A stretch of 52,253 nucleotides of DNA, taken from contig JAAVHB010000054.1 of NCBI GenBank assembly GCA_014799955.1, forward strand, positions 1 through 52,253, written 5' to 3'. How positions within the stretch are numbered: the first letter of the stretch is position 1; every line of letters begins with the position of its first letter. The position numbers and the translations under genes were made by a program. The notes below the pieces were generated by a model that saw only the letters and a program-made list of their open reading frames with translations, was not told the DNA's origin and made no database searches. Source of the DNA: Butyrivibrio sp. (GTDB lineage: Bacteria > Bacillota > Clostridia > Lachnospirales > Lachnospiraceae). Of this stretch, positions 1 through 52,253 are shown one piece after another.

Positions 1-263
1 AGTCTTCTGCGTATATTGTCCTGAAAACAGAAAATTTCGTAAACACATATGGCTACCGGAAAAGCAATATCACACGAAAGCCGTATGCCTATTTTTATTA
101 CAACTCTTAACACGGTATATATAAACAATAGCAATAACATTGCCGGAAAAACCGAAATCGTTTTCTGCTTTATATTTTTCTGTTTGTACGTTAATCCCAA
201 GGTCAGCATTGTACCGATACAAACAGCCCTTACAGCGACAAATATATACTCTAACACAAGCAT
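1..263 (-). CDS. Membrane protein N-terminus, probable sensor kinase of the LytTR pair (cut by window edge)
   Basis: An open frame starts with ATG at 263 and runs off the left edge without a stop, giving about 87 residues. It is strongly hydrophobic, with two or three probable membrane segments separated by short basic loops. It begins 9 bases after the stop of the LytTR response regulator on the same strand, preceded by a GAGGAT ribosome site; an in-frame GTG at 271 is an alternative start. Position and topology fit the multi-pass sensor half of an AgrC- or GHKL-type histidine kinase. No kinase motif is inside the window, so the function is inferred from the neighbour only. Confidence 0.55.
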   Translation of the reverse strand, partial: MLVLEYIFVAVRAVCIGTMLTLGLTYKQKNIKQKTISVFPAMLLLLFIYTVLRVVIKIGIRLSCDIAFPVAICVYEIFCFQDNIRRR

Positions 264-272
264 AAAGATCAC

Positions 273-998
273 TTATCCTCTTTTGTCATTTACACAGCTT
301 TCAATGTATTTCATATACCGTTCCAGAAAAACACTGTACTTAGCTCTGCTGATTGGTACGATTACTCCCGAAAACATTTCTGCTTCCTTTTTTCCGATAC
401 GCTTAATATAATCCATATTTACCCAAAACGATTTATGACATTCTGCAAAATTAGGAGGAAGCTCCTCCTTTAACTCATTCAGAGTTCCCATATAGCTGTA
501 TTCCTCATTGATACAGTGAATGATTACCTTTCGCAGCTCGCTTGACAGCCAGACAATATCGCTGTACGGAACCGAACACACGCCATCCCTTTTTTTGATT
601 ATAAGCTTTTGTTTATGCGCTTTATCTATAGCTTTCGCTGCCAAATCCAGCATGGCATATAACATTTTTTCATCCACAGGTTTAACCAGATATCCGCACA
701 GATTAGACGGCGTTAAAAAAATCCGCTGAGAAAATTTATCATTATAACCAGTAACATAAATAATCTTTGTATTAATATTTTTATTAAGCAGTCGATTGGC
801 AAAATCGATGCCCATCTGCGCTCCGCCCCAATCAATATCCATTAATACAACATCATATACACATTCACATACAACAGCATTCCAAAATTGTTCTAATTTA
901 TTGTAATAATCTGCCACAATAATATCAACTCGTTTTTCCAGCATATCCTTCAATATAACTAATTCATTTACATTATCATCGCAAACAGCAATCTTCAT
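273..998 (-). CDS. LytTR-family response regulator
   Basis: This 241-residue protein has an N-terminal receiver domain (about 1-120) with the acidic pair DD at 7-8 and the phosphoacceptor Asp54 in VVLMDID. A LytTR DNA-binding domain follows (about 135-235), recognisable by the YSDIVWLSS strand and the FxECHKSFWVNMDYI stretch. The family (AgrA, ComE, VirR) binds paired direct repeats and often controls peptide signalling, bacteriocin or cell-surface genes. It is transcribed from its own promoter, divergent from the pyridoxamine kinase gene, and leads into a membrane protein that is probably its cognate kinase. Targets cannot be read from this window. Confidence 0.9.
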   Translation of the reverse strand: MKIAVCDDNVNELVILKDMLEKRVDIIVADYYNKLEQFWNAVVCECVYDVVLMDIDWGGAQMGIDFANRLLNKNINTKIIYVTGYNDKFSQRIFLTPSNLCGYLVKPVDEKMLYAMLDLAAKAIDKAHKQKLIIKKRDGVCSVPYSDIVWLSSELRKVIIHCINEEYSYMGTLNELKEELPPNFAECHKSFWVNMDYIKRIGKKEAEMFSGVIVPISRAKYSVFLERYMKYIESCVNDKRG

Positions 999-1031
999 CT
1001 TATGTCTCCTTAATCATATCTATTTCAATAT

Positions 1032-1060
1032 TCTATAGTACACCCCCTCTGATTTGTCAA
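1032..1060 (-). promoter_or_regulatory. Sigma-A-type promoter of the LytTR operon
   Basis: Read on the minus strand, TTGACA (1060-1055) and TATAGA (1037-1032) are separated by 17 bases, 34 bases before the response regulator start. The -35 hexamer is perfect. An AAGGAG ribosome site lies just before the start codon. Confidence 0.6.
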
Positions 1061-1150
1061 GTTCAATTTTACTTGCAGTGTATCTTTTATTACACATTGT
1101 TTCACATCTTGATTCCGTCTGGTATGCCCCCATTTAATCAAACTGGCTAT

Positions 1151-1179
1151 TTTACATATTCCAATTTCTGTGCTATGAT
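1151..1179 (+). promoter_or_regulatory. Promoter of the pyridoxamine kinase gene
   Basis: TTTACA (1151-1156) and TATGAT (1174-1179) are spaced by 17 bases. The expected transcription start (about 1186) falls within one or two bases of the ATG at 1188, so the mRNA would be nearly leaderless. No Shine-Dalgarno sequence is visible before either candidate ATG (1188, 1194). Confidence 0.5.
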
Positions 1180-1187
1180 TATTTACT

Positions 1188-2027
1188 ATGAATATGACAA
1201 ATCATAATAAACAGAAAAAAATAGCGGTTATCAACGATTACACGGGCTTCGGACGGTGCTCGCTCGCCGTTGCGATGCCGATAATTTCACAGCTTCGGAT
1301 TCAGTGCTGTCCGGTGCCGACCTCGATTTTTTCCGACCACACGGGGTTTGAATCGTATTTTTTTGACGATTACACCGATAAAATGCAGGCTTACATCGAC
1401 GAGTGGGCAAAGCTGGGGCTTCGCTTCAACGGAATTCTGACGGGATTTTTGGGCTCCGCGGGGCAGATTGAGACCGTGCGCAGATTTATAGAGGATTTTG
1501 GGGACGGGGATACAAAAGTTATAATAGACCCCGTGATGGGCGACAACGGAAAGCCCTACCCCACCTATACCTCGGATATGTGCGAGCGCATGAAGGAGCT
1601 GGTATGCCACGCGGATATACTCACGCCGAACCTGACGGAGGCGTGCATACTCACGGATACGCCGTATACGCCGGAAAGCTTTACCGCCGCCGACTACCGC
1701 ACACTTTCCCGAAAGCTGCTTGACACGGGCGCCGAAAAAATCGTGATTTCGGGCATAAGCATGGGCTCGTTCATTGCAAACGCCATATGCGAGCGCGGCA
1801 AGGAGCCACTGCTTCTTAAGCAGAAGCGAATAGGTCATGAGCGTTCCGGAACCGGGGACGTATTTTCCGCGATAATCGCCGCCGAAAGCGTCCGTGGAAC
1901 GGATTTTGTACAGTCCGTCCGCAAGGCGTCCGAGTTCGTCAAAAAATGCATACGGGTTACGGAGGAATTTGACATACCGCCCACCGACGGAGTATGCTTT
2001 GAAGAGGTTTTGCATGAATTAAAATAA
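1188..2027 (+). CDS. pdxK: Pyridoxamine/pyridoxal kinase
   Basis: A 279-residue member of the ribokinase-like PfkB superfamily, PdxK/PdxY branch, which phosphorylates pyridoxal or pyridoxamine in vitamin B6 salvage. The N-terminal strand with NDYTGFGRCSL, the DPVMGDNG segment and the C-terminal GTGDVFSA anion-hole motif with its catalytic Asp are all present, and length is normal for the family. It is followed after 17 bases by a radical SAM gene on the same strand, so the two are probably co-transcribed. The start lacks a ribosome site and lies almost at the predicted transcription start. PdxK and PdxY specificity cannot be separated here. Confidence 0.9.
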   Translation: MNMTNHNKQKKIAVINDYTGFGRCSLAVAMPIISQLRIQCCPVPTSIFSDHTGFESYFFDDYTDKMQAYIDEWAKLGLRFNGILTGFLGSAGQIETVRRFIEDFGDGDTKVIIDPVMGDNGKPYPTYTSDMCERMKELVCHADILTPNLTEACILTDTPYTPESFTAADYRTLSRKLLDTGAEKIVISGISMGSFIANAICERGKEPLLLKQKRIGHERSGTGDVFSAIIAAESVRGTDFVQSVRKASEFVKKCIRVTEEFDIPPTDGVCFEEVLHELK

Positions 2028-2044
2028 TACAAGGAGATTAAGAA

Positions 2045-2647
2045 ATGACTATTTTATATAAAGTACACGACAATCTGTACGTCAACCTTACCAACAAATG
2101 CCCCTGCGCCTGCACCTTCTGTCTGCGCCAGACAAGGGACAGCATGGAGAATTCCGGCACACTGTGGCTTGAGCGTGAGCCGTCAATCGAGGAAATCATC
2201 GCGGATTTTGCGAATTTCAATATGGACGAATTTAACGAGGTGGTGTTCTGCGGCTTCGGTGAGCCAACCGAAAGAATCGGCGCTGTTTTGCAGGTGGCGC
2301 GGTATGTAAAGGACACATACGGCAAAAAAACAAGAATCAACACCAACGGTCTCGGAAACCTCGTAAACGGCAGGGACATATGCCCCGATATGGAGGGACT
2401 TATCGACACCGTATCGATAAGCCTTAACACGCCGAACAAGGAACGCTACTACGAGCTGACGCGCAGCCGCTTCGGCATAGGCTCCTTTGACGCGATGCTT
2501 GATTTTGCAAAAAGCGCGGTAAAATATGTTCCGAACGTGGTCATGACCACCGTCGCGACCACCATCTCTCCCGAAGAGGAGGAAGAATGCCGCAAAATAA
2601 GCGAGCAAATCGGCGCAAAATACCGAATCCGCCCGTGGGAGGATTAA
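2045..2647 (+). CDS. TatD-associated radical SAM protein
   Basis: A 200-residue radical SAM protein. The CX3CX2C cluster motif lies near the N-terminus in NKCPCACTFC and should hold a 4Fe-4S cluster that cleaves S-adenosylmethionine. A second conserved block, FCGFGEPTER, corresponds to the SAM-binding GGE-type motif. The protein matches the small family (TIGR04038-like) usually found beside tatD nuclease genes in Firmicutes and ends with the RPWED tail I associate with it. The substrate is unknown. Here it follows pdxK instead of tatD. An AAGGAG ribosome site precedes the start. It converges on the lipoprotein gene with only 10 bases between stops and no evident terminator. Confidence 0.85.
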   Translation: MTILYKVHDNLYVNLTNKCPCACTFCLRQTRDSMENSGTLWLEREPSIEEIIADFANFNMDEFNEVVFCGFGEPTERIGAVLQVARYVKDTYGKKTRINTNGLGNLVNGRDICPDMEGLIDTVSISLNTPNKERYYELTRSRFGIGSFDAMLDFAKSAVKYVPNVVMTTVATTISPEEEEECRKISEQIGAKYRIRPWED

Positions 2648-2657
2648 TGCTTAAAAT

Positions 2658-3194
2658 TTATCTGAAGGTCACCTGAGCGCTTCCGCTGCCGAGCGCGGCG
2701 GCAAGTCCCTCGGGATTTTCTATACATCCAATCGGCGTATAGCTGTAAACGGTTGAAAAGCTCTCATAAAACAGCACCAGACAGCTGTCGCCGTACAGCA
2801 TTATATCTCCCGCATGAATTCCGGACGGTACTCTTGAATCAACTGGCAAAGAATCGGGAAGGTAATAATACTTTTCGTTGCCGTTAAGCTCACTCATATC
2901 CAAAGTCATCGGCAGCCGCTCCCTGAATGCTCTCGCGGTTTCATTATCGTAAAGCTCTGCCGTAAAAATCTGATTTCCGACTGCAATTTCTATTGAAAGC
3001 ATATTTTTCTCCTCACTTACTGTTTCAGTTTTGGTTTCCAAAACCGCTTTCGTTGCCTCCTCCGTAATTTCAGCGCTGCCGCTTTGATTTTCCGAATCCG
3101 ACACAGGCGGGTTCTCTCCCGTTCCGCTCTTTGCGCAGGCAGAAAATGAAATAAGTGCAATAATAATTCCCGATAATAAATAAATTTTTCTCAT
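2658..3194 (-). CDS. Lipoprotein with cyclophilin-like domain
   Basis: A 178-residue protein with a lipoprotein signal peptide: short basic start, hydrophobic stretch and lipobox SFSAC around residue 20. A low-complexity Ser/Glu/Thr linker runs to about residue 63. The C-terminal domain (about 65-178) resembles the cyclophilin-like fold family (PF18050 type), seen in the strand IEIAVGNQIFTAELYDN, the PMTLDMSELNGNEKYYYLP block and the GDIMLYGDSCLVLFY block. Proteins of this fold are not established peptidyl-prolyl isomerases. It starts 3 bases after the membrane protein gene and is probably the last gene of the leuB-ilvD-ilvB transcript. Confidence 0.75.
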   Translation of the reverse strand: MRKIYLLSGIIIALISFSACAKSGTGENPPVSDSENQSGSAEITEEATKAVLETKTETVSEEKNMLSIEIAVGNQIFTAELYDNETARAFRERLPMTLDMSELNGNEKYYYLPDSLPVDSRVPSGIHAGDIMLYGDSCLVLFYESFSTVYSYTPIGCIENPEGLAAALGSGSAQVTFR

Positions 3195-3197
3195 TTT

Positions 3198-5291
3198 TTA
3201 CCTCCAGAATTCCCACAGTCTTCCGAAAGAAAGCAGCGCCTGTCTGCCCTCCGAGGTCAGACTTCCGCCAAGCACCCACATAATCGTCTGCGACACCACA
3301 AGCGCGCCGCATATAACACAGGACAGCGCCATGAGCCTGTTCAGATGCTTTTTTATACTCTCCCCCGCCCTGTTGTAAATCATAAAGGCGATTATAAGCG
3401 CGCCCGTAAGAAGCTGCCACGTGAAATCCACACAGTAACGAGCGCCGTAGCCGCTCTCCCATATTGAGGCGATTATCACCGCCGGAGCGAGCAGACATGA
3501 AACTACGATTATCAGAGTGTACAGCTTCTTTTCCTTACAGCCGCTCAATCGGTACGCTTTAAAGCCGTATCCGTAGGAAAAAAGCGGCAGAGCCTTCCAA
3601 AGCAAACCTATCGCGGTTGCCGTCGCGATAAAATAATATCCGTTCGGATGAAACGTATCTACCGACGACGGTATTATAAACGGAAAATCCTGACTGAACG
3701 AGGGAAACGCCAAAAGGTAATTCCAAAAGCCGATTGCGGCAAAATGAGTATGGTATTCCGCTCTCGTAAAATCGTTTATGGTCAGTGAATACTGTATACC
3801 GAAATCTAAAAACGAGCCGAAGCGCGCGTAATTGTAATACATCTGGAAACCGCCGAATATCACAAACGGCAGCATGGCGCACAGCCAGTAGGGGACATAG
3901 TATTTTGCCTTACTGCCGCCCTCATAGAGGCTTCTTTTTCGCTTGAAGCCGGCGTATACAAAAATAAGCGCCGCAATGCAGTACACTGCCAAAGTCGGTC
4001 TTGACAGCACGCCGAGACTTAAGAAAGCCGTAGCCGCCGCAAGCCTTGCGTTGCTTATTTTTCCTTCTCCCACCACATTGGAGCTTATCAGGAAATAAGC
4101 CCCCGCAGTCACGCACGCAAAGCCGCAGGTCTGCGCGATTTCATAAAAATTTTTAAGATTGAAGCAGAACCAGATTCCGCTTACAAGCTGCGACATAAGA
4201 AGCCCCATCAGCACAAGGGACGACCTTGTTTTTCCCATAAATTTGCGCATAATACAAAGATATACCTTTGTAAGGAAAAATATCCCGATACAGCCGAACA
4301 GCCAGATTGCCCATACGGACGGAAAATAACAGCCCGTAAGCTTATGATACGGCAAAAACAGAGTAAGCACCGGAGCCACGCCGTAATATGAATAATATTT
4401 GCCGTTGTAAAGCAGATGGTCCCACGGATAGCTTCCTATATCGCCTCGCTGGCTCCAATCATACGGATTGTCGAGCTTTAAAAGCTCCTCGTTCATATCT
4501 ATAAGCAAATCGGCGCGCCCCGCCTCAAAGGCGTCCACAATTTCCTGCGTAATCTGGTTTCCCGATTTTGAGGTAAAATCATCCGCAAGTGTATTGCCTG
4601 AGGTCGCCCACCTCACCGAATTGGTAAGCATAAGCGCCGTGAGTATCAGCACAGCCGTAAGCGCATACGCGCATATTTTTACACAGCCTTCATTCTCCTC
4701 AAACGGCATCTTAAAAATCCGTGACGCCGTCATCATATATATGAAAAGAATTCCAATCCATATCAAAAATACTCTGACAAAGGAAAAATGAATCCCGACA
4801 GGCTTGTTAAGCCTTATCTCCGATATTCCTACGGCGCAGTTTTCCTTTACCGAAAAGGTAAACCTAAGCTTATGCACGTTTCCGGAAAAATTACAGGGAA
4901 TAAGGCAGGTTTTTTTATTGCCCTTGATGATGTCGAACTCGGCAATTCCGTATCTGTACGCCGCGTTCGTATCGTCGGCGGCGTCCACGCTTATATGAAG
5001 AGTGTCAAGCCCCATAATGCTGACGTCAAGCGCAATCGTCCCGACGGGCATATTCACATCCTTGAATTCGATGACCGTTTTCCCCTCTCCGGTGCTGCAC
5101 ATACTGTCGCAATCAAAATTTACCGTCTGTGCCTGCGCAAAAGGAAGGGCGGTTTCCTCGTAATCCCGCCCCCAAAGATGCATAAAATTCATATTAAAGA
5201 TAAAAATTTCCGCCAGAACGCACGCCGCAAGGCTGCATACCGCAAAAACCGCGCTTTTCGGCATTTTACCGAAAAAAGAACTCCCCTTCAT
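3198..5291 (-). CDS. Large polytopic membrane protein, function unknown
   Basis: A 697-residue integral membrane protein. One N-terminal membrane segment (about 12-35) is followed by an extracytoplasmic beta-rich domain (about 50-165), then about ten further hydrophobic segments. A large loop after the third segment (about 230-300) is rich in aromatic and acidic residues, including YDWSQRGD and YYSYYGVAP. The topology, one outer domain and a long first loop, resembles GT-C glycosyltransferases that use lipid-linked sugars, but no diagnostic motif was identified. It starts 21 bases downstream of ilvB, suggesting co-transcription with branched-chain amino acid genes, for which no functional link is known to me. 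Confidence 0.7.
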   Translation of the reverse strand: MKGSSFFGKMPKSAVFAVCSLAACVLAEIFIFNMNFMHLWGRDYEETALPFAQAQTVNFDCDSMCSTGEGKTVIEFKDVNMPVGTIALDVSIMGLDTLHISVDAADDTNAAYRYGIAEFDIIKGNKKTCLIPCNFSGNVHKLRFTFSVKENCAVGISEIRLNKPVGIHFSFVRVFLIWIGILFIYMMTASRIFKMPFEENEGCVKICAYALTAVLILTALMLTNSVRWATSGNTLADDFTSKSGNQITQEIVDAFEAGRADLLIDMNEELLKLDNPYDWSQRGDIGSYPWDHLLYNGKYYSYYGVAPVLTLFLPYHKLTGCYFPSVWAIWLFGCIGIFFLTKVYLCIMRKFMGKTRSSLVLMGLLMSQLVSGIWFCFNLKNFYEIAQTCGFACVTAGAYFLISSNVVGEGKISNARLAAATAFLSLGVLSRPTLAVYCIAALIFVYAGFKRKRSLYEGGSKAKYYVPYWLCAMLPFVIFGGFQMYYNYARFGSFLDFGIQYSLTINDFTRAEYHTHFAAIGFWNYLLAFPSFSQDFPFIIPSSVDTFHPNGYYFIATATAIGLLWKALPLFSYGYGFKAYRLSGCKEKKLYTLIIVVSCLLAPAVIIASIWESGYGARYCVDFTWQLLTGALIIAFMIYNRAGESIKKHLNRLMALSCVICGALVVSQTIMWVLGGSLTSEGRQALLSFGRLWEFWR

Positions 5292-5312
5292 ACACAGGCT
5301 CCTCTTTAATTT

Positions 5313-6977
5313 CTAAATATCGTCAAAGGTGTCTGCCAAAGACGCCCCCGGTGAAACCATCGGCATTACCTTATCGTCTTTTTCAATCACGCAGTCGATA
5401 AGGCACGGAATATTAAGCTCTATCGCCTCCCGAAGCGCCGGCTCAAATTCCTCGGCGCAGGTCACGCGAAACGCTTTCGCTCCCATCGCCTCGGCAAGCT
5501 TTACATAGTCCACACCGTCGTTTAAAACCGTATACGAATAACGCTCGCCGTAATAAAGCGTCTGCCACTGGCGAACCATTCCGAGAACATGATTGTTCAC
5601 CACTATTTCGATAATCGGTATATTGTGTCTTACCGCCGTCGCAAGCTCGTTCATATTCATTCTGAAGCACCCGTCGCCCGCGACATTTACGACAATTTTA
5701 TCCTTTCGTCCCATTTTTGCGCCGATTGCGGCTCCGAGACCGTATCCCATGGTTCCCAAGCCTCCGGAGGTTATGAGCGTGCGGGGCTCGCTGTATTTAT
5801 AATACTGAGCCGTCCACATCTGATGCTGTCCGACCTCAGTCGTGATAAGAGCGTCGCCCTTTGTCACCTCATAAAGCTTTTCAGCTATATAGGGACCGGT
5901 AAGCTTGCCCGTATCGTATTTAAGCGGATAGGAAGCCTTCATCTGAGCTATATGCTTCTGCCACTCCTCATGCTTAAAGCTCTCCAGATTTGTATTGAGG
6001 GCACGCAGTATATCCTTTATATCGCCTATAACGCACGCGTCAACACGGATATTTTTGTTTATTTCGGCAGGGTCCACGTCAAGCTGGAGTATTTTTGCGT
6101 TGGGAGCAAATTTTGCCGTATCTCCTGTTACGCGGTCGGAAAATCTCGCGCCGACAACGATTAAAAGGTCACACTCCATTACCCCGAAGTTCGAGGTTTT
6201 GGTGCCGTGCATTCCCAGCATTCCGGTGTAATTGTCCTTTCTTCCGTCGTACGCACCCTTGCCCATCAGGGAATCCGCCACCGGAGCGTCGATTTTGTCA
6301 ACAAACTCGGCAAGCTCCGCGCTCGCTCCCGCGATAACCGCCCCGCCGCCTACAAAAACAAAGGGCTTTTCGGATTTTTTAATCATGTCAACGGCAATGT
6401 CTATTGCCTCGGGCGTAATGCCGGACTTGTCCCTTGTTATTTTAAGCGGAGCCTTGGCAATGTATTCCGCGGTCTGAGCCGTCACGTCCTTGGGTATATC
6501 CACAAGCACGGGTCCCGGTCTGCCGCTCGCCGCAATCCTGAAAGCGTCCCTGATAATATCCGCAAGAGAGGAAACGTCCTTGACGATATAATTATGCTTG
6601 GTAATCGGAAGCGTAACTCCGACTATATCGATCTCCTGAAAGCTGTCCTTCCCGAGGAGAGGCACCCCGACATTGCAGGTAATCGCAACAATCGGTACGG
6701 AATCCATATAAGCCGTGGCGATTCCCGTAACGAGATTGGTCGCTCCGGGGCCCGAGGTAGCAAGGCATACCCCGACCTTTCCCGTGGCTCTGGCGTAACC
6801 GTCAGCGGCGTGCGCCGCGCCCTGCTCATGCGATGTCAAAATGTGATTTATTTCCGAAGAATGCTTGTAAAGCTCGTCATAGACATTTAAAATCGCGCCT
6901 CCGGGATAACCGAAAACGGTATCTACGCCCTGCTCCTTCAAACATTCAATTAAAATCTGTGAACCTGTAAGCTGCAT
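5313..6977 (-). CDS. ilvB: Acetolactate synthase, large (catalytic) subunit
   Basis: A 554-residue thiamin-diphosphate enzyme that makes acetolactate or acetohydroxybutyrate, the first common step of valine, leucine and isoleucine synthesis. The N-terminal FGYPGGAIL block contains the glycine-rich turn, the catalytic Glu lies in TSHEQGAAHAADGYAR, and the C-terminal domain has the GDGCFRMNMNEL thiamin diphosphate/Mg motif. The frame is open 53 codons further upstream, but that stretch is the spacer hairpin after ilvD; ATG 6977 has a good AGGAG site and matches the family N-terminus. No ilvN regulatory subunit gene is nearby, so it must be elsewhere or absent. Confidence 0.95.
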   Translation of the reverse strand: MQLTGSQILIECLKEQGVDTVFGYPGGAILNVYDELYKHSSEINHILTSHEQGAAHAADGYARATGKVGVCLATSGPGATNLVTGIATAYMDSVPIVAITCNVGVPLLGKDSFQEIDIVGVTLPITKHNYIVKDVSSLADIIRDAFRIAASGRPGPVLVDIPKDVTAQTAEYIAKAPLKITRDKSGITPEAIDIAVDMIKKSEKPFVFVGGGAVIAGASAELAEFVDKIDAPVADSLMGKGAYDGRKDNYTGMLGMHGTKTSNFGVMECDLLIVVGARFSDRVTGDTAKFAPNAKILQLDVDPAEINKNIRVDACVIGDIKDILRALNTNLESFKHEEWQKHIAQMKASYPLKYDTGKLTGPYIAEKLYEVTKGDALITTEVGQHQMWTAQYYKYSEPRTLITSGGLGTMGYGLGAAIGAKMGRKDKIVVNVAGDGCFRMNMNELATAVRHNIPIIEIVVNNHVLGMVRQWQTLYYGERYSYTVLNDGVDYVKLAEAMGAKAFRVTCAEEFEPALREAIELNIPCLIDCVIEKDDKVMPMVSPGASLADTFDDI

Positions 6978-6994
6978 ATTCTTTCTCCTGACAT

Positions 6995-7023
6995 TCCCGC
7001 GAGGCTTGGAAAGCCGAACGGGA
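6995..7023 (-). repeat. Family B hairpin repeat, copy 1 (ilvD-ilvB spacer)
   Basis: A dyad with outer stem TCCCG/CGGGA, a 3x3 internal loop (TTC/TCG on the minus strand), inner stem GGCTT/AAGCC and a 3-base loop. It sits in the 59-base spacer between ilvD and ilvB, ending 9 bases before the ilvB ribosome site. The outer stem and internal loop match the copies at 34433 and 49608 exactly, whereas the inner stem differs but keeps pairing. It may act on transcript stability or relative expression of ilvB; that is inference. Confidence 0.75.
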
Positions 7024-7036
7024 CTTTCCTTTAACT

Positions 7037-8701
7037 CTACTTTATTTCCAAAACTGCGCCCTTGTCCGCCGACGTTACCATTTTGGCATATCGCGCAAGA
7101 TAGCCCGTCGTTACCTTCGGCTCTCTGGGCTGCCATTTTGCCCTGCGCTCCTCGAGCGTCTTTTCGTCAAGCTTTACGTTTATCGTATTGGCAGGTATAT
7201 CAATGCTTATGATGTCGCCCTCCTCAATGAGCGCGATAGGACCGCCTACTGCCGCCTCGGGTGAAACATGCCCGATTGACGCGCCTCTTGACGCACCGGA
7301 GAAGCGTCCGTCCGTTATAAGCGCAACGCTTGAGCCAAGCCCCATACCCGCAATAGCTGAGGTGGGATTAAGCATCTCCCTCATACCGGGACCGCCCTTG
7401 GGTCCTTCATATCTTATTACAACCACGTCTCCCGATACGATTTTGCCGCCCTTTATCGCGTCAATAGCATCCTCCTCACAGTCAAATACTCTCGCGGGTC
7501 CTTCATGCACAAGCATCTCCTGCACTACCGCCGAGCGTTTTACAACGCAGGAATCGGGAGCTATGTTGCCGCGCAGAACCGCAATTCCGCCTGTTTCGCT
7601 GTAGGGATTTTCTATCGGTCTTATGACCTCGGTATTTTTATTTATGCAACCCTTGATATTTTCACCCACGGTTTCACCCGTCGCAGTTATTAAGTCAAGA
7701 TTTAACAAATTTTTCTTGGAAAGCTCGTTCATGACCGCGTAAATGCCGCCCGCCTCGTTAAGCTCTTCCATATAGGTATGTCCTGCCGGAGCAAGATGAC
7801 AGAGATTCGGCGTTCTCGCGCTTATCTCATTCGCAATATCAAGATTGAGCGAAACTCCAGCCTCCCTCGCGATTGCGGGAAGGTGAAGCATCGTATTTGT
7901 AGAGCAGCCAAGCGCCATGTCAACCGTAAGGGCGTTCATGAACGCCTTCTCGGTCATGATGTCAAGGGGTCTGATATTTTTTTCAAGAAGCTCCATAACC
8001 TTCATGCCCGCATGCTTCGCAAGCTTGATTCTGTCCGAATAAACGGCGGGAATCGTGCCGTTGCCCTTAAGTCCCATACCGATTGCCTCGGTAAGGCAGT
8101 TCATGCTGTTAGCGGTGTACATTCCCGAGCAGGAGCCACAGGTGGGGCAGGCGTTATTCTCGTATTCGTCAAGCTCCTCTGCCGTTATTTTACCCGCGGA
8201 GTACGCTCCTACCGCCTCGAACATACTTGAAAGGCTGGTCTTGCAGCCCTTGACATGGCCCGCAAGCATCGGTCCGCCGCTTACGAATACGGTGGGGACG
8301 TTGATTCTTGCCGCCGCCATAAGAAGCCCCGGCACGTTTTTGTCACAGTTTGGAACCATTACAAGCGCGTCAAACTGGTGTGCCGTCGCAAGGCATTCGG
8401 TGGAATCCGCAATCAAATCTCTGGTAACGAGGGAATATTTCATCCCCACATGTCCCATTGCGATTCCGTCACATACGGCGATTGCCGGAACTACTATCGG
8501 CGTTCCTCCCGCCATTGCTACGCCTAGCTTTACAGCCTCGACAATTTTATCAAGATTCATATGTCCCGGAATGATTTCACTCTGTGAGCTTACAATTCCT
8601 ACAAGCGGCTTTGACAATTCCTCCTTGGTAAGACCGAGAGCGTTGAACAAAGACCTGTGCGGAGCCTGAGCGGCTCCTGCTTTAACCGCATCACTTTTCA
8701 T
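7037..8701 (-). CDS. ilvD: Dihydroxyacid dehydratase
   Basis: A 554-residue IlvD/Edd-family enzyme that dehydrates 2,3-dihydroxy acids to 2-oxo acids in valine and isoleucine synthesis. Cysteines of the iron-sulfur site are in NCDKNVPG and in [16 protein letters not shown], and the C-terminal [11 protein letters not shown] block is complete. ATG 8701 is chosen over an in-frame GTG at 8710 because AAGGTG lies at ideal distance from 8701. It begins 12 bases after leuB and is followed by the family B hairpin and ilvB, so the three form one biosynthetic operon. Confidence 0.96.
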
Positions 8702-8713
8702 TATAATCACCTT

Positions 8714-9799
8714 CTATAACCTTTCTTTTATTAAATCGCCCATTTTGTCGGTACCGACAAGCATCATTCCGTCCGACATAATGTCCTTGGTTCTGTATCC
8801 GTCTTTTAAAACCTGCGCCACGGCGTTTTCTATCGCGTCCGCCGCTTCGTCCAAATCAAAGGAGTAGCGTAACATCATCGCCGCCGAAAGTACTGTGGCA
8901 ATGGGATTTGCGATATTTTTGCCCGCTATATCCGGCGCGGAGCCGTGCGAGGGCTCATAAAGCCCGAGCTTTGTCTTTCCGAGGCTTGCGCTTGAGAGCA
9001 TTCCGATTGAGCCTGTAATCATGCTCGCCTCGTCCGAAAGTATGTCACCGAACATATTCTCCGTAAGGATTACATCGAACTGTCCCGGATTCATGACAAG
9101 CTGCATAGCGCAGTTGTCAACAAGCATATCCGTGTATGTAACCTCGGGATAATCCGCCGCCACCTCTTTGACGACCTTGCGCCAGAGTATTGAGGAATAC
9201 AGCACATTCGCGTTATCGACGCTTGTCACAATCTTACGCCTTTTCATCGCAATCTCAAATGCCTTAATCGCGATTCTGCGTATCTCGTTCTCGTTGTAGG
9301 TCAGCGTATCCACCGCCGTCACAACCCCGTCGATTTCCTTTGTATATCTTTCTCCGAAATAAAGACCGCCCGTAAGCTCCCTCATTATAACCATGTCAAA
9401 GCCGTCGCCTATAACCTCGCTCTTTAAAGGGCACGCCTCCTTAAGCTCGTCATACAGATACGCCGGTCTCATATTTACAAAAAGCTCCAGCTCCTTGCGT
9501 ATTTTAAGAAGTCCCGCCTCCGGTCTGAGATTAGGAGCAACATCATACCATCTTGAATTGCCGACATTGCCGCCGACCGCGCCGAGAAGAACGGCGTCGC
9601 CCGACTTTGCGACGGCAACCGCCTCGTCGGTGAGCGGCTCGCCGTATTCGTCAATCGAGCAGCCTCCCATAAGAATTTCGGTATAGTCAAGGGAATATCC
9701 GAATTTTTCTCCCGCCGCGTCAAGCACCTTGACCGCCTCCGCGACTATCTCCGGACCGATTCCGTCGCCCGGAATCAGCGTTACTTTATAATTTTTCAT
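8714..9799 (-). CDS. leuB: 3-isopropylmalate dehydrogenase
   Basis: A 361-residue NAD-dependent beta-decarboxylating dehydrogenase that oxidises 3-isopropylmalate in leucine synthesis. The N-terminal [12 protein letters not shown] motif, the substrate-binding [10 protein letters not shown] segment, the metal-binding aspartates in the DMLVDNCAM and GDILSDEAS regions and the cofactor-binding [10 protein letters not shown] motif are present. It is the first gene of the leuB-ilvD-ilvB run and has an AAAGGAAG ribosome site. leuA and leuCD are not in the window. Its leader carries a family A repeat; no T-box or leader peptide was recognised. Confidence 0.95.
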
Positions 9800-9821
9800 A
9801 AAAGACTTCCTTTCATTTCAT

Positions 9822-9870
9822 TGATATTGCGCTGCTTTTAAGCGCATAGCGGTATACCCTAAGGGTGTTT
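9822..9870 (-). repeat. Family A hairpin repeat, copy 1 (leuB leader)
   Basis: Plus-strand sequence contains the stem TGCGC/GCGCA, then ATAGCGGTATACCC and a second small dyad ACCC-TAA-GGGT. The same order recurs at 28179 before pheT. It lies 23 bases upstream of the leuB start, so it would be in the leuB leader RNA. Confidence 0.65.
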
Positions 9871-9936
9871 CAAAAACACATAATTAAATAGATTTTATAA
9901 CACAAAGCGCCAAAATACAAGCCTTTCAGTCATAAA

Positions 9937-10003
9937 AAAGACACCATTTTATGCCTATCGGTAATTATAAGTGAATAATGCCCCAAGGAAAATGATGTCT
10001 TTT
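9937..10003. repeat. Long inverted repeat between leuB and the GH5 gene
   Basis: Fifteen-base arms (AAAAGACACCATTTT and AAAATGATGTCTTTT) pair with one mismatch around a 38-base interior. The 225-base gap between the leuB start and the GH5 stop otherwise holds only the family A repeat and A/T-rich sequence. The element lies downstream of the GH5 stop on the minus strand and could be its terminator, although the long interior is unusual for one. Confidence 0.45.
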
Positions 10004-10024
10004 ATGTTATTTAATTGATTTTAT

Positions 10025-11854
10025 TTAATTAGCGGGCGCCACATAATCGAATGTAATCTGCAGGGTTTCAACATTGACAAAAGTCGTCTTGTCAATGATA
10101 ACCGGAGACGCATCGGTTAAATCCCCGTCAATGCAGTGCGCGTCCTCGGGCAAATCACCTACCCATTCGTTTATAAGGTTTACCCTCGTGCAGTGCTTGT
10201 CGTCCGAAGCCGTATAAGGCTTGGAGGTAAGCTCATAGGGCTCTCCGTTGAGAAGAATCTCCTTGATGTCGATTGTGTAGCCGGGATATAAATCCTCTCC
10301 GTAAGCGATTGCCAACGCCGAGAAGGTCACGCTTGACGCCTTGCCTCCGTCCGTTTTGGTAAAATCAAGTCCTACCGTATAGGTTCCCGCTCCGTCAATC
10401 TTTACGTCCGACGCTTCAATACCGTTCGAGCAGTCCGAAGGATTGTATTTGTCTCCGACGCTGTAGGACATATTTCCGCCGTTCCACATAATCCACGCAA
10501 TAGGCTCTGCCTCATTGGGGTCGATTGTTTCGGCTTCTCTCTCCTTGGGTGCGTCCTCTATAGCCTTTGCCATTCTCGCGTCAATTTCTGCGAGCATTTC
10601 CGCCTCATCCTTTGCCGCTTCCTTCTCTCTCGTGTGCTCGGCAAAGAACGCCGCAAGCTCGGAATCCGCAATCTTCAAATCCTTTTTGCTGTAAAAATCG
10701 CTTCTGTCCCAAAGTACCGGACACAGATTATACTTGTCGCAGTTATCAATGAAATTGGTAAAATACGCCATGGTATTTTTCTTAAGCTCACCGTCCGATG
10801 TCGGAAGCGCGCCGTATTCTCCGATTATTACGCCGATTCCCTTATCCGTGAATTTGGTGAGCTTGGCAAGCTCCCTGTTCATAGCCTCGTATTCGGATTT
10901 GATTCCCCAGTCGGACTGATTATCGCTTCCGCAATAGCTCCACGGGTCGTAATAGTGCACCGAAACCATCAGCTTTCCCTCTGCCGTATCGGTGGGCATC
11001 ACGAATTTGTCATTGCAGGTATCGGCTATATTGGTGTTAAAGCCCGCTATAAGGAGATACCTTTCGGCGTTGTTGCCGCCCGAAGCCCTTACAATATCCA
11101 CAAAGGTCTGATTTATTTTATTCGTAGTCTCATAGCACTCGGTTTCGGTAAGCGCGCCGCTGTCCGACGCAAGCTTGTTAGAATTGTCGTTAAGACTTCT
11201 TCCGAGCTCCTCGTTCGCGGACTCGAAAATAAGATGCTCGTCGTAATCCTTGTATTTATCCGCAATCTGCGTCCACATTTCAGTGTACATCTTCATTGCG
11301 GTATCTCTTGTTTCCTGTGTTGCGGAGCCGAACATTCCCCACCAGCCGCCGTCCCAGTGGTCGTTGACGATTACGTACATATCCGCCTCTATAGCCCATT
11401 CGATAAGCTGTCCCACACGGTCAAGATACGCGTCGCCGATCTTGTAATCACCTTTTTCGTAATTCATGGCGTTTGTCCATGCCACGGGAATACGAATTGT
11501 GTCAAATCCCGCTTTTTTCATTCCCTGAATCATCTCTTTGGTGGTTTCGGGCTGTCCCCACGAGGTTTCGTAAAGCTTAACGGCAAGCTCAGTTCCTTTA
11601 TCGCGCGCGCCGTATGCCTCCATGGTGTTTCCGAGATTTATTCCGTTGCCCATCTTTTTGACAAAATCGAGCGAAGTTGCCTTGTCGCCGCCTGCATTTG
11701 CGTCATCCGTTGCACCCTCCGTTCCGGTATCGGTCTGTTTATCCGCCGGATTCTCCGACGAATTTCCTGTCTTTCCGCACGCCGCTGCCGAAAACGCCAT
11801 GCCGAAAACCAACGACAGCGAAAGAGCTGCCGCCAAAAGCTTTTTGATTTTCAT
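10025..11854 (-). CDS. Lipoprotein GH5 endoglucanase-like glycanase with C-terminal carbohydrate-binding-type domain
   Basis: A 609-residue exported lipoprotein: hydrophobic signal with lipobox SAAAC (Cys26), then an acidic Thr/Gly/Asp linker to about residue 60. The catalytic domain (about 60-390) is glycoside hydrolase family 5: GINLGNTMEAYG opening, acid/base Glu215 in the ESANEE block, HYYDPW block and nucleophile Glu346 in IIGEYG. A charged linker rich in Glu/Ala (about 395-450) leads to a beta-rich domain (about 455-609) that resembles a carbohydrate-binding module. The likely substrate is beta-1,4-glucan or a related hemicellulose. ATG 11854 follows an ideal AGGAGGT site. The gene stands alone. 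Confidence 0.88.
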   Translation of the reverse strand: MKIKKLLAAALSLSLVFGMAFSAAACGKTGNSSENPADKQTDTGTEGATDDANAGGDKATSLDFVKKMGNGINLGNTMEAYGARDKGTELAVKLYETSWGQPETTKEMIQGMKKAGFDTIRIPVAWTNAMNYEKGDYKIGDAYLDRVGQLIEWAIEADMYVIVNDHWDGGWWGMFGSATQETRDTAMKMYTEMWTQIADKYKDYDEHLIFESANEELGRSLNDNSNKLASDSGALTETECYETTNKINQTFVDIVRASGGNNAERYLLIAGFNTNIADTCNDKFVMPTDTAEGKLMVSVHYYDPWSYCGSDNQSDWGIKSEYEAMNRELAKLTKFTDKGIGVIIGEYGALPTSDGELKKNTMAYFTNFIDNCDKYNLCPVLWDRSDFYSKKDLKIADSELAAFFAEHTREKEAAKDEAEMLAEIDARMAKAIEDAPKEREAETIDPNEAEPIAWIMWNGGNMSYSVGDKYNPSDCSNGIEASDVKIDGAGTYTVGLDFTKTDGGKASSVTFSALAIAYGEDLYPGYTIDIKEILLNGEPYELTSKPYTASDDKHCTRVNLINEWVGDLPEDAHCIDGDLTDASPVIIDKTTFVNVETLQITFDYVAPAN

Positions 11855-11915
11855 ATGTACCTCCTTGAAAAAATTGCCCCGCCGTTGACAGCAGGGCATA
11901 ATCAGCGCATATTCC

Positions 11916-12212
11916 CTATTCCTCTGCCTTTTCAACCTCTACAATGGCAGATTTCTGCATGGGAATCCTGCAGTTTTTGTTACTGCCGAACTCAACAATA
12001 ACCGTATCGTCCGTAATATCAATAACCACTCCGTAGAAACCGCTCGTGGTGAGCACGCTGTCGCCCACCTCCATGGAGCTTAAAAGCTCCTGCTGCTTCT
12101 TCTGCTGTTTCTTCTGTGGTCTGATTGCGATAAAATACATCAATACTGCAAAAAAAGCAATATATCCCACAATAAATAAAATGTTTGTTCCGTTTGACGC
12201 CGCTAAAATCAT
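11916..12212 (-). CDS. yajC: Preprotein translocase accessory subunit YajC
   Basis: A 98-residue single-pass membrane protein: hydrophobic segment at about 10-28, then the family hallmark IRPQKKQQKKQQE and a small beta-rich cytoplasmic domain with SMEVGDSVLTTSGFYG. YajC associates with SecDF and the SecYEG translocon. The start overlaps the tgt stop by 4 bases, the conserved tgt-yajC pairing, and has an AGGAGG site. secD and secF do not follow here; the next gene is the unrelated GH5 lipoprotein. Confidence 0.93.
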   Translation of the reverse strand: MILAASNGTNILFIVGYIAFFAVLMYFIAIRPQKKQQKKQQELLSSMEVGDSVLTTSGFYGVVIDITDDTVIVEFGSNKNCRIPMQKSAIVEVEKAEE

Positions 12213-13345
12213 TTTCTGTCCTCCTGATTCATTGTTTCCAATGTTTTCTTTTTAAATTCGCCATACCTTTGTTCCTCTATGGCATGCCTTATCTCCTCCA
12301 TAAGGTGATTGTAAAAATACAGATTATGAAGAACACAAAGTCTCATTCCCAACATTTCTCCTGCTTTCAGCAGATGCCTTATATACGCTCTGCCGTAATT
12401 CCGGCATGCCGGACATCCGCAGCCCTCCTCGATGGGCGACATATCCTTTTCATACCTTGCGTTAAAAAGATTCAGCTTGCCTCTGTGCGTGTAGACATGT
12501 CCGTGCCTTCCGTTCCGCGAAGGATATACGCAGTCAAAAAAATCAACCCCGCGCTCCACTCCCTCCAGGATATTGGCGGGCGTTCCCACACCCATAAGGT
12601 AAGTGGGCTTGTCCGTCGGAAGATACGGTACTGTCGAATCAAGTATGCGGTACATTTCCTCATGCGATTCACCGACCGCAAGACCGCCGACTGCGTACCC
12701 GTCCAAATCAAGCTCCGAAATTTCTTTGGCATGCTTTATACGGATATCGTCGTAAACCCCGCCCTGATTGATTCCGAACAGCAGCTGATGCGGATTGACG
12801 GTGTCCGGAAGCGCGTTAAGTCTTTTTAACTCATTCTTACATCTTACAAGCCATCTTGTGGTTCTGTCAACTGATTTTTGAACATAGTCCCTGGGCGAAG
12901 GATTTTCTATGCACTCGTCAAACGCCATCGCGATGGTCGAGCCGAGATTCGACTGTATCTGCATGCTTTCCTCGGGTCCCATGAAAATCTTATGCCCGTC
13001 TATATGCGAGCTGAAGGATACGCCCTCCTCCTTTATTTTACGGAGTCCCGCAAGCGAAAACACCTGAAATCCGCCGGAATCCGTGAGTATGGGCCTGTCC
13101 CAGTTCATAAAGCGGTGAAGCCCGCCAAGCTCCTTTATGACCTTATCCCCCGTTCTGACATGGAGATGGTAGGTATTGGAAAGCTCTACCTGCGTATCTA
13201 TATCCTTAAGGTCGGCGGTTGAAACCGCTCCCTTTATCGCGCCGACGGTGCCGACGTTCATAAATACCGGCGTCTGTATCGTACCGTGAACGGTTTGCAG
13301 CTCTGCCCGCTTCGCCCTTTTGTCCATACATATAATTCTGTACAT
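12209..13345 (-). CDS. tgt: Queuine/preQ1 tRNA-guanine transglycosylase
   Basis: A 378-residue enzyme that exchanges guanine-34 of GUN-anticodon tRNAs for preQ1. Catalytic aspartates lie in the LTDSGGFQVFSL block and in GVDFFDCVYPSRNGRHG; the zinc site is in GCGCPACRNYGRAYIRHL with a downstream His. Length is typical. The ribosome site before the start is weak, but MYRII matches the family N-terminus. It is co-translated with yajC. queA, the next enzyme of the queuosine pathway, is in the same window at 23911. Confidence 0.96.
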   Translation of the reverse strand: MYRIICMDKRAKRAELQTVHGTIQTPVFMNVGTVGAIKGAVSTADLKDIDTQVELSNTYHLHVRTGDKVIKELGGLHRFMNWDRPILTDSGGFQVFSLAGLRKIKEEGVSFSSHIDGHKIFMGPEESMQIQSNLGSTIAMAFDECIENPSPRDYVQKSVDRTTRWLVRCKNELKRLNALPDTVNPHQLLFGINQGGVYDDIRIKHAKEISELDLDGYAVGGLAVGESHEEMYRILDSTVPYLPTDKPTYLMGVGTPANILEGVERGVDFFDCVYPSRNGRHGHVYTHRGKLNLFNARYEKDMSPIEEGCGCPACRNYGRAYIRHLLKAGEMLGMRLCVLHNLYFYNHLMEEIRHAIEEQRYGEFKKKTLETMNQEDRK

Positions 13346-13381
13346 ATTTATAAAATTCCCTTATCCGCAGTCAAAAAAGGA

Positions 13382-14482
13382 CTACCTTTCATATATTTTC
13401 CTGATATTTTCAACGCGCGCGCCGAGATTCTGCAAAAGCAAATCCGCAACGGTACACGCCGCCATCGCCTCGACGACCACCACAGCCCTCGGGACAATTA
13501 TGGGGTCATGCCGGCCTTTAACGGCAATACTCGTATCGTCGCCGTCCCTCGTAACGGTTTTCTGTAAAGATGCTATTGAGGGGGTGGGCTTTACAGCCGC
13601 GCGGAAAACAATGTCTCCCCCGTCGCTCATTCCGCCCAGAACTCCGCCTGAATGGTTGGTGCGCTTCTTTATTTTGCCGTTATCCATATAAAATTCATCG
13701 TTGTTTTCACTGCCCTTAAGCTTCGCCACCATGAAGCCGTCCCCGATTTCAAAGCCCTTGACGGCTCCTATCGAAAGAATGGCCTTCGCAAGATTCGCGT
13801 CCAGCTTGTCAAAAACGGGTTCACCTATCCCCGCGGGCATATTCGAAATGACGCATTCTATTATTCCACCGAGCGAATCAAGATTGCTCTTTGCCGCTAT
13901 TGCGTCCGCTTCTACCGCCGCCGCGGCCTCGGCATCCGGCATGGCAAAAGGATTTCTGTCACGCTCCTTAATATCAAACCTTTCGTAATCTATACCGTTT
14001 CCGCCTATACACTGCGAGTAGGCGCAGATTGTGATTCCAAGCTGTTCAAGGAGCTTTACGGCCACCGCCCCGGCAGCCACCCTCGCCGCGGTTTCCCTGG
14101 CGGACGACCTTCCGCCCCCGCGGTAATCACGGAATCCGTATTTCGCGTCATAGGTATAATCCGCGTGTCCGGGTCTGTAAACCAAGGCTATATCCGAGTA
14201 ATCTCCCGAGTGCTGGTCCTCGTTATTAATAAGAACCGATATCGGAGTTCCGGTGGTCCTCCCCTCAAAAACGCCCGACATTATATGCGCCGTATCGCTC
14301 TCCTTACGCTGTGTGGCATAAGCGGACTGCCCCGGCTTACGCCTGTCCAGAAACCGCTGTATATCCTCCTCGCAAAGCGGCAAGCCTGCGGGGCATCCGT
14401 CTATCACTACGCCGAGCCCGGCGCCGTGCGATTCTCCCCAGGTCGTTATTTTAAATAGGGTTCCGAAAGTTGAACCTGCCAT
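13382..14482 (-). CDS. aroC: Chorismate synthase
   Basis: A 366-residue enzyme that converts 5-enolpyruvylshikimate-3-phosphate to chorismate using reduced FMN. The three family signatures are present: GESHG near the N-terminus, the GRSSARETAARVAAGA block after residue 120, and the C-terminal DGDDTSIAVKGRHDP block. ATG 14482 is preferred to the upstream ATG at 14503 because of GGAGG 9 bases before it and because MAGSTFG matches the family start. aroB is also in the window at 37434, in a different operon. Confidence 0.96.
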   Translation of the reverse strand: MAGSTFGTLFKITTWGESHGAGLGVVIDGCPAGLPLCEEDIQRFLDRRKPGQSAYATQRKESDTAHIMSGVFEGRTTGTPISVLINNEDQHSGDYSDIALVYRPGHADYTYDAKYGFRDYRGGGRSSARETAARVAAGAVAVKLLEQLGITICAYSQCIGGNGIDYERFDIKERDRNPFAMPDAEAAAAVEADAIAAKSNLDSLGGIIECVISNMPAGIGEPVFDKLDANLAKAILSIGAVKGFEIGDGFMVAKLKGSENNDEFYMDNGKIKKRTNHSGGVLGGMSDGGDIVFRAAVKPTPSIASLQKTVTRDGDDTSIAVKGRHDPIIVPRAVVVVEAMAACTVADLLLQNLGARVENIRKIYER

Positions 14483-14549
14483 CGGTAATTTCCTCCAAAG
14501 CATTATTTTAAAGCCGACTGAATAAAGCGGCTTTATTCCTCAATTTAAG

Positions 14550-14573
14550 GGGCAACGGACTTATCCGCTGCCC
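14550..14573 (-). terminator. Hairpin downstream of the zinc-ribbon gene
   Basis: A 10-bp stem GGGCAGCGGA/TCCGTTGCCC (one G-T pair) with a 4-base loop, 18 bases after the zinc-ribbon gene stop. The following minus-strand sequence is only moderately T-rich (CTTAAATT), so termination may be partial. Confidence 0.55.
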
Positions 14574-14591
14574 TGTAATTATGTATATTTA

Positions 14592-15362
14592 TTATCTGAG
14601 TCTGGTTCCGCATTCCGCGCAGAACAGCGCATCCATGACCTTAATCGGCGTATTGCAGTTCGGGCAGCATCTTACCGCATCGTTCTGCGGCTGCCATACA
14701 TTCTCCTGTTTCGTATCGGAAACCCCGAGCTGCTCTGACACTGCCTCCGGCTCCTGTACCGGAACGGTTTCCGGCGCGGGCGTTTCAACGATTTCAGACG
14801 CTGCCGCGGCCTCTGCCGAAAATGTCTGCTCAGGAATTGCCTGTTCCGAAACCGGGTCCGGCGCCGTAAATACAGGTTCCGCATTGGGCGCAGGTGCTGC
14901 TGCGGGCTCCGGTACAGGTTCGGCAGCAGGCATGGGCGCGGGCTGTGCATTCGGCGCGCTCTGTGCGTTTTCAACCTTCTGTCCGCAGTTTCCGCAGAAA
15001 AGCTGTCCCGGATTGATTATACTGCCGCAGCGGGTGCAGCGGTTTGCTCCGTCCGCCGTAAAGGTATGTGGAAGCCTGCTTCCGCAAGCGGCGCAAAATG
15101 CCGAATTAACCGAATTATCGGCCTTGCAGTTGGTGCATACCACGATTCCGTTAAGGAATTTAATCCTTGTCTGCATCTGCCCAATCTGTTTTTCGGTGGC
15201 TGCCATGTCACCGAACATCTGCTCAAATCCCGGTTCGGGCGCATCTTTTTTCTGCATATAATACGCTCTTCCGATAGCCGCGCTTATACTGGTTATACGC
15301 CCCTGCGCAGCCTGTATATTTCTCGTAAGTTCATTTATTTCCTTATCCGCATTGTTCTTCAT
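14592..15362 (-). CDS. Zinc-ribbon protein with Pro/Ala-rich linker, function unknown
   Basis: A 256-residue, probably cytoplasmic protein. Residues 1-70 look helical and may form a coiled coil. Three CxxC-x(n)-CxxC zinc ribbons follow: CTNCKADN with CAACGS (about 77-96), CTRCGS with CGNCGQ (about 110-130) and, at the extreme C-terminus, CPNCNT with CAECGT. Between the second and third lies a linker of about 90 residues rich in Pro, Ala and Glu. Such double zinc ribbons (DZANK type) usually mediate protein contacts. ATG 15362 has a GGAGG site and is preferred to 15377. It stands between a terminator-like hairpin and the TIGR04086 gene. Confidence 0.7.
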   Translation of the reverse strand: MKNNADKEINELTRNIQAAQGRITSISAAIGRAYYMQKKDAPEPGFEQMFGDMAATEKQIGQMQTRIKFLNGIVVCTNCKADNSVNSAFCAACGSRLPHTFTADGANRCTRCGSIINPGQLFCGNCGQKVENAQSAPNAQPAPMPAAEPVPEPAAAPAPNAEPVFTAPDPVSEQAIPEQTFSAEAAAASEIVETPAPETVPVQEPEAVSEQLGVSDTKQENVWQPQNDAVRCCPNCNTPIKVMDALFCAECGTRLR

Positions 15363-15446
15363 AAAACACCTCCGCATTTATATGCTTATAGTATAGCTTT
15401 TATTGACTTACAGGTCAATATTTTTGTGCGCGCCGGCAGGCAAAAA

Positions 15447-15803
15447 TCAGCTCATAACTCCGCCAAGAATTCCGCCGACAATACATATTACAAGAGAAAG
15501 AATCGCTTTGGGCGTATCCTCATAGAAACCTCTGTTCACAACAAAGGACACAAGCGTCAGAAAAACAAAATACAGAAGACCTATCAACGCCCCCATCGGC
15601 AGCCTTTTGCCGCCCTTTGCCTTACCGAACGAAAATCCCGCCACTATGGTTGCGATGCCGTAAATCACCATGATGAAAATCCGCATCTGACTCTCGCCCA
15701 ATCCGGCCTTATACATAATAAAAGCAGCCAACAGAAGCAGAATCCCGGTAACGGCATACGCAAGCGTCAGCACCTTGAACACGGACAACAGCTTTTTTCC
15801 CAA
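15447..15803 (-). CDS. TIGR04086-family membrane protein
   Basis: A 118-residue protein with four predicted membrane segments (about 8-30, 41-60, 69-88, 99-117) joined by short loops, including a basic glycine turn GKAKGGKRLP. It fits the small clostridial membrane family TIGR04086, often encoded near yajC and tgt. No biochemical role is established. Spacing to neighbours on both sides is 80-90 bases, so it may be its own transcript. Confidence 0.7.
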   Translation of the reverse strand: MGKKLLSVFKVLTLAYAVTGILLLLAAFIMYKAGLGESQMRIFIMVIYGIATIVAGFSFGKAKGGKRLPMGALIGLLYFVFLTLVSFVVNRGFYEDTPKAILSLVICIVGGILGGVMS

Positions 15804-15891
15804 TATATCACCTCATCAATCCTTATCTATTCCGACAAAACCGACTTTTAGTAATATATATTCCGTGATGTCCGGGATATTCCAAACATGC

Positions 15892-16563
15892 TTAATTCTT
15901 GGGCACAATATCTCCGTGCTTCTTGTAAATGCTGCCCGACGCGACATAGCCCCTTACGCTTGAAAGCGGATAAATATTAGTATTCGCTCCTATCACCGTG
16001 CCGGGATTTAATACCGAGCCGCAGCCCACCTCCACATGGTCGCCCAGAATCGCGCCCATTTTCTTAAGTCCTGTTTTAATTTTTTCATTTCCTGTATCGG
16101 TTTTTATTTCAACCAAGGTTTTATCCGATTTCACGTTTGAGGTAATCGAGCCCGCGCCCATATGGGATTTATATCCGAGAATGGAGTCTCCGACATAGTT
16201 GTAATGCGGAACCTGAACACCGTTGAAAAGTATGACGTTTTTAAGCTCGGTCGAATTACCGACCACCGCGTTTTCTCCGACAATCACACTGCCCCTTATA
16301 AACGCGCAGTGCCTCACCTCCGCGCCCTTGCCTATAATGCACGGACCCGTAATGCTTGCCGTCGGCGCAACGCTAGCCGACTTCGCTATCCATACGTTTT
16401 CTGCTGGACTGTCATAATCCTCGGCAGGAAGTGAAGCGCCGAGCCTTATTATGCAGTCCTTAATTCCCGGCAGCGCCTCCCACGGGTAACAAAAGCCCGA
16501 CAGATAATCCGCCGCAATAGTTTCATTCAAATCAAACAATTCCTTTATTTCAAGCTCTTTCAT
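15892..16563 (-). CDS. GlmU-like left-handed beta-helix acyltransferase
   Basis: A 223-residue protein whose residues 55-205 are built of hexapeptide repeats ([LIV]GxxxX type) such as ITGPCIIGKGAEVRHCAFI and VIVGENAVVGNSTELKNVI. This left-handed beta-helix is shared with the acetyltransferase half of GlmU, and NYVGDSILGYKSHMGAGSITSN resembles the GlmU active-site coil. The N-terminal nucleotidyltransferase domain of full GlmU is absent. It lies 40 bases downstream of glmS, which supports a role in UDP-GlcNAc or another sugar-nucleotide pathway, though the acceptor is not identifiable. Confidence 0.72.
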   Translation of the reverse strand: MKELEIKELFDLNETIAADYLSGFCYPWEALPGIKDCIIRLGASLPAEDYDSPAENVWIAKSASVAPTASITGPCIIGKGAEVRHCAFIRGSVIVGENAVVGNSTELKNVILFNGVQVPHYNYVGDSILGYKSHMGAGSITSNVKSDKTLVEIKTDTGNEKIKTGLKKMGAILGDHVEVGCGSVLNPGTVIGANTNIYPLSSVRGYVASGSIYKKHGDIVPKN

Positions 16564-16584
16564 TTTACGCTCCTTAAATATTTC

Positions 16585-16595
16585 GCCGAACGGGA
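16585..16595 (-). repeat. Partial family B repeat before the GlmU-like gene
   Basis: The half-element TCCCGTTCGGC (minus strand) is followed by an AAGGAG ribosome site as in the complete family B copies, but the returning half of the hairpin is missing. It occupies the glmS to acyltransferase spacer. Confidence 0.4.
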
Positions 16596-16602
16596 TGCTC
16601 CG

Positions 16603-18423
16603 CTATTCTACCGTAACAGATTTAGCAAGGTTGCGGGGCTGGTCTACATCGTTTCCGCGCAGCACCGCCGTGTAATACGCCATTAACTGCAAGGGAACCG
16701 AAGCGACAATCGGCATAAGCAGTATATCCGTTTCTGGTATACGGATTATATAATCCGCCACGTCGTCTCCGACCTCGGCGCTCTTGCCGCACACGAGAAC
16801 GACCTTGGCGCCCCTTGCCTTGACCTCTTTAATATTGCTGACTGTCTTTTCATACAAATCGCTCTGCGTCGCCACCGCAACAACCGGCGTCTGATCCGAA
16901 ATCAGCGCAATCGGTCCGTGCTTAAGCTCTCCCGCCGCGTCGGCCTCGGAATGTATATATGAAATTTCCTTAAGCTTCAGCGAACCTTCCATACAGAGCG
17001 CGTAGTCAAGCCCCCTTCCGATATAGAGAAGGCTGTCTGCGTTCATTATTTTGGAGGCGGCATACTGAACCTGATTTTTTTCATTGAGATACGATTCTAT
17101 AATATCGGGGATTTCCTGAAGCTTTTTCACATAGGAAACGCACTCCTCCCCGCTCATTTTTCCTTTGACCGAAGCAAGCTTAAAGGCAAAAAGATACATC
17201 ATCGAAAGCTGGACGGTAAACGCCTTGGTGGAAGCGACGGATATTTCCGGCCCCGCGTGCGTGTACATTACCATGTCGGCCTCCCTTGCAATCGATGAAC
17301 CCTTGACGTTTACGAGAGCAAGCGTCTTTGCGCCCTTCTGACGTGATATTTTAAGCGCTTCCTTAGTGTCGGCCGTTTCTCCCGACTGCGAGATAAGTAT
17401 GACCAAATCGTCCTCGCCGATAAGCGGCTCACGGTAACGGAATTCTGACGCCATATCCACGGTGACAGGAACCCTCGCCAGCTTCTCTATAACGTACTTG
17501 CCGACCATTCCGGCGTGCATGGCGGTTCCGCAGGCAACAATATATATGCTCCGATACGAGGCAAGCATCTCGTCGGTAAGTCCGCACTCGGAAAAATCAG
17601 GCATTCCGTCCGTTATTCTCGGCGTAATGGTGGTACGTATCGCCACGGGCTGCTCATGTATCTCCTTAAGCATAAAATGCTCGTAGCCGCCCTTCTGAGC
17701 GGAATCAACGTCCCAGTCCGCCGTCTGAAGTTCTTTTTCTATCAGCTCCTTATGAATATCGTATATTCTGATCTTATCCGAGGATAAAACAGCAACTTCC
17801 TCCTGCTCCAGAAGATAGTAATCCCTCGTATAGTTAAGTATCGCGGGCACGTCTGAGGCTATGAAATTCTCGCCCTGTCCGACGCCGATAATAAGCGGGC
17901 TGTCCTTGCGCACGGCATAAATCCTGTCGGGGAAATCCCTGAACGCGATTCCGAGCGCGTATGAGCCCTCAATTTCGGCTAGCACCTTTATTATGGTGTC
18001 AACCGGGTCGCCGTTATAATAGTAATCAAGAAGCTTCGCAACCGTTTCGGTATCGGTCTGGCTCACAAAGCTGTAGCCCTGCTCCTCCAGAAACGCCTTC
18101 AAGCTTGCGTAATTTTCTATAATACCGTTGTGAACTACGGAAACTCTCTTGTTGCCGTGGGGATGGGAATTAATGTCTGACGGCTCTCCGTGCGTAGCCC
18201 ATCTCGTATGACCGATTCCGCAGTGCCCCGAAGGCTTTCCGTCAGTCTTCATCTTGTTCACCAGATTGTCAAGCTTGCCCTGGCATTTTTCCACGACTAT
18301 CCTGTTGTTTTCAAAAACGGCGATTCCCGCGGAGTCATACCCCCTGTATTCCAGCTTGCGCAGCCCGTCGATAAGAACGTCGCTGCAATCCCTGTGCCCT
18401 ATATATCCTACTATTCCGCACAT
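16603..18423 (-). CDS. glmS: Glutamine-fructose-6-phosphate aminotransferase (isomerizing)
   Basis: A 606-residue enzyme that makes glucosamine-6-phosphate for peptidoglycan precursors. The class II glutamine amidotransferase domain (1-220) starts with the nucleophile Cys2 in MCGIVGYIG and includes GHTRWATHGEP. Two SIS sugar-isomerase domains follow: CGTAMHAG and ISQSGETADT at about 285-350, and IGRGLDYAL and SEADAAGELKHGPIALI further on. The C-terminal NLAKSVTVE is the conserved tail that closes the active site. No glmS ribozyme was recognised in the short 37-base gap to topB. Confidence 0.97.
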   Translation of the reverse strand: MCGIVGYIGHRDCSDVLIDGLRKLEYRGYDSAGIAVFENNRIVVEKCQGKLDNLVNKMKTDGKPSGHCGIGHTRWATHGEPSDINSHPHGNKRVSVVHNGIIENYASLKAFLEEQGYSFVSQTDTETVAKLLDYYYNGDPVDTIIKVLAEIEGSYALGIAFRDFPDRIYAVRKDSPLIIGVGQGENFIASDVPAILNYTRDYYLLEQEEVAVLSSDKIRIYDIHKELIEKELQTADWDVDSAQKGGYEHFMLKEIHEQPVAIRTTITPRITDGMPDFSECGLTDEMLASYRSIYIVACGTAMHAGMVGKYVIEKLARVPVTVDMASEFRYREPLIGEDDLVILISQSGETADTKEALKISRQKGAKTLALVNVKGSSIAREADMVMYTHAGPEISVASTKAFTVQLSMMYLFAFKLASVKGKMSGEECVSYVKKLQEIPDIIESYLNEKNQVQYAASKIMNADSLLYIGRGLDYALCMEGSLKLKEISYIHSEADAAGELKHGPIALISDQTPVVAVATQSDLYEKTVSNIKEVKARGAKVVLVCGKSAEVGDDVADYIIRIPETDILLMPIVASVPLQLMAYYTAVLRGNDVDQPRNLAKSVTVE

Positions 18424-18460
18424 AATACCTCCTTAACCTTCCCGTGTCCGTTAATCATAC

Positions 18461-20458
18461 CTATTTATAATATGCCGCCGACTTGTCAAAAAACTCTCTC
18501 AAGTCGTACTGATTGTTAAGCCCCTTTACCAGATTGGTATTCCTGACTATAAATGCCTCGAGCTTTCCGAGATATTCCTCCGTCGAAATATTTCCGTTCG
18601 CAACGCCCGTAAGCCCCTTTTCCCAGCTTGCCGTAAGCTGCGGGTCCAGAAGTCTCGTGATGGAGCCGTTCACCACGTCGTACACCATCTCGCCGAGCTG
18701 TGCCGGAGTTATAATCTGAGTTTTATTGTTAAGCATAATATATTTTTTGTCAACAAGTTTTTTGAGTATCTCGGCGCGCGTCGCGCTTGTTCCGATTCCG
18801 CTGCCCTTTATCTGCGCGCGAAGCTCCTCGTCCTCTATAAGCTGTCCTGCGTTTTCCATCGCGAGAATCATCGAGCCGGAATTGTAACGCTTGGGCGGCG
18901 TGGTTTCGCCCTCCTTTATGCTGAATTCCTTAACGTCAAGCAAATCGCCCTTTTTGATGCTTTTAAGCCGTTCAAGCAAGGAGGCGTCGCATTTTGCCTC
19001 GCCGTCCTTATCCTCGGCGTCGGACTGATTTTTTTTCCATGAATCAAGCACCTTGAGATAGCCCTCTTCGGCAAGCACCTTGAAATTGGCAAAAAAGCTC
19101 TCCGTTTCGCGTTTAAGCACGATTCCCGCCTTCCGATAGACAGCCGCCGGATAAAAAATACAGAGAAATCTCCGCACTATCGCGTAATACACGCTCTTCG
19201 TGACGGGAGAAAGCCCGCCTAACGCTCCGAAGCCCTGTCCGGTAGGGATTATGGCGTAATGGTCAGTTATCTGCTTATCGTTTACATATCTGCTCTTGGC
19301 AATGCTTTTGTGCGCGCCCCTCTCAAGAATATTCCCGGCAAACTCCCGATATTCTCCCAGATTTTTAAGTCCCGCGATATTACGCTCGATAACCTTCGCC
19401 ACCGCGCTTGAAAGCACCCTCGCGTCGGTTCGCGGATACGTTACAAGCTTTTTCTCGTAAAGCTCCTGCGTGTGCTTAAGCGTCTCGTCAGGATTCAGCT
19501 TGAAAAATTTGGAGCAATCGTTCTGAAGCTCCGCAAGATTATACAAAAGAGGCGGCTGCTTATTCTCGTTTTTGCGCTCCACGGACTGCACCTGCATATT
19601 CACAGGAGGATTCGCCTTCATTTTGTCGATAAGCTCTCCCGCGTGGCACTCCTCCTTAAAACCGTTTTCTTTATATAAAAGCGGCGATTCAAAATAAGCA
19701 GAACCCCCGACTGCCTTCCACTCCGCCTCAAAGCCTTTGTCACCCTCAAGGCTTACCGATGCCAGAACCCGGTAAAACGGCGTTTTTACAAAATCCCGTA
19801 TCTCCCGCTCGCGCTTTACGACCATTCCGAGAACGCAGGTCATTACCCGCCCCACCGCAATCACGGTGCGCTCGTTACTCCTGAAAAAAGACGAAATCGC
19901 GTTTCCGTATTTAAGCGTAAGTACTCTCGAGAAATTGATTCCCATAAGGTAGTCTTCCTTGGCGCGAAGATAAGCCGCGTCGGAAAGGCTGTCATACTCC
20001 GACAAATCCTTCGCCTGCTCAACGCCGCGCTTTATTTCCTCCTCGGTCTGGGAATCTATCCACACGCGCCTTCTTTTTTTGCCGGAAACACCGGACATCT
20101 GCTCCACAAGACGGTATATGTACTCACCCTCGCGCCCCGAGTCCGTACAAACATAAATCGTGTCGATATCCTTCCTTTTAAGAAGCCCCGACACGATATC
20201 AAACTGTTTTCTGACCGCCGGAATAACCTCGTACCTCCACTCCGTCGGTATAAAGGGAAGCGTTTCCATGCTCCATCTTCTGAGCGCCGCATCGTAAGCC
20301 GCCGGATAGCTCATAGTCACGAGATGCCCCACGCACCATGTGAAAACGGCGTCCTCCGACTCCGCGTATCCGTCGCGCCTTGCCGCCTGCTTGCCGAGCG
20401 ATTTCATGAACTCCTGCGCCACGCTCGGCTTTTCGGCTATAAATAAACTTTTTGCCAT
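18461..20458 (-). CDS. topB: DNA topoisomerase III
   Basis: A 665-residue type IA topoisomerase. The TOPRIM domain opens with IAEKPSVAQEF and contains the acidic triad VCTDSGREGEYIYRL; the catalytic tyrosine is in LVTYPRTDAR; the GSGIGTSATRAEI block is also typical. No C-terminal zinc-finger region is seen. Topoisomerase III decatenates DNA intermediates and resolves recombination structures with RecQ-type helicases. It is tightly spaced (18 bases) behind the AAA ATPase gene. Confidence 0.94.
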   Translation of the reverse strand: MAKSLFIAEKPSVAQEFMKSLGKQAARRDGYAESEDAVFTWCVGHLVTMSYPAAYDAALRRWSMETLPFIPTEWRYEVIPAVRKQFDIVSGLLKRKDIDTIYVCTDSGREGEYIYRLVEQMSGVSGKKRRRVWIDSQTEEEIKRGVEQAKDLSEYDSLSDAAYLRAKEDYLMGINFSRVLTLKYGNAISSFFRSNERTVIAVGRVMTCVLGMVVKREREIRDFVKTPFYRVLASVSLEGDKGFEAEWKAVGGSAYFESPLLYKENGFKEECHAGELIDKMKANPPVNMQVQSVERKNENKQPPLLYNLAELQNDCSKFFKLNPDETLKHTQELYEKKLVTYPRTDARVLSSAVAKVIERNIAGLKNLGEYREFAGNILERGAHKSIAKSRYVNDKQITDHYAIIPTGQGFGALGGLSPVTKSVYYAIVRRFLCIFYPAAVYRKAGIVLKRETESFFANFKVLAEEGYLKVLDSWKKNQSDAEDKDGEAKCDASLLERLKSIKKGDLLDVKEFSIKEGETTPPKRYNSGSMILAMENAGQLIEDEELRAQIKGSGIGTSATRAEILKKLVDKKYIMLNNKTQIITPAQLGEMVYDVVNGSITRLLDPQLTASWEKGLTGVANGNISTEEYLGKLEAFIVRNTNLVKGLNNQYDLREFFDKSAAYYK

Positions 20459-20476
20459 ATAAGCATAGCTCTCTTT

Positions 20477-21835
20477 CTATAAATCGTCAATTCCGATAAG
20501 TATCAGCTTCTCTCCCTGAAGCTTCATAAGCTCGCCGTCAAAGCCTCCCGCGGAGAAAAGAAAATACTGCACGGCGTTTGCGCCCGCAAGACTCACGTTC
20601 TCACGAAGCCTGTCAAATTCGTCCTTACCGACCGGCTCCTTTCCGGCGTATGCCTGTCCTATTACGGCATTTTCGCCGTCATCATATATTATGTGGACGT
20701 CGCCCGATTTGCCGTACCATCTTCCCTTATATTCGCCGCGCAAGGCAAGCCGCCCGGCGTCGTTCATAATCTGTAAAAATTCTCCGGCAATCCTTATAAA
20801 CGCCTCCAGCGCAAAATCATCAAGCCCCGGCTCTATATATTTGTCATAAAAAAGCTCCGCCTGCGTGCAGTCCGTAATTCCGGAATACGGATAAATAAAT
20901 CTGAACCAGAATCCGATTAAATCGTCCTTTATCCGGTAAAGCCCCTTCTTTACATTACGGCTGTCGCCCGATTCGTACGAAAAAATCTTCTCCGCCAGCT
21001 CCCGCTCTATAAGATTGTTCAGGTAAACGCTTATCTTATCCCTGCCGTATCCCGTATACGTGTGTATATCGTTTAATTTGTTCATTCCTGCGGCAAGACA
21101 GCCCAATATAGTGCGGTACACTCCCGTTTCGCGGAATTCTTCCTTTACAAAAAGCTCCGCCTCTTTTCTGAAAGGACCCGTATCCTCCAGAAAGAGCCTG
21201 CATATATTGCTCTTTACGTCAGCCCCATCGTCCCATGCCGCAAGATACCCCGGCACACCTCCGGTCACGGCATACATATAAAGCGAATTTCTCGCACCCA
21301 TTTCGGGGAACATTCCTACCATATCGGCATAGCCAAGCTCCTTCAGCTTGAGAAACGCGTTGATCGAATACGCTGCGCTTCCGATGGACTTTACCATGGA
21401 ATTCTCCACCCACAGCACCGATGAACTGGCAAGAATTACCATAACCTTGCCCTCTCCGAGATTGCCGCGCACCATAGCGGCAATTGCGCCCATAAACGAA
21501 GCGTCCGCCCTGACTATATTCTGGAATTCTTCAAAAACGAAAAGGGCAGGTTCTTCCTGCCTCAATATAATTTCACGGAAAATATCCGCATAGTCCCCCG
21601 TCGCCTCAAATCCCTCAAGCTGCTCGCGGACGCATCTTATAAAGCCCTCCAGCAAATCAAAATACGCGGCGGGCGCGGCGTTGAAATATATATAGCGCTT
21701 ATCACCCGCGAACTCCTTTATCAGCGCGGTTTTGCCGATTCTGCGCCTTCCGTACAGAACCGTCAGATTGTTTTTATCCGAACCGTAATAACCGTTCAGG
21801 ACTTTAAGCTGTTCCTCTCTTCCGACCATAAACAT
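20477..21835 (-). CDS. Archaeal-type AAA ATPase with DUF234 nuclease-like C-terminus
   Basis: A 452-residue protein opening with FMVGREEQLKVLN and a Walker A motif GRRRIGKT at about 30-37. A Walker B-like strand ALFVFEEFQN follows at about 94-103. A winged-helix region with TGYGRDKISVYLNNLIER (about 260-285) comes next. The C-terminal part (about 330-452) resembles DUF234, a restriction-endonuclease-like fold, with DVHIIYDDGENAVIGQAY. This family is common in archaea and Clostridia; its biological role is unresolved, with DNA-related or mobile-element functions suggested. A second ATG at 21829 is possible. Confidence 0.78.
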   Translation of the reverse strand: MFMVGREEQLKVLNGYYGSDKNNLTVLYGRRRIGKTALIKEFAGDKRYIYFNAAPAAYFDLLEGFIRCVREQLEGFEATGDYADIFREIILRQEEPALFVFEEFQNIVRADASFMGAIAAMVRGNLGEGKVMVILASSSVLWVENSMVKSIGSAAYSINAFLKLKELGYADMVGMFPEMGARNSLYMYAVTGGVPGYLAAWDDGADVKSNICRLFLEDTGPFRKEAELFVKEEFRETGVYRTILGCLAAGMNKLNDIHTYTGYGRDKISVYLNNLIERELAEKIFSYESGDSRNVKKGLYRIKDDLIGFWFRFIYPYSGITDCTQAELFYDKYIEPGLDDFALEAFIRIAGEFLQIMNDAGRLALRGEYKGRWYGKSGDVHIIYDDGENAVIGQAYAGKEPVGKDEFDRLRENVSLAGANAVQYFLFSAGGFDGELMKLQGEKLILIGIDDL

Positions 21836-21850
21836 ATATCCCCCGTATCC

Positions 21851-22435
21851 TTATTTGGATTCGTCAAGCGTAAGCTCGTACGCCGGCATGAAATTTTCCA
21901 TGAAGTAATCAGCCTCACGCATTCCCAGACCGTCGATTATTTCCCTTATGGATTCCCCCGCCTTCTCAAAATCGCTGTTACCCATGCGCCTTTCCTCAAC
22001 GCATTTTATATATGCCGATATCTTGTCGGCAGCCTTAACATAACGCCAAAGCTGTTCTTCCTCCTTTGTTTCGTCGAGAATCCCCCTGTAAGCCTCCTTA
22101 AGCTCATCGGGAAGTCCCGTCAGCAGCTCTCTTGCGGCAATCCCCTCGACCTCCTTGTAGGCGTCGCGAATTGCAGGATTGTAATACTTAATCGGAGTCG
22201 GCATATCTCCGGTTATAATTTCGGTTGCGTCATGGTACATTCCCATAAGAGCAAGCCTGTCGGCATTTACGCTTCCGCCGAATATACTGTTGTTTATTAC
22301 GCCCAGAGCGTGGGCAATCATAGCGACCTCAAGGCTGTGCTCGCTTATATTTTCTTTAAAGGTGTTGCGCATGAGTCCCCATCTGTTGATATATTTCATA
22401 CGGGACATCATCGCAAAAAAATGGTTATCCTTCAT
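21851..22435 (-). CDS. yfbR: 5'-deoxynucleotidase, HD-domain (YfbR type)
   Basis: A 194-residue HD-superfamily phosphohydrolase. The N-terminal segment with RMKYINRWGLMRNT, the first metal His in NISEHSLEVA and the HD pair in GMYHDATEIITGDMPTP match YfbR, which dephosphorylates deoxyribonucleoside 5'-monophosphates. The downstream KAADKISAYIKCVEE helix supplies the last metal Asp. Its start codon directly abuts the galM stop (galM is upstream on the minus strand), so the two are translationally linked. Confidence 0.88.
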   Translation of the reverse strand: MKDNHFFAMMSRMKYINRWGLMRNTFKENISEHSLEVAMIAHALGVINNSIFGGSVNADRLALMGMYHDATEIITGDMPTPIKYYNPAIRDAYKEVEGIAARELLTGLPDELKEAYRGILDETKEEEQLWRYVKAADKISAYIKCVEERRMGNSDFEKAGESIREIIDGLGMREADYFMENFMPAYELTLDESK

Positions 22436-23509
22436 TTAGTCACGGCTCTCCTTAAGAACGTCAAAATGATATACCGTACGGCTCACAGTTTCTTCCCCCG
22501 CCCTGATTACCGGCGACGGGAACGACGGGTGATTAACCGCGTCCGGATAGTGCTGCGTCTCAAAAGCCACGCCCTGGTAAGGATGATATGTCGTGTTGTC
22601 CTTGCCCTTGTTTTTCGTGCTTATATAGTTTCCGGTGTACATCTGAAGCCCCGGCATATCGGTGCTGATTTCCATAACACGCCCGCTTTTGGGTTCGACA
22701 ACCCTTGCCACCGGCATAAGCCGTCCGTCATTAGCAAGGCAGAAATTATGGTCATAGCCGCCCTTTACCTTTATGACCTCATCATCCGAGTACATTCCGT
22801 CCCCGATTCTTTTAGGCTTCCTGAAATCAAGAAGTGTCCCCTCAACATTGTACAATTCATCATCGGCAACCCTTCCCTCCGTTCCGAAGGTAAATTTATC
22901 CGCGTCTATCCGCACCTCATGATTGTCAATAACTCCGCTGTTATGTCCGCCGAGGTTAAAATAAGAATGATTCGTCATATTGAAAAGCGTGTCCGCGTCG
23001 CTTAACGCTCTGTACTCAATTATAACCGAATCGTCCTCCGTAAGAATATAGGTTACGGAAAGCTTAAGATTACCGGGCATTCCCTGGTCTCCGTCAGGAC
23101 TGAAAAGAGAAAATTCCACTCCATCACCATCGGCTCCGTCTATTATTCTGCCCTCCCAGAGCCGTGTATAATAGGTATCGGGACCGCTGTGCAGATTTTT
23201 GCCGGAATCGTTGTCCGCCAGGTCGTACTCTTTCCCGTTAAGCACAAATCTGTGCCCGAAAATCCGGTTGGCATTGCGCCCTACAGTCGCGCCGAAGGCG
23301 TCAAAACTTCTCAATTCGTATTCCTCTCCCGACGTAAGTCCGAGGACAACATCGTCCGTTCTGCCGTTTATATCCTTTACGAGCATTGAAACCCAAACGG
23401 CTCCCATGTCGGTGAGCTTCATCACCGTATTGCCGGAGTTGGTAACCGTATAAAGCTTTATCTCCCTGCCATCCTTTGTTTTACCGAAATTTGACACCTC
23501 AACAGACAT
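22436..23509 (-). CDS. galM: Aldose 1-epimerase
   Basis: A 357-residue galactose mutarotase. Family markers are GRNANRIFGHRFVLNGKEY, the catalytic His region NMTNHSYFNLGGH, the DHNFCL block and the terminal GVAFETQHYPDAVNHPSFPS with its catalytic Glu. It interconverts alpha and beta anomers of galactose or glucose. No other Leloir genes are adjacent. It is followed without gap by yfbR. Confidence 0.93.
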   Translation of the reverse strand: MSVEVSNFGKTKDGREIKLYTVTNSGNTVMKLTDMGAVWVSMLVKDINGRTDDVVLGLTSGEEYELRSFDAFGATVGRNANRIFGHRFVLNGKEYDLADNDSGKNLHSGPDTYYTRLWEGRIIDGADGDGVEFSLFSPDGDQGMPGNLKLSVTYILTEDDSVIIEYRALSDADTLFNMTNHSYFNLGGHNSGVIDNHEVRIDADKFTFGTEGRVADDELYNVEGTLLDFRKPKRIGDGMYSDDEVIKVKGGYDHNFCLANDGRLMPVARVVEPKSGRVMEISTDMPGLQMYTGNYISTKNKGKDNTTYHPYQGVAFETQHYPDAVNHPSFPSPVIRAGEETVSRTVYHFDVLKESRD

Positions 23510-23526
23510 CCCGCATCTCCTTATTT

Positions 23527-23895
23527 TTAAATATTTTCGGGCTCATTCACCATTTCGTATACATCTATCTTGAACTGCTCTGCGGGATTCAGTCCGATAA
23601 ACTTGCACCCGTATGTAATCTCACCTTCTATATCCTCGTTTTCCATTCTTATAATCTCAAGAACGGCGTCAAAGGTATCCTTGGTCCAAAGTATTACCTT
23701 AGCGTCATAATAAGAATTTAACGGCAGCAGTTCCTTGGTTGTGAACGCCATACCGCCCTTTGAAATATTGATTACATTGACTTCAAATTCACCCTGATTC
23801 GGCTCAAAAATCATCTTTTCGTTTCTGATGCTCTTAAGCTTGATGGTAGCGTTGATATCCATTCTTTTGCTCCATCTTTTTTCTTTTTGTTCCAT
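23527..23895 (-). CDS. PilZ-domain protein, probable c-di-GMP receptor
   Basis: A 122-residue single-domain protein. The N-terminal RWSKR fits the RxxxR motif and NISKGG fits the [D/N]xSxxG motif that together bind cyclic-di-GMP in PilZ domains. No other domain or signal is present, so it is a cytoplasmic adaptor type. The window also encodes a GGDEF synthase and two HD-GYP proteins, giving a plausible signalling context. An AGGAGG ribosome site precedes the start. It lies between queA and galM with gaps of 15-17 bases. Confidence 0.85.
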   Translation of the reverse strand: MEQKEKRWSKRMDINATIKLKSIRNEKMIFEPNQGEFEVNVINISKGGMAFTTKELLPLNSYYDAKVILWTKDTFDAVLEIIRMENEDIEGEITYGCKFIGLNPAEQFKIDVYEMVNEPENI

Positions 23896-23910
23896 TTTAC
23901 AACCTCCTGA

Positions 23911-24936
23911 TTATTTTATAAACATTGCGTCACCGAAGCTGAAAAACCTGTAGCCTTCCTTCACAGCCTCCGCATATGCATACATTATTTTATCTTTCCC
24001 CGCAAGAGCAGAAACAAGCATAAGCAAAGTAGACTCCGGCAGGTGAAAATTCGTTATAAGACAATCGAGCGCTTTAAAACGGTAGCCCGGATAAATAAAT
24101 ATCTCCGTATCCCCGCTCGCTGCAGGGATATACCCGTCCTCCGATGCGGCGGATTCAACGGTCCTGCAGCTCGTGGTCCCGACACAGATAACGCGCCCTC
24201 CCGCAGCCTTAGCCGAATTGATAATATCCGCCTGTTCCTTTTCTATACAAAAGAACTCTGAATGCATACGGTGCTCTTTTATATTCTCCACCTTCACGGG
24301 TCTGAAGGTTCCGAGCCCCACATGGAGCGTCACTCTCGCAAGCTTAACGCCCTTTGCTTCTATCCTCTCGAGCAGCTCCTCCGTAAAATGAAGTCCCGCG
24401 GTCGGCGCGGCTGCGGAGCCGTCATGCTTTGCGTAAACGGTCTGATAGCGGTTTTTGTCCTTGAGTTCATGAGTAATATAAGGCGGCAGCGGCATCTGCC
24501 CCAGTTTATCGAGAAGCTCTTCAAAAATGCCCTCATACTCAAAATGTATGAGCCTGTTGCCGTCCTCTATAATCTCCGTTATCTCACCCTTAAGAAGTCC
24601 TTCTCCGAAAACGATCACCGTCCCCGGACGGGCCTTTTTGCCCGGGCGCACCAGACACTCCCATATATCGCCCGCGCAGCGCTTAAGCAGAAGAATCTCT
24701 ATTAACGCCCCCGTATTTTCCCTTGTTCCGTACAGCCTTGCGGGAATAACCTTCGTATCGTTTATGACCAGGCAGTCGCCCGGATTCAGATAGTCGATTA
24801 TATCGGTAAAGCGCTTATGCTCGATTTCTCCCGTTGCGCGGTCAAGCACCAGAAGCCTTGAAGACGAGCGATCCTCAAGCGGGTCCTGCGCGATAAGCTC
24901 CTTCGGAAGATAGTAATCAAATTCCTTTAACTCCAT
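23911..24936 (-). CDS. queA: S-adenosylmethionine:tRNA ribosyltransferase-isomerase
   Basis: A 341-residue enzyme that transfers and isomerises the ribosyl moiety of SAM to preQ1-tRNA, forming epoxyqueuosine. The family motifs [42 protein letters not shown] and the C-terminal [17 protein letters not shown] are intact. ATG 24936 with AGGTG upstream is chosen over 24966 because [11 protein letters not shown] matches the family start. It works downstream of tgt, located 10 kb away in this window. Confidence 0.96.
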
Positions 24937-24958
24937 TTTAACACCTATTTCAAAAAAT

Positions 24959-25729
24959 TCAAACAAATATATTCACAATAAGCACCGCCGCGCTCAGCAC
25001 AATAAGAATCACTCCGGTAGCCCTGTTTAACGTCACAGGCTTCGCTCTGTTTGCGATAACGGCGGCGATTCTTGCCCAGACAAAAGTTGATGCCACGCAC
25101 AAGGCAAGCACGAACCAGTCGGGCGCACCGCCTATCGCGAAATGGCTGGCCGAGCCTACAAGCGCGGTAAACGTCATAATGAATACGCTCGTGCCTACCG
25201 CAGTCTTAAGCTCATAGCCCAGCACCGCGGTCAGTATCAGAAGCATCATCATTCCTCCGCCCGCCCCGACAAAGCCGCATATAAACCCTATAAGGCTTCC
25301 GGCGATAAGCGACTGGATTACCCGCTTTTTTGCGCTTTCCGACAGCATTTTTTCCTTTGTCGTCATAACCGGCTTTACAATGAATTTTATTCCGAGAATA
25401 AGGGTCATAACGACGGAAAAATTACCCATCGCGGTATTCGGTACCTTGCTTGACACAAAACTCCCGAGCATCGTGAAAACCAGCACCATCGCCATCATGA
25501 TAAGCCCGTTTTTTATGTCAAGATTGCGGTTTTTACCGTAGGTATAGGCGCTTACCGCGCTCGCAAGCACGTCGCTCGCAAGCGCGATTCCGACCGCCTC
25601 GTATGCGGGCAGCCCGAGAAAGGTCACAAGCATCGGCGTGATGACCGCCGCCGCGCTCATTCCCGCAAAGCCCGTGCCCAGACCCGCGCCTGCTCCCGCT
25701 ATAAAGCAAACAATAATCTTAATCCACAT
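24959..25729 (-). CDS. TauE/SafE-family membrane permease
   Basis: A 256-residue protein with seven or eight membrane segments and the internal duplication typical of TauE/SafE (DUF81) permeases: [14 protein letters not shown] in the first half and [15 protein letters not shown] in the second. Members export or import organosulfur compounds, sulfite or other anions; the substrate here is unknown. ATG 25729 has a GGAGAG site and replaces an upstream start that would overlap pheT. Confidence 0.85.
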
Positions 25730-25742
25730 TGCACTCTCCGTA

Positions 25743-28160
25743 CTACTGTCTGAGAACCGCTCCCAATCCCGCAAGCTCCGCAAGGATTTTATCCATAACC
25801 TCGTTTATTTCCGTATCGGAAAGCGTTCTGTCGTTTGCTCGGAAAACAAGACTGAAAGCAACCGATTTTTTGTTCTCTCCTACCTGCTCTCCCTCATATA
25901 TATCGAACAGACTGCAGCTTTCAAGAAGCTTTCCGCCGCGCTTTTCTATCGCCGTTTCCATGGTTCCTATCATAACCGACTTGTCCACAACAAGGCTTAT
26001 ATCCCTTGCCGAAGCGGGGAATCTGGCTATTTCCCTGTATTTTTTGTCAAAATTAGCCTTGGCTTCCACGGACTGCATATCTATGTCGGCATAGTAAACT
26101 CTCTCTCCGATTCCGTAATTGTCCGCAACCTCGGGATGAATTTCTCCCAAAAATCCGACAGTTTCGCCGTCATATACTATATCCGCCTGTCTGCCCGGAT
26201 GGAAATAGGGCTTCTTGTCCTCGGGGTCATATATAATTCTTCCCGTCAACCCCGCTTTCTCAAGAAATTCCTCGACAACGCCCTTGAGCGAGAAGAAATC
26301 GCCCTCTCCGTACATTCCGAGAGTAAAGCGGCCCCTTTCATCGGGAAGCTCCGTCAACGGAAGACCCTTGGGCATATATATGTTTCCGATTTCGTAAAGA
26401 CGAACGTTTTTGTTTTTACGGTTAAAATTCGTGGCAAGCGAGGAAAGCATTCCGTTAAGCGCCTGCGTCCTCATAATGCTGAAATCCTGTCCGAGCGGAT
26501 TCTGTATCGTAACCACCTTACGAAGCGGCGAATCCTCGGGAATCAGAAGCTTATCAAAGGCTCTGGGACTCTCAAACGAGTAATTCATCGACTGCGAAAA
26601 GCCGCAAAACTGCGCTACGTTCCTCGCAATCTGCTCAACCGTAAGCTTGAACGAAAGCCGTCCGAGCGTAGATTCTCCCGTGGGAAGAGTAACCGGAATC
26701 CTGTCATAGCCGTAGAATCTCGCAACCTCCTCAGCCAAATCGCAGCTTCTGAGAATATCCTGTCTGAACGAGGGTATATCAATCATATTGTCCGCTTCGT
26801 TGTATTTAAGCTCAAGCTTTTCAAAATATGAAAGCATCTCCTCACTTGATACGTCGGTTCCGAGAAGCTTATTGTACTTATCCGGCTCAAATGGAAGCTT
26901 CCTTCCCTCCGGTTTTTCGGGGAATACGTCGGCAATACCTCCGACCACCTCTCCGGCTCCCAGCTCTTCAATAAGCTGGCACGCCCTGTTGATAGCCGCC
27001 TCCGCGTTATAGGGGTCAAGCCCCTTCTCAAACTTGCCCGAGGCGTCCGTCCTTAAGCCTACCTTCTTGGAAGAAAGTCTTATATTCGTTCCGTCAAAGC
27101 AAGCCGCCTCGAACAGCATGGTCTTTACATCATCGGTAATCTTGGAGTTTTCTCCGCCCATGATTCCGGCGATTCCTACTGCCTTTTCGCCGTCGCATAT
27201 CATGAGTACAGACGAGTCAAGCTTTCTCTCCTGCCCGTCAAGAGTCTGGAAAACCTCTCCGTCCTGCGCCCTCCGAACCACAATGCGGTGTTCCGCAAGC
27301 GTGTCGTAATCATAGGCATGCATCGGCTGTCCGTACTCCTCCATAACATAGTTGGTTATATCGACAATATTGTTAATCGGTCTGATTCCGCTTGCCGCAA
27401 GCCTTCTCTGCATCCAATCGGGCGAGGGCGCGAGCTTTATGTTTTTGACCATACGCGCGCAGTAGCGGGGGCAAAGCTCTTTGTCCCTGATATCGATTTC
27501 AATCATTGTATTGACGTCCTCGTCATTGCCGGTAGCCGTCACAACCGGAGGCACGAAAGCCTTGCCGAAGGAGGCTGCCGCCTCTCTCGCAATACCTAAC
27601 ACACTGTAGCAGTCAACCCTGTTTGACGTAATTTCGTATTCAAAAACAACGTCCCGGAGTCCGAGAGCCTCAATGGCGTCGGCTCCCACAACCGCATTCT
27701 CTCCCATATCGTAAAGCCCGTCCTCCGGCGCGTCGGGATAATAATCCTTGGAGGAGCCAAGCTCCTCTATCGAGCACATCATACCGCATGACTCAATTCC
27801 CCTGAGCTTGCCTTTTTTGATTTTGATTCCGCCGGGCGTCCTGCTTCCGTCATGCCCTCCGGCAACTCTTCCGCCGTCAAGACATACCGGCGTTTTCATT
27901 CCCTCATATACATTCGGCGCTCCCGTAACAATCTGAATCGTTTCGGTGCCTATATCAACCTGACAAATTACAAGCTTATCTGCGTCGGGGTGGCGCTCAA
28001 TCTTTTTTACCTGACCGACAACTATTTTGTCCAAATCTGCGTCAAGCTTCTCAAAGCCTTCCACCTTCGTTCCTGTCAGTGTCATTTTATCTGTATATTC
28101 CTGTGCCGTGCAGTCCAAATCCGGCACATACGCTTTAATCCAAGATAATGCTGTGTTCAT
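25743..28160 (-). CDS. pheT: Phenylalanyl-tRNA synthetase, beta subunit
   Basis: An 805-residue subunit of the alpha2-beta2 synthetase. It has the N-terminal tRNA-binding OB domain (VVGQVKKIERHPDADKLVICQVDIG, split here as GQVKKIERHPDADKL), the B3/B4 editing domain, the B5 domain, the catalytic-like core and the C-terminal anticodon-binding FDX-ACB domain (FPASARDISLVVD to the end). ATG 28160 is preferred to 28250: MNTALSWIKAYV is the family start, a GGAAAGGA site precedes it, and the extra upstream codons run through two repeat copies. It follows pheS in the T-box operon. Confidence 0.96.
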   Translation of the reverse strand: MNTALSWIKAYVPDLDCTAQEYTDKMTLTGTKVEGFEKLDADLDKIVVGQVKKIERHPDADKLVICQVDIGTETIQIVTGAPNVYEGMKTPVCLDGGRVAGGHDGSRTPGGIKIKKGKLRGIESCGMMCSIEELGSSKDYYPDAPEDGLYDMGENAVVGADAIEALGLRDVVFEYEITSNRVDCYSVLGIAREAAASFGKAFVPPVVTATGNDEDVNTMIEIDIRDKELCPRYCARMVKNIKLAPSPDWMQRRLAASGIRPINNIVDITNYVMEEYGQPMHAYDYDTLAEHRIVVRRAQDGEVFQTLDGQERKLDSSVLMICDGEKAVGIAGIMGGENSKITDDVKTMLFEAACFDGTNIRLSSKKVGLRTDASGKFEKGLDPYNAEAAINRACQLIEELGAGEVVGGIADVFPEKPEGRKLPFEPDKYNKLLGTDVSSEEMLSYFEKLELKYNEADNMIDIPSFRQDILRSCDLAEEVARFYGYDRIPVTLPTGESTLGRLSFKLTVEQIARNVAQFCGFSQSMNYSFESPRAFDKLLIPEDSPLRKVVTIQNPLGQDFSIMRTQALNGMLSSLATNFNRKNKNVRLYEIGNIYMPKGLPLTELPDERGRFTLGMYGEGDFFSLKGVVEEFLEKAGLTGRIIYDPEDKKPYFHPGRQADIVYDGETVGFLGEIHPEVADNYGIGERVYYADIDMQSVEAKANFDKKYREIARFPASARDISLVVDKSVMIGTMETAIEKRGGKLLESCSLFDIYEGEQVGENKKSVAFSLVFRANDRTLSDTEINEVMDKILAELAGLGAVLRQ

Positions 28161-28178
28161 ATATGCAGTCCTTTCCTT

Positions 28179-28225
28179 AATATTGCGCTGTTTTTTCGCG
28201 CATAGTGGTATACCCGAAGGGTGTT
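28179..28225 (-). repeat. Family A hairpin repeat, copy 2 (pheS-pheT spacer)
   Basis: The stem TGCGC/GCGCA and the following CATAGTGGTATACCC, GAA and GGGTGTTT match copy 1 at 9822 with changes mainly in the loop. It ends about 19 bases before the pheT start. Copy 3 follows directly. Confidence 0.65.
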
Positions 28226-28228
28226 TCC

Positions 28229-28264
28229 TTGATATTGCGCTGTTTTTCAACGCATAATGGTATC
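28229..28264 (-). repeat. Family A hairpin repeat, copy 3 (tandem with copy 2)
   Basis: A second, slightly degenerate copy (TTGATATTGCGCTG, loop, ACGCATAATGGTATC). It begins 4 bases after copy 2 and ends 10 bases from the pheS stop, so two copies fill nearly the whole pheS-pheT spacer. Confidence 0.6.
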
Positions 28265-28274
28265 TTATATTTAT

Positions 28275-29294
28275 TTAAAACTGGCTCAAGAATCTTATAT
28301 CATTCTCATAAAGAAGTCTCATATCGTCTATCTCGTATTTCAGAATAGCGATGCGCTCAAGTCCGATACCGAAGGCGAAGCCCGTGTATTCCTCGGGATT
28401 GATTCCGCTCATCTCAAGCACATGGGGATGAACCACTCCGCATCCGAGAATCTCAATCCATCCGGAATCCTTACAGAAACGGCAGCCCTTGCCCCCGCAT
28501 TTAAAGCAGGACACATCCATCTCGGCGCTGGGCTCCGTAAACGGGAAATGATGAGGTCTGAATTTGACCTTTGTCTTCGAGCCGAAAAGCTCTTTTGCAA
28601 ATACGTCGAGCGTTCCCTTAAGGTCGGCAAAGGTGATATTTTTATCTATTACAAGACCCTCAACCTGATGAAAGGAGGGTGAATGAGTTGCGTCCACCTC
28701 GTCGGAACGGAAAACCCGTCCCGGCGCAATCATTCTTATCGGGAGCTTACCCTTTTCCATTTCGCGAACCTGCGTTGACGAGGTCTGGGTTCTCAGCACG
28801 ATTTTGTCCGTGACATAAAAGGTATCCTGCTCGTCCTTTGCGGGATGGTTAGCCGGTATGTTAAGCGCCTCGAAATTATAGTAATCATATTCCACCTCGG
28901 GACCTTCGACAACCTCGTAACCCATTCCGATAAAAATCCGCTCAACCTCCTCAAGCGCAACCGTGTTGGGATGCGAATGTCCTATTGCGTTCTTTTTGGC
29001 AGGAAGGCTTACGTCTATAACCTCTTTTTTGAGCCTTGCCTCCCTTGCGGCTGACGCAAGCTTACCCTTGATTTCTTCGATTTTCTGCTCTATTGCCTCC
29101 CTCGCGTCGTTGACCAGGGCTCCGATTTTAGGTCTGTCCTCTGGCTTTACGTCCTTCATTCCCTTTAAAACCTCGGTAAGCTCGCCTTTTTTACCGAGAT
29201 ACGCCACCCTGATCTCATTCAGCTTGTCCAGACTGTCGGACTCTGCGATGCGGGCAAGAGCGTTTTCCCTTATTGCCTGTAATTTTTCTTTCAT
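28275..29294 (-). CDS. pheS: Phenylalanyl-tRNA synthetase, alpha subunit
   Basis: A 339-residue class II synthetase subunit. An N-terminal coiled coil (about 1-90) contacts tRNA. The catalytic core holds motif 2 (GRVFRSDEVDATHSPSFHQ) and motif 3 (GFAFGIGLERIAILKY), which bind ATP and phenylalanine. Two CxxC-like pairs in SCFKCGGKGCRFC form a zinc-type knuckle often seen in bacterial PheS. Length is normal, and GGAAAGGAC precedes the ATG. The gene is read from a T-box leader. Confidence 0.97.
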   Translation of the reverse strand: MKEKLQAIRENALARIAESDSLDKLNEIRVAYLGKKGELTEVLKGMKDVKPEDRPKIGALVNDAREAIEQKIEEIKGKLASAAREARLKKEVIDVSLPAKKNAIGHSHPNTVALEEVERIFIGMGYEVVEGPEVEYDYYNFEALNIPANHPAKDEQDTFYVTDKIVLRTQTSSTQVREMEKGKLPIRMIAPGRVFRSDEVDATHSPSFHQVEGLVIDKNITFADLKGTLDVFAKELFGSKTKVKFRPHHFPFTEPSAEMDVSCFKCGGKGCRFCKDSGWIEILGCGVVHPHVLEMSGINPEEYTGFAFGIGLERIAILKYEIDDMRLLYENDIRFLSQF

Positions 29295-29321
29295 ATGTCA
29301 CTGTCCTTTCCTTTTACAAAT

Positions 29322-29349
29322 AAAAATACCCCGTCCCAAAGGGACGAGG
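29322..29349 (-). terminator. Regulated terminator of the pheST T-box
   Basis: Stem CCTCGTCCC/GGGACGGGG with a TTT loop (one G-T pair), followed on the minus strand by TATTTTTA. It is mutually exclusive with the antiterminator that uses the upstream GGTACCGCG sequence. Confidence 0.85.
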
Positions 29350-29574
29350 TTAATCGCGGTACCACCCTGATTCCGGCTTGCTATAAGCCGACACTCCATG
29401 CGTAACGTGCATTAACGTCGGTCTCTACTCGCTTGCGCTTTAAAAACCGCGGCTCCGGCATGAAATTCATCAAAGGACTTAACCCAAAGAGGCTTACAGC
29501 CGACGACCTCTTCTCTCTGCCGGTACTTCCGTTGACTACTGTGTGCCTTCACAGCCTTTATCAAAACTTGTTAT
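29322..29574 (-). promoter_or_regulatory. T-box leader, phenylalanine-specific
   Basis: The minus-strand leader upstream of pheS contains the diagnostic T-box/antiterminator sequence GGTGGTACCGCG (29366-29355), just before a competing terminator (29349-29329). About 85 bases further upstream (minus-strand sense) a stem I-like segment pairs ACCGGCA with TGCCGG and presents UUC in the loop GAATTTCATG, a phenylalanine specifier codon. Uncharged tRNA-Phe should stabilise the antiterminator and switch on pheST. Stem I boundaries are approximate. Confidence 0.9.
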
Positions 29575-29575
29575 C

Positions 29576-29604
29576 AAGATAACACTAATCGGGGAACATG
29601 TCAA
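29576..29604 (-). promoter_or_regulatory. pheST promoter
   Basis: On the minus strand TTGACA (29604-29599), a 17-base spacer and TATCTT (29581-29576) lie directly upstream of the T-box leader. Confidence 0.65.
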
Positions 29605-29623
29605 GCTGTTTTTCGGGTAAAAA

Positions 29624-29648
29624 ACGGGGAAGGTCATCCCTTCCCCGT
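29624..29648 (-). terminator. Rho-independent terminator after asd
   Basis: Perfect 10-bp stem ACGGGGAAGG/CCTTCCCCGT with a 5-base loop, followed by TTTTT on the minus strand, 12 bases after the asd stop. Confidence 0.85.
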
Positions 29649-29660
29649 ATAAGTCAGTTA

Positions 29661-30746
29661 TTATTTGGCGGTAATATATTTCTGCGCCACCAAAAGCTCG
29701 GCGCTTAAAACCGCTCCGCCGGCGGCTCCTCTTACCGTATTGTGCGAAAGTCCGACAAACTTCCAGTCGAACACGCTGTCCTCACGGATACGTCCGAAGG
29801 ACACTCCGAAGCCGTTCTCGTAATCCACGTCAAGCGCAACCTGAGGGCGGTTATCCTCCTCAAGATACTGGATAAACTGCTTGGGCGCGCTGGGAAGCTC
29901 AAGCTCCTGAGGAAGTCCCTTGAAGTTCACAAGCCTGTCGATAATCTCTTCTTTGGTAGGTTTTTTATTGAAATTAACAAAAACCGCCGCCGTATGTCCG
30001 TTGAGTACGGGAACACGGATACACTGCGTTGTGATTACGGGCAGCTTTGCCTTCTCGATATGTCCGTCAACAAGCGTTCCCATAAGCCTTAAAGGCTCCT
30101 GCTCGCTCTTTTCCTCCTCGCCCGCGATATAGGGAATCACATTGCCCTCCATCTCCGGCCAGTCCTTAAAGGTTTTGCCTGCGCCGGAAATTGCCTGATA
30201 TGTCGTGGCAACGACAAGCGTAGGCTCAAACTCCCTGAGAGCAAAAATCGCGGGAGTGTAGCTCTGAATCGAGCAGTTGGGCTTAACGGCTATAAAGCCC
30301 CTTGTCGTGCCGAGTCTCTTTTTCTGATATTCGATAAGTCCGTAATGCTCGGGATTAATCTCGGGAACCACCATGGGTACGTCCTCGGTCCAACGGTGCG
30401 CGCTGTTGTTGGATACGACGGGTGTTTCGGTTTTCGCGTAATCCTCTTCTATCTTCTTGATTTCTTCTTTGGACATATCAACCGCGCTGAACACAAAATC
30501 AACCTGAGCCGCAACCTTCTCCACCTCAAGGACATTGTATACAACCATATTCTTTACGGCCTCGGGCATGGGAGTGGTCATCTTCCATCTTCCGCCCACT
30601 GCCTCCTCATAGGTTTTGCCCGCCGAACGGGGACTTGCCGCGATTGCGGTCACCTCAAACCAGGGATGATTCTCGAGCAGCGAAATAAAACGCTGTCCTA
30701 CCATTCCCGTTCCGCCAAGAATTCCGACCTTCAACTTCTTTTCCAT
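29661..30746 (-). CDS. asd: Aspartate-semialdehyde dehydrogenase, archaeal/fungal type
   Basis: A 361-residue NADPH-dependent enzyme that reduces aspartyl phosphate to the semialdehyde, feeding lysine, diaminopimelate, threonine and methionine synthesis. GILGGTGMVGQRF is the nucleotide loop, KPNCSIQS holds the catalytic Cys, and VNFNKKP and the ending resemble the archaeal-type branch (TIGR00978) rather than the usual bacterial branch. The TAGGAG site is good. It begins 21 bases after the deacetylase-like gene and ends at a strong terminator, so it is the last gene of its transcript. Confidence 0.94.
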   Translation of the reverse strand: MEKKLKVGILGGTGMVGQRFISLLENHPWFEVTAIAASPRSAGKTYEEAVGGRWKMTTPMPEAVKNMVVYNVLEVEKVAAQVDFVFSAVDMSKEEIKKIEEDYAKTETPVVSNNSAHRWTEDVPMVVPEINPEHYGLIEYQKKRLGTTRGFIAVKPNCSIQSYTPAIFALREFEPTLVVATTYQAISGAGKTFKDWPEMEGNVIPYIAGEEEKSEQEPLRLMGTLVDGHIEKAKLPVITTQCIRVPVLNGHTAAVFVNFNKKPTKEEIIDRLVNFKGLPQELELPSAPKQFIQYLEEDNRPQVALDVDYENGFGVSFGRIREDSVFDWKFVGLSHNTVRGAAGGAVLSAELLVAQKYITAK

Positions 30747-30767
30747 ATTTCTTTTCTCCTAACATGT

Positions 30768-32114
30768 TTAGAATTTCTGATACTCCGCAAACTCATAGCC
30801 CCTCGCCCTGATTCCGTCAATCATGTCCGACAGAATCTCACGGTTTGTGGACGACGCTCCGCTTAACTGATAAATCGCGCCTCCGTGCGCCTTCTCAACC
30901 GCGTTTTTCAAGGACTCGCTTACATCGGGCTGATTGCTTATATCCCAATCCGCATACGCAAAGCTCCAGAATACCGTCCGGTATCCGAGGCTTTGGGCGA
31001 CCGCCAGCGACTGCTCGCTGAAATATCCCGACGGCGCTCTGAAAAGATACATTTCATATCCGTATGTTGTGTAGACGTAATTGTACAACGTATCAAGCTC
31101 GCTTGTCAATTCTTTTGATGTCAAATCGGGTATATTCGAGCAGTTTGCCGTATAGCTGCCGATTACATGACCCTCGTCAATCATCCTTTGCACCAGCTCG
31201 GGATTGTTTTTCACATAATTAAGCGTTACAAAAAACACTGCTTTCACGCCCTTCTTCCCAAGCGTGTTAAGAATCAAGCCCGTGTTGCCGTTTTCCTGTA
31301 TTTCATTAAAGGTAAGCCATATATATTTGCTGTCAGGCTGCATGAAATCAACTCTGAATTTTCCGTAATCGTTTGTATAATAATTTATTATAGGCCTGCC
31401 GGTTCCCGAATCAACCGCGGTTCCCACTCCGTAATACACGCCGGTGGTTCCGTAATCCGCAAAATCCGTTATCTCCACGCCGTCATCGGTATTCATATAT
31501 TTTGAAAAATCCGTTACGACATTCGCGTCTTCTGGCGCCTTGCCCTCGTTCACGACAAAAACGCCTACCTCCCTGACAGAAATATTGCCGTACTCGTCCT
31601 TCGCAATAACCTCCGCGGTATATTCGCCCACCTTGTCAAAGCTTATGCTCTTCTCCATGCCCTTGTCACGGTCAGCCTTGGTCATATCGTCCGAAAATCC
31701 GTATTCGTATCCGGATATATCGTTAATACTTTCCACAACGTCCTCAAGCTTTAATACTCCCCCGGTTTCAAAATAAACCCTGTCTGTTTTAAGCTCTATC
31801 TGCGGGGCTTCAATATCCGCAATCCTGACGGTGAATTTCCTTACGCTGTCCCCGTGCGTAACCGTCGCCGTGTATCTGCCGATCATGTCCGGGTTTACCG
31901 AGGACACGTCAAGCGTCATCTCCGACATAAGCTGTCCTGAAGCCCTGACGTAATCCGCTATGTCCTTGCTGACCTCGCCGCCGACATTTATAACCACCTC
32001 ATCGGATATAAGATTTATCGTATATTCGCCGCAGCCGGAACAAATAAGTCCTGTAAGACCGGCTGCCGCTGCCGCCGCCGTAAACCGCAGTACGGCGTTC
32101 TTGTGTATTCTCAT
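30768..32114 (-). CDS. Lipoprotein with Ig-like domains and a degenerate polysaccharide deacetylase domain
   Basis: A 448-residue lipoprotein (lipobox LICSGC, Cys28). Two or three beta-sandwich, Ig/cadherin-like repeats occupy about 35-195 (each with TATVTHGDSVRKFTV- or YTAEVIAKDEYGN-type strands). The C-terminal NodB-like domain (about 250-448) keeps the RAPSG motif (FRAPSG 358-363). Motif 1, normally TFDDG, reads TFNEI (268-272), and motif 2, normally HSxxH, reads YTANC, so the catalytic Asp and both metal His are missing. The last His motif is also lost (IYQLSG). It is probably a binding or scaffold protein. The start overlaps the plsC stop by 4 bases; an AGGAGG site supports ATG 32114. 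Confidence 0.78.
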   Translation of the reverse strand: MRIHKNAVLRFTAAAAAAGLTGLICSGCGEYTINLISDEVVINVGGEVSKDIADYVRASGQLMSEMTLDVSSVNPDMIGRYTATVTHGDSVRKFTVRIADIEAPQIELKTDRVYFETGGVLKLEDVVESINDISGYEYGFSDDMTKADRDKGMEKSISFDKVGEYTAEVIAKDEYGNISVREVGVFVVNEGKAPEDANVVTDFSKYMNTDDGVEITDFADYGTTGVYYGVGTAVDSGTGRPIINYYTNDYGKFRVDFMQPDSKYIWLTFNEIQENGNTGLILNTLGKKGVKAVFFVTLNYVKNNPELVQRMIDEGHVIGSYTANCSNIPDLTSKELTSELDTLYNYVYTTYGYEMYLFRAPSGYFSEQSLAVAQSLGYRTVFWSFAYADWDISNQPDVSESLKNAVEKAHGGAIYQLSGASSTNREILSDMIDGIRARGYEFAEYQKF

Positions 32115-32950
32115 TTGTTTCCTCCTGCCGCGCACGCCATTCTGTCAAGCATAATTTCCTTTACCAGCTGCGCTATTTCGGTTGTATTCTTGTCCTTGAT
32201 GTCATCGTACTCTATAACCTCGGCAAATTCCACTGTCACCTTTGTGTGTCTTAACGGAAATCTTTTATGTATGTTCTGCGTTCCTCTCACAATTTCAACA
32301 ACAATCGGGCATTTTGCCCAAAGCGCTATTTTAAAGCATCCCGGCTTGAATTCCAACAGCCCGCCGCCGTCATGATTGCGCGTTCCCTCGGGATAAACTC
32401 CGACGCTGCAATCGCCCGACGACACCATATCGGCTGCCTTTCTTATGACCTGCGCCCCGCTTCTTATGTCCTCTCTGTCAAGCGTCATATACCTGCATCT
32501 TTTCATATATCTGCGCCCAATGGGAATACCGAAATTTCCTCCCTTAGATATGAAAGCAAGCCTCTGGCTTTTTAGCTCGCCCGCCGTGATTAGGGGGTCA
32601 AAACCGGAAAGATGGTTGGACACCAGAAGAAAACGCCGTTTCGGCAGCTTATCCTTACCGATAACACGTACCCTCGCGCCGGCAAGGTATGCGCCGTACT
32701 CCATAATCAATCCGAATACAATTCCGTAGAATCTGCTGTACGAAGTATATTCCTTCTTTACGTCTATCGTCAGGGACAAAATACAGCACAGCAGCCAGAA
32801 TATTGCGCATATCAGAATATAAATAATCAAAAAAGCAGCGATGAACACCAATATGCCCATCCATACTTTTGAACGGTCATAATCGTGAACAAAGGCTGCA
32901 TAATAATACGACAGCGTTATGCTGATTACCGCAATAATTATATCTATCAT
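32111..32950 (-). CDS. plsC: 1-acyl-sn-glycerol-3-phosphate acyltransferase
   Basis: A 279-residue membrane acyltransferase that adds the second acyl chain in phosphatidic acid synthesis. Two N-terminal membrane segments (about 3-25, 28-60) precede the acyltransferase domain with motif I NHLSGFD (NHx4D), the acceptor-binding block around GGNFGIPIGRR, and VYPEGTRNHDGG. The AAGGAG site is good. It heads a transcript with the degenerate deacetylase gene and perhaps asd. An alternative is a lipid-A or aminoacyl-type acyltransferase of the same superfamily. Confidence 0.86.
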   Translation of the reverse strand: MIDIIIAVISITLSYYYAAFVHDYDRSKVWMGILVFIAAFLIIYILICAIFWLLCCILSLTIDVKKEYTSYSRFYGIVFGLIMEYGAYLAGARVRVIGKDKLPKRRFLLVSNHLSGFDPLITAGELKSQRLAFISKGGNFGIPIGRRYMKRCRYMTLDREDIRSGAQVIRKAADMVSSGDCSVGVYPEGTRNHDGGGLLEFKPGCFKIALWAKCPIVVEIVRGTQNIHKRFPLRHTKVTVEFAEVIEYDDIKDKNTTEIAQLVKEIMLDRMACAAGGNK

Positions 32951-33049
32951 AAAAGCAGAAATCTCCTTAACAAAGCTCGCTATATCATGATAATATCAGA
33001 ATCCCGTCGAAAAAACAATTATTTTCGGACATCTGGCAAATACTGCATT

Positions 33050-34414
33050 CTATACCTGACCTCGCTCACTCCTGTTCATATCCCTGATTGCGGAAAGAGA
33101 AAGCGGAATCGCCAGTATAAAGGACAGAATATCCGCGGCGGACTGCGTAAGCTGTATCCCCTTAAGCTCAAACAAATATTCAAGTACAAAAAGCGCCGGA
33201 ATAAACATAACTCCCTGCCTTGCCATGGCAATAACCGTCGCGCGCACGGTCTTTCGTGTATTCTGCAAAAACATATTGCTCATAACCACAAAGCCTATAA
33301 ACGGCATGGTCACGCACTGATATCTGAGCGCGGCTACCGCTATCTCCGTTAGCTTTGCGTCGTTCTTACGGAACAGTCCGATTAAGGGTTCGGCATAAAC
33401 ATACAATACCGCGCCTATTATGCTCATAGCTGCGGTCGCAACCCTCACGCAGAACCAGAAGGCTTTTTTTACGCGGTCATACAGCCCGGCTCCGTAGTTG
33501 AAGCCGCACACCGGCTGAAAGCCCTGACCGAAGCCAATGAGTGCGGAGCCCGCAATCATCGTGACACGGCTTACGACGGACATTGCCGCTATGGCGGAAT
33601 CTCCGTATGGCTTCGCAGCGTTGTTCAGACATATAACCGCAATGCTTGCCATACCCTGCCGACCTAACGAGGGCAGTCCGCCCGCCCCTATTTCAAGAAG
33701 CCCCGACCACCTGAATCTGTAATCCCTGAATCTGATTTTAATACCGTCCTTTTTCCCGCTGAGGAAAAACAGCAGCACAAAACCGACGGTCTGCGATATC
33801 GCCGTGGCAAGTCCCGCTCCCGCGGTTCCCATTTTCATTACGAATATGAGAAACGGGTCAAGCGCTACATTCAGAAGCGCTCCCGAGGTTATTCCGATAA
33901 CCGCGAGCTTTGCGTTCCCCTGCATTCTCATAACATTATTCAGCACAAAAGAGCCCATTATAAACGGTGTCGCGCACAGAATATATCTGAAATAGCTGAC
34001 TGCCTCCGGCATTATCGTGTCGGTAGCTCCCAGAACACCGAGAATCGGACGCATAAAAATAAATCCTACGGCTCCGAGCAGTATTCCCGTCGCAAGAGCG
34101 GTAAAAAAACCGAGCGACGCCATTTTCTGCGCGCCGTCCGGGTTGCGCTTTCCCAATTCTCTGGATATATAATTGCCGCTTCCGTGTCCGAAAAAAAACG
34201 CAATCGCCTGTATCAAAGTCATATATGAAAAAACCACGCCAACCGCGCCCGTCGCCTGTGTGCTGATTTTTCCCACAAAAAAAGTATCCGCCAGATTGTA
34301 AAAGGCGGTCACAAGCATACTCAGTATGGAGGGCACCGCCATACTGCACACAAGTCTCTTAACGGGTCTTGTCGTCATCCGTATGAATTTGTCCTCTCTC
34401 ACGTCTTTGTCCAT
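33050..34414 (-). CDS. MATE-family multidrug exporter
   Basis: A 454-residue protein with twelve predicted membrane segments in two homologous halves. FYNLADTFFVGKIS near the first segments and its second-half counterpart, the GQGFQPVCGFNYGAG loop, are characteristic of MATE (NorM/DinF-type) cation-coupled exporters. ATG 34414 has AAGGA upstream and is preferred to 34432. The leader carries a complete family B hairpin. Substrates are unknown. Confidence 0.9.
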   Translation of the reverse strand: MDKDVREDKFIRMTTRPVKRLVCSMAVPSILSMLVTAFYNLADTFFVGKISTQATGAVGVVFSYMTLIQAIAFFFGHGSGNYISRELGKRNPDGAQKMASLGFFTALATGILLGAVGFIFMRPILGVLGATDTIMPEAVSYFRYILCATPFIMGSFVLNNVMRMQGNAKLAVIGITSGALLNVALDPFLIFVMKMGTAGAGLATAISQTVGFVLLFFLSGKKDGIKIRFRDYRFRWSGLLEIGAGGLPSLGRQGMASIAVICLNNAAKPYGDSAIAAMSVVSRVTMIAGSALIGFGQGFQPVCGFNYGAGLYDRVKKAFWFCVRVATAAMSIIGAVLYVYAEPLIGLFRKNDAKLTEIAVAALRYQCVTMPFIGFVVMSNMFLQNTRKTVRATVIAMARQGVMFIPALFVLEYLFELKGIQLTQSAADILSFILAIPLSLSAIRDMNRSERGQV

Positions 34415-34432
34415 CGTTCTTTTCCTTAACAC

Positions 34433-34464
34433 TCCCGCGAGGCGCTGAAAAGCGCCGAACGGGA
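34433..34464 (-). repeat. Family B hairpin repeat, copy 2 (MATE leader)
   Basis: Outer stem TCCCG/CGGGA, the 3x3 internal loop and inner stem GGCGC/GCGCC with a 6-base loop. The stretch ends just before the TTAAGGA ribosome site of the MATE gene. It matches copies at 6995 and 49608 outside the inner stem and loop. Confidence 0.75.
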
Positions 34465-34480
34465 CTTTCCTTATACTAAT

Positions 34481-34515
34481 TTATATGCGTACTCCGGCGC
34501 GCATAACCGAATCCG
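34481..34515. repeat. Divergent family A-like repeat
   Basis: TATGCG and CGCATA form a dyad followed by ACCGAATCC, similar to but weaker than the family A copies. The surrounding 210-base gap between the Hpt and MATE genes also holds the family B copy and the Hpt terminator. Confidence 0.35.
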
Positions 34516-34555
34516 GAGAAATTTCCAAAAACCGCCATGGCAATCGCAAACAGAA

Positions 34556-34581
34556 CGCCCCCGCTTTATGCCGCGGGGGCG
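34556..34581 (-). terminator. GC-rich hairpin after the Hpt gene
   Basis: Perfect 9-bp stem CGCCCCCGC/GCGGGGGCG with an 8-base loop, 44 bases downstream of the Hpt stop. Only a short, broken T tract follows on the minus strand (TTCTGTTT). Confidence 0.6.
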
Positions 34582-34624
34582 CTTAATTCATGACCGTAGA
34601 ATCCTCTTGTTTATCATTCGGAAA

Positions 34625-34978
34625 TCACTGAATCGAAGCGATTAAATCAGCCATACTCTTATACGCTTCGTCAACCTGAGGCATCAGCGCCGCCCCCTCC
34701 TCAAATTTTTCCGCCCTGAAAAGCTCGGTCTGCTTCGCAACCGGCTCAAAAAGCGGAGTGAGAGAAAGGTTGCTGCACACGCCCTTAAGCGTATGCGCCG
34801 CCGTAAACGCCTTCTGGCAGTCCTTCTCGGCAACAGCGGATTTCAAAGCCTCATAGTTGGGGTCGTTCGCAAATTTCCCGAGGAATTTTTTATACATCGC
34901 GGCGTTATTCATAAATCTTTCAAGAGCGCCGTCCACGTCCACTCCGTTTTGTTTTAACGTGTTAATAAAATCATCCAT
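34625..34978 (-). CDS. Hpt-domain phosphotransfer protein
   Basis: A 117-residue, all-helical single-domain protein. AAHTLKGVCSNLSL contains the phospho-accepting His with the HxLKG context of histidine phosphotransfer domains. It begins 37 bases after the HD-GYP response regulator stop, so the two probably form a phosphorelay unit in which Hpt exchanges phosphate with the receiver domain. The upstream kinase is not in the window. Confidence 0.88.
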   Translation of the reverse strand: MDDFINTLKQNGVDVDGALERFMNNAAMYKKFLGKFANDPNYEALKSAVAEKDCQKAFTAAHTLKGVCSNLSLTPLFEPVAKQTELFRAEKFEEGAALMPQVDEAYKSMADLIASIQ

Positions 34979-35015
34979 TTCCTTAACCTCTCATTTTCAT
35001 TTCAGCCTGAATAAA

Positions 35016-36080
35016 TCACATATTGTCGGCAAACTCTTCAATCGTTTTCTTGCAATGCTCAAAGCATCTCAGCAGCTTGGGATCAAAAATACCGCACTGT
35101 CCGCCGATAATCATTCTGTATGCCGTTTCTTTGTCAAAGGGTTTCTTGTAAACTCGCTCGCTCACAAGCGCGTCGTACACGTCAGCAATCGATACGAGCC
35201 TAGCCGAAAGCGGAATCTCATCGCCTTTAAGTCCGTCAGGATATCCCCTGCCGTCAAATCTTTCATGGTGATACCTGCAAACCTCATAGGATGCCTTAAA
35301 CTGCGCCTGCTCCTGAACGTCCGAAAGCATATTCAGAATCTCGCATCCCTTGGTGGTATGCGTCATCATAATCTCGCGTTCCTCATCGGTAAGCCGTCCC
35401 GGCTTAAGCAAAACATTGTCGGGTATGGCAATCTTTCCAAGGTCATGCAGGGACGCCGCCCTCACAATCACCTCTATCTGCTCATCGGTCAGGTTCTCCT
35501 CAGGATAAAGCAACTGATAGGTCTGCGCAAAAATCTTCGTAAAGCCCTTCACTCTCTTGACATGCGTTCCCGATTCAAGATTACGGAACTCGACTATATT
35601 GCTGACCGCCTCAAGAAGCTTATCGCTGAACGCGCTCAGTTTCTTTTCCTGCTCCTCAATCTTCACGTGCTGCTCATTGATGGTACCCTCCATCTCGTCT
35701 ACGCTGCGGTACAGCTCAATCGTGCTGGTAACTCTCTTCACAACGGTCTGAGCTATAAACGGCTTGTTGATAATCGCCGTGGCTCCCATCTGATAGCACT
35801 GGAACTCCGTCTGTTCATCGTCCTGCGCCGTTATAAGTATTACAGGAATTTTATCCAGAAGCTTTTTATTATTTATAACCTGCAGCACCTGAAAGCCGTT
35901 CAGAATCGGCATAACAATATCCAGAAGAATAATGGCAATTTCGTTCTTATGCTTTTCAAGGCAGCGAATCGCCTCCTTGCCGTCGTTGGCGGTAAGAATA
36001 TCATAGTCTTCTTCAAACATCTGTTTCAACAGTTCTCTGTTAAGCTCTTCGTCATCGACTATCAAAATTGTATTTCTCAT
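35016..36080 (-). CDS. Response regulator with HD-GYP c-di-GMP phosphodiesterase domain
   Basis: A 354-residue RpfG-like protein. The receiver domain (1-120) has DDEE at 9-12 and the phosphoacceptor Asp54 in ILLDIVMP. A short coiled coil (about 130-160) links to the HD-GYP domain (about 165-345), with HDLGKIAIPDNVLLKPGRL, the HH of YHHERFDGRGYP and the YDALVSERVYK block, all intact. Such enzymes hydrolyse c-di-GMP to pGpG or GMP. It has its own promoter and is followed by the Hpt gene. A close relative is cut off at the right edge of the window (51780). Confidence 0.93.
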   Translation of the reverse strand: MRNTILIVDDEELNRELLKQMFEEDYDILTANDGKEAIRCLEKHKNEIAIILLDIVMPILNGFQVLQVINNKKLLDKIPVILITAQDDEQTEFQCYQMGATAIINKPFIAQTVVKRVTSTIELYRSVDEMEGTINEQHVKIEEQEKKLSAFSDKLLEAVSNIVEFRNLESGTHVKRVKGFTKIFAQTYQLLYPEENLTDEQIEVIVRAASLHDLGKIAIPDNVLLKPGRLTDEEREIMMTHTTKGCEILNMLSDVQEQAQFKASYEVCRYHHERFDGRGYPDGLKGDEIPLSARLVSIADVYDALVSERVYKKPFDKETAYRMIIGGQCGIFDPKLLRCFEHCKKTIEEFADNM

Positions 36081-36114
36081 CTTTATGCCCCCAATCGTAC
36101 AAACTTCCTAATAT

Positions 36115-36143
36115 AGGATACCATAAAAAAGGACGCTCTTCAA
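36115..36143 (-). promoter_or_regulatory. Promoter of the HD-GYP/Hpt operon
   Basis: On the minus strand TTGAAG (36143-36138) and TATCCT (36120-36115) are separated by 17 bases, 35 bases upstream of the start codon. The rest of the 228-base divergent gap includes the dyad ACGTC/GACGT near 36223-36243, a possible operator, and a TATAAT hexamer before the XRE gene. Confidence 0.45.
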
Positions 36144-36308
36144 GCATTTATCTTGCTTTTTTGTCTTACCGCCTTGTATCGCGCAGAAAAATATTATATA
36201 AATTGAGATGTAAAAGAATTTTGACGTCTTATTTTCCCGACGTAAAAGGTAATTGATAGATTTTACGCGGATTTCAGGTATAATTTTTATCATGAGGAGG
36301 CTTTAAAA

Positions 36309-36947
36309 ATGCAGATAGGAGAAAAGCTCAAAAACGCTCGGCTTGAGCGCAAAATAACACAGGAAGGTCTTGCGGAAAAAATGGGAGTAAGCCGGCAGAC
36401 AATTTCAAACTGGGAAAATAACCGCTCTTATCCCGATATTATCAGCCTCATAAAAATGAGCGATATTTATTCGCTCAGTCTTGACGAACTGTTAAAGGAG
36501 GACAAAAAAATGATTGAACATCTGGAAGAAAGCACGAACTCGTTCAAAAGCAGACAGAAGCTTTCCAAGCTTATTCTCATTTCCGTATATCTGGTAATAT
36601 GGGCAATGTCGATAATCGTATTCTGGCTCGGCGGCAAATTTGACGCCATGGGCTATTCCTTAGCCGCTTTTTATCTGGTAATACCCGTCAGCACTCTGGT
36701 CATTTCCGTGTTTATAGGAAAGGACAGCGGATGGACGGACTTAAAATGGCTGATGCTGCTTTTCTTCGGGACAATGAATATGCTAGCTCCGTACGCTACC
36801 TTTTCGCTCTCGAATACAATTTCCTCAGGGAAATTCCATATTCCGGACTTCGGCTGCATGCTCCCCGGTATTCTTTGCGCCGCTGCCGGTATGGCAATCG
36901 GCACCGTAATAAAACGAATCGGAAGCAAACGCCCAGACAGAGCGTAG
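36309..36947 (+). CDS. XRE-family regulator fused to a membrane domain
   Basis: A 212-residue protein. Residues 1-62 form an HTH_3/Cro-type domain (LKNARLERKITQEGLAEKMG, SRQTISNWENNRSYPDI, SLDELLK). Residues 85-205 contain four hydrophobic segments, so the regulator is membrane-anchored. This fused design is common in Clostridia and Bacilli, where the membrane part is thought to sense envelope or small-molecule signals. A GAGGAGG ribosome site precedes the ATG. It is divergent from the HD-GYP regulator. Confidence 0.88.
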   Translation: MQIGEKLKNARLERKITQEGLAEKMGVSRQTISNWENNRSYPDIISLIKMSDIYSLSLDELLKEDKKMIEHLEESTNSFKSRQKLSKLILISVYLVIWAMSIIVFWLGGKFDAMGYSLAAFYLVIPVSTLVISVFIGKDSGWTDLKWLMLLFFGTMNMLAPYATFSLSNTISSGKFHIPDFGCMLPGILCAAAGMAIGTVIKRIGSKRPDRA

Positions 36948-36961
36948 CCAAACAAAAATAA

Positions 36962-36996
36962 GGGGCTTTCAGAGAATTCACTCCTCCAAAAGCCCC
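36962..36996 (-). terminator. Terminator of the DUF6483 gene (overlaps its 3' end)
   Basis: Stem GGGGCTTT/AAAGCCCC with a 19-base loop; on the minus strand it is followed by TTATTTTTG. One arm lies inside the last codons of the gene at 36978, and the element also separates it from the convergent XRE gene. Confidence 0.55.
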
Positions 36997-37355
36997 ATAA
37001 TTTCTCCGTATCCGTACATATCCGCCATATACCGCAGTCCCTGCGCGATTTCCTCTCTCGAAAAATTATGCTCCGCTAAGAATTCGTCGCTCATGCCGCT
37101 CAGATGACTGTAAAAAAGCACGGCCTTGCGCAAATCGTCCTGATTTCCCACGTCGGCGTTTTCCACAAGCTCGTTTTCCGCGCCGCAGATATCACCGCTG
37201 TCCGCAAGCCTCACAAGACGCTCATAATCAGCCCTCGTTTCCTCCTCCTTAAATTCTATCTGGTCGTAGCGCTCCGTATCCTTACCGGAGAGAAGCTTTA
37301 TAAGCATTCTCACCATTTCGTGAATCATGCGCATCATGTAATCCTGCTCAAACAT
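36978..37355 (-). CDS. DUF6483-type small helical protein
   Basis: A 125-residue, all-helical, acidic protein beginning MFEQDYMMRMIHEMVRML. The N-terminal FEQDYxMRxIxEMxRxLxK pattern matches the clostridial family DUF6483. The C-terminal half looks like a TPR-like helical hairpin. No signal peptide or catalytic motif is visible. Function is unknown. It ends at a terminator-like hairpin and begins 78 bases downstream of aroB on the same strand. Confidence 0.65.
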   Translation of the reverse strand: MFEQDYMMRMIHEMVRMLIKLLSGKDTERYDQIEFKEEETRADYERLVRLADSGDICGAENELVENADVGNQDDLRKAVLFYSHLSGMSDEFLAEHNFSREEIAQGLRYMADMYGYGEIMGLLEE

Positions 37356-37433
37356 TTTTATCGCTATGGCTCCTTAACTTTTTTCTTCATCGAACAAATC
37401 TTAAACCCGCGCACCGGAAAACTACGGCTGAAT

Positions 37434-38546
37434 CTACATCTCTCCGATTATCTCGGCCGCTTCGTCCTCACTGACGGGCGTCGAGTATACATTGTCTCCG
37501 AAGCAAACCACGTCTCCGATTCCCTTTTCAAGCACAAAACGTATACATCCGTCCTTAACCTTCTTGTCGGTGTAAAGCTTCTGCACCAGCTCCTTGCGGT
37601 CTATATAATCCGGAATCTCCGTCGGAAGCTTTGCGCGTGCGATAAGATTCTTTACACGCTCCGCTTCGTCCTCACTCATGTAGCCGCGCTTCTTTGCAAG
37701 CCTTGCCTGCGCGACAAGTCCGATTGCCACCGCCTCGCCGTGAAGAAGCCTGTAGCCGCTTACGGTTTCTATCGCGCGCCCCACGGTATGCCCGAGATTC
37801 AGCACCTCGCGAAGCCCGCTTTCGCGTTCATCCTTCATAACTACCCGATATTTTATCTCGCAATTGCGCTTTGCGATATACTCGCACGCCTCGGGGTCAA
37901 TATCAAGAATACGCTCCGTATTTTTTTCGAGATAGTCAAAAAAATCACCGTCGGCAAGGCAGGCATGCTTAATGGTTTCCGCCATGCCGCTGTATATTTC
38001 TCTCGGAGGAAGAGTTTTCCACGCGGCAATGTCTATGTAGACCTTCCTCGGCTGATTGAAAAGCCCGATAAGATTGGTCGCTAGCGGTGTGTCAACCGCC
38101 GTTTTGCCGCCGATTGAAGCGTCCGCGGCAGCAAGAAGCGTCGTCGCGTAATTGATAAAAGGAATTCCGCGCCCGTAGGTTCCCGCCGCAAAGCCCGCCA
38201 CATCGGTGACAACGCCGCCGCCCACCGCGATTATGCAGCAGTCGCGCCTGTAGCCCTTTGCAAGCATCGTATCCTCTATAAATTCCTTGGTCTGTCTGGT
38301 CTTGCTTTTTTCTCCCGCCTCAAAGCTAATGATGTCGGCGCTGTAGCCCGCCTCCACAAGCCTGTCGTATATTTTGTCGGCATAGAGCGGCTTTACATTG
38401 GAATCTGTCACCACGGCAAATTTTTTAATGCCTCCTGCAAGTCCCGACTGCAAATCCGCGATAAGCTGTCCGGTAAGCCCGAAGCCTATTTCTATATTGT
38501 AGGAATCGTCAACCGTCCTGATTAGTTCAACTCTGTATGTGCTCAT
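37434..38546 (-). CDS. aroB: 3-dehydroquinate synthase
   Basis: A 370-residue NAD- and zinc-dependent enzyme for the second step of the shikimate pathway. VGGGVVTDVAGFAAGTYGRG binds NAD; GMAETIKHACLAD and GHTVGRAIE carry metal ligands (Glu and His). ATG 38546 has GAGG at good distance and is preferred to 38567 and 38675, whose extra codons run into the spacer repeat. The gene lies 68 bases after the ABC exporter pair, separated by a family A repeat. Confidence 0.95.
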   Translation of the reverse strand: MSTYRVELIRTVDDSYNIEIGFGLTGQLIADLQSGLAGGIKKFAVVTDSNVKPLYADKIYDRLVEAGYSADIISFEAGEKSKTRQTKEFIEDTMLAKGYRRDCCIIAVGGGVVTDVAGFAAGTYGRGIPFINYATTLLAAADASIGGKTAVDTPLATNLIGLFNQPRKVYIDIAAWKTLPPREIYSGMAETIKHACLADGDFFDYLEKNTERILDIDPEACEYIAKRNCEIKYRVVMKDERESGLREVLNLGHTVGRAIETVSGYRLLHGEAVAIGLVAQARLAKKRGYMSEDEAERVKNLIARAKLPTEIPDYIDRKELVQKLYTDKKVKDGCIRFVLEKGIGDVVCFGDNVYSTPVSEDEAAEIIGEM

Positions 38547-38570
38547 TCTTATTTCCTCTGCTTTCATATC

Positions 38571-38607
38571 ATTGATTCTGTGCCGCTTTCCGGCGCATAA
38601 CGGCATT
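38571..38607 (-). repeat. Family A hairpin repeat, copy 4 (before aroB)
   Basis: TGTGCCG/CGGCGCA stem (with a G-T pair) around CTTTC, then TAACGGCATT. It has the same layout as copies 1-3 with a longer stem of different sequence. It fills the spacer between the exporter gene and aroB, ending about 25 bases before the aroB start codon. Confidence 0.5.
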
Positions 38608-38613
38608 TTGCTT

Positions 38614-40353
38614 TTACGAAAACTGGCTGTTATACAGCTCGCTGTAAAATCCGCCGCGCGCGAGCAGCTCGTCATGGCTGCCCTGCTCTATAACGTTTCC
38701 GTCCTTCATGACAAGAATTATGTCGGCGGACTTTATAGTGGAAAGCCTGTGCGCAACGATAAAGCTTGTCCGTCCGTTCATCATGCGAAGAAACGCCTCC
38801 TGAATCTTCATCTCAGTACGTGTGTCTATCGAGGAGGTCGCCTCGTCCAGAATCAGCATGGGCGGTAGGCAGAGCATTACCCTTGCTATGCACAGAAGCT
38901 GCTTCTGTCCCTGCGAAAGGCTTCCGCCGTCCTCTCCGATTACGGTGTCGTATCCGTCCGGCAGACGCTTGATAAAGCTGTGAGCGTGAGCCGCCTTTGC
39001 CGCCACGATGATTTCCTCATCCGTCGCATCCGGCTTTCCTGTGGTTATATTTTCACGGATTGTCCCGGATTTGAGCCACGTTTCCTGCAAAACCATTCCG
39101 TAGCTGCTTCGCAGGCTGTGTCGGGTAACATCCCTTATATCCTTGCCCTCAACGCTTATCGAGCCTGAATTTACGTCATAAAACCTCATCAGAAGATTAA
39201 TGATTGTGGTTTTGCCGCAGCCCGTCGGACCTACTATCGCCACTCTCTGTCCGGGTTTTACTTCAAGATTGAAATTCTTTATAAGCTCTTTTTCCTCACT
39301 GTACGAAAAAGCAACATTCTTAAGGCTGACACGCCCCTCTCCCTCGCTCACGACAAGTACGTCGGGCGCGTCCTCGCTCTGCGGCTCCTCCTCAATCAAA
39401 TCAAGCACTCTGTCGGCGCACGCCAGAGCGTTCTGAAGCTCGGTGATAACGCCCGTAATCTCGTTAAATGGCTTTGTGTACTGATTGGCGTAGCTTAAGA
39501 AAGCAGAAAGCTTTCCGACGGTCAGCACTCCCTTTACCGCCGCAAATGAGCCTGTCAGGCACACCAGAGCGTAAACCACGTTGTTGATAAAGCGTGTGGA
39601 CGGATTGGTCAGCGACGAAAAGAAAATAGCCTTGAGCGAACACTTCTGCAGTCTTTCGTTGATTTCATCAAATTTTTCAAGCGCTTCCGCCTCATGGCTG
39701 TATGCCTGAACGATTTTTTCGTTGCCGATCATCTCGTCTATAAAACCGGTCTGCTCGCCTCTTGTCTCGGACTGCTTATGAAACATCGTGTAGGTTCTTT
39801 TCGTCACAAAGGAGGACACAAAGAACGAAAGCGGAGTCACAAGAACCACCACCAGAGTTATTTTCCAGTTTATGGTAAGCATGAACACAAGCGTTCCTAT
39901 TATAGTCATAATTCCCGTGAAAAACTGCGTAAATCCCATCAGCAGACCGTCCGCGAACTGATCCGCGTCGGAGATAACCTTGCTGACAATCTCACCCGTT
40001 GGGTGGGAATCCGCATAACGTACCGGCAGCCGCTGAAGCTTCACAAAAGCGTCGCGCCGTATGTCGTGCACCACCGAATAGGTTATTTTGTTGTTGCAGA
40101 TATTCATAATCCACTGGAGAAGCGATACTGCTCCCACAGTAATCATAATTATGATTATTATTTTTGTAATCGCGGCAAAATCCACGTTTCCCGCCCCGAT
40201 AATCCTGTCAATCGCGCGTCCCTGAAGAATAGGGATATAGAGCTGTCCCGCAACCGTAATAAGCGACAGTATAAGCGACACGGCGAGGTGAGCCTTGTAT
40301 TTGCCTATATATTTCAAAACTCTTCTGACTGTGGAGGTTTTGGATTTTTTCAT
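38614..40353 (-). CDS. ABC exporter half-transporter, catalytically complete Walker B partner
   Basis: A 579-residue type I exporter half: six membrane segments (1-320) and a nucleotide-binding domain. Walker A is GPTGCGKTT, the signature is the unusual LSQGQ, Walker B is LILDEATS with the catalytic Glu, and the switch His is present in IVAHRLS. It shares one base with the stop of the upstream exporter gene and so is co-translated. Its consensus Walker/switch residues and degenerate signature complement the partner exactly, as in heterodimeric BmrCD, LmrCD or TM287/288 drug exporters. Confidence 0.93.
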   Translation of the reverse strand: MKKSKTSTVRRVLKYIGKYKAHLAVSLILSLITVAGQLYIPILQGRAIDRIIGAGNVDFAAITKIIIIIMITVGAVSLLQWIMNICNNKITYSVVHDIRRDAFVKLQRLPVRYADSHPTGEIVSKVISDADQFADGLLMGFTQFFTGIMTIIGTLVFMLTINWKITLVVVLVTPLSFFVSSFVTKRTYTMFHKQSETRGEQTGFIDEMIGNEKIVQAYSHEAEALEKFDEINERLQKCSLKAIFFSSLTNPSTRFINNVVYALVCLTGSFAAVKGVLTVGKLSAFLSYANQYTKPFNEITGVITELQNALACADRVLDLIEEEPQSEDAPDVLVVSEGEGRVSLKNVAFSYSEEKELIKNFNLEVKPGQRVAIVGPTGCGKTTIINLLMRFYDVNSGSISVEGKDIRDVTRHSLRSSYGMVLQETWLKSGTIRENITTGKPDATDEEIIVAAKAAHAHSFIKRLPDGYDTVIGEDGGSLSQGQKQLLCIARVMLCLPPMLILDEATSSIDTRTEMKIQEAFLRMMNGRTSFIVAHRLSTIKSADIILVMKDGNVIEQGSHDELLARGGFYSELYNSQFS

Positions 40354-42086
40354 TACCGTACGCCCCCTTTCTCACTGTTGCTGTCGGTTCCGTATATTTC
40401 CTTATAGACGGTACAGCCCGCAAGCAGCTCGTCGTGCGTTCCTATTCCCGCTACGGCTCCGTCCTCCATTACGATAATTCTGTCGGCGCTTCGCAGAGAC
40501 GCCGTCCTCTGCGATACGATAAAGGTAGTAAGCTTTCCGCCAAGCCCCCTGATTGCCTCGCGCAGCTTCGCGTCGGTCGCATAGTCAAGCGCCGAGGCGC
40601 TGTCATCAAGAATCAGGATTTGCGGGTTGCTCACAAGCGCCCTAGCTATGGTAAGCCTCTGCCTCTGTCCTCCTGACAGATTGCGTCCGCCCTGAGCTAT
40701 CGCATAGTCAAGTCTGCCATCCTTGTCCTCGACGAATTCAGCCGCCTGCGCGCATTTTAAAGCCTCCATTATCTCCTCGTCGGTGGCATCCGCCTTTCCC
40801 CACCGCATATTTTCACGGATTGTCCCGTTAAAAAGCACCGCCTTCTGCATGACAATCGCAATCTTATTGCGCAAATCGTCCTTGGAATAGTCCTTTACGT
40901 TGATTCCGTCAACCTTGACCTGTCCCGCCGTCGCGTCATAAAATCTCGGAATCATATGGACAAGCGAGGACTTTCCGGAGCCCGTACCGCCGATAATTCC
41001 TATTGTTTCGCCTTTTTTTACCTTAAAATCTATATTGACAAGCGCCTCGGCTCCGCCGTTTTTGTATTTCAAAGCAACATTTTCAAATTCAACCGCATAT
41101 GGACTGTCCTCAGACTGGGGCGTACTCTCCAGAAATTTCATGGTCGATTCTATCTCAAAAATCTCCTGCACCCTGTTTGCGGAGGCAAGCGCCTTCGTAA
41201 TCTGAATTATAAGGCTTGCGAGCTTTACAAGCTCCACGAGAATCTGCGACATATAATTTACGAGCGCGACAACCTGTCCCTGCGAAAGCCTGCCGTTATC
41301 AACCTGAATCGCGCCGGTATATATGAGAACGACCATAGCCGCGTTTATAACCGCAAAGGTTATCGGATTCATAAGCGCCGATATTTTACCCGCAAAAACC
41401 TGAATCTTCGTAAGCGCCGTATTTCCGTCATTAAACGAGATTATCTCGTCATCCTCCCTGTTAAAAGCGCGGATAACTCTCGTTCCGTTAAGATTCTCCC
41501 TTGTAGTCTTAAGAATCGCGTCAAGCCTTTCCTGAACCTTGCTGTAAAGCGGAATGGACGCAATCATTATCCCGAAAACAATCGCCATAAGCACGGGAAT
41601 TGCCACACAGAAAATCAAAGCGCATTTTATGTCTATTGTAAACGCCATAATCATGGCTCCGAATACGATAAACGGCGAGCGTAAAAAAAGCCTGAGCACC
41701 ATATTCACACAGCCCTGAACCGAATTCACGTCGCTTGTCATGCGGTTTATGAGCCTCGCGGTACCTATTTCGTCTATCTCCGAAAATGACAGCTCCTGAA
41801 TATGCCAAAAAAGCGCATGGCGCAGTCCGGTCGCAAAGCCTACCGCCGCCTTCGCCGCAAAATACTGCGCAGTAATCGAGCAGACAAGTCCGACCACGCC
41901 CAGGGTAATCATAATAAGAACCCTTGTCACAATATATCTGTTGTCCGCGCCCGCGATTCCGTTGTCGATGATTGCCGCCACTACCAATGGCACAATCAGC
42001 TCAAACGTCGCCTCCAACAGTTTGAACAAGGGTCCCAAAATACTTTCTTTTATATAACCTTTAAGATAAACCAATAGCTTTTTCAC
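40353..42086 (-). CDS. ABC exporter half-transporter with degenerate catalytic site
   Basis: A 577-residue type I exporter half with six membrane segments and a C-terminal ATPase domain. Walker A GGTGSGKSS and the signature LSGGQ are canonical, but Walker B reads LILDDSAS (Asp for catalytic Glu) and the switch reads IVSQRTA (Gln for His). It is therefore the degenerate-site subunit of a heterodimer with the following gene. Start is GTG 42086 with an AGG ribosome site. It is driven by a good promoter at 42141-42169. Substrates are probably drugs or lipophilic compounds by family analogy. Confidence 0.93.
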   Translation of the reverse strand: MKKLLVYLKGYIKESILGPLFKLLEATFELIVPLVVAAIIDNGIAGADNRYIVTRVLIMITLGVVGLVCSITAQYFAAKAAVGFATGLRHALFWHIQELSFSEIDEIGTARLINRMTSDVNSVQGCVNMVLRLFLRSPFIVFGAMIMAFTIDIKCALIFCVAIPVLMAIVFGIMIASIPLYSKVQERLDAILKTTRENLNGTRVIRAFNREDDEIISFNDGNTALTKIQVFAGKISALMNPITFAVINAAMVVLIYTGAIQVDNGRLSQGQVVALVNYMSQILVELVKLASLIIQITKALASANRVQEIFEIESTMKFLESTPQSEDSPYAVEFENVALKYKNGGAEALVNIDFKVKKGETIGIIGGTGSGKSSLVHMIPRFYDATAGQVKVDGINVKDYSKDDLRNKIAIVMQKAVLFNGTIRENMRWGKADATDEEIMEALKCAQAAEFVEDKDGRLDYAIAQGGRNLSGGQRQRLTIARALVSNPQILILDDSASALDYATDAKLREAIRGLGGKLTTFIVSQRTASLRSADRIIVMEDGAVAGIGTHDELLAGCTVYKEIYGTDSNSEKGGVR

Positions 42087-42140
42087 GATTTAAACCTGCC
42101 CGTTTAGACTTCACCGTACCTGACACCGATGTAATTTAAT

Positions 42141-42169
42141 ATTATATCAACACACTGCCCGTATGTAAA
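42141..42169 (-). promoter_or_regulatory. Promoter of the ABC exporter operon
   Basis: On the minus strand TTTACA (42169-42164), 17 bases, then a perfect TATAAT (42146-42141), 55 bases before the GTG start. Confidence 0.65.
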
Positions 42170-42179
42170 GTCCCCCGTG

Positions 42180-43904
42180 TTAAAGCTTAAACTTTCCCAC
42201 TTCGCTGTTCAGTCTGTCAACGGTATCCAGATTGACATTTGCTTCCTTACCTATATCGCATACGTCGGAAGCCAGACCTACCGCCATTTCCGTTACATTC
42301 GTTACTCCTATCGCGCTTTCACTCACCGCGACTTTAACGTCTTCCAGCCTTCCCTTGATTCCTTCCATATTTGCTTTCAGCTGTTCGCTTTCCTCTGCAA
42401 AATGCCGCATCATTTCATTCATATTTCCGACATTTTTCTGATAATCCTCACTTGTTTCCAGCAGCTTCTCATAACCGTTCATTGCGGCTCCGTTCATAAA
42501 TGCGATCATTTCCTCGGCCTCCGCCGCCAGCTCATCCACAGTGCTGATTACTTCGTCGGTAACTTTCTCGATTTCAGTTGCCGATACCGCGGAATTGGCA
42601 GCCAGTTTCCCGATTTCACTCGCAACTACCACAAAGCCTCGTCCTGCCTCTCCTGCTCTCGCCGCTTCGATACTGGCATTCAACGCCAGAAGATTCGTCT
42701 CTTCGGTAATGTTGATAATATTTCTCGTGAGCGCCCTGATTTCCTCCACACCCTTGGACTTTTCAATTTTCCGTTGAACCGACTCCGCCATATCCGCAAC
42801 CCGGCGAGCCGCACTCTGTTTTTCTTCAACTGCCCTGTTATATGTTTCGGAAGCGGTTTTCATAATCACGTTAAAGGACGCGCTTCCGCTTTCCGTCTGT
42901 TTATAAATGCTCTCAATTGATTCAAATATCTGCCTGCTTGACTCATTAATCTGCTCCAGCGAGGCACTGGACTGTTCCATTGCCGCACTCATTTCCTCCA
43001 TCACGGAGGAAACATCGGTAATATTCACCTCGGCACTTGACAGTTTATCCGACATATTATGAAAAGAAACCTGAAGATTCTCCGAGTTTCCGGCTATATT
43101 CAGCATGATTTCCCGTATATAATGAAGCAGCTCGTTGACCTTCCCCGAAATCATTTCCATCTCATCGCCGGTACGGACATCCAGCGTCTGCGTCAAATCG
43201 CCCTTATTATGTACCAATTCATAAATCTTGCCGTCTACCTTATGTAATGTCACAATAACTTTATTTACTATAAAATTGAGTATTACCAACGCAATAACCA
43301 GACAGATAAGTGAAATCCAGATTACTTGCTTTAACGCCGCATTCAGGCGCTGTATTACTCCGGACGCATCGTAATCGCAGCCGACAATGCTTGTGATTTT
43401 TCCGCTGCCGTCCGCAATGGGCATATACGCCGAAATCAAATCGCCGTCTTCTGTAGAATCAATGTAATCCTGAACATACATATCACCGTCAAAAACAGCC
43501 TTTAATTCCTGATAGGATACCTCAAAAACAGCTCCAAACTCATTTACGTTTTCCGTTTCGTCGGCATCAATTCCGTAATATATGTTCCCTCCGTCGTTAT
43601 ATAAGGTATACAGATATTTAATGCTGCAATCCCGCTTAACGCCATACATAGCTTCCAAAAGCGCGTTATATTCCTCGCTTCCTTTTTTATCCGCAGACAT
43701 CCCTGCCAGCTGCTCAGCGTCAATAACCTTTGCTGAAATGACCGCCGCCATACGCGCTTCTTCCACGCCCATGGCAATCAGCCCCTCCTTTATCCGCCGA
43801 TAAGAGCTTATTCCCATGACCACACACAGAAGCGCAATCATTACGCTTGCCGGAATCAGAATTTTAAACCGTATGCCAATCCCTCTGGTTTTACTTTTTT
43901 TCAT
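42180..43904 (-). CDS. Methyl-accepting chemotaxis protein
   Basis: A 574-residue transmembrane chemoreceptor. One membrane segment near 14-32, an extracytoplasmic Cache-like sensor (about 35-190), a second membrane segment (about 195-220), a HAMP region, then the signalling domain with the conserved hairpin tip [20 protein letters not shown] and [14 protein letters not shown]. The HWE tail pentapeptide for CheR/CheB docking is not seen. It senses a small ligand outside the cell and signals to CheA. ATG 43904 has an AGGTG site. This implies flagellar or other chemotactic motility encoded elsewhere. Confidence 0.94.
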
Positions 43905-44005
43905 ATTCACCTTTCCTCTTGTTAAAACATGATAATACATTTTTATTATAACAGAATTTTCTGAATAAATCTATAATTTTCGGAAAGACCTCACCGAGCG
44001 GCAGC

Positions 44006-44034
44006 TTGCAAAGCACACATAAGCGGTTTATAAT
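44006..44034 (+). promoter_or_regulatory. Promoter of the small membrane protein gene
   Basis: TTGCAA (44006-44011), 17 bases, TATAAT (44029-44034), followed by GGAAGGAGG before the ATG at 44058. Confidence 0.65.
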
Positions 44035-44057
44035 AACAGGGAAGGAGGATTTCCTTA

Positions 44058-44534
44058 ATGCTGGGACATTTCGGTTTTTCATACACGGGACTTATTTTTC
44101 TTCTGATGCTTTTCGTCCCGAACATTATCTGGACAAAAAATGTGCCGCAGGGCTACAGTGCGGACAACGAAAATAAACTGCTTCTGATTTTTGAAAGAAT
44201 AGGCGAGGCGTCCGTAAGCTGCTGTGCCCTGATATTTTCCGATTTCAACTTCGGCGGCTTATCGCCGAGGTCACTGTGGCTGGCAGCGTCAATTTTACTT
44301 ATGGTGCTGTACGAATTATGGTGGGCACGGTATTTTCGCAGTGAAAAAAGAATGCGTGATTTTTACCGAAGCTTCCTTTGCATCCCGCTGCCGGGAGCGA
44401 CACTGCCGGTAATGGCTTTCTTTCTGTTAGGCATATACGGCAGGGTTGTCTGGATGCTTATTGCGGCAACCGTCCTCGGCGTGGGACATATAGGAATACA
44501 TCTGCAGCATTACAGAGAGCTTGAGAGACAGTAG
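44058..44534 (+). CDS. Small four-helix membrane protein, function unknown
   Basis: A 158-residue protein with about four membrane segments (about 8-24, 72-90, 112-128, 130-146). It contains LPGATLPVMAFFLLGIYGR and a histidine-containing end, GHIGIHLQHYREL. I do not recognise a named family with certainty; similar proteins occur in Clostridia as conserved hypothetical membrane proteins. It has its own promoter, a strong GGAGG site and a terminator, so it is a single-gene transcript, divergent from the chemoreceptor gene. Confidence 0.75.
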   Translation: MLGHFGFSYTGLIFLLMLFVPNIIWTKNVPQGYSADNENKLLLIFERIGEASVSCCALIFSDFNFGGLSPRSLWLAASILLMVLYELWWARYFRSEKRMRDFYRSFLCIPLPGATLPVMAFFLLGIYGRVVWMLIAATVLGVGHIGIHLQHYRELERQ

Positions 44535-44536
44535 AA

Positions 44537-44560
44537 CGGCACGGTCCGGAAGCCGTGCCG
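44537..44560. terminator. Shared terminator between convergent genes
   Basis: Perfect 8-bp stem CGGCACGG/CCGTGCCG, 8-base loop, between the membrane protein gene (+) and the deacetylase gene (-). ATTTTAATTT follows on the plus strand. Confidence 0.6.
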
Positions 44561-44574
44561 CGTCAGATTTTAAT

Positions 44575-45396
44575 TTATCGTGCTGATGTGTCCTTCTCTC
44601 CTTTTTTTGACGGAATCTGTCTTCCGGTACTGTCGATAGTATAATTATCCGTATAAATCAGCTCGGAAATCGGAACGATTGTATAGCCCTGCTCCTGCAA
44701 GCCGACAATTACGCGCTCCAACGCGTCTTTCGTATACTTGGCACCGTTGTGCATAAGTATTATCGAGCCGTTTCTTAAATTTTTATGATTCAGAACCTTG
44801 CTCACAATATTGTCCGCCCCGTAATCCTTCCAGTCAAGACTGTCAACATCCCACTGTATGGTATAATATCCGCATTTTTCCGCCGACTTTATAAGATTAT
44901 CGTTGTAGTCTCCGTAAGGCGGTCTGAAAAGACACATATCAACCCCGGTAAGCGCCTTTACCTTATCGTGCGGAGACATCAGTTCCTCCATGCACTGCTT
45001 TTCGTTAAGCTTACTCATCTCTTTATGGTTTTCGCTGTGATTACCCAAATCATGCCCCGCGGCGGCAATTGCCTTTACATCGTCGGGATATTCCTCTATC
45101 CATCCTCCGGTCATGAAAAAGGTCACATGAACATCATGCTTTGCGAGAATATCAAGAAGCGTCTGAGTGTCCTCATTTCCCCAAGCCGCGTCAAACGAAA
45201 GCGCAACCTTTTTTTCTCCGGTATCCACACTGTATATCGGCAGCTCGCGTTTGGATGTATTTGAGGATACCGCGCTTATCTGTCGGTACGGTATGTACAC
45301 CATTATTCCGATTAAAAGCAGAGCTGCGGGAAGCAGCAGAAACACGCGCGTTCTGTGCTCTTTTACGGATTTCAGCAGTTTTTTTAATAATTTCAT
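44575..45396 (-). CDS. Polysaccharide deacetylase, PdaB/YlxY-like
   Basis: A 273-residue membrane-anchored enzyme: one N-terminal membrane segment (about 17-36), then a NodB domain. Motif 1 SFDAAWGN (67-74) is the variant typical of PdaB and YlxY, motif 2 has both metal histidines in GNHSENH (His120, His124), motif 3 is FRPPYGD and motif 4 ILMHNG has the final His, so the active site looks complete. PdaB-type proteins act on spore cortex peptidoglycan in Bacillus, consistent with the cotJ genes nearby; a vegetative cell-wall role is also possible. ATG 45396 has only a weak ribosome site. Confidence 0.87.
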   Translation of the reverse strand: MKLLKKLLKSVKEHRTRVFLLLPAALLLIGIMVYIPYRQISAVSSNTSKRELPIYSVDTGEKKVALSFDAAWGNEDTQTLLDILAKHDVHVTFFMTGGWIEEYPDDVKAIAAAGHDLGNHSENHKEMSKLNEKQCMEELMSPHDKVKALTGVDMCLFRPPYGDYNDNLIKSAEKCGYYTIQWDVDSLDWKDYGADNIVSKVLNHKNLRNGSIILMHNGAKYTKDALERVIVGLQEQGYTIVPISELIYTDNYTIDSTGRQIPSKKGEKDTSAR

Positions 45397-45550
45397 AATA
45401 TATTTTCCAAGACGGCTTTTTATATATATATTAGTATTATGCGTAAAAAATCCCCGCATAATTACCGGATTTTCATATCCGGCTATGTTTTATTTTCACT
45501 ATCGGTAAAATATTTTTTCGTTTCAGTAGAAAAAGTACTTGTTTTATTCC

Positions 45551-45578
45551 TTGATTGCGTCTATTATAGAAATATGAT
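45551..45578 (+). promoter_or_regulatory. Promoter of the PadR regulator
   Basis: TTGATT (45551-45556), 16 bases, TATGAT (45573-45578), 15 bases before the start; GAGGTG is the ribosome site. Confidence 0.5.
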
Positions 45579-45593
45579 AATGCGAGGTGCACA

Positions 45594-45944
45594 ATGAAAA
45601 CAAGAAAGAGAAATTCCGGAAATACCCCTTGGGAAATTATTTTTTTATCACTGCTGTCAAAAGAGGATATGTACGGCTCACAAATGTACAATGAACTGAA
45701 AGCTTTAAGCAACGGTGAATTATCTATTACGACGGGCGCTATGTACATTATTCTGTACAAAATGGCGGATAACGGATATATAGAATATTACGAAAAAAAC
45801 GCCGGGCGCAGGCGTACCGTAGTTTATTACCGCCTGACAAAGGAAGGGAGCGAAAAACTCAGGGAATTGCTCAAGGCTTTCCGCGAGCAGGTTATTGCTG
45901 TCGAAAAGCTAATGAGCATATGCGGCGCAGTCCCCGAAAATTAA
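45594..45944 (+). CDS. PadR-family transcriptional regulator
   Basis: A 116-residue winged-helix protein. GNTPWEIIFLSLLSKEDMYG, the SITTGAMYIILYKMADNGYIEYY recognition region and the wing RRRTVVYYRLTKEGSEKL are typical of PadR, and the C-terminal helix serves for dimerisation. Such regulators often repress exporters or envelope genes next to them. Here no partner gene is co-directional; the deacetylase gene is divergent and is a possible target. Regulon unknown. Confidence 0.9.
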   Translation: MKTRKRNSGNTPWEIIFLSLLSKEDMYGSQMYNELKALSNGELSITTGAMYIILYKMADNGYIEYYEKNAGRRRTVVYYRLTKEGSEKLRELLKAFREQVIAVEKLMSICGAVPEN

Positions 45945-46011
45945 GTGTTTCCGCCCAAAAAGCAATTCGACATTTGTCGGCTGCTTGACGATTTTTGTCT
46001 GTTTCATTTTG

Positions 46012-46040
46012 TTGACTTAGGTCGAACCGATGTATATAAT
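46012..46040 (+). promoter_or_regulatory. Strong consensus-like promoter with no gene behind it
   Basis: TTGACT (46012-46017), 17 bases, perfect TATAAT (46035-46040). It is followed not by a convincing coding frame but by the structured stretch to 46162. Confidence 0.75.
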
Positions 46041-46162
46041 GGGGGAGTAAGAACAAAATTCTTACTCCCCCCTCTTATTCAGAGCTTAAGCTCTGAAAAT
46101 AACCCACATATATCCTTAGGAAAATACAAGGGTCAATGTCGGCTCTTGTATTTTTCTTTTAT
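46041..46162 (+). ncRNA. Candidate small non-coding RNA
   Basis: Behind the promoter come three dyads: GGGGGAGTAAGAA/TTCTTACTCCCCC (46041-46071, 13 perfect pairs at DNA level, part of which may precede the transcription start), CAGAGCTTAAGCTCTG (46080-46095), and AAATACAAG/CTTGTATTT (about 46122-46153) running into TTTTTCTTTT, a convincing terminator. The 277-base gap holds only this. The short open frame across it has no ribosome site and crosses all three stems. I do not recognise a known RNA family. Confidence 0.6.
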
Positions 46163-46221
46163 TATAATCTGAGTTTCCGAAATTTTCCGTCCGCCGATTC
46201 CGCAAAAATTTCAGGGATTAA

Positions 46222-47373
46222 CTACAATGAAATGACCGTCCCGAGCCCCTTCTTCATTCTGCCGTAAATTTTGTTGCCCGAAACAACGCAATTTCGCCCG
46301 TTCTCCTTTGCCGTATACAGGGCCTTATCTGCCTCCTCATACAGCTCGTCAAACGAATTTGCCGCGTTCGGAACACAGAAGGCAACTCCCATGCTGACGG
46401 TGACATAATTTGACACTCCGGCATAGGCATGCGGAATTTTCAAGTCGTTTATGCTTCCGCGTATTTTCATCGCAAACTCAACTATTTCCTTCTCACTCAT
46501 TCCCTGTACAAAAATCAGGAACTCCTCTCCTCCGGTCCTCGCGGTTATGTCTGAGCTTCTTCTCGCCGACTGCTTTATCGACTTGGCAATCAGCTTTAAG
46601 CATCTGTCGCCCGCAGGATGTCCGAAACGGTCGTTATACTTTTTAAAAAAGTCAATATCCAGCTCTATAATGCCGACCATGGTGGAGGTTCTTGAGCAGT
46701 AAGGCCAGAGAACCGCCGCGTTCTTGTCAAGCCCGCGCCTGTTCATAAGTCCGGTGAGCGGGTCTTTCTCGGAGGTTAAGGTTTTCGCGCGGAGATTTAT
46801 TCCCATTCTCTCATATTCCGACACATAATTATGTACTGCCGCGCAGGCTATAAAAGCGGCAATCCCGATCAAAACGGCATCGCCTATATCCCTTCCCGCA
46901 GGCTTGGCAACTACAACCGAAACAATGCTTCCGACCGCAAACAGCGCGGAATATATACTCCGTATTCCGCGACGCATTACCGGAACAAGAGCCGCGTAAA
47001 GCAGTCCCAGCAGATAGAATGCGAAGCTTCCCGTATTAAATCTGTCAATGCCCGCCATAACGACGGTGCAGAGCGTTGTCACAAAAAAACAGGAGTTATT
47101 ATAAAAAGCACGCTTGTCCATTTCATTGCGTGATATAATATAATACCCCCATATGCCGAAAACAATCTGCGCTCCCTCGCACACATACAGATAAATCTTT
47201 ATTTTTGCGGAAAAATCACCGTACATACCGGTAAAATGAATAATCAGAATAAAGACTGGTATCGTCAGAACATGAATAAGAGCCGACAAAAAAGCCCTTA
47301 CCGTATTTTTGCGGTCAAGCGTTTCCTGCAGCTCTTTTTTGGTTGAAAGCGTCCTGCCCGCTTCTCTTCCCAT
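46222..47373 (-). CDS. Membrane-bound diguanylate cyclase (GGDEF domain)
   Basis: A 383-residue protein with six predicted membrane segments (about 25-200) and a cytoplasmic GGDEF domain (about 215-375). LTSEKDPLTGLMNRRGLD opens the domain, the metal-binding Asp lies in ELDIDFFKKYND, and the active-site loop reads GGEEF, an active variant. It should make c-di-GMP. The sequence upstream of GGEEF (SDITARTG) does not show a clear RxxD inhibitory site. It is transcribed away from the cotJ operon and complements the HD-GYP and PilZ proteins in this window. Confidence 0.92.
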   Translation of the reverse strand: MGREAGRTLSTKKELQETLDRKNTVRAFLSALIHVLTIPVFILIIHFTGMYGDFSAKIKIYLYVCEGAQIVFGIWGYYIISRNEMDKRAFYNNSCFFVTTLCTVVMAGIDRFNTGSFAFYLLGLLYAALVPVMRRGIRSIYSALFAVGSIVSVVVAKPAGRDIGDAVLIGIAAFIACAAVHNYVSEYERMGINLRAKTLTSEKDPLTGLMNRRGLDKNAAVLWPYCSRTSTMVGIIELDIDFFKKYNDRFGHPAGDRCLKLIAKSIKQSARRSSDITARTGGEEFLIFVQGMSEKEIVEFAMKIRGSINDLKIPHAYAGVSNYVTVSMGVAFCVPNAANSFDELYEEADKALYTAKENGRNCVVSGNKIYGRMKKGLGTVISL

Positions 47374-47488
47374 AATTTCCCTCCGCTATATCTTTTTCCA
47401 TTATATATTTACCGAATATAAAAATCAACTACAAATTGTTGTTTTCTTACTTATTTTGTCGTTTTTAAACAAGATGTTGTGTTTCGGC

Positions 47489-47520
47489 GTCATCACCAAC
47501 CGACATAAGCTTCATACTAT
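47489..47520 (+). promoter_or_regulatory. Candidate sporulation (sigma-E-like) promoter of cotJ
   Basis: CATACTAT (47513-47520) resembles the sigma-E -10 element CATACAAT; GTCATCA upstream is a possible but imperfect -35 with somewhat long spacing. No good sigma-A promoter was seen between 47374 and 47554. Confidence 0.35.
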
Positions 47521-47554
47521 ATATTGAAGGTCAATTTTTAAGAAAGGAATTCTT

Positions 47555-47917
47555 ATGCCTTATTATCACAATCAACGCGCTTTCGGCGGAAGAAACACAG
47601 GATGCCAGGGTCAGAGGCCGGACGCCTCGGACCGTAATAATCAGCCGCCCTGCCGGACGGCTCCCACTCCATGCCCCGCGCAGCCGTCATGCTCCGCCGA
47701 CATAAATCCGCGCACACAGGTTCAGTCCCGTCCATCGTGTCAGGTAAGCAACTCCTGCGGCGACAACACGAACCCCTGCTGCTCTCTCGCGGTGGCGGGC
47801 GTTGTCAACCAGAAACCCGAAAGTCCTACCTATGATGTGGAACGTGCCCTTATCGTCGGCACGATTTACATTGAGCTTGACAAACCTTTTCTCGGGGAAG
47901 GAGGCTGCAGACGATGA
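47555..47917 (+). CDS. cotJA: Spore coat-associated protein CotJA
   Basis: A 120-residue protein. The first 75 residues are low-complexity, rich in Pro, Cys, Gln, Ser and Asn (nine cysteines), suited to coat cross-linking. The C-terminal block AVAGVVNQKPESPTYDVERA and GTIYIELDKPFLG matches the CotJA family (PF11007), slightly longer than Bacillus CotJA. An AAGGAA site precedes the ATG. It overlaps cotJB by 4 bases in the conserved cotJA-B-C order; the family is expressed in the mother cell and deposited in the inner coat. Confidence 0.88.
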   Translation: MPYYHNQRAFGGRNTGCQGQRPDASDRNNQPPCRTAPTPCPAQPSCSADINPRTQVQSRPSCQVSNSCGDNTNPCCSLAVAGVVNQKPESPTYDVERALIVGTIYIELDKPFLGEGGCRR

Positions 47918-48186
47918 ACCAGCAGAATCAGCAGCTCACAAGATGCGCTCTCATGCGCAAGATAACGGAATATTTTTTCGCACTGTACGATTTATCGCTT
48001 TATCTTGACACTCATCCCGACGACTGCCATGCGCTTTCAAATTACCACAGCCTTAACGAGCAGTACAAAAAGTATTACGGCGAATATATCAAAGCCTACG
48101 GTCCTATTGCGTTTACCGACGTCAAGTCCGAGGATTACTGGACATGGGTTGCCGAAGAATGGCCTTGGGAAGGAGGAATGGCATAA
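47914..48186 (+). CDS. cotJB: Spore coat protein CotJB
   Basis: A 90-residue protein matching the CotJB family (PF12652): short helices with FFALYDLSLYLDTHPDD, the central HSLNEQYKKYYGEYIKAYGP and the ending WVAEEWPWEGGM. Length is typical. Its stop codon shares one base with the cotJC start (TAATG), so the three genes are translationally coupled. Confidence 0.93.
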   Translation: MNQQNQQLTRCALMRKITEYFFALYDLSLYLDTHPDDCHALSNYHSLNEQYKKYYGEYIKAYGPIAFTDVKSEDYWTWVAEEWPWEGGMA

Positions 48187-48278
48187 TGTGGGTATATGAA
48201 AAAAGACTTGAATTTCCCGTCAACATCAAAAATCCCGACCCGAAGGCTGCTATGATTATCATCAGCCAGTACGGAGGA
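48186..48278 (+). CDS. cotJC: cotJC, 5' fragment (codons 1-31), split by an inserted element
   Basis: The frame starts at ATG 48186 and encodes MWVYEKRLEFPVNIKNPDPK, then residues 21-31 ending in SQYGG, the typical CotJC N-terminus. Similarity stops after Gly31 (48278); beyond it the frame enters foreign sequence and ends at 48344. The family continues QYGG-PDGE, and PDGE is the exact beginning of homology at 51443. Rejoining 48278 to 51443 keeps frame and gives a 140-residue protein. In the unrearranged chromosome the fragment would yield a useless 52-residue peptide. Confidence 0.9.
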
Positions 48279-48299
48279 GCGTTATGCCGTAAGGTATAC
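48271..48299 (+). other. attL-like junction of the cotJC element
   Basis: cotJC sequence ACGGAGGA is joined to the element arm CGTTATGCCGTAAGGTATAC (48280-48299). The arm is the inverse complement, 19 of 20 bases, of the arm at 51418-51437. The shared trinucleotide GGA (48276-48278) contains the probable 2-bp crossover. Confidence 0.8.
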
Positions 48300-48301
48300 G
48301 G

Positions 48302-49276
48302 CTACTTTTTCAGCGCCTCCGTATCAACCCAGAAGCTCACATGACCCGCCGCTCCTGTCCTTGCCTCGGTGTTGGTCATTCTGACTCGCCCGTTTACGAT
48401 GTCAGAGGACCATACGTAATACAGTCCCGTACGGTTGCCGATGCTTTTTCCGGTTTCGCTATCATACACGGCGGCGTTTTTCAGCACATATGCCTGCCCG
48501 GCTTTTATAACCTGTGCTTCCTTGCCTTCTGTAAGCCCTACGTCCGCAATTTTTATCCAGCAGGTCACCTGCCCCGCCTTTCCTACTCTGTCAGCCGTAT
48601 TTGTAATCCTTATACGTCCGTTTATAACCGTATTGTCCCAGAGAAAATATTTCCCCGTCTTTTTGTCATAAGCCGCCGCAACGCTTTCGGTTTTATAACA
48701 GGGCGTAGCGTCAAGCCTTATTTCCAGTCCCGTCCTTATTTCACCCTGGGACGGTTTTTCCTCCTCCTTGCTTGCAAACTCGGTTCCGCAGTATATAAAA
48801 CCCTTAAACGGTCTTGTCGGAGCATAATAATATCCTGACGCCTTGGTTAATGTTTCCAGAAAAAACACGCTGCCGCCGTAGGCGCTGTTTGATGTGACGA
48901 TGTCGCCGTTTGCCTTTATTTCCTCCACAACCGAAATATGCCCGGCACCGTTGTCCGTAACGCCAAAACAGCATACTGCGCCGAGCTTCGGTGTCTGACC
49001 TGTTTCAAGTCCCGCTGCCGCGGCTTTGCCGTACCACGTCCGCGCGTCTCCTCCGATAAGCCCTTCAAAGGTTCTTCCCGTCATTTCCATAAGCCTTCCG
49101 TATGTGTACGCAGTACAGTTCGGCATCATCAGTGTACGGTTTCCGTCTTTGTCCTTATACGCGTAAAACGGATTTTTATCGCTGTAATAATTTTTGTTGC
49201 TCCTGTCTGGCGCCGTAAATCTCGGAGTGAATAACTCCGCTTTATCCGTGCTGTTTTTGCTGACATTTGCTGCCAT
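48302..49276 (-). CDS. Endolysin: CHAP peptidase/amidase with two tandem C-terminal repeats
   Basis: A 324-residue protein without a signal peptide. The CHAP domain (about 35-165) has the catalytic Cys54 in MMPNCTAY, His113 in AGHISVVEE and Asn130 in TSNSAYGG. Two repeats of about 65 residues follow (about 183-250 and 256-324), each ending in NGRxRxTNTxxRxGxAGxVxxW; they are probably SH3-like wall-binding modules. The family cuts peptidoglycan cross-bridges or the stem amide and needs a holin to cross the membrane. It is the last gene of the element's minus-strand cassette, stopping 3 bases from the attachment arm. Confidence 0.87.
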   Translation of the reverse strand: MAANVSKNSTDKAELFTPRFTAPDRSNKNYYSDKNPFYAYKDKDGNRTLMMPNCTAYTYGRLMEMTGRTFEGLIGGDARTWYGKAAAAGLETGQTPKLGAVCCFGVTDNGAGHISVVEEIKANGDIVTSNSAYGGSVFFLETLTKASGYYYAPTRPFKGFIYCGTEFASKEEEKPSQGEIRTGLEIRLDATPCYKTESVAAAYDKKTGKYFLWDNTVINGRIRITNTADRVGKAGQVTCWIKIADVGLTEGKEAQVIKAGQAYVLKNAAVYDSETGKSIGNRTGLYYVWSSDIVNGRVRMTNTEARTGAAGHVSFWVDTEALKK

Positions 49277-49287
49277 ATAAGCTCTCC

Positions 49288-49560
49288 TTAATTATTATTT
49301 ATGATTTGATTCGGATCCACCTGCGACCGAAGACCTTCAGGCAGACTCCCGATAAGTTTGATTTTGTTTAACGCCTTTGTTTTGGCGGCATAGGTTCCGG
49401 TCACACCCGTAACCTCCACCCAGACTATACCTATAATTACCATCAGATTGCCGATGTCGTAGCCCAGAGCGTCCCTGATTACTGCCCATACGGTGCATAT
49501 AATCGCAACCATCACCGAAACAGCCACAACAATTTTGTTGAATTCCACTTTTTCCACCAT
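49288..49560 (-). CDS. Holin-like small membrane protein
   Basis: A 90-residue protein with two membrane segments (about 9-29 and 38-57) separated by a short charged turn, and a hydrophilic, basic then polar C-terminal tail. Size, topology and position 11 bases before the endolysin gene are those of a phage holin, which would release the endolysin. No specific family motif was recognised, so this is a contextual call. AGGAGG precedes the start, and a family B hairpin stands in its leader. Confidence 0.72.
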   Translation of the reverse strand: MVEKVEFNKIVVAVSVMVAIICTVWAVIRDALGYDIGNLMVIIGIVWVEVTGVTGTYAAKTKALNKIKLIGSLPEGLRSQVDPNQIINNN

Positions 49561-49581
49561 ATTTTTCCTCCTTTAACATTC

Positions 49582-49605
49582 TGCCGAACGGAACTTTCAT
49601 TTAAC
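49582..49605 (-). repeat. Partial family B repeat before the holin gene
   Basis: GTTCCGTTCGGC is followed by AGAATGTTAAAGGAGG on the minus strand: one half of the hairpin plus the usual ribosome-site tail. It lies 2 bases from the complete copy. Confidence 0.5.
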
Positions 49606-49607
49606 TT

Positions 49608-49636
49608 TCCCGCGAGGCGCTGTGCGCCGAACGGGA
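49608..49636 (-). repeat. Family B hairpin repeat, copy 3 (inside the cotJC element)
   Basis: Outer stem TCCCG/CGGGA, the same 3x3 internal loop, inner stem GGCGC/GCGCC, 3-base loop. It lies in the spacer between the 54-residue gene and the holin gene. Finding a host-wide repeat inside the element suggests the element has resided in this lineage for some time or exchanges sequence with it. Confidence 0.75.
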
Positions 49637-49639
49637 CTT

Positions 49640-49804
49640 TCATTTAATCTTGGTTTCCGATTTCCTTTCCTTCTCTGCTTCATATCCAAGCGCCGTAAGC
49701 GCCTGACGGTTAAGTCCCCTTGATATTCGGTCTCTGTCGTCCTCACAAAGTCCGCTCCATTCCTTTGTTTCGCCTTTTTCTATAACAAAAACTCTTACCG
49801 TCAT
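49640..49804 (-). CDS. Small protein of the lysis cassette (54 residues), function unknown
   Basis: ATG 49804 opens a 54-codon frame encoding MTVRVFVIEKGETKEWSGLC and a charged helical remainder rich in Glu, Lys and Arg. AGGTG stands 5 bases before the start. The beta-strand beginning followed by a charged helix looks folded and soluble. It is the first gene of the holin-endolysin cassette, a position where many phages carry small uncharacterised proteins. No family was recognised. Confidence 0.55.
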   Translation of the reverse strand: MTVRVFVIEKGETKEWSGLCEDDRDRISRGLNRQALTALGYEAEKERKSETKIK

Positions 49805-49826
49805 ACCAACACCTGCAGCCTCTGTT

Positions 49827-49852
49827 GATATATGCTATTCCTCAAAGCCCGT
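49827..49852 (-). promoter_or_regulatory. Candidate sigma-K-like promoter of the lysis cassette
   Basis: On the minus strand AC (49852-49851), 16 bases, CATATATCA (from 49834) resembles the sigma-K consensus AC-N16/17-CATANNNTA with one mismatch. The expected transcript would begin about 15 bases before ATG 49804. The short motif could occur by chance. On the opposite strand TTGACA (49855-49860) with TAGAAG 17 bases on is a weak candidate for the recombinase. Confidence 0.3.
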
Positions 49853-49946
49853 CCTTGACAACTTCTTTTTCTCCCCATAGAAGCAAACAAATATTTGCGG
49901 TTATTTTTACGGATTTACGAAAGTAAAATTTACGGGAGGCGATATT

Positions 49947-51416
49947 ATGGCGGAAGATACCGTAAAAAAAAGAGCCTGCGCATATGTGCGCGTATCGACA
50001 GACAGGCAGGAGGAGCTTTCCCCGGACGCGCAAAAGCGACTCATATCGGATTACTGTAAAAAAAACAACATTCTTATAAAAGACGAGCATTTTTTTATCG
50101 AAAACGGAATCTCGGGCAAAAAAGCAGACAAGCGCCCTCTTTTTCAGCATATGATTGCGGCGGCAAAATCAAAGGAGCATCCCTTTGACATAATTCTGGT
50201 ATGGAAATTCAGCCGCTTTGCCAGAAACCAGGAGGAATCTATAGTTTACAAAACCATGCTTCAAAGAGCGGGCGTTGAGGTCGTAAGCATATCGGAGCCG
50301 TCCGTAGACGGTCCGTTCGGCTCCCTGATAGAGCGCATAATTGAGTGGATGGACGAATACTACTCCATCCGTCTCTCCGGCGAGGTCATGCGCGGCATGA
50401 CCGAAAAGGCTCTGCGAGGCGGCTACCAGTCCGCCATGCCCATGGGCTATAGAATGAACAAGGAAACGGGAATCCCCGAAATATACGAGCCAGAGGCGGA
50501 AATTATCCGGCTTATTTTCGACGGTTTCATAAACTCCGGCAAATCCTTCCTTGAAATCGCCAGAAGCATGAACGCTCTCGGCTTTCGCACACGCCGCGGC
50601 TCCCCCTTTGAGCGCCGCACGGTAATGTACATTTTGCAGAATCCCTTCTATTGCGGTCTGGTCCGCTGGAACCGCCAAAACCGTGAAAACCGCGCCATAA
50701 AGGAGCGTTCCGAATGGATTACGGCGCAGGGCGCGCACGAGCCCATCATCGACAAAGCCGACTTTGAGCGCGCGCAGAATTTAATTTCTTTGCGCGCGCG
50801 CCCCCGCAAATCCAGAGGCACGGCAGGAATCAAGCACTGGCTGTCCGGCATCGTAAAATGCTCCTCCTGCGGCAAATCCCTTATCGCCAACGCTGCGTGG
50901 AAGGGGCGTCCGGCAAGCTTTCAGTGCGGCGGCTACAACAAGGGACTCTGCCCGCAAAGCCATTTTGTCAGAACCGATGCTCTTGAGCAGGCGGTTTACG
51001 AGGGCTTCCGTCAGATTATTTCGTCCGAAAATATCATATTTGAGCCAAAACGCACCGCCCCGCGCCGCGACACAGGAGCTCTTGAAATCTTACTCTCCCA
51101 AATCAAAGCCAAGGAAGGGCGCATACGGCAGGCATACCTTAACGGAATCGACACTCTGGACGAATACGGCAAAAACAAAGCCCGGCTCTCAAAGGAGCGG
51201 GCCGAAGCTGAAAAGCTTCTGAACGGACAAAAAAACACCACCGACAATGACGTTCAAACAAAAATGCTTGCCAAGGTTCGCGGAGTTTATGAAATCATAA
51301 CCGACGAATCACTTGACAAGCTTATTCGCTCCAATGCCGTACGCTCGGTGGTTGACCGCTGCGTATATGACAAGGAAAAGGATTCACTTGAAATATATTT
51401 TTATCTCAGTCCCTGA
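49947..51416 (+). CDS. Large serine recombinase of the cotJC element
   Basis: A 489-residue site-specific recombinase. The catalytic domain (1-150) has the nucleophile Ser17 in YVRVSTDRQ and the arginines of KFSRFARN; the Recombinase domain (about 160-290) contains MPMGYRMN and the NPFYCGLVRWN block; a zinc ribbon follows (Cys305, Cys308, Cys327, Cys335); a coiled coil is predicted at about 370-430 as in phage integrases and SpoIVCA. All key residues are present and the frame is open. GGGAGG is the ribosome site. The stop codon lies 2 bases from the attR arm. It should excise the element and restore cotJC. Confidence 0.95.
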   Translation: MAEDTVKKRACAYVRVSTDRQEELSPDAQKRLISDYCKKNNILIKDEHFFIENGISGKKADKRPLFQHMIAAAKSKEHPFDIILVWKFSRFARNQEESIVYKTMLQRAGVEVVSISEPSVDGPFGSLIERIIEWMDEYYSIRLSGEVMRGMTEKALRGGYQSAMPMGYRMNKETGIPEIYEPEAEIIRLIFDGFINSGKSFLEIARSMNALGFRTRRGSPFERRTVMYILQNPFYCGLVRWNRQNRENRAIKERSEWITAQGAHEPIIDKADFERAQNLISLRARPRKSRGTAGIKHWLSGIVKCSSCGKSLIANAAWKGRPASFQCGGYNKGLCPQSHFVRTDALEQAVYEGFRQIISSENIIFEPKRTAPRRDTGALEILLSQIKAKEGRIRQAYLNGIDTLDEYGKNKARLSKERAEAEKLLNGQKNTTDNDVQTKMLAKVRGVYEIITDESLDKLIRSNAVRSVVDRCVYDKEKDSLEIYFYLSP

Positions 51417-51417
51417 T

Positions 51418-51442
51418 GTATACCTTACGGCACAACGGCGGA
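51418..51442 (+). other. attR-like junction of the cotJC element
   Basis: The element arm GTATACCTTACGGCACAACG (51418-51437) is followed by GCGGA and then cotJC sequence CCTGACGGC. In the excised circle this arm, GCGGAG and the arm from 48280-48299 would form a 46-bp dyad centred on GG, the expected form of attP for a large serine recombinase. Confidence 0.8.
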
Positions 51443-51772
51443 CCTGACGGCGAAGCCGCCGCAAGTATGCGCTACCTTTCTCAGCGCTACTCGATGCCCG
51501 ACAAAAGGGTGGCAGGGCTTCTTACGGATATCGGAACCGAAGAGTTGGCACATTTCGAGATTATCGGCGCAATGGTTCACCAGCTCACTCGTAACCTAAC
51601 GCCGGATCAGATTGAGAAATCCGGTTTTGCCCCGTACTACACCGACCATACGCTCGGCGTATGGCCGCAGGCCGCAGGAGGTATCCCCTTCAACGCCTGT
51701 GAGTTCCAGGTGAAGGGCGATCCCATCTGCGACCTTACGGAAGACCTCGCAGCAGACGCTGCGAGCGCATAA
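51443..51772 (+). CDS. cotJC: cotJC, 3' fragment (reconstituted codons 32-140), C-terminus short
   Basis: The frame from 51443 encodes 109 residues starting PDGEAAASMRYLSQRYSMPD and containing the ExxH-type metal ligand pair in GTEELAHFEIIG, typical of the manganese-catalase-like CotJC family. An in-frame ATG at 51416 is fortuitous. Family members usually run to about 190 residues, with a second ligand helix after the AAEQKAR motif; here the frame stops at EDLAADAASA. No other frame continues the homology, and a convergent gene ends 7 bases later. Either the 3' end was deleted or this lineage has a short CotJC. Confidence 0.85.
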   Translation, partial: PDGEAAASMRYLSQRYSMPDKRVAGLLTDIGTEELAHFEIIGAMVHQLTRNLTPDQIEKSGFAPYYTDHTLGVWPQAAGGIPFNACEFQVKGDPICDLTEDLAADAASA

Positions 51773-51779
51773 AAGCAAT

Positions 51780-52253
51780 CTAGCGGGGAAGCTCGATGCT
51801 GTTCTCGTGCGTGTTGGCATCGGCGTAAGAAAATACGTCGGAAGTTTCGTTCAATACGTCCTGTACATTAATGAAGCAGTCCAGAAGCTTCGGATTAAAG
51901 ATGCCGCACTCACCGTCCATAATCATTTTTATAGCCACGTCAACAGCGTAGGGCGTCTTGTAAACACGCTTGCTTATAAGCGCGTCGTATACATCAACAA
52001 TGGAAACTATCTGAGCCCAGATAGGAATCTCCTCTCCCCTAAGACCGTCCGGATAACCGTTTCCGTCATAGCGCTCATGGTGATAGCGGCATATATCATA
52101 GCAGTAACGGTAAAAATCGCTGTCATCCTGCTTGAACTTTTCAAGAATCTGGCAACCGTATGTAGTATGCTTCTTGATTACCTCAAACTCGGACGGCGTC
52201 AGCCTTGCGGGCTTTAAAAGTATACTGTCGGGAATCGCGATTTTTCCGATGTC
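51780..52253 (-). CDS. HD-GYP domain phosphodiesterase, C-terminal part (cut by window edge)
   Basis: The minus-strand frame is open from the right edge to TAG at 51782-51780, about 157 residues. It starts inside the HD motif (DIGKIAIPDSILLKPARLT) and contains YHHERYDGNGYPDGL and YDALISKRVYKTPYA, intact HD-GYP landmarks. It is clearly related to the regulator at 35016 but differs at many positions, so it is a paralogue and not a duplicated segment. The upstream receiver or sensor domain is outside the window. It converges on truncated cotJC with 7 bases between stops and no terminator. Confidence 0.9.
   Translation of the reverse strand, partial: DIGKIAIPDSILLKPARLTPSEFEVIKKHTTYGCQILEKFKQDDSDFYRYCYDICRYHHERYDGNGYPDGLRGEEIPIWAQIVSIVDVYDALISKRVYKTPYAVDVAIKMIMDGECGIFNPKLLDCFINVQDVLNETSDVFSYADANTHENSIELPR

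Follow-up and report, generated by a model that had tools for sequence, protein, structure and literature searches.

We found that the coat gene cotJC of a Butyrivibrio genome (G000) is split by a 3,164-bp element, E1, which is probably an intervening element that is inserted and excised by its own recombinase, with the gene rebuilt when needed, likely in the mother cell. E1 occupies positions 48279..51442 of the window, the whole 52,253-nucleotide stretch of DNA that was analysed, and its limits were placed from an empty site in two congeners, an insertion shared with two others and a dyad at the joined ends. Elements of this kind are known, as in skin and gin; what sets the cotJC elements apart is their recurrence across a bacterial family and the presence of several of them in one gene.

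The cotJ operon lies on the plus strand and begins with cotJA (47555..47917; Pfam CotJA E=7e-10), followed by cotJB (47914..48186; Pfam CotJB E=4e-26) and by cotJC piece 1 (48186..48278, codons 1-31), which was identified by tblastn to congeners and by PF05067 positions 1-32, with a profile score that falls below the cut-off, the piece being short. As the initial annotation had it, CotJC homology ends at 48278 with QYGG and restarts in frame at 51443 with PDGE, and GGA occurs at both junctions (48276..48278 and 51440..51442). Piece 2 (51443..51754, plus strand; PF05067 E=5e-23) runs from PDGE to DLAA, where relatives have their site 3. The two pieces follow each other on the same strand and stay in frame when joined: the joined flanks give QYGGPDGE (IIISQYGGPDGEAAASMRYLSQRY) and are stop-free to an early end at 51772. 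We rejected the idea that the junctions hold a known structured RNA or a self-splicing intron, since an Rfam search at gathering thresholds over the entire window returned only a T-box at 29337-29561, and likewise rejected an SCC cassette (CcrAB/CcrC), with a CcrB score of 161 bits vs a curated cut-off of 900.

The two ends of E1 carry 20-nt inverted repeats (95% match; left arm 48280..48299, right arm 51418..51437), the predicted attP half-sites. An attP built from these ends forms 19 of 23 dyad pairs with its centre exactly on the shared GG, which was equalled by none of 3000 shuffles. In all site-1 elements with both ends (11/11), the best dyad, with 14 to 19 of 23 pairs, likewise had its centre exactly on the core GG, and the flanks joined in frame (QYGGPDGE in 10, QYGGPNGE in 1). 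At site 2, a dyad was found at a common offset in only three of six loci (L055, L086 and L129) and was not clear in L116, L110 and L101. E1 had been described as unusually small, yet 3 kb is common at site 1, where elements lying whole in one fetched locus measured 3.1 to 6.8 kb (n = 10; a range bounded by the 10-kb flanks of the fetched loci). The remaining site-1 spans ran from 2.7 to 86.7 kb. Nor is E1 a one-of-a-kind tiny element, as sleC halves can be about 2.1 kb apart (L108 and L130).

The only likely genes of the 3.16-kb insert encode a recombinase, a lysin, a small membrane-type protein and a 54-aa protein. The first is the one intact large serine recombinase that had been noted beside a junction (49947..51416, plus strand, 489 aa; Resolvase, Recombinase and Zn_ribbon_recom domains; phrog_95 integrase, E=9e-111), and it ends 26 bp from the right junction. 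Its nearest relative of solved structure is YokA of SPbeta (9dxh, E=2.6e-19), which we take to be the recombinase of the spsM element. The minus strand carries a CHAP-domain lysin (48302..49276, 324 aa; Pfam CHAP E=8e-13) and a 90-aa membrane-type protein (49288..49560; phrog_17876, function unknown) that, from its position beside the lysin, may be a holin. The 54-aa protein (49640..49804, minus strand), encoded divergently from the recombinase, is a candidate recombination directionality factor; its family was present at 50 of 90 recombinase loci, upstream and on the opposite strand in 48 of the 50, and within 400 bp in 14 of these. Profile searches with the protein of the window gave no named family over the cut-off, with DUF6303 below it. 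E1 resembles the sporulation gene-intervening elements with which we compared it (skin, SPbeta/spsM, vfbin, gin and yin) in its ordered, in-frame gene pieces, its own intact large serine recombinase and its short common core inside an end inverted repeat, and it has none of the structural and packaging genes of a temperate prophage.

Removal of E1 had been predicted to restore the frame. While the flanks do join in frame, cotJC would still be incomplete, because it is broken a second time at site 3 and its last 63 codons were not found in the G000 assembly. This second insertion site lies after DLAA (51754), where the reading frame of piece 2 stops prematurely, and the adjoining positions 51755..51780 match, in diverged form, the left end expected of another element, of the site-3 type: among 104,454 window positions they scored best against a profile built from 10 such left ends, with 13-17 of 26 positions identical to each of the 10. 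An HD-domain gene (51780..52253, minus strand; Pfam HD_5 E=1e-25), within or past the second element, then runs off the contig. The best explanation is that full-length CotJC in G000 would need a second excision, at a site-3-type junction.

A search of related genomes, as the initial annotation had suggested, found uninterrupted cotJC with the QYGG-P junction in two congeners (G003 and G001), and the site-1 insertion proved common to two others (G002 and G004). Decayed recombinases in insertion-sharing relatives had been named as evidence against the element; within the genus both are intact (80% and 63% identical to that of the window), and a more distant genome (G134) has a site-1 element with its recombinase cut to 278 aa. 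Empty sites, shared insertion and in-frame joining together support the reading of E1 as a skin-like element that was inserted site-specifically into a coat gene. The sister genome G002 bears an E1-type element with the same genes, and its cotJC is in four pieces. Between G000 and G002, dN/dS was 0.04, 0 and 0.02 for the CotJC pieces, 0.14 for the recombinase, 0.13 for the lysin and 0.05 for the small membrane-type protein (dS saturated), all as simple Nei-Gojobori estimates, the pieces being short. The recombinase is under purifying selection, and the cotJC pieces are constrained more strongly still. As cotJC has both stayed split and stayed selected, we infer that it must be rejoined. The dS of the recombinase (0.93) and lysin (1.2) is similar to that of a chromosomal neighbour (0.935) and therefore fits inheritance. 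Since dS of the cotJ genes themselves (0.35-0.84) lies below that of the genes on the element (0.93-2.06), it is likely rather than proven that the element has been passed down along with its neighbouring genes since G000 and G002 split.

In the mechanism that we propose, the large serine recombinase of E1 would have inserted the element after cotJC codon 31, and the same enzyme would excise it, the 54-aa protein most likely serving as directionality factor. QYGG would thereby be fused to PDGE at the GG core, and a 3.16-kb circle would be released. The split gene would be retained in the cell line and rebuilt on demand, most likely in the terminal mother cell. A search for the circle junction and for rejoined cotJC in the assembly that contains the window found neither, the only match being the integrated right end, and two attP patterns (exact and strict) each gave 0 matches in viral contigs.

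The initial annotation presented a single case of an interrupted coat gene; we instead observed a pattern across the family that involves several target genes. In a survey of 125 Lachnospiraceae genomes, CotJC was present in 83 and split in 32 of these, at three sites, as counted by a rule that left out site 3 of G000 (34 by hand, with G100 and G049 added). Partial matches in G115, G302, G100, G081, G031, G049 and G011 were unclassified (frameshift, contig end, single piece or a match overrunning the break). Most split genomes had no full-length copy of cotJC (26/32), six also had one, and in 14 the pieces flanking a site were on one contig and in order. A wider survey of the family had CotJC in 189 of 298 genomes, but as it listed only its best matches, the split counts were drawn from the fully listed survey. 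Related recombinase loci (n = 80) were found by cotJC (36), sleC (34), spoVD (2), pdaB (1), an M23 peptidase gene that is presumably LytH-like (1) and other genes (6). On the recombinase tree, relatives keep their target gene, with a single change between cotJC and sleC. Cultured strains with such insertions include Mobilitalea sibirica DSM 26468 (L092; recombinase next to cotJC piece 1), Roseburia sp. 1XD42-69 (L084; cotJC sites 1 and 2) and Lachnotalea glycerini DSM 28816 (L099; pdaB). The recurrence of cuts at the same few points of cotJC suggests that the bacteria concerned edit their own DNA in order to rebuild spore genes.

We consider it unlikely that E1 is a small prophage remnant or satellite that excises on its own schedule (stress, induction or low-level spontaneous excision), with repair of cotJC incidental. 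Spans at the cotJC sites do reach prophage size (86.7 kb), and four of ten small elements encode both a lysin and a small membrane-type protein, in the manner of a phage lysis module. A crude SigE/SigK-like motif scan with consensus sequences found no sporulation promoter upstream of the recombinase or the 54-aa gene, its sole match being a SigK-like one before cotJA. In C. difficile, the phi027 prophage is, like E1, an integrated element by a cotJC-type gene (the homologue CDR20291_1465/cotG), but the relevant passages of the reports describe it as adjacent, whereas E1 splits the gene (PMC11222575, PMC12122855). Independent timing fits poorly with relatives of the recombinase sitting in several spore genes, each kept along the tree, and with the strong selection on the cotJC pieces; moreover, structural genes are lacking from the 3-kb elements of both G000 and G002, which could therefore hardly spread alone.

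Considerably less probable is a dead insertion, in which a mobile element stays in a dispensable coat gene and cotJC has been lost in the lineage. The purifying selection on both the cotJC pieces and the recombinase between G000 and G002 speaks against such a loss, as does the number of split genomes that have no full-length copy. Relatives of the recombinase also hit sleC and spoVD, neither of which is obviously dispensable for a spore former, and no internal stop was seen in the matched part of any of 91 recombinases, though the search favours intact ones. A lost gene would agree with the missing cotJC tail in the G000 assembly, with the truncated recombinase of G134 and with B. subtilis, in which mutant spores without CotJC are reported to have no apparent defect (PMC12122855). 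Misjoined contigs, conceivable in a draft assembly of 137 contigs, are ruled out for practical purposes by the identical junction in other assemblies (G002, L055, L084, L086, L090, L095, L103, L112 and L119) and by the interruption of site 1 in a single-contig genome (G039).

As an intervening element, E1 has several counterparts. The interruption elements of cyanobacterial heterocysts, which lie, at times several together, in genes used in a terminal cell only, are similar to the cotJC elements but belong to another phylum and another cell type. The gin element is a non-prophage island in gerE of Bacillus cereus ATCC 10987 that is excised in sporulation; like E1, it occupies a mother-cell sporulation gene and has a serine recombinase (GirC, with an additional factor, GirX) and an attachment site whose short core is flanked by an inverted repeat, but it comprises 31 genes, with three recombinase genes, and its consensus is 9 bp long, whereas E1 has 3.16 kb, one recombinase and a GG core, and would be excised from cotJC in Lachnospiraceae (PMC5595907). 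In the case of skin, a different sporulation gene (sigK of B. subtilis and C. difficile) is likewise split by an element that has a large serine recombinase and a small directionality factor, CD1234, and is excised in the mother cell; skin is prophage-like, whereas cotJC is one gene that hosts several different elements (PMC5025042). Excision of SPbeta rebuilds the spore-envelope gene spsM in B. subtilis, and its YokA is the solved structure closest to the E1 recombinase, but SPbeta is an active phage in another gene (PMC4191935). Finally, yin in yabG of C. botulinum shares with E1 its location in a mother-cell gene, the possession of a recombinase and a small protein that may act as directionality factor; its authors term it unique, whereas cotJC insertions recur across a bacterial family (PMC10747680).

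Programmed excision in spore formers has been recorded for a handful of genes, all of them in Bacillus and clostridial pathogens in the literature that we compared. We give about even odds to a broader proposal, that cotJC of Lachnospiraceae is a multi-piece gene with up to three elements, carrying different recombinases, at three fixed codons, that it would need two or three independent and precise mother-cell excisions, and that the relatives of one recombinase have specialised on spore genes (cotJC, sleC, spoVD, pdaB and the presumed LytH-like gene). There is perhaps a fourth insertion codon in cotJC. In the same proposal, some of the smallest elements keep the recombinase together with the 54-aa factor and a lysis module, all maintained by purifying selection, and could in this way bring about lysis of the mother cell and release of the spore. 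If true, programmed excision would be common in a dominant gut family, would affect coat, cortex and germination genes and could act several times within one gene. It also becomes testable whether mother-cell genes are cost-free refuges for mobile elements or whether the elements are kept as timing switches. Spore genes that are merely split may then stand as broken or missing in the annotation of many genomes, which bears on which gut bacteria can form spores. For the proposed excision, spoIVA speaks in favour, being over its cut-off in all five congeners, G000 included, whereas SigK speaks against, having exceeded its curated cut-off in none of the five, though with matches of 250-277 bits just under it.

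In the window, which belongs to a draft Lachnospiraceae genome (G000) of 2.78 Mb in 137 contigs (completeness 96.4%), cotJA (start 47555), cotJB (start 47914) and cotJC (start 48186) follow one another. The sequence confirmed the initial annotation in that the cotJC reading is broken off after QYGG at 48278 and resumes in the same frame at 51443, with one large serine recombinase (49947-51416, + strand) in the 3,164-bp insert. On the opposite strand to the recombinase, the insert also carries a 54-aa ORF, a 90-aa membrane-type protein and a CHAP lysin. The two ends of the element form a 20-nt inverted repeat, and when joined they show a dyad of 19/23 pairs (equalled by 0/3000 shuffles) centred exactly on the GG common to both junctions. 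A repeat of about 40 bp (49583-49648), placed between the genes for the 54-aa and membrane-type proteins, recurs dozens of times across many contigs of G000, partly in tandem. Elsewhere in the window we observed a T-box leader (29337-29561, - strand; 118.6 bits).

Removal of the element had been expected to restore the frame, and it does so at the QYGG junction (site 1), but CotJC stops again after DLAA (51754) and lacks the 63 last residues of its counterparts in congeners G003, G001 and G004. This tail was not found in the G000 assembly, and the window's contig ends at 52253. The same codon (site 3) is interrupted by another element in several other genomes and in congener G002, where the cotJC tail lies 9 kb further on (C135:6748-6933). 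With a profile of ten site-3 left ends (scoring 29 to 39 on the ten themselves and under -17 on three empty sites), we found that the 26 bases after 51754 were the best of 104,454 window positions, with a score of 15.4. By this match the window carries a diverged site-3 end, and its cotJC is broken twice. A dyad was found in 7/7 site-3 cases, always at one and the same offset. The 9-kb site-3 element of G002 (C135:6934-15963) contains large ORFs, one resembling by eye a DUF262-type defence protein; next to the cotJC tail it has a serine recombinase.

A further site (site 2) lies between DIG and TEEL of CotJC and has its own recombinase family: compared with the recombinase of locus L086, those of G002 and loci L055, L084, L110, L111, L129 and L137 are 70-83% identical, and that of L116 47%. 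Here a dyad at a common offset was found in only 3/6 loci. As a result of such breaks, cotJC is in three pieces on a single contig at L055 and in four pieces on two contigs in G002, in an order that we infer across the contigs. A fourth site near CotJC residue 177 is likely in genome G119, where a serine-recombinase-like ORF adjoins the break. Two other arrangements were seen: G052 has two CotJC C-terminal copies 3.1 kb apart (C68:14666-15094 and C68:18206-18631) and carries the N-terminal part on a different contig, and at L057 the cotJC pieces (7892-7984, - strand; 11499-11816, + strand) point away from each other, as if one flank were inverted or two genes involved.

All 11 site-1 elements with both ends at hand had their best dyad centre on the core GG (14 to 19/23 pairs; 0/3000 shuffles as good for 10 elements, 1/3000 for L084), and their joined flanks read QYGGPDGE, once QYGGPNGE. 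The view of the window's element as unusually small did not hold, since the 10 elements whole in one retrieved locus span 3.1 to 6.8 kb (the 10-kb flanks of these loci bias sizes toward small), and further site-1 spans reach 86.7 kb. A lysin and a small membrane-type protein are cargo in 4/10 whole elements, with three different lysin domains: CHAP (G000, G002), Amidase_2 with a Pfam holin (L055) and Amidase_3 (L103). Among the other cargo, L084 and L086 carry a hybrid histidine kinase, L095 has a Fur protein along with an iron hydrogenase, L090 an exonuclease and L112 Uma2. A profile of the 54-aa protein (49640..49804, - strand; three seeds, four rounds) detected a family member at 50/90 recombinase loci, near-copies included; many, but not all, of the other 40 have little upstream sequence. 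In 48/50 the gene is on the strand opposite to the recombinase and upstream of it (14 of these within 400 bp; farthest 8.6 kb), and size and place would fit a recombination directionality factor.

Among 125 Lachnospiraceae genomes of at least 95% completeness, CotJC was present in 83, and by a fixed rule that left seven genomes with partial matches unclassified, cotJC was split in 32/83 (site 1, 15; site 2, 14; site 3, 6; three at two sites). A full-length CotJC match was absent from 26/32 split genomes, and 14 had both pieces in order on the same strand of one contig, separated by 2.7 to 86.7 kb.

Within the genus (five genomes), the uninterrupted cotJC that the initial annotation proposed to look for is present in G003 and G001. 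The insertion is present in G002 and G004, whose recombinases share 80% and 63% identity with the window's; the two G004 pieces are on different contigs. Decay of the recombinase in relatives sharing the insertion, held to count against excision, is not seen in G002 or G004, but the site-1 recombinase of G134 is cut to 278 aa, so some elements may be stuck. The G002 element has the same cargo as the window's (lysin 75%, membrane-type protein 82% and 54-aa protein 58% identical). Between G000 and G002, dS of the element genes (recombinase 0.93, lysin 1.2, membrane-type protein 2.06) is similar to or higher than the 0.935 of the neighbouring GGDEF gene and exceeds the 0.35 to 0.84 of the cotJ genes, suggesting that the insertion is most likely older than the parting of the two species. 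By Nei-Gojobori, on short pieces and at high dS, dN/dS was 0.04, 0 and 0.02 for the CotJC pieces and 0.14 for the recombinase. Because cotJC is split throughout yet selected as a protein, it must, judging from sequence, be rejoined at some stage of the life cycle, which is our main, though indirect, argument for excision.

Neither a circle junction nor a rejoined cotJC was present in the G000 assembly, two attP (joined element end) patterns had no match in viral contigs, and a crude promoter scan before the recombinase and the 54-aa gene found nothing. SpoIVA exceeded its curated cut-off in 5/5 congeners, including G000; SigK exceeded its cut-off (298.65) in 0/5, with matches of 250-277 bits. 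A SigK-like sigma factor, whole in four congeners, breaks at two G000 contig ends (C41:2-358 and C42:1-228, about 8 residues missing between). No element is visible at this gap, which could reflect either an insertion or an ordinary break in the assembly.

We sorted the best 80 of 217 recombinase-family loci in named genomes by the nearby gene piece, and found 36 by cotJC, 34 by a SpoIID-like/peptidoglycan-binding gene, 2 by spoVD, 1 by pdaB, 1 by an M23 peptidase gene, which we take to be LytH-like, and 6 by others; the loci were picked by likeness to the window's recombinase, and these counts are not frequencies in nature. The spoVD and pdaB assignments rest on NCBIfam models matched to the available piece, with scores under the whole-protein cut-offs. 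The piece starts within 300 bp of the recombinase in all of the 74 assigned loci except L085, L105, L116, L118 and L131 (0.86 to 1.22 kb). We call the 34 loci sleC because they matched the N half of L071, which fits a solved spore cortex-lytic enzyme pre-pro-form (9h68, E=4e-85). Both sleC halves flank the element, in order, in 10 loci.

The skin, SPbeta/spsM, vfbin, gin and yin elements are of the same kind as the window's (excerpts of PMC5025042, PMC5595907, PMC10747680 and PMC4191935), and in C. difficile a prophage adjoins a cotJC homologue (excerpts of PMC11222575 and PMC12122855). Among the matches listed from titles and abstract starts of the open-licence literature, which excludes subscription papers and preprints, none described the splitting and rebuilding of cotJC or sleC, or a single spore gene carrying several elements of this kind.

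On a FastTree of 91 recombinases, a single change suffices to separate cotJC from sleC, and four account for all five targets; if the 15 'other' rows, some of them truncated by a contig end, are scored as a sixth state, the number of changes rises to 15. Among assigned rows, each recombinase branch keeps its target. At L122 and L123 the recombinase is followed downstream by an smpB-like gene (by eye) instead of a spore gene, perhaps marking a tmRNA-type site.
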